DNA from: Fidelibacterota bacterium | Lineage (GTDB): Bacteria > Marinisomatota > Marinisomatia > Marinisomatales > UBA1611 | Direction: 5' to 3' | Assembly (NCBI GenBank): GCA_002722105.1 | Contig: PBKF01000052.1 | Span: forward strand, 1 to 19,750 | Length of the DNA: 19,750 nt | Shown here: piece by piece, positions 1 through 19,750 of the stretch | How positions within the stretch are numbered: the first letter of the stretch is position 1 | How the letters are laid out: each line of letters begins with the position of its first letter | Position numbers and translations under genes: made by a program | Notes under the pieces: generated by a model | What the model was told of the DNA's origin: nothing | The model's database searches: none | What the model saw: only the letters and a program-made list of their open reading frames with translations

Positions 1-2
1 AT

Positions 3-76
3 GCGCCCGTAGCTCAGCTGGATAGAGCGTTGGATTCCGGTTCCAAAGGCCACAGGTTCGAATCCTGTCGGGCGTA
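3..76 (+). tRNA. tRNA-Arg (anticodon CCG)
   Basis: A complete cloverleaf folds from this stretch. The acceptor stem 3-9 pairs with 69-75, ending in a G3-U75 wobble. The D stem is 12-15/25-28, the anticodon stem 30-34/42-46, and the T stem 52-56/64-68 with the loop TTCGAAT. The seven-base anticodon loop 35-41 places CCG at 37-39, which reads the Arg codon CGG. The discriminator is A76. The bases after it are CGACCA, so CCA is not encoded directly and must be added by the CCA-adding enzyme. The identity follows from the anticodon. No terminator is visible between it and the next gene, 31 bases downstream. Confidence 0.95.
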
Positions 77-107
77 CGACCAATATTTCAATGATGTTAT
101 TAGAAAA

Positions 108-773
108 ATGATTAATCGTTCCATTCTTTTTATTTTATTTTATTCATATATATACCCATTGCCATTGGAAGAAAGTGATTGCATTGACTTTATAGAAGCT
201 CGCTATGCAGGTGCAGATTCAACGGTTTATTCCATGATCTCTAATGATTTTACTTATAACCATATACCATACGTTGGGTTAGGGATATTAACGGAATACC
301 GAAATGGCAGTTTATTAATTACACATATAGTCAACGATTCCTTACAAACGAATCTAAAAGTGGGAGACCAGATTCATGAAGTAAATGGCAAAGTTGTTAG
401 TAAAAATACAAGTTTTAATGGGGCAGTAGGATCAGAACAAAAATTAATCGTTACAAAAAGGGGAGATTCAACATTTAGTACAATTTATCTGCCACTGATT
501 CAGATCCAATATTCTCAAAATGATTCACTATTTCTTTTGGATATTGTAGACTATAGAAATACCTGGTATGACTATCATGTTGAAATATTAGATATCATTA
601 ATCATAAAAATAAGGCAGCCGTATATTATTTATGGGAAGGGTCAAAAAAAGAGAATGGACCTGTTTATTATTTCAATGCAATCGAATTGTTTTATATAGA
701 TGATGAAACGGATTTAATCAATCGTGTCGATGGATTATGGTCAGAGAAACAATTTAGGGATCAATTCAGATAA
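108..773 (+). CDS. Small exported PDZ-domain protein
   Basis: This 221-residue protein has a hydrophobic N-terminal segment (about residues 4-18) that looks like a signal peptide or membrane anchor. A PDZ-like domain follows at about residues 50-125: a GLGI carboxylate-binding loop, then LITHIVNDSL, KVGDQIHEVNG and an LIVTKRG strand. The remaining hundred or so residues are rich in aromatic and acidic residues and unrecognised. No protease catalytic domain is attached, so it probably binds peptides or scaffolds a partner in the envelope; that role is inferred. The frame stays open upstream into the tRNA, so I chose the ATG at 108, where the hydrophobic segment begins. The Shine-Dalgarno is poor. 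The 3' end overlaps the convergent phosphatase gene by 8 bases. Confidence 0.75.
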   Translation: MINRSILFILFYSYIYPLPLEESDCIDFIEARYAGADSTVYSMISNDFTYNHIPYVGLGILTEYRNGSLLITHIVNDSLQTNLKVGDQIHEVNGKVVSKNTSFNGAVGSEQKLIVTKRGDSTFSTIYLPLIQIQYSQNDSLFLLDIVDYRNTWYDYHVEILDIINHKNKAAVYYLWEGSKKENGPVYYFNAIELFYIDDETDLINRVDGLWSEKQFRDQFR

Positions 774-1557
774 TAGATTCAATTTGGGATACCATATCTG
801 CATGGATATTTGGATTACAAACAAGAATATTATTTTCGTAGATGGAAAATTTTGATCCATCCAATTGAGTAACCGAACAACCTGCTTCTTCTGCGATTAA
901 AATTCCCGCTGCTGTATCCCAAGGACTTAAGTCAAATTCCCAAAATCCATCTACTTTCCCAGATGCGACATGGCACATATCTATTGCTGCTGCACCAAGT
1001 CTTCGTACGCCTTGTGTTATATCAGTAAAATGTTTGTGGAGACGCATATTTCTTTCCCATAATTCACCATGGTCATATCCAAATCCTGTAACAAGCAGAC
1101 TTTGTTCCAAATTGTCAATACTTGAGCATTGTATTTCTTTTCCTTCGCACCAGGCACCTTCATCTTTTACGGCTGTATAAAGTTTAGTATTAGGCATTTC
1201 CATCACAACTCCCACAAGAGGCTTATTTTGGAAAAATAGTCCTATAGACACAGCAAAAGAAGGGTATCCATGGACAAAATTTGTTGTACCGTCTAAAGGA
1301 TCAATAATCCAGAGATAATTAGATTCTGAAGAATCAATTCCGGATTCTTCCGCTAAAAAACTGTGATCCGGGAAAAAGGATTTAATAATTGATTTAATGC
1401 TTTTTTCAGAAAGTAGATCTGTTTCTGTAACAAGATCGGTTTTTCCTTTATGATCAGCTATCCTTGGTTTTTCAAGGGCGTTCATAACAATGTGAGAAGC
1501 TGCAATAGCAGCCTCCACAGCAACATTTAAAAGATCATCATTTTTGATAGGGGACAT
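766..1557 (-). CDS. suhB: Inositol monophosphatase family protein
   Basis: A 263-residue Mg2+-dependent phosphatase of the IMPase/SuhB family, of usual length. The metal-binding motifs are all present: E70-E71 in FLAEESG, the motif DPLDGTTNF at 86-94 (D86, D89, T91) and WDTAAG with D214, followed by EEAG. The family hydrolyses myo-inositol phosphates and related sugar phosphates; in E. coli SuhB also takes part in rRNA antitermination. Which substrate applies here cannot be told. The start lies inside the end of the symporter gene upstream (20-base overlap), so the two are almost certainly cotranscribed and translationally coupled. Neighbouring genes give no hint of inositol metabolism. The symbol follows the general family name. 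Confidence 0.92.
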   Translation of the reverse strand: MSPIKNDDLLNVAVEAAIAASHIVMNALEKPRIADHKGKTDLVTETDLLSEKSIKSIIKSFFPDHSFLAEESGIDSSESNYLWIIDPLDGTTNFVHGYPSFAVSIGLFFQNKPLVGVVMEMPNTKLYTAVKDEGAWCEGKEIQCSSIDNLEQSLLVTGFGYDHGELWERNMRLHKHFTDITQGVRRLGAAAIDMCHVASGKVDGFWEFDLSPWDTAAGILIAEEAGCSVTQLDGSKFSIYENNILVCNPNIHADMVSQIESII

Positions 1558-3115
1558 GCTCTTGGGAAAAATAATCTTTGGTCATGGTTTTAAGTGCACC
1601 AGTTAATAAGACAATTGAGATTAGATTTGGGAATGTCATAATTCCAAGAGCCGCATCACCAAAGGCCCAGATGGCTTCTAATTCTGCAACTCCACCAACA
1701 AAAACAAAGAAAACATATACCCACAAGTAAGGCATGATTGCTTTTTCACCAAACAGATAAACTGCAGACCGATTACCATAAAAAGACCATGCTATAGCAG
1801 TAGAAATAGCAAAGAGTAATACAGAAACTGTTACAATTTTATCACCAAAACTAATAATGAATGCCAATCCTTCTTTAAAAGCGAATGATGTAAGCAGACT
1901 GGAGTTGAACAATTCTCGTCCCTGATAAACACCAACGGAAAGAGCAGCATTGAATTCATCCATAGATGAAGCTGTAATTTTCACAAAAAATTCCGTGTGC
2001 ATCCATGCACCCGTGGAAATAATAACTAAACCGGTCATAGTACATATAATTAACGTATCAATATATGGTCCAAGCATTGCTACAGCGCCTTCACGAACAG
2101 AATATTTCGTCTTCGCAGTGGAATGCGCAATGGCAGCAGATCCTTGCCCAGCTTCATTAGAGTATAAACCTCTTTTGATTCCCCAGAGCATTGTCATAAG
2201 AATACCGCCACCAGTTCCTGCGATAGTTGCAGGTGGATTAAATGCCATTGAAAATATCAGTCCAAAACTTTCTGATATCTTATCTATATTTGCAATAATA
2301 ATAAGAGATGCAGACACTATATAAACTAAAGCCATAACAGGAGCGAGGTATCCGGTGACGTTTCCGATTCGGCTAATTCCTCCAATAATTACCATACCAA
2401 CAATAGCTGCCATGATAACACCATTAATGCATTGCAGAATAGACACTTCAAAGCCTGCCCATAATTCATGTTTTGTTGTTAGAAAATGTGAATTACCAAC
2501 AATGCCAGAAACTTCAGAATAAATTTGATCAGAAACTGTAAAGGATTGAATAGCATTTCCCGTGGCAAAAGAGCAAATAACTGCAAATGCTGCAAAAGCA
2601 ACTGCCATCCAGCGCCAGTTCTTACCTAAGCCATTTTCAATAGTGTACATGGGGCCACCCGCAGTCTTACCCAGTGCATCCATTTCACGGTATTTTAAAG
2701 ATAAAGTACATTCAGCATATTTCAAGGTAGTGCCGAAAAAAGCTGTCACCCACATCCAAAATAAAGCACCAGGTCCGCCATAGTAGATTGCCGTTGCTAC
2801 ACCTGCGATGTTTCCGATTCCAACAGTAGCTGATAAAGCAGTTGTAAGGGCCCTAAAATGATTTAAATCGCCTTCATCATCGGGATTGTCATATATACCC
2901 CGGGTTACATCAATACCGTGCCGTAAATATTGAATTTGGGGAAATCCAAGCCTGACAGTTGCGTATATGCCAGTTCCAACTAATGCAAGAACCATCAATG
3001 GCACAGCTCGTTTAGAAGGGAAGGACCATATTGCTTCAAATGTTTGCAGGCCAAAGGCATACATGATAAAAACAATGATACCAAAAGCAATCAAGCCGGC
3101 GTTTTGTCTATCCAT
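1538..3115 (-). CDS. Sodium:alanine/glycine symporter (AGCS family)
   Basis: A 525-residue polytopic inner-membrane protein of the alanine or glycine:cation symporter family (AlsT/DagA type). These proteins import small neutral amino acids with Na+. Evidence is the family signature around 112-135 (YGGPGALFWMWVTAFFG), the ALSATVGIGNIAGVATA helix near 93-109 that in the family helps form the ion and substrate site, and the conserved RGLYSNEAGQGSAAIAHS segment near 315. About ten hydrophobic helices can be traced. The start has a good Shine-Dalgarno (GGAG, 7 bases upstream). It is the first gene of a two-gene operon with the phosphatase and diverges from the rnhB operon across 182 bases. Exact substrate (Ala, Gly or other) is undetermined. 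Confidence 0.93.
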   Translation of the reverse strand: MDRQNAGLIAFGIIVFIMYAFGLQTFEAIWSFPSKRAVPLMVLALVGTGIYATVRLGFPQIQYLRHGIDVTRGIYDNPDDEGDLNHFRALTTALSATVGIGNIAGVATAIYYGGPGALFWMWVTAFFGTTLKYAECTLSLKYREMDALGKTAGGPMYTIENGLGKNWRWMAVAFAAFAVICSFATGNAIQSFTVSDQIYSEVSGIVGNSHFLTTKHELWAGFEVSILQCINGVIMAAIVGMVIIGGISRIGNVTGYLAPVMALVYIVSASLIIIANIDKISESFGLIFSMAFNPPATIAGTGGGILMTMLWGIKRGLYSNEAGQGSAAIAHSTAKTKYSVREGAVAMLGPYIDTLIICTMTGLVIISTGAWMHTEFFVKITASSMDEFNAALSVGVYQGRELFNSSLLTSFAFKEGLAFIISFGDKIVTVSVLLFAISTAIAWSFYGNRSAVYLFGEKAIMPYLWVYVFFVFVGGVAELEAIWAFGDAALGIMTFPNLISIVLLTGALKTMTKDYFSQEHVPYQK

Positions 3116-3225
3116 GAAATCTCCATACGGGTTAGAAATAAGGTAGTAAGTTTAGAGAGAAGTGAGTTTAGGCACAAACCGTTATTCAAGTATTGTCTAT
3201 AGATGTAGATTTTAGGGTATAGATA

Positions 3226-3253
3226 GTGACTATATACACTCATTAAGTATAAT
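3226..3253 (+). promoter_or_regulatory. Candidate sigma70-type promoter for the rnhB-lepB run
   Basis: A perfect -10 box TATAAT (3248-3253) lies 16 bases after a GTGACT hexamer (3226-3231) that matches four of six bases of TTGACA. It sits in the intergenic region between divergent genes and would give a leader of about 38 bases before the RNase HII start. In so AT-rich a region TATAAT can occur by chance, so this is a moderate call. The rest of 3116-3297 shows nothing further that I can name beyond the symporter's ribosome site. Confidence 0.45.
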
Positions 3254-3297
3254 TATTTTGTACTTCATATCTTTAGTAAAAATTATTTTAAAGAAAA

Positions 3298-4230
3298 ATG
3301 GATATTATTGCAGGCGTAGATGAAGCAGGCCGAGGTCCTTTGGCGGGACCAGTAGTTGCAGCAGCGGTAATTCTTCCTGACAGCCATACTATTGATGGTC
3401 TACGGGACTCTAAAAAGTTGTCGAAAAAGAAACGTAGTGAATTATATAATATAATTTATGATCAAGCAACTGGTGTTGGTGTTGGAGAGGTGGATGTTAA
3501 AACTATTGATCAGATTAATATAAGAGAAGCAACATTGCAGGCAATGCAGATAGCCGTGGGAAATTTACCTAACAGGCCGACTAAGCTTTTAATTGATGGA
3601 CATCCATTGAAAAACCAGGTTATACCCAATGAAGGAATTGTTGGTGGGGATGACCTGATTGATTCAATTAAAGCAGCATCAATTATTGCAAAAGTCCACC
3701 GTGATAAATTGATGGCAGAGTATGGATGTATTTTTCCTGAATACGGATTTGAAAATCATAATGGATATGGAACAGAATTTCATCTAAATGCTCTGAAAGA
3801 AAATAGAGCGACACCTATTCATCGTAGATCTTTCAAACCGGTATCAAATAAAATGCCAACATTATCTTGGCTATCTGAACAAAATAAAATAGGATGGATG
3901 GGTGAAAAATTGGCTGCACTTTATCTTAAGGGTAAAGGTTTTAAAATTGTTGAAATGAATAGAGATTGCTCACCACATGGTGAAATTAATATCATTTCAA
4001 TAGATAAAGACGAAACTGTATTCGTTGAAGTAAAAACAGAATATAAATCAAATTCTGATTTATTATATAAAAAAGTTAATTCTTTAAAACTCCAAAAATT
4101 AGTTAACGCAATCCAATTTTATCAAAATCAAACGGAACAAATCTATACATTTCGAATTGATTTTATATCTGTTGTCTTAGAAAATAAAAATCCAATAATT
4201 AAATATTTTGAAGGAATTAGCGTTGAATAA
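3298..4230 (+). CDS. rnhB: Ribonuclease HII fused to a YraN-like (UPF0102) domain
   Basis: A 310-residue two-domain protein. Residues 1-183 are a full RNase HII, which cuts RNA of RNA-DNA hybrids and starts removal of single ribonucleotides from DNA. GVDEAGRGPLAGPV supplies D8 and E9, LLIDGHP supplies D100, GGDDLIDS supplies D118, and HRRSFKPV (175-182) closes the domain. After a short linker, residues 199-306 match the YraN family of predicted PD-(D/E)XK nucleases: GEKLAALYLKGKGF, then GEINII (228-233), VFVEVKT (241-247) and FRIDFI. The usual Asp in GEIDLI is Asn231 here, so this nuclease may be inactive. rnhB and yraN are commonly neighbours, so fusion is a natural step. The Shine-Dalgarno is weak (AAAGAA). 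Signal peptidase I follows 30 bases downstream. Confidence 0.93.
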   Translation: MDIIAGVDEAGRGPLAGPVVAAAVILPDSHTIDGLRDSKKLSKKKRSELYNIIYDQATGVGVGEVDVKTIDQINIREATLQAMQIAVGNLPNRPTKLLIDGHPLKNQVIPNEGIVGGDDLIDSIKAASIIAKVHRDKLMAEYGCIFPEYGFENHNGYGTEFHLNALKENRATPIHRRSFKPVSNKMPTLSWLSEQNKIGWMGEKLAALYLKGKGFKIVEMNRDCSPHGEINIISIDKDETVFVEVKTEYKSNSDLLYKKVNSLKLQKLVNAIQFYQNQTEQIYTFRIDFISVVLENKNPIIKYFEGISVE

Positions 4231-4260
4231 GTTCCTAATTTCTATAGTGGATTCATTCTA

Positions 4261-5235
4261 ATGAATAAGAAAAAAATAATTTCGGAAACCAAGGCGATTA
4301 TTTATATCGTACTGACAGTACTACTTGTAAAAGTAACTGTACTTGAAGCATATATAGTCCCAACTGGAAGCATGGAGAACACAATCATGACAGGTGATTT
4401 CCTTATTGGGAGTCGTTTTGTATATGGTATGAGAACTCCAGATTGGATCGGAATTCCTTATACAGATATTGGATTTTTTATACCTTACATCAAATTTCCG
4501 GAATTTCGAATTCCATCAAAGGGAGATGTATTGATTTTTAAATATCCTCGTGATAAATATGTAAAATATGTAAAACGCTGTGTTGGTGGCCCTGGAGACA
4601 CAGTTGAAATAAGAGATAAAAAATTATTAATTAATAATATAGAAATTCCAATGTGGGAAAATGGGAAATACTTAACAGCACCTATGCAAACTCAATACCG
4701 GCAACCAGATATTTTTCTATCATCTGATTCAAATATTAACAGGGATAATCTCGGCCCAGTTTATATCCCAAAAAATGGTGATATTATTCCAATTGACTCT
4801 GAAACCAATTGGAGATATTTATTACCGATCATGCTTATGGAAGGTCACCAAGCAACTTTAAAAAATGATGAAGTAGAATATACTTTTACATTACAGGATC
4901 CAAACGAGCTTTGGCGACGGAAGGGGAAAGAATATGTTTTTAATGATTATTTTCCTAAAGGAAAATTAATTACTCCATGGAGCAAAGCAATTAAGGATGA
5001 TCATTTTGATTTCTTGTTGATTGATGGTAAACCTGTAACCGAATATTCACAGCATAAGGTCTCCCAAAATTATTATTGGACTATGGGTGATAATCGTGAT
5101 GACAGTCTTGACTCCCGCTACTGGGGATTTGTTTCTGAAAATAATATTTTAGGTGAAGCTTTGTTTACTTATTTCTCTCTTGATCTTAATACATGGATAC
5201 CCCGTTGGGAACGTATAGGGACTATCTTAAGGTAA
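4261..5235 (+). CDS. lepB: Signal peptidase I
   Basis: A 324-residue inner-membrane serine protease that cleaves signal peptides from exported preproteins. One N-terminal transmembrane helix (about 11-30) is followed directly by box B, YIVPTGSMENT, with nucleophile Ser37. Box D, VKRCVGGPGD, carries the general base Lys105, and box E, GDNRDDSLDSRYWG, begins at about residue 276. The Ser-Lys dyad is therefore complete. Roughly 160 residues lie between boxes D and E, a large insertion of the kind seen in Gram-negative periplasmic domains. It has one membrane helix at the N terminus, against two in E. coli. It lies in a run with rnhB, a gene that often neighbours lepB in other bacteria. Confidence 0.96.
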   Translation: MNKKKIISETKAIIYIVLTVLLVKVTVLEAYIVPTGSMENTIMTGDFLIGSRFVYGMRTPDWIGIPYTDIGFFIPYIKFPEFRIPSKGDVLIFKYPRDKYVKYVKRCVGGPGDTVEIRDKKLLINNIEIPMWENGKYLTAPMQTQYRQPDIFLSSDSNINRDNLGPVYIPKNGDIIPIDSETNWRYLLPIMLMEGHQATLKNDEVEYTFTLQDPNELWRRKGKEYVFNDYFPKGKLITPWSKAIKDDHFDFLLIDGKPVTEYSQHKVSQNYYWTMGDNRDDSLDSRYWGFVSENNILGEALFTYFSLDLNTWIPRWERIGTILR

Positions 5236-5238
5236 CTT

Positions 5239-5682
5239 TTGCGAATACCATTATTAGTTTTTCTTTTTTTCACTAATGTAAAGTTCTCATTTTGCCCTAC
5301 ACCACCAAGAATGGTGCTGCACTTTTCTTATGAAAAATCCAGAGATGAAGCTATCCCAGAAATGAGAGATTTTTTAATTGATCAGGGTTTCAAAATTCTT
5401 GAATATGCGCCAGAAGATGGTTTTATGTTTACAGATTTTAAACTATTTAATTGGGGTGAAGGTCAACGTTTATTATCTCTCTCAGTTCACATCCACGATA
5501 AAATGACAATTACAGGAACTGGAAAGTATGACATACCAGTTTCAGGTATTGGCTACGAAGATGAATTACTTAAAATTAAATCAGTTGATAAATTACCGTA
5601 TATAATACAAAAGAAAACATTTCTAACCATCATAGACCCACTTGATAGTTTAGGATACAAACAAATGAAACATTGGCCGTGA
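5239..5682 (+). CDS. Small exported protein of unknown function
   Basis: A 147-residue protein I do not recognise. The N terminus (MRIPLLVFLFFTNVKFSF) reads as a signal peptide; the Cys at residue 19 lacks a proper lipobox, so lipoprotein status is doubtful. The mature part is a mixed alpha/beta domain beginning VLHFSYEKSRDEAIPEMRD and ending in KKTFLTIIDPL. The start is TTG at 5239, chosen because AAGG lies 6 bases upstream and the signal peptide is lost if the next in-frame ATG (5311) is used. The start is 3 bases after the lepB stop, so it is cotranscribed with and probably translationally coupled to lepB. Context suggests an envelope role, nothing more. Confidence 0.7.
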   Translation: MRIPLLVFLFFTNVKFSFCPTPPRMVLHFSYEKSRDEAIPEMRDFLIDQGFKILEYAPEDGFMFTDFKLFNWGEGQRLLSLSVHIHDKMTITGTGKYDIPVSGIGYEDELLKIKSVDKLPYIIQKKTFLTIIDPLDSLGYKQMKHWP

Positions 5683-5765
5683 ACTTCAAGGTTGCGAAGA
5701 AACTAATCTTGTATGAAATTCCACGATTAATTTTTGCTATTCCTTAATTAATTTGTTAAAGAGAT

Positions 5766-6092
5766 ATGGGAATTGATTTCGAAAGTCAGGATGGTAGAAC
5801 TAGTTATCTAAATGAAAAACTAGATGATCTATTGTCCGGTATTAACGCAGGTTATGGTCAGGCCCTTCTGGATGAGTTAGTAACTCGGTTGAAGAGAACC
5901 ATTACTGATTTTAATGAAGAAGTTGAAGGTATTATGGGTGAATTAAAGGTGAGTTCGGAACGTCGCAGCCAAATTCTTCATGATTTAATGGAAGGAAAGG
6001 ATTCATCTCCTGGAAAGGATAGATCTGATCAGGATGCTGAGAGAGATACCTCGGGCATGAGTGAATGGGAAAAAAGACTTGAAGGAATGTAA
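5766..6092 (+). CDS. Small soluble charged helical protein, unknown
   Basis: A 108-residue, probably cytoplasmic protein that I do not recognise. Residues 14-75 look mainly alpha-helical and able to form a coiled coil (YLNEKLDDLL, LVTRLKRTITDFNEEVEG). The C-terminal third is a polar, disordered-looking stretch rich in Asp, Lys and Ser, ending in SEWEKRLEGM. The start has AAAGAG 3-4 bases upstream. The next gene starts 18 bases after the stop and also encodes a coiled-coil protein, so the two products may act together; that is inference from position only. No signal peptide or membrane segment is visible. Confidence 0.7.
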   Translation: MGIDFESQDGRTSYLNEKLDDLLSGINAGYGQALLDELVTRLKRTITDFNEEVEGIMGELKVSSERRSQILHDLMEGKDSSPGKDRSDQDAERDTSGMSEWEKRLEGM

Positions 6093-6110
6093 AGTAACTC
6101 AGAGGATATA

Positions 6111-6638
6111 ATGAACGCAAAGGATAAATTTGTTTTTGGTTTGTTAGGCGCCCTAATCATAGGTGCATTTTATTTTCAATTTTTAACAGATGAATTAACT
6201 ATGAGAATGGATGAGCTTAATCTTGCAGATAAGGAACATGTTGATATCGTTCTAAATGAATTTGCAGATAGCTTACGTGTCTATAATTTAAGATTTGTTG
6301 GCCGCGGTAAACATCTAAGAAAGGCACAACGAGATATTGTTGCGAACACTGATTTGATTCAAAAGAATACAGATTCACTGGCTTCAATGATAGATGATGT
6401 TAGTTTTACGCTGGATAATTTCATGCGTGAGACGAAGAAAAATTTTAATAATGTGAATGATGACATTGACGATTTGGCCACAGAAATGAAAGGAACTATC
6501 CGTAAATTAAAGCAAGGCATTTCAGACTTGGAGCAAATGACTTCGACCCTTGAGAAAAGACTAAAAGAAATTGAAGACTTAGCTTTGATTCAGGAAGAAA
6601 AAGCCGAAGCTGCCGAAGAAGCAGCAGAAGACGATTAA
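6111..6638 (+). CDS. Membrane-anchored coiled-coil protein, unknown
   Basis: A 175-residue protein with one N-terminal transmembrane helix (about 8-24, FGLLGALIIGAFYFQFL), followed by an almost wholly helical extramembrane part. Heptad-like spacing runs through about 30-60 and 80-160 (for example DDIDDLATEMKGTIRKLKQG and MTSTLEKRLKEIEDL), and the tail is acidic and Ala/Glu-rich (EEKAEAAEEAAEDD). The Shine-Dalgarno is good (AGAGGA, 6-7 bases before ATG). Its shape resembles small membrane-anchored coiled-coil scaffolds, but I cannot assign a family. It is the last gene before the terminator at 6674, and is paired with the small helical gene upstream. Confidence 0.75.
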   Translation: MNAKDKFVFGLLGALIIGAFYFQFLTDELTMRMDELNLADKEHVDIVLNEFADSLRVYNLRFVGRGKHLRKAQRDIVANTDLIQKNTDSLASMIDDVSFTLDNFMRETKKNFNNVNDDIDDLATEMKGTIRKLKQGISDLEQMTSTLEKRLKEIEDLALIQEEKAEAAEEAAEDD

Positions 6639-6673
6639 AATTAGATTTACTATATAAGAACACCCTCCTAAGT

Positions 6674-6702
6674 AAAAGGGGGCCGATTTTCGGCCCCTTT
6701 TT
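6674..6702 (+). terminator. Rho-independent terminator
   Basis: AAAAGGGGGCCG (6674-6685) pairs with CGGCCCCTTTTT (6691-6702), giving 12 base pairs with one G-U wobble and the loop ATTTT, then a run of T. It lies 35 bases after the coiled-coil gene and closes the plus-strand run that began at 3298. The arms also read as a weaker terminator on the other strand, but no minus-strand gene ends here. The rest of 6703-6865 has no gene; it is AT-rich leader for the potassium channel. Confidence 0.93.
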
Positions 6703-6868
6703 GCTATATCATCTAACGCAATAATTAATTTCATCTTAATTTTTGCTATGGTTAAACTTTCAAATCATATCCTAATAACTGAGAAGTTTTAACTCTGTAA
6801 TAGGGATTAATTTCCATAGAACTGGATTATTAATATTATTCTGAAAATCATAAACTAAAAAATTATTG

Positions 6869-7858
6869 ATGAAAGATAAAAAATTTTGGATTTTTGTTTA
6901 TTTTATATCCCTCATTATAATTGGTTCTCTAGGGTACTATATTATTGGCGGAAATGATTGGACATTATTAGATAGTCTTTATATGACTATAATTACTCTT
7001 GCATCAGTAGGCTATGGTGAGGTTCATGTTTTAGATAATTACGGAAAAATTTGGTCAATTTTATTAATCATTTTTGGGGTAACTGGTGTTGGTGTATTAT
7101 TTAGAACTATAAATGAAGAATTCATTCAATCACAACGTTTCTGGAAGAAAAAAATGAAAAAAACAATATCAAAACTTAAAAATCACCATATAATATGTGG
7201 ATATGGTAGGATGGGTGCGGTAATAGCAAAAGAATTGAAGGATAAAAATCAAAAATTCTTAATCATTGAAAAAAACGAAGAAAAAGTTGAACAAATTAGA
7301 GATAACGATATGTTGTGCCTTCAAGGAGATGCTACTTCTGAAAAGACATTAAAATCTGCCAACATAGATAAAGCATCTGGAATCGCTGTTGTCCTTAAGA
7401 CAGATCAAGATAATCTCTTTGTCACAATGACCATAAAAACAATTTATCCCGAAATATTTTTATTAAGCCGATGTGCCAAAGAAGATAATCAATCAAAATT
7501 AATTAGAGCCGGTGCAAATAAAGTAATTAATCCATATATCTCGGGAGGCCACAGAATGGCCGAAATCTTAATTAAACCACAGGTTGAAGATTCTATATCA
7601 GTAGTTTCACCAAAAAATTCCAAAATGAATCTCACTATTGATGAAATAAGCTTAAATGATGTTCAGAAATATGATAGTGTTACAATAAAAGAATCTCGTA
7701 TAAGGGAAAAATTTGGAATTTCTATTGTTGGAATTATGGATGATAATGGTAAATCCATAATAAATCCTTTATCAGATCAAATATTAAGATCTAATCAAAC
7801 AATTATTCTTATAGGCGATGTACATAAAATGAATAAATTTAAAGAAGAATTACCATAA
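6869..7858 (+). CDS. Two-TM potassium channel with cytoplasmic RCK domain
   Basis: A 329-residue MthK-like K+ channel subunit. TM1 is about residues 6-26, a pore helix about 33-44, and the selectivity filter S46-V-G-Y-G50 is followed by E51; TM2 is about 60-80. MthK has TVGYGD here, so the filter Thr is Ser. After a basic linker comes a Rossmann-type RCK/TrkA-N domain (IICGYGRMG at 108-116, acidic end of strand 2 in LIIEKN, LQGDAT at about 151-156), then a TrkA-C domain (about 240-329). RCK domains open the pore on binding Ca2+ or nucleotides; the ligand is not evident. A TTG three bases earlier also fits, but ATG at 6869 is the better start. A possible second start lies at 7154. Downstream it converges on the cyclase gene with no GC-rich terminator between. 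Confidence 0.92.
   Translation: MKDKKFWIFVYFISLIIIGSLGYYIIGGNDWTLLDSLYMTIITLASVGYGEVHVLDNYGKIWSILLIIFGVTGVGVLFRTINEEFIQSQRFWKKKMKKTISKLKNHHIICGYGRMGAVIAKELKDKNQKFLIIEKNEEKVEQIRDNDMLCLQGDATSEKTLKSANIDKASGIAVVLKTDQDNLFVTMTIKTIYPEIFLLSRCAKEDNQSKLIRAGANKVINPYISGGHRMAEILIKPQVEDSISVVSPKNSKMNLTIDEISLNDVQKYDSVTIKESRIREKFGISIVGIMDDNGKSIINPLSDQILRSNQTIILIGDVHKMNKFKEELP
7143..7156 (+). promoter_or_regulatory. Possible internal ribosome-binding site and start in the channel gene
   Basis: GGAAG (7143-7147) lies six bases before an in-frame ATG (7154-7156, Met96). The codon falls in the linker between the pore and the RCK domain. Starting there would give a soluble RCK-only polypeptide of 234 residues. 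MthK is known to make such a product from an internal Met107 to complete its octameric gating ring. The sequence also simply encodes WKKKM, so chance is possible. The main start of this gene has a weaker Shine-Dalgarno than this internal one. Confidence 0.4.
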
Positions 7859-7904
7859 ATACATATGGGTTAATTGCGTATAAGATATATTATCTATAAT
7901 AGGG

Positions 7905-9479
7905 TTAAGTTACAAGATATGTATTAACATGTCCTATTCCTTTTATATTTGTCTTCTCTTTTAATTTGTATGAATAACGATCCCCTAAAAATGATTTTGT
8001 ATGTTCGGAAATTTGAATACAACCCGGTGGGCAGGTTGTCTCAAGTCGATTGGCCATGTTAACAGAAGCGCCCCATAAATCATAAGCAAATTTATTTTTC
8101 CCGATTATTCCAGCTACAATTGGTCCTGTATGTACCCCGATTCGAATATTTAAATCCATTTCTTTCGTATTTTTATCAATTTGATTAATTGCCTTGATAA
8201 AATCCTTTCCTAGTTCAATTATATCTTTTGCTGATTGAGATTTGTCAGATGTCAGGCCACCTACGGCAAAATAACTATCTCCAATTGTTTTTATTTTTTC
8301 AATATTATGTTTATCGGCAAGTTCATCAAAAGTTTTAAAAATGGTATTTAAGATTTTTACAAGGTTGTTCGGACTTAATACTTGGGCCTGTGGGGTGAAA
8401 TTGATTATGTCACAAAATATTATGGATACATCTTCATGTTTATTTGCTATATCTGTCTCTCCTGACTTTAATCTTTGTGCAATATCTTGAGGTAAAATAT
8501 TTAATAAAAGATGTTCAGATCTGTCTCTTTCTTCTTGAAGCTCGTGCATCAAGATCTTTTCCTTATCCCTTAATTTTTTCTTTTCCATGCATGATGCTAT
8601 TCGTGCATCAAGTATCGATTTCTCAAAGGGCTTTGTTATATAATCATCTGCACCGGCTTCTATGCATCTGTAAATACTATCGGTATCATCCATAGATGAA
8701 ATCATTATGACAGGCAATTCATGGAATCTATTATCACTTCTAATGAATTTTAAAACTTCATACCCATTCATTTCTGGCATGACAATATCCAAAAGGACCA
8801 GATCGGTATCTAAATTAACAGTTAAAGACTCTGTTGCCTCTTTTCCATCGTTAGCTGTAATTACCTCATGCCCCTGTTTTGAGAGTCTCTTTTTGAGTAG
8901 TTGAGTATTGTTTTTATTATCATCCACAACTAATAATTTCCCCAGTATTTTCTGTTTATCTTCCTTTTTATCTATTGGTTGAATGCTATCCATTACATCC
9001 TGTACCATGGAATAATTCCCCACACTGGATCCACCACTTTCTATATTTTCAAAATCACTCTCATTGAATTTTATAATATTATCTAATTCTCTTTCTAATA
9101 AACGACCAGAATCTGATATCCTATGTATGTCCGATTGAAAATTATCAATATCAATTGATTCATAATCTTCTAGCAAAAGCTCAGAATATCCGACAATGGT
9201 ATTTAATGGTTCTCTAATGGCAGTTTCTGTATCCTTTGCGAGAGTAACTAGGGTTTTATTAGGATTTTCTAGAGCTTTATCATCAAAGTTTTGTTCAATT
9301 ATTTCTAGAATTTCTTGTCCAGCTTGATATAATTTATTCAGATCAGATATTGGGCTACTGATTCCTTCATCCTCACAATCTTCTATTAACATTTCACTAT
9401 AGCCAAGAATCGCATTGATAGGGTTTTTGAGGTTGTGTCTAGCCTTACCAAGGTATGCTTCTTTTATTCTTTTATCCAT
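7905..9479 (-). CDS. Adenylate cyclase response regulator with tandem HisKA-like N terminus
   Basis: A 524-residue cytoplasmic protein that should make cAMP. Residues 10-66 and 80-138 are two copies of a histidine-kinase phosphoacceptor helix pair (HNLKNPINAILGYSEMLIED and IREPLNTIVGYSELLLED). The first keeps His15; the second has Thr86 at that place, and no kinase ATPase domain follows. Residues 180-300 are a receiver (D186, D187, phosphoacceptor D231, S261, K283). After the helical linker LLLNILPQDIAQRLKSGE comes a class III cyclase (350-524) with metal ligands D357 and D401. K397 and D467 (YDLWG) are the adenine-selecting residues, and N474 and R478 (transition state) are present. It ends a minus-strand operon, 26 bases after the free receiver gene, so phosphorylation of the receiver likely controls cyclase activity. 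Confidence 0.93.
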   Translation of the reverse strand: MDKRIKEAYLGKARHNLKNPINAILGYSEMLIEDCEDEGISSPISDLNKLYQAGQEILEIIEQNFDDKALENPNKTLVTLAKDTETAIREPLNTIVGYSELLLEDYESIDIDNFQSDIHRISDSGRLLERELDNIIKFNESDFENIESGGSSVGNYSMVQDVMDSIQPIDKKEDKQKILGKLLVVDDNKNNTQLLKKRLSKQGHEVITANDGKEATESLTVNLDTDLVLLDIVMPEMNGYEVLKFIRSDNRFHELPVIMISSMDDTDSIYRCIEAGADDYITKPFEKSILDARIASCMEKKKLRDKEKILMHELQEERDRSEHLLLNILPQDIAQRLKSGETDIANKHEDVSIIFCDIINFTPQAQVLSPNNLVKILNTIFKTFDELADKHNIEKIKTIGDSYFAVGGLTSDKSQSAKDIIELGKDFIKAINQIDKNTKEMDLNIRIGVHTGPIVAGIIGKNKFAYDLWGASVNMANRLETTCPPGCIQISEHTKSFLGDRYSYKLKEKTNIKGIGHVNTYLVT

Positions 9480-9505
9480 TACTTTAGAGAAAGATCACTT
9501 AATTT

Positions 9506-9865
9506 TTAAATAAAGTCCTTTATTTTTCCTAGCAATCTTTTGAATTCAATCGGTTTTGTATCGTACTCATCTGCACCCGCTTCCAGTGCCTTTTCTCTAT
9601 CACCCGCCATTGCATGAGCTGTAAGAACAATAATCGGTATGTCTTTTGTGTTCTGATCTGCCTTAATGGTTGATGTTGCTTGCCATCCGTCCATGACAGG
9701 TAGGCTAAGATCCATTAAAATGATGTCTGGATTCTCACTCTTGGACATGTCTACACCCTTTTGACCATCTTCAGCCATAACTATATCAAAACCCTTCCTT
9801 TGAAGTCTCCTAGATAGCATGTCACGGTTCATTTCATTGTCTTCTACAATTAAGATTTTTATCAT
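9506..9865 (-). CDS. Single-domain response regulator (CheY-like receiver)
   Basis: A 119-residue stand-alone receiver domain with the full active site: acidic pocket E8-D9, phosphoacceptor D52 in ILMDLSLPVMDGW, T82 and K104 in TKP. There is no output domain. It should carry phosphate or act by protein contact, as CheY and Spo0F do. Its start is 5 bases after the stop of the hybrid kinase gene, with GGGG inside the last kinase codons as a possible ribosome site, so translation is likely coupled. Lying between kinase and cyclase, it most plausibly takes phosphate from the kinase and passes it on or competes with the cyclase receiver; that order is inferred. Confidence 0.94.
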   Translation of the reverse strand: MIKILIVEDNEMNRDMLSRRLQRKGFDIVMAEDGQKGVDMSKSENPDIILMDLSLPVMDGWQATSTIKADQNTKDIPIIVLTAHAMAGDREKALEAGADEYDTKPIEFKRLLGKIKDFI

Positions 9866-9870
9866 TTTGG

Positions 9871-12800
9871 TTACCCCATTTTTAATTTTTTAATTTTTTC
9901 ACTTACTTCAGTCATTAATTCCTTTTTGCTGTAAGACCCTTTTTGCATTATGGTCTCTACATTTCCTTTTAGTCTAGCATGATCTTCCTTGGTAAGATCT
10001 TTTGCAGTGATTACAACAACAGGAATGTCTAGCCACTCCTTATTCTCTCTGAGTCTTTCGGAGAACTCAAATCCATCCATTTCAGGCATCATGAGATCTA
10101 ATAAAACAAGGCCAGGCTTACCTTGGCGAACTTTTTCAAGACCTTCCTTACCATTATTTGCTGTTCGAACCTTATACTCGTTATTCTCTAAACTTTTTTT
10201 AAGCATGTCTCTAGTTGTTTCATCATCTTCAACTATCAATATGGACTGAGAGCCTGATTCAATTTCATGATTTTTGAGAATTTCTGATAGTCTTTCCCAG
10301 TCTACAGGTTTCGTCAAATAGTCTGTTGCACCAAGGGAGTAACCTATGTCTGGCTCATCTGCCATTGTTAGCATTATTACTGGGATATTTTTTGTCACAT
10401 CGTTCGCCTGAAGAGCGGCAAGTACCTCCCATCCATCCATCTCGGGCATCATTACATCCAAAGTAATTAGGTCTGGTTTGTGTTTAGCGGCAAGTTGCAG
10501 GCCTTCATCTCCGTTTCTAGCCTGAATGATTAAGTAGTCCTGTTTCTCAAGGAATTTTTTCATCATATCCTGAGCATTAGCATCATCATCAATTACAAGT
10601 ATAGTGTAGTTTGAATCGGTAATTACCTCTTGATTTAACCTATCACTTTCTACCTTTTCTTCCACTACGTTTACTGGTATGGATACGGTAAAGGAAGTTC
10701 CCTTACCTTCCTCTGATTTAAGTCCTATCTCTCCTCCCATCATCTCTGAAAACATCTTGGTGATGGTTAGACCCAGGCCTGTTCCACCAAATTTTCTAGT
10801 TGTTTTTTCATCTGCTTGAGTGAATGGCTGAAATACTTTGCTTACTTGCGCTTTTGTCATTCCAATTCCAGTATCCGAAACGACAAAATCGATTGCATCA
10901 TTAATACTTGTAGAGTTTTTAATTCCAATCGTTATATTTCCTTCTTTAGTGAATTTTGAAGCATTGCTCAAAAGATTCAATAGAATCTGCCGTATTTTAG
11001 TTATGTCAGCTTTCATTGTAGTAATCTCTGTCTTATAATCCACAATAATGGTATTACTATTCTTTTCAACCAATGGTTTTATGGTTGCCTCTATTTCATC
11101 AATCACCTTTTTCAAAGAAAATTCCTCAATATATAGCTCCATCTTTCCAGACTCGACCTTAGAAAGATCCAAGATGTCATTTATTAAACCTAGCAAATGT
11201 TTACCAGAACTATTTATCTTATCTAGGTCTGGGATGAAGTCTTCATTTTCATCCTCTGCGTCTTCAATTAGCATTTCGCTATAACCGATTATGGCATTCA
11301 GTGGAGTTCGCAGTTCATGGCTCATGTTTGCTAAAAATGTACTCTTAGCTTCGTTGGCTGCTTCTGCTGCCTTCTGTGATTCCAGCAGCTCTGAATTTTT
11401 TTCTTCAAGTCTTTCTCTTGCTTCACGATCCTTCTTTTGGGATTCTTCTCTAAGCTTAGCAGATAGTTGTCTTTGCTTGATATATTTATTTGTAGTGAAA
11501 CCAGACATATAAAAAAGAAGTCCTATTAATCCCCAGAATGGAATGGATGTGGGCGGATTTAGATACCAAGGTAGCACTACACTGAACTTTACACCTTTAG
11601 GAGGAGAGTAGTTCAAATCTCTATCAATTGCCTGTATCTGAAATTCATAGTCACCACTATTTTTCGGAATCCAGTCCATTTCGTTACCCGTGAATGGCTT
11701 ACTCCATTTTTCATCATCACCGATTATCCTATATCTATACTTCTGCTTTTGTTGAATAGTATTATAGTTTGCGGCATTAAATGAAAAACGTATTCTATAA
11801 TCTGTCTGCGTTGAAATTTCTTCGTCATTGTTCTTATCAATGAAATATTTATTTTTAGGTGTTGTAACAGAAGAAATGTTAACAAGCCCAGCATTGTTTG
11901 TTGGTGTGTATTGAGAAATACCTCTGGATGTACAGAAAAAGAATTTTTGTCCGGAAATTGAAGTAATTCCATTTATAGTATTTCCAATAAGACCATCTCT
12001 TATGTCAAGAGAACCCCAGACTTCCCCATCGTAAAATGCTACGCCTGCTCCAAAGGTGCCAACCCATACCCTATCATAATCATCAACATAAACATGAAAA
12101 GTCTCTGAAGATGCAAGTCCATCTTCAACATCAAAATGCTCCATGCTTTTACCATCATACTTAAATACTCCCCCTCCATCTGTTGCAATCCAAATATTAC
12201 CTTCCGAGTCTACATCAATGTCATGAGCCCTAGGATCAGTAAGTCCATCTTCTTCGATCAGAGTTTTTGCAATACCATCCTTAAATATCATGACACCAGC
12301 TCCATACTGACCAATGACAATAGAGCCATCTATATTAGAAACTATATCATTGTCATTATTCCATCCTCCAATATTTACCCCTTCTTTTTTGCCGTAGGTT
12401 GTGAAATCATTTCCGTCAAATGAAGTAAGCCCCTTCGATGTTAGAAACCAGACAATTCCATTTTTATCAACACAGATTCCATCTACATTCTCAGATGGCA
12501 TACCATCAGATTCGGTATAATTTTTGAAAATTTTACCATTGAACATAGAAATCCCTCTATTGGTTGCTATCCATAGATTACCATAGTTATCCATACTTAT
12601 ATCTTTTACATTATTGCTTCGTAAGCCATCCTGCATCGTATATATTTTTTTTAATTTTTCATTTTTAATCTCATAAATACCTTGACCGTTGGTACCAACC
12701 CATAATGTTTTCTCTGGATCAACAATCATCCTGCTTTTCAGACTCAGAGGAATACTATCATTAACCGTAAGGTTTCTTATAGATGATGGATCATATTTCC

Positions 12801-14766
12801 ATGCACCATACTGCCAGCCTGCAAACCAATACATTCCATCCTTAGACTTGGCCATTGTAAACATATTAGCTAGCCATTTATCATCGCCCGCTCTTACGGG
12901 ATCTAGTGTATAAAATGTACCATCTTCTCTTAGTTTAGAAATTCCCCTGTTTGTAGATACTAAGATGTCACTATTTTCATCAAAATATATGTCATTTACC
13001 TGTCGAGTATTTAACCCCTTTAGAATAGAACTATTTTTGAATGACATACCATCATAGATAGACAATCCATTGTTAGTGGCAATCCAAATTTCACCTTTAG
13101 GAGATTTAACTATGCTATTAATCACATTTGAAGGAAGCCCATCATAAATATTATAATTTTTGAATTTTTTACCATTGTAGAATACCAATCCATTTTGGGT
13201 ACCGATCCACATGTTATTACCTTCCAGTAATAATGACCGCACTGAACCATTACCTACTCCGTCAGAATAGTTGTAGTTTGTAAAATTTTCACCATCCAAA
13301 ATCGTTAATCCAGCACTACTTCCAAAAATTAATCTACCGTATTCATCTTCTGCTATAGCAACAACACCTTGAATTGGCACATCTTCAGAAAAGTAATAAG
13401 GCGTTATGTTCATTTCAGGATCAATTTTAACTAAACCCAAATCACTTCTTTTAGATGTCGATGCCCCAGCCCATATATTACCTTTTGAATCTTTAAACAA
13501 TTTATTAATTGGTCTTGTTGGGAGACCATCCTTTGGAGTTAGGCTCTTCATTTCAATTCCATTAAAAATGGAAATCCCCGTCCAACAAGCAAACCATATG
13601 TTATTGTCATCATCAATTAGTATATCACTAACCCAGTTGCTTAATAATCCATCGAGGTAGTCTACATTTTCCCATTTACCTCTATCTGGAGTTGGAGTCT
13701 TGAAATCGGCGTTAAGATAATTCTGCTTACTAGGACTTATGTCAAAAATTTTTCTCTTACCTTTTTTATCGTTGAGGTAATAGTCCTTATCAGGATAGGA
13801 AACAAACAGTTCGTAGTTCCCGAATGGTAAATTTTCAAATTTATAACTCCCATCTAAACTTGTATTTGTTATGTTCATTGGTAGACCTCTTTTGTCACCA
13901 ATAAGATTTGCACGAATTCTAGTTCCAGGTTGTGGGTTTTTTCCATCAAGTGATAGAACCTTCCCTTCGATGGATGGTATCTTCCCTACGGTTATCTTAT
14001 AATTTTTTCTGGATCCTGGTTTTATATTATTTATTATCTTGGATGCATATCGATCTTCTCGACCATTAACATAAAGAATGAAATCTTCACTATCACTTCT
14101 TAATCTAAATGCTCTTTCTGCATATCCATTCAAATCAGCAGTCCCACCAGTTTCAAAATAATCATTACCTCTGATTTGAAAACCAGCAAAAGGAATTGGA
14201 TTTCCGCTTTTATCAATAAATTGAAATGTCATTTCCACCCTTTTTTCATCCACCATGAAAAAACCAAATCCAAAATGATCAGAGTTCTTTAAAGACACAA
14301 TAAGTTGATTTCTCCCTTTTTTTATTTTTTTTCTAAAAATTCCCTTTGATTGTTCGTATTGCTTATGAATTTCTTCACCATTCAGATAGACTAACTGACT
14401 TTTTGTCTGATAAAAAGCATTCAATATAGCTATTTCAGTGTTCTTAGTAGAAAATACTTCTGCAACACCAATCACATAATCATTTTCCTTAAGGTCATTG
14501 TAAAGTTGTCCTATGAAATTAAATTCACCACTAGTGGTTGCATCTTTTATAATGTAATTTTTTCCATCATGAATAAAAACTGAGTCATCCCCAATTCCAT
14601 TTTCAAGTATAAGATTTAGTATTTCACTGTGGATATCTTCTGAATCAATGGGACCAACTAATGACCAGTTAGAAATTGCTGCTTCTGTCCCAATTCTGTT
14701 TGTGTTTGCTCTTTCAGCAAATGTCATTGCCACTAGAATCAAGATTATTAAAATATTTTTCTTCAT
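9871..14766 (-). CDS. Hybrid sensor kinase with periplasmic propeller (HTCS-like, no AraC domain)
   Basis: A 1631-residue one-TM hybrid kinase. A signal peptide (1-18) is followed by an unassigned beta-rich region (about 30-260, perhaps a jelly-roll), a carboxypeptidase-regulatory-like Ig fold (263-356), and 14 Reg_prop repeats (375-955, each close to IWIATNNGLSIYDG). Next are a Y_Y_Y domain (about 985-1066), TM (1074-1091) and a coiled coil (1098-1140). The HisKA has H1150 in SHELRTP; the HATPase has N1268, DTGIG from D1298 and GGTGLG. Two receivers follow, with D1437 and D1557. Fourteen repeats make two seven-blade propellers, as in Bacteroidetes HTCS sensors that often bind glycans. Those end in an AraC DNA-binding domain, which is absent here. 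Start: ATG with AGGA about 10 bases upstream, 33 bases after leuS. The ligand is unknown. Confidence 0.95.
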   Translation of the reverse strand: MKKNILIILILVAMTFAERANTNRIGTEAAISNWSLVGPIDSEDIHSEILNLILENGIGDDSVFIHDGKNYIIKDATTSGEFNFIGQLYNDLKENDYVIGVAEVFSTKNTEIAILNAFYQTKSQLVYLNGEEIHKQYEQSKGIFRKKIKKGRNQLIVSLKNSDHFGFGFFMVDEKRVEMTFQFIDKSGNPIPFAGFQIRGNDYFETGGTADLNGYAERAFRLRSDSEDFILYVNGREDRYASKIINNIKPGSRKNYKITVGKIPSIEGKVLSLDGKNPQPGTRIRANLIGDKRGLPMNITNTSLDGSYKFENLPFGNYELFVSYPDKDYYLNDKKGKRKIFDISPSKQNYLNADFKTPTPDRGKWENVDYLDGLLSNWVSDILIDDDNNIWFACWTGISIFNGIEMKSLTPKDGLPTRPINKLFKDSKGNIWAGASTSKRSDLGLVKIDPEMNITPYYFSEDVPIQGVVAIAEDEYGRLIFGSSAGLTILDGENFTNYNYSDGVGNGSVRSLLLEGNNMWIGTQNGLVFYNGKKFKNYNIYDGLPSNVINSIVKSPKGEIWIATNNGLSIYDGMSFKNSSILKGLNTRQVNDIYFDENSDILVSTNRGISKLREDGTFYTLDPVRAGDDKWLANMFTMAKSKDGMYWFAGWQYGAWKYDPSSIRNLTVNDSIPLSLKSRMIVDPEKTLWVGTNGQGIYEIKNEKLKKIYTMQDGLRSNNVKDISMDNYGNLWIATNRGISMFNGKIFKNYTESDGMPSENVDGICVDKNGIVWFLTSKGLTSFDGNDFTTYGKKEGVNIGGWNNDNDIVSNIDGSIVIGQYGAGVMIFKDGIAKTLIEEDGLTDPRAHDIDVDSEGNIWIATDGGGVFKYDGKSMEHFDVEDGLASSETFHVYVDDYDRVWVGTFGAGVAFYDGEVWGSLDIRDGLIGNTINGITSISGQKFFFCTSRGISQYTPTNNAGLVNISSVTTPKNKYFIDKNNDEEISTQTDYRIRFSFNAANYNTIQQKQKYRYRIIGDDEKWSKPFTGNEMDWIPKNSGDYEFQIQAIDRDLNYSPPKGVKFSVVLPWYLNPPTSIPFWGLIGLLFYMSGFTTNKYIKQRQLSAKLREESQKKDREARERLEEKNSELLESQKAAEAANEAKSTFLANMSHELRTPLNAIIGYSEMLIEDAEDENEDFIPDLDKINSSGKHLLGLINDILDLSKVESGKMELYIEEFSLKKVIDEIEATIKPLVEKNSNTIIVDYKTEITTMKADITKIRQILLNLLSNASKFTKEGNITIGIKNSTSINDAIDFVVSDTGIGMTKAQVSKVFQPFTQADEKTTRKFGGTGLGLTITKMFSEMMGGEIGLKSEEGKGTSFTVSIPVNVVEEKVESDRLNQEVITDSNYTILVIDDDANAQDMMKKFLEKQDYLIIQARNGDEGLQLAAKHKPDLITLDVMMPEMDGWEVLAALQANDVTKNIPVIMLTMADEPDIGYSLGATDYLTKPVDWERLSEILKNHEIESGSQSILIVEDDETTRDMLKKSLENNEYKVRTANNGKEGLEKVRQGKPGLVLLDLMMPEMDGFEFSERLRENKEWLDIPVVVITAKDLTKEDHARLKGNVETIMQKGSYSKKELMTEVSEKIKKLKMG

Positions 14767-14799
14767 TGTTTTAAATTCCTAAATAAAATTAAAAATCAA

Positions 14800-17205
14800 T
14801 CATGATACTATGATGTTAATTATCCTTCCAGGTATGTAAATAATTTTCCTCAATTCACCAGTTTCCAAATATTTTTTCCCAAAGGATGTTTCCCCTACTA
14901 TTTTAAATGCATCAGTTTCCTGAGTATCTTTAAGGATCTTTATGGTTCCCCTAGTTTTTCCATTAAATTGTACTGCAAGGGTGATTTTCTGATCAGAAAA
15001 TAGATTTTCATCATGTACTGGCCACTGAGCGCTCGTAATTGGTTCATATCCTAGTTTTTCATTTAATTCTTCAGCTATGTGAGGAGCAAATGGGTTCAAT
15101 AGAATTAAGAATTCATGTAAAACTTTCTTATCAAATTTTTCAAGTGTATTTAAATGATTGGTAAATATCATTAACTGAGAAACAGCAGTATTGAATCTAA
15201 GGTCACCAAGATCAAGAGTCACTTTTTTGATTGTCTGGTGTAATAGCTTAATGGTCTCTTGATCAGAACAATTTTCTTTTATAATTTTATTTTGATTATG
15301 AAAAAGACGCCAGACTTTCTGAAGAAATCTATAACATCCTTGTAGACCTGTTGTGCTCCAGGGTTTTGATTTCTCTAGTGGGCCCATAAACATCTCATAA
15401 AGTCGAAAACTATCCGCACCATAGTCATTAACTACATCATCAGGATTGATAACATTTCCGCGGGATTTACTCATTTTTAATCCATCTTCACCCTGTATCA
15501 TACCCTGATTAAATAACTTTTTGAATGGTTCCTTTGTGGATACCAGACCTAGGTCAAATAAAACATGATGCCAAAAGCGTGAGTATAAAAGATGTAGCAC
15601 TGCATGCTCAACACCACCAATATATAAGTCAACAGGCATCCAGTATGACTCTTCATCCTTTCCCCAAGCTAGTTTTTCATTGTTTGGATCCGTAAATCGC
15701 AGGAAATACCAGCATGAACCAGCCCATTGTGGCATGGTATTCGTTTCTCTTTTCCCTTCTTTTAATTTAACCCATTCTTTTATATTTGCTAGAGGAGATT
15801 CTCCAGTTTCAGCTGGTAAATATTTATCAACTTGTGGAAGAGTAAGCGGAAGATCTGATTCATTTATCGTAATAATACTCCCATCGGATTTATGTATTAC
15901 AGGTATGGGCTCCCCCCAATATCTTTGGCGAGAGAATAACCAATCTCTTAGCTTATACTGTGTGGATGCTTCTCCCTTACCAACCTTTTCTAACCATTTG
16001 ATTGTAGACAGAATAGCCTTTGAAACCTTTTTTCCATTTAAGTTAAGACCTTCATTATTTGATGAATTTATCATCATACCATTAAGATTATCAGTATAGG
16101 CATTTTCCCTAATATTACCACCAGAGACAACTTCCACTATAGGTAAATCATATTCCTTGGCAAATTCATAATCACGCTGATCATGTCCAGGAACCGCCAT
16201 TATAGCACCAGTTCCATAACTCATTAATACATAATCAGCCACCCAGATCGGTATTTCTTCTCCATTCACGGGGTTAATTGCAAATGCATCTAATGCCACG
16301 CCAGTTTTGTCCTTGTTTAACTCCCCTCTATCCAAATCACTTTTTCTTTTAGCTGTTTCAACATAAGAAAAAACTTTATTTTTGTTTGAATTCGACACAA
16401 GCCGTTCAACCAAAGGATGCTCTGGTGCTAAAACTAAATAGGTAGCTCCAAATAGAGTATCTGGCCTTGTAGTATATACTGTAATATTAGAATTTATACT
16501 TGATAAGCTAAAGTGTACATTGGCCCCTTTTGATTTGCCAATCCAATTTCTCTGTAGATCTTTTACACTTTCAGGCCAATCTAAATCATCTAACCCTTCT
16601 AGTAATGATTCAGCGTAATCAGTAATCTTTAGCATCCACTGACGCATTGGTTGCTGAATCACAGGATGTCCACCAATTTCCGATTTACCATCAACAACTT
16701 CTTCATTGGCAAGGACAGCTTTTAATTCTGGACACCAATTGACAGGTATTTCTGCTTCATATGCCAAACCTTTTTTATGCAATTGTAAAAATATCCACTG
16801 GGTCCACCTATAGTAATTTTTATCAGTTGTATTTATTTCTCTGTCCCAATCATAAGAAAAACCAAGCATTTTAATCTGCCGCTTGAAGTTTTTTATATTA
16901 TTTTCAGTTGTTTCTCTTGGATGGGTACCTGATTTAATTGCGTATTGTTCAGCAGGAAGTCCAAAAGCATCCCAACCCATGGGGTGTAATACATTAAAAC
17001 CTTGGAGACGTTTAAATCGGCAGTATATATCGGTAGCTGTATATCCTAGAGGGTGACCGACATGGAGTCCGGTTCCTGAAGGATATGGAAACATATCCAG
17101 GACATATAATTTTTCCCTTTTCGGGTCAATTACCGCCTTGAATGTTTTGTTTTCATCCCAAAATTTTTGCCATTTGGCTTCTATTAGTAAATGATCGTAG
17201 TTCAT
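14800..17205 (-). CDS. leuS: Leucyl-tRNA synthetase
   Basis: An 801-residue class Ia aminoacyl-tRNA synthetase that charges tRNA-Leu, close to the length of the Bacillus enzyme. The HIGH motif is HVGH (48-51) within FPYPSGTGLHVGHPLGYTA, and KMSKS is at 577-581. Between them is the CP1 editing domain, which hydrolyses mischarged tRNA, recognised by TTRPDTLFGATYLVLAPEHP and YGTGAIMAVPGHDQRD with its conserved Asp. The anticodon-binding and C-terminal domains complete it. The N terminus (KWQKFW, then LYVLDMFPYPSG) matches the family, so the ATG is right, yet the T-tract of a terminator hairpin lies immediately before it and there is no normally spaced Shine-Dalgarno. The kinase gene begins 33 bases downstream on the same strand. 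Confidence 0.98.
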   Translation of the reverse strand: MNYDHLLIEAKWQKFWDENKTFKAVIDPKREKLYVLDMFPYPSGTGLHVGHPLGYTATDIYCRFKRLQGFNVLHPMGWDAFGLPAEQYAIKSGTHPRETTENNIKNFKRQIKMLGFSYDWDREINTTDKNYYRWTQWIFLQLHKKGLAYEAEIPVNWCPELKAVLANEEVVDGKSEIGGHPVIQQPMRQWMLKITDYAESLLEGLDDLDWPESVKDLQRNWIGKSKGANVHFSLSSINSNITVYTTRPDTLFGATYLVLAPEHPLVERLVSNSNKNKVFSYVETAKRKSDLDRGELNKDKTGVALDAFAINPVNGEEIPIWVADYVLMSYGTGAIMAVPGHDQRDYEFAKEYDLPIVEVVSGGNIRENAYTDNLNGMMINSSNNEGLNLNGKKVSKAILSTIKWLEKVGKGEASTQYKLRDWLFSRQRYWGEPIPVIHKSDGSIITINESDLPLTLPQVDKYLPAETGESPLANIKEWVKLKEGKRETNTMPQWAGSCWYFLRFTDPNNEKLAWGKDEESYWMPVDLYIGGVEHAVLHLLYSRFWHHVLFDLGLVSTKEPFKKLFNQGMIQGEDGLKMSKSRGNVINPDDVVNDYGADSFRLYEMFMGPLEKSKPWSTTGLQGCYRFLQKVWRLFHNQNKIIKENCSDQETIKLLHQTIKKVTLDLGDLRFNTAVSQLMIFTNHLNTLEKFDKKVLHEFLILLNPFAPHIAEELNEKLGYEPITSAQWPVHDENLFSDQKITLAVQFNGKTRGTIKILKDTQETDAFKIVGETSFGKKYLETGELRKIIYIPGRIINIIVS

Positions 17206-17239
17206 AAAAAAGGGGGCGAAAAGTTACCTTTAAGCCCCC
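17206..17239 (-). terminator. Rho-independent terminator abutting the leuS start
   Basis: On the minus strand GGGGGC (17239-17234) pairs with GCCCCC (17217-17212). An inner AAAG/CTTT pairing is possible, and six T (17211-17206) follow at once. It lies 28 bases after the stop of the beta-barrel gene and should end that transcript. The T run stops one base before the leuS ATG (17205), so it also occupies the whole expected leuS ribosome-binding region. It could therefore act as an attenuator or a translation-hindering hairpin for leuS. Confidence 0.85.
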
Positions 17240-17267
17240 ATACTTTAAAAAGATCTTTCCGATTTAT

Positions 17268-18143
17268 TTAAAACATAAATGATAGGCCTAAAGATATGTT
17301 CTCATCTACAGGTTTATAAAATTCTCCTGTGTCTGGATTTAAAATTTCACTGTTATCATATTTAGCATTGTATTTGTTGGTATAATTTAAATCAATAGAT
17401 AAAGCATCATAAAATGTTACGACTGAAACCTTTAATTCATGCTCGAATAAATAGTCTTCAAAGTCATCCACTCTTGGTTTATAATAAAAGCGATAATCAA
17501 AAACAACATTACCATCAAATAATTTTACTTTATACTTTGGACGAATCGAATGACGAAAGAATGAAGAATCAGTAATGGCTTCTCCATAAGTAGTATCATA
17601 AGCCCAATAATCTTCATAATAATCATCTTCCGTTGAATCAATTCCTGTAATAATAGATGATTTATAGGATTCATCTTCAGCCAGGAAGGCATAGCTGATT
17701 GATAAACCCTTAAGTAATCCAACTTTTGCTCCAAGTCCATAATTGAGTCGATTTTCCAATCCAATAGTTTTATCAAAAGATTTTTGAAAAAATAAGAAAG
17801 GAGAAAATCTTTGGTTAGCCCAAAGGTCAAATTTTGATGTCAATGATTGGTCATCCGTAAAAGCTTCGCCATCTAACCTATCATCACTTCGGGAAAAATT
17901 AATACTGAATTCTGTATCTTCTAATGGACCTATCTGCCCTACAATACTATAACTAAATCCATAATAAAGAGATAAGAAATCAGTATTTCCTTTATCTTGA
18001 GAAAAACTTACATCTACACTGGTAAACATTTCATTTCCAGATTCTTCTTCATACTCTGATGTGTCAGCATCTTGGGCAATTGCAGGTCTTAAGATGATAG
18101 ATGAAACAAAAATAAGAATCATCGAGAGCCTAAATTTAAACAT
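17268..18143 (-). CDS. Outer-membrane beta-barrel protein, DUF481-like
   Basis: A 291-residue exported protein. Its signal peptide ends near AIA-Q (MFKFRLSMILIFVSSIILRPAIAQ). An acidic linker is followed by alternating, aromatic-rich beta strands that end in SLGLSFMF, the aromatic C terminus typical of outer-membrane barrels. The order GNTDFLSLYYGFSYS, then RFSPFLFFQKSFDK, then LENRLNYGLGAKVGLLKG resembles the DUF481 (YdiY-like) family. Their function is poorly known; some are induced by salt or acid. The reading frame extends to 18170, but I chose the ATG at 18143 because GGGGAG lies 7 bases upstream and the signal peptide begins there. A terminator follows downstream (17206-17239), and another separates it from the upstream gene, so it seems to be transcribed alone. 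Confidence 0.82.
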   Translation of the reverse strand: MFKFRLSMILIFVSSIILRPAIAQDADTSEYEEESGNEMFTSVDVSFSQDKGNTDFLSLYYGFSYSIVGQIGPLEDTEFSINFSRSDDRLDGEAFTDDQSLTSKFDLWANQRFSPFLFFQKSFDKTIGLENRLNYGLGAKVGLLKGLSISYAFLAEDESYKSSIITGIDSTEDDYYEDYWAYDTTYGEAITDSSFFRHSIRPKYKVKLFDGNVVFDYRFYYKPRVDDFEDYLFEHELKVSVVTFYDALSIDLNYTNKYNAKYDNSEILNPDTGEFYKPVDENISLGLSFMF

Positions 18144-18190
18144 GGATTTTCTCCCCGGTTTTATTAGCATAATTATAAATGATAATTAGG

Positions 18191-18229
18191 AAATAAAAAA
18201 GGGTACGATTAACGTACCCTTTTTTATTT
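18191..18229 (-). terminator. Strong terminator after the lysine-rich gene
   Basis: A perfect 17-base-pair inverted repeat (18191-18207 with 18213-18229) has the loop ATTAA. The core is GGGTACG/CGTACCC flanked by A-rich and T-rich arms, so it can act on either strand. The minus-strand gene at 18247-18489 ends 17 bases before it, which makes that gene the likely user. There is no plus-strand gene immediately upstream. Confidence 0.93.
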
Positions 18230-18246
18230 CATTGTAGAAGACAAAG

Positions 18247-18489
18247 CTATTTATTTTTATTAAAGCCTTTGAAGAATCCTTTCTTTTTCTTCTTACCTTT
18301 TTTACCAATCTTCTTTCCTTTCTTCTTCTTCTTCTTCTTTATTTCTGCACTGGCAAAAACTGCATCATCACCATCTTGTTGGATGGCAAATTCTACTTCA
18401 TTAGTATCAACTGTATTTTCAGCTGGTAAAACAGCAACAAGTGATAACATTACCAGAGTAGAAATGACTGATTTAAATATGCGAGTCAT
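18247..18489 (-). CDS. Tiny exported lysine-rich protein
   Basis: An 80-residue protein I do not recognise. A signal peptide (about 1-23, ending LPAEN) is followed by a short acidic stretch (about 24-48, EVEFAIQQDGDDAVF). The last 32 residues then contain 19 Lys, interspersed with Gly (KKKKKKKGKKIGKKGKKKKK), and end FFKGFNKNK. On the DNA this is a long pure-purine tract on the minus strand. The Shine-Dalgarno is strong (AGGAGAG, ending 4 bases before ATG) and a strong terminator follows, so this looks like a real and perhaps highly expressed gene. The basic tail could bind polyanions such as LPS, nucleic acid or acidic polysaccharide, and the acidic part may neutralise it during export; both are inference. 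Confidence 0.78.
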   Translation of the reverse strand: MTRIFKSVISTLVMLSLVAVLPAENTVDTNEVEFAIQQDGDDAVFASAEIKKKKKKKGKKIGKKGKKKKKGFFKGFNKNK

Positions 18490-18524
18490 AATACTCTCCT
18501 TTATTTATTATTTGGTATACCATT

Positions 18525-18548
18525 ACTCGTCAAAAATATTTGACTAGT
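18525..18548. promoter_or_regulatory. Inverted repeat, candidate operator
   Basis: GTCAAA-AATA-TTTGAC (18529-18544) is a perfect 6-base inverted repeat; with one mismatch it extends to ten bases per arm (18525-18548). It lies 36-59 bases upstream of the lysine-rich gene's ATG, at the place of a promoter, and about 195 bases before the ABC ATPase. A TATAAT follows on the plus strand at 18568-18573, and a GGTATACC palindrome is at 18514-18521. The 254-base divergent region 18490-18743 holds nothing else I can name. The binding protein, if any, is unknown. Confidence 0.35.
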
Positions 18549-18743
18549 CGCTTCGAATCTATGTTCATATAATACTCATAGTCAATGAAATTCCACAGAA
18601 ATAATAATAAGTGTGGCATTTATCACAAACAGACTTTTATACTATGTTTTTTATCTGGAATATTTTTAATAATATTGCCCGCCTTTTTTGGAACAATTTA
18701 AACATTTGTACATACATTACTTCTACAATCAAGGAGATATAAG

Positions 18744-19691
18744 TTGATAAACATCGAAAATCTGTCCAAGAGTTATGGACATGTTCAAGCAGTAAAGTCA
18801 ATTTCCTTTTCATTATCTGATAAAGAAATTGTTGGATTCCTAGGAGCCAATGGTGCTGGTAAAAGTACAACGTTAAAAATCATGACAGGTTACCTATCCC
18901 CTAGCTCAGGAAATGTTTTTGTTAATGATAAAAATATTATTGATCATAATCTAGAAATTCAAAAACAAATTGGCTATCTCCCTGAATTGAATCCTCTTTA
19001 CGGAGAAATGAAAGTATATGAATATTTAAAGTTTCACGCTGAAATTCGTGGTATTACTGATCAAAATTTTAAGAGTGCACTAGAACGCGTAGTTTCAGAA
19101 TGTGGCCTACAGGGTGTTGTTCATAGAACTGTTGGAAATTGCTCAAAAGGATATAAACAGAGAATTGGATTAGCTGCGGCAATGATCCATGACCCTAAAA
19201 TTCTTATTTTAGATGAACCTGTTACTGGGTTAGATCCAAATCAAATTGTAGAAATCCGTCAATTAATTAAGAAATTAGGAAAAGAAAAGCTCGTTCTTAT
19301 GTCTTCTCATATCCTTCAGGAAATACAAGCAACAGTGGATCGCATCATTATTATTAATAAAGGTGAAATTGTTGCTGATGGTACCAGTGAAGAATTACTT
19401 GCAGACTCACAAGGTAGGACTCAAATTAATTTAGAAATTCAAAATGCAGAAGAAAATACCATCCAAGAAATGAAAGCCGTAATTCCTTCTGTAGATTTGA
19501 ATTCCATCAATAAAACAGATGAATCTATACAAGTAGTATTAGAACATGGTAATGGTTCTGACCCACGAAAGGATATTTTTGATTATGCAGTCAAAAACGG
19601 GTGGACTATTTTAGAGATGAGTGCTTCCAAACGAAATCTTGAAGATATTTTTAGACACTTGACTTATGAAGGAGATTCGGCTGATGCATAG
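18744..19691 (+). CDS. ABC transporter ATP-binding protein, GldA-like
   Basis: A 315-residue ABC ATPase with every motif: Walker A GANGAGKST (34-42), Q-loop region around YLPE (78-81), a signature of the form CSKGYKQR (133-140), Walker B LILDEP (154-159) and H-loop H189. The CSKGYKQR signature and the C-terminal extension (about 220-315) are typical of exporters of the ABC-2 class, including GldA of Bacteroidetes gliding motility and related NosF/CcmA-like proteins. It energises a membrane permease, whose gene begins in the last codons here. The start is TTG, chosen because AAGGAGAT lies 5 bases upstream and the protein opens with the family's MINIENLSKSYG. Whether the organism glides cannot be told from this gene alone. 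Confidence 0.92.
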   Translation: MINIENLSKSYGHVQAVKSISFSLSDKEIVGFLGANGAGKSTTLKIMTGYLSPSSGNVFVNDKNIIDHNLEIQKQIGYLPELNPLYGEMKVYEYLKFHAEIRGITDQNFKSALERVVSECGLQGVVHRTVGNCSKGYKQRIGLAAAMIHDPKILILDEPVTGLDPNQIVEIRQLIKKLGKEKLVLMSSHILQEIQATVDRIIIINKGEIVADGTSEELLADSQGRTQINLEIQNAEENTIQEMKAVIPSVDLNSINKTDESIQVVLEHGNGSDPRKDIFDYAVKNGWTILEMSASKRNLEDIFRHLTYEGDSADA

Positions 19692-19750
19692 TATTAAATC
19701 TATATATAAAAAGGAATTACGTTCTTTTTTCACTAGTCCAATGGCTTACA
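19684..19750 (+). CDS. ABC-2 type permease, partial (window end)
   Basis: The ATG at 19684 overlaps the end of the ATPase gene by 8 bases and opens a frame that runs off the window, encoding MHSIKSIYKKEL then RSFFTSPMAY. A short basic stretch followed by ELRSFFTSP-AY is a familiar beginning of ABC-2 permeases, such as GldF, that pair with GldA-like ATPases. Only 22 codons are visible. Overlap implies translational coupling with the ATPase. Confidence 0.8.
   Translation, partial: MHSIKSIYKKELRSFFTSPMAY

What the first reader, a model, noticed from the sequence alone, without database searches (positions are those of the whole stretch)
7905..14766. Periplasmic propeller kinase wired to a cAMP cyclase instead of a DNA-binding domain
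Seen: one minus-strand operon (5- and 26-base gaps) holds a hybrid kinase with 14 Reg_prop repeats, Y_Y_Y, HisKA, HATPase and two receivers; then a free receiver; then a receiver-class III cyclase. Known: Bacteroidetes HTCS proteins with this periplasmic build usually end in an AraC-type DNA-binding domain and directly activate carbohydrate genes. Inferred: here the output module has been replaced by a relay to adenylate cyclase, so an outside ligand would set cAMP level. Four receivers in three proteins allow branching or a phosphate sink.
Basis: partly seen in the sequence, partly recalled or inferred. Interest (0 to 1): 0.72.

Follow-up and report, generated by a model that had tools for sequence, protein, structure and literature searches.

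The report
Sensor-swapped phosphorelay switching a cAMP cyclase
A marine bacterium carries a three-gene relay, also found with other sensors in distant bacteria such as Sinorhizobium, in which a kinase probably passes phosphate through a free receiver and a histidine bundle built into the cyclase to control cAMP.

Summary
In detail: three minus-strand genes (gaps 5 and 26 nt) encode a propeller hybrid kinase with two receivers, a free receiver, and a receiver-class III cyclase. The window is Marinimicrobia-like, not Bacteroidetes. Kinase, free receiver and cyclase are contiguous and co-directional in 11 of 13 cyclase-positive Marinimicrobia genomes; five of these have a GAF sensor instead of the propeller. 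Sinorhizobium meliloti pSymB has the cassette with a third sensor. The kinase core groups with other cassette kinases, far from the two propeller-AraC (HTCS) kinases tested: a cassette that acquired a propeller, not an HTCS that lost AraC. The DHp pair models as one confident four-helix bundle. In 298 two-hairpin homologs the His is in the first hairpin only (111), the second only (154) or both (33), never neither; about five changes on a tree. Best reading: the bundle is a built-in single-chain phosphotransfer domain, so kinase, receiver, bundle His, cyclase Asp, then cAMP and CRP. Phosphotransfer and cyclase control are inferred, not shown. New variant of a known kind.

The parts
9871..14766 (-). 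hybrid histidine kinase, 1631 aa: N-terminal signal-like segment, CarboxypepD_reg-like region, 14-blade Reg_prop, Y_Y_Y, short hydrophobic segment, HisKA, HATPase, REC, REC
11767..13656 (-). double propeller sensor (residues 371-1000)
   Evidence: PDB kin 4a2l (E 3e-37) and 3v9f (E 7.5e-34), Bacteroides HTCS sensors by recalled identity
11599..11751 (-). Y_Y_Y domain (residues 1006-1056)
11494..11547 (-). putative membrane segment (about residues 1074-1091); no 19-residue stretch of the protein scored over 1.6
   Evidence: inferred from the position after Y_Y_Y
11146..11349 (-). kinase HisKA/DHp (residues 1140-1207), His1150 in SHELRTP
10672..11007 (-). HATPase_c (residues 1254-1365)
10276..10602 (-). 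kinase receiver 1 (residues 1389-1497)
9874..10245 (-). kinase receiver 2 (about residues 1508-1631)
   Evidence: two Response_reg stretches; limits as cut
9506..9865 (-). free single-domain receiver, 119 aa, Asp52 by count in the translation
7905..9479 (-). DHp-DHp-REC-class III cyclase, 524 aa
9288..9473 (-). cyclase DHp hairpin 1 (residues 3-64), His15 in HNLKNP
9435..9437 (-). codon of His15, proposed phosphotransfer histidine
   Evidence: His in 108 of 110 rows, the other 2 gapped there
9072..9251 (-). cyclase DHp hairpin 2 (residues 77-136); the His position is Thr86
8580..8939 (-). cyclase receiver (residues 181-300), Asp231 in 110 of 110 rows
7908..8447 (-). class III cyclase domain (residues 345-524): Asp357, Lys397, Asp401, Asp467, Asn474, Arg478

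Best explanation
The three genes are one phosphorelay ending in cAMP, and the propeller is one of several interchangeable sensors on a conserved cassette. Proposed working: ligand binding to the periplasmic double propeller sets the activity of the kinase (inferred). Phosphate goes from kinase His1150 to a receiver (the kinase's own or the free one; which is not known). It then passes to His15 of the tandem DHp bundle at the front of the cyclase, which acts as a built-in single-chain histidine phosphotransfer domain (inferred from anatomy and from the His pattern), and then to Asp231 of the cyclase receiver, changing cyclase output (inferred). cAMP then acts through CRP-type regulators encoded elsewhere in such genomes (inferred). 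Shown: gene order, domain anatomy, conserved catalytic and phospho-site residues, conservation of the cassette with different sensors, kinship of the kinase core with cassette kinases, and retention of at least one bundle His.
For: Order kinase > free receiver > cyclase contiguous on one strand in 11 of 13 cyclase-positive genomes, 3 of these with the kinase cut by the contig end. Same order with DHp-DHp-REC-cyclase in S. meliloti (two strains) and R. gallicum, 3 of 10 plasmid loci examined. In the 3 relatives with full propeller kinases the sensors are 34-41% identical to the window's, the kinase core 67-74%, the free receiver 76-91%. Kinase core in a 99* set with cassette kinases. Bundle model pLDDT 92.1, pTM 0.86. 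His state in 298 two-hairpin homologs: first only 111, second only 154, both 33, neither 0. Cyclase residues align with the metal and adenine residues of AC9 (roles recalled). CRP-sized proteins with GE(x8)RSA in 10 of the 10 genomes from which I read one, out of 13 positive genomes.
Against: No biochemistry. The His pattern rests on about five changes of state on the tree, so the effective sample is small, and the homologs are the best 120 listed of each of three searches. Other framework positions also vary: Pro is in both hairpins in 283 of 298, Glu in 249, Gly in 216, but Asn in only 120, mostly lost from the first hairpin. Cassettes with REC-cyclase and no DHp exist (L002, L004, L012; L119, L125), so the bundle is not always needed. 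The bundle's fold matches are generic helical bundles; no bacterial kinase DHp or HPt is among the 50 rows shown in each list. L105 has the free receiver and a kinase on the strand opposite the cyclase, and L111 has no cassette. Each of the 13 positive genomes has 2-12 class III cyclase matches, so this cyclase need not dominate cAMP.
Confidence: 0.6

Rival explanations
1. The DHp bundle is a docking or phosphatase platform, not a phosphotransfer step: the kinase or its receivers act directly on Asp231, and the bundle recruits receivers or removes phosphate (H-x-x-x-N/T as in bifunctional kinases, recalled).
For: DHp surfaces bind receivers in general (recalled); HNLKN keeps an Asn four residues after His; cassettes without DHp exist.
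Against: A docking role does not need the His, yet it is kept in one hairpin or the other in 298 of 298 two-hairpin homologs.
Confidence: 0.22
2. The bundle His is phosphorylated directly, in trans, by the ATPase domain of the hybrid kinase, like a second substrate DHp; the receivers of the kinase are regulatory.
For: Hairpin 1 is close to the kinase's own DHp in sequence (NAILGYSEMLIED against NAIIGYSEMLIED).
Against: The acidic residue next to His, important for autokinase chemistry by recalled knowledge, is Asn in 109 of 109 first-hairpin-only rows of the window's search group. This is lineage-limited: it is Asp or Glu in 114 of 114 rows of the S. meliloti group and in most of the Beggiatoa group.
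Confidence: 0.08
3. One reading: an HTCS that lost its AraC domain and gained a relay to a cyclase.
For: The sensor is related to Bacteroides HTCS sensors.
Against: The kinase core groups with cassette kinases and not with the two HTCS kinases in the tree; the cassette exists with other sensors.
Confidence: 0.04
4. The free receiver and kinase receivers are mainly a phosphate sink and the cyclase is controlled by something else; the neighbours are only co-transcribed.
For: Kinase plus free receiver occur with no cyclase found next to them in 4 of 10 plasmid loci (L120-L123).
Against: Conserved three-gene order in Marinimicrobia and rhizobia.
Confidence: 0.06

Closest known systems
Bacteroides hybrid two-component systems (HTCS; sensor structures PDB 4a2l, 3v9f, identity recalled)
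   Same: periplasmic double Reg_prop propeller with Y_Y_Y, HisKA, HATPase, receiver
   Different: no AraC-type DNA-binding domain; two receivers; kinase core from another lineage
CyaC of Spirulina, a phosphotransfer-controlled class III adenylate cyclase (Kasahara and Ohmori 1999, seen only as a title in the reference list of PMC1183210)
   Different: CyaC is one polypeptide with kinase and receivers (recalled); here three proteins with a DHp bundle before the receiver
PhyT/SdrG relay of Sphingomonas (PMC5898713, abstract and outline seen)
   Same: kinase > single-domain receiver > protein acting as phosphotransferase through a conserved His > receiver
   Different: PhyT is a separate membrane protein feeding PhyR; here the phosphotransfer module would be fused to the cyclase and built from tandem hairpins
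Spo0B and ChpT (recalled, not compared here)
   Same: DHp-derived phosphotransferases without kinase activity
   Different: they are homodimers with two His; here one chain carries both hairpins, usually with one His

Membership tests
HTCS | periplasmic Reg_prop/Y_Y_Y sensor | tested here: met
HTCS | HisKA, HATPase and receiver in the same chain | tested here: met
HTCS | C-terminal AraC-type helix-turn-helix in the same chain | tested here: not met
   none listed at E up to 1; found in 3 of 3 HTCS controls
HTCS | kinase core groups with HTCS kinases | tested here: not met
   two HTCS only; the third (L126) did not pass the inclusion cut
two-component-controlled class III adenylate cyclase | receiver with phospho-Asp joined to the cyclase domain | tested here: met
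   Asp231 in 110 of 110
two-component-controlled class III adenylate cyclase | metal, adenine and transition-state residues present | tested here: met
   invariant in 50 of 50; aligned with AC9; roles recalled
two-component-controlled class III adenylate cyclase | activity changes on phosphorylation | not testable with these tools
   needs an enzyme assay
DHp-type histidine phosphotransferase | helical hairpins forming a four-helix bundle without an ATPase domain | tested here: met
   predicted model only
DHp-type histidine phosphotransferase | conserved phospho-accepting His | tested here: met
DHp-type histidine phosphotransferase | fold match to solved DHp or HPt proteins | tested here: inconclusive
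DHp-type histidine phosphotransferase | phosphate received from and given to receivers | not testable with these tools
   needs radiolabel or Phos-tag assay

The most novel reading that the evidence does not exclude
The tandem DHp bundle is a distinct class of histidine phosphotransfer domain: a homodimeric kinase DHp fused into one chain, so that a single His is enough and either half may lose it. It is wired into a class III cyclase and carried by distant bacteria in a kinase/free receiver/cyclase cassette whose sensor is swapped.
Probability: 0.5. Interest if true: 0.68.

Novelty: new variant of a known kind. Interest (0 to 1): 0.57.

Why it matters
If true, the phosphotransfer partner of a hybrid kinase is fused to the output enzyme, and an external signal would set cAMP through a defined relay. 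The same cassette sits on S. meliloti pSymB, and a strain lacking all 28 class III cyclase genes annotated in S. meliloti Rm2011 is described (PMC13001267, passages; I did not check that the cassette cyclase is among the 28). The idea can therefore be tested in one laboratory species without culturing the marine host. Retention of the His in either half of a fused dimer would also record how a homodimeric phosphotransfer module becomes single-chain.

Tried and rejected

Rows left out of counts: one search used 109 of 120 hits plus the window. Searches used 298 of 360 homologs (left out: 22 with no hairpin found, all 307-484 aa; 16 with one; 23 with three or more; 1 with other spacing). One search kept 45 of 109 other kinases, the best scoring, and the Bacteroides HTCS L126 fell below the cut.
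Full report
What is there. The window is Marinimicrobia-like: cyclase homologs P0037 and P0057 carry that name, P0104 is labelled Euryarchaeota and most are unnamed, and neighbouring genes match L101 and L102. Three minus-strand genes with 5- and 26-nt gaps encode a kinase of 1631 aa with Reg_prop, Y_Y_Y, HisKA, HATPase and two receivers; a single receiver of 119 aa; and a receiver-class III cyclase of 524 aa. leuS lies 33 nt upstream of the kinase on the same strand. The 14 blades are 11 by regex plus 3 by eye.

What was missed. The cyclase starts with two HisKA-like stretches and has no ATPase domain. The first carries HNLKNP; His15 is present in 108 of 110 aligned rows, the other two being gapped there. 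The second has no His. AlphaFold2 on residues 1-145 with 49 homologs gives four long helices at mean pLDDT 92.1 and pTM 0.86, that is, two hairpins predicted as one compact domain. The receiver Asp231 is in 110 of 110 rows. The cyclase domain has Asp357, Lys397, Asp401, Asp467, Asn474 and Arg478 invariant in 50 of 50. They align with the two halves of AC9; by recalled roles this is an adenylate, not guanylate, pattern.

Conservation of the unit. A search of 245 genomes of the phylum of G001 found the cyclase in 13 at E up to 1e-60. In 11 of the 13 the kinase (3 of them cut by the contig end), free receiver and cyclase are contiguous and co-directional (L098, L100-L104, L106-L110). In L105 the free receiver and a kinase lie on the strand opposite the cyclase. 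L111 has a receiver-cyclase without the cassette. In L101, L102 and L104 the kinase has the propeller; in L106-L110 it has a GAF domain instead. Identity to the window in L101, L102 and L104: propeller sensor 34-41%, kinase core 67-74%, free receiver 76-91%. So the chassis is conserved and the sensor varies.

Beyond the phylum. The free receiver matches 88 plasmid records at E up to 1e-30, 67 of them Sinorhizobium. I examined 10 loci, two of them S. meliloti strains. Of these, 3 (S. meliloti RCAM1750 and 1021, R. gallicum) have kinase(REC-REC), free receiver, DHp-DHp-REC-cyclase. 2 (Pararhizobium A13, R. sullae) have REC-cyclase without DHp. 4 (Indioceanicola, Azospirillum, Paracoccus, Aureimonas) have kinase and free receiver with no cyclase found next to them. 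1 (Herpetosiphon) has only the free receiver by this test. The S. meliloti RCAM1750 and Aureimonas loci carry a DUF3365 sensor gene, Tll0287-like by Pfam in the former. From the genome scan, L002, L004 and L012 have the cassette without DHp; L001 has free receiver and DHp-DHp-REC-cyclase, with no kinase recognised in its short upstream stretch; L008/L009 fuse receiver-DHp-DHp-receiver behind a hybrid kinase, and L009 ends in PAS-PAS-REC, not a cyclase.

Origin of the kinase. In a tree of 69 kinase cores (DHp plus ATPase) the window kinase lies in a 99*-supported set of 26: the 22 labelled cassette kinases (some from loci with only kinase and free receiver) and 4 others, one of them L105, which also adjoins a free receiver. 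The two HTCS kinases (Hymenobacter, Runella) stand on a branch of 2.04. HTCS controls have the AraC domain in 3 of 3; the window protein does not. The propeller itself is related to HTCS sensors in the PDB. Of 8 plasmid records matching the propeller, 3 are annotated as hybrid kinase/transcription factor, 1 as diguanylate cyclase, 1 as adenylate/guanylate cyclase, 1 as sensor kinase and 2 only as propeller proteins. The reading is sensor swap into a cassette, not output swap in an HTCS. Limits: two HTCS, quick tree, sequences chosen by BLAST with the window core, 45 of 109 other kinases kept.

The bundle histidine. Three homolog searches listed 360 proteins, the best 120 each. 298 have exactly two hairpins at the expected spacing. 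His is in the first only in 111, second only in 154, both in 33, neither in 0. Framework positions near it: Pro is in both hairpins in 283 of 298, Glu in 249, Gly in 216, but Asn in only 120. So loss from one hairpin is not peculiar to His; what is peculiar is that the losses fall in either half, depending on the lineage, and never in both. The window's search group keeps the first in 109 of 110, the S. meliloti group the second in 114 of 114, the Beggiatoa group is mixed (33 both, 39 second, 2 first) and some members have four to six hairpins. In 33 clusters at 60% identity, none lacks both against 6.06 expected if independent (3.1e-6 by hypergeometric count). That figure ignores kinship: the REC-cyclase tree of 46 rows needs only 5 changes of state. 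The fair statement is about five changes, never to no His, and long conservation of the remaining one. A docking role would not need this; a phosphotransfer role would. Next to His stands Asn in the window's group (109 of 109) and mostly Asp in the other two groups, consistent with loss of autokinase chemistry in that group only. Fold comparison of the bundle is uninformative: generic bundles, and PDK4 at rank 46.

Mechanism. Most likely: sensor, kinase His1150, a receiver (own or free), bundle His15, cyclase Asp231, altered cAMP, CRP. The PhyT/SdrG relay (PMC5898713, abstract and outline) is a demonstrated precedent for kinase, single-domain receiver, phosphotransferase with a conserved His, receiver. 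CyaC is a precedent for phosphotransfer control of a class III cyclase (title in a reference list). For the output, PF00027 proteins occur in all 13 positive genomes. I read 11 of these proteins from 10 genomes: in each of the 10 genomes one CRP-sized protein has GE(x8)RSA and SRETVSR, matching E. coli CRP by recall; the eleventh (L134, 168 aa) has the first motif only. Against dominance of this cyclase: 2-12 class III cyclase matches per positive genome.

Verdict. Ordinary parts: propeller kinase, receiver-cyclase and free receiver are each known kinds. Unusual parts: a fused DHp pair as a probable built-in phosphotransfer module on a cyclase, retention of one His in either half, and a cassette with swapped sensors that includes a genetically tractable species. 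I saw no description in the listings searched, which cover open-licence PMC only.

Noticed in passing
14800-17205; L101, L102, L106-L110, L098: leuS adjoins the cassette in two Marinimicrobia groups but on opposite sides: upstream of the kinase in the window, L101 and L102, downstream of the cyclase in L106-L110 and L098. Unexplained.
   Followed up: partly
6866-7858; L101 9919-10914; L103 2529-3527: A potassium channel gene (Ion_trans_2, TrkA_N, TrkA_C) lies convergent to the cyclase in the window and two relatives; no cyclic-nucleotide domain was listed.
   Followed up: partly
L013 7442-11380; L129 4354-7380: Reg_prop and Y_Y_Y (below its cut-off in L129) in one chain with a class III cyclase and no kinase, in a Flavobacteriales MAG and on a Treponema saccharophilum plasmid.
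   Followed up: partly
proteins P0243, P0244 and others: Beggiatoa-group cyclases with four to six DHp hairpins, that is two or three bundles in a row.
   Followed up: partly
3298-4230: One ORF fuses RNase HII and UPF0102.
   Followed up: no
6679-6697: A GC-rich terminator-like hairpin (8 pairs, 7 GC) on the minus strand, about 1.2 kb past the end of the cyclase gene and beyond the potassium channel ORF.
   Followed up: no
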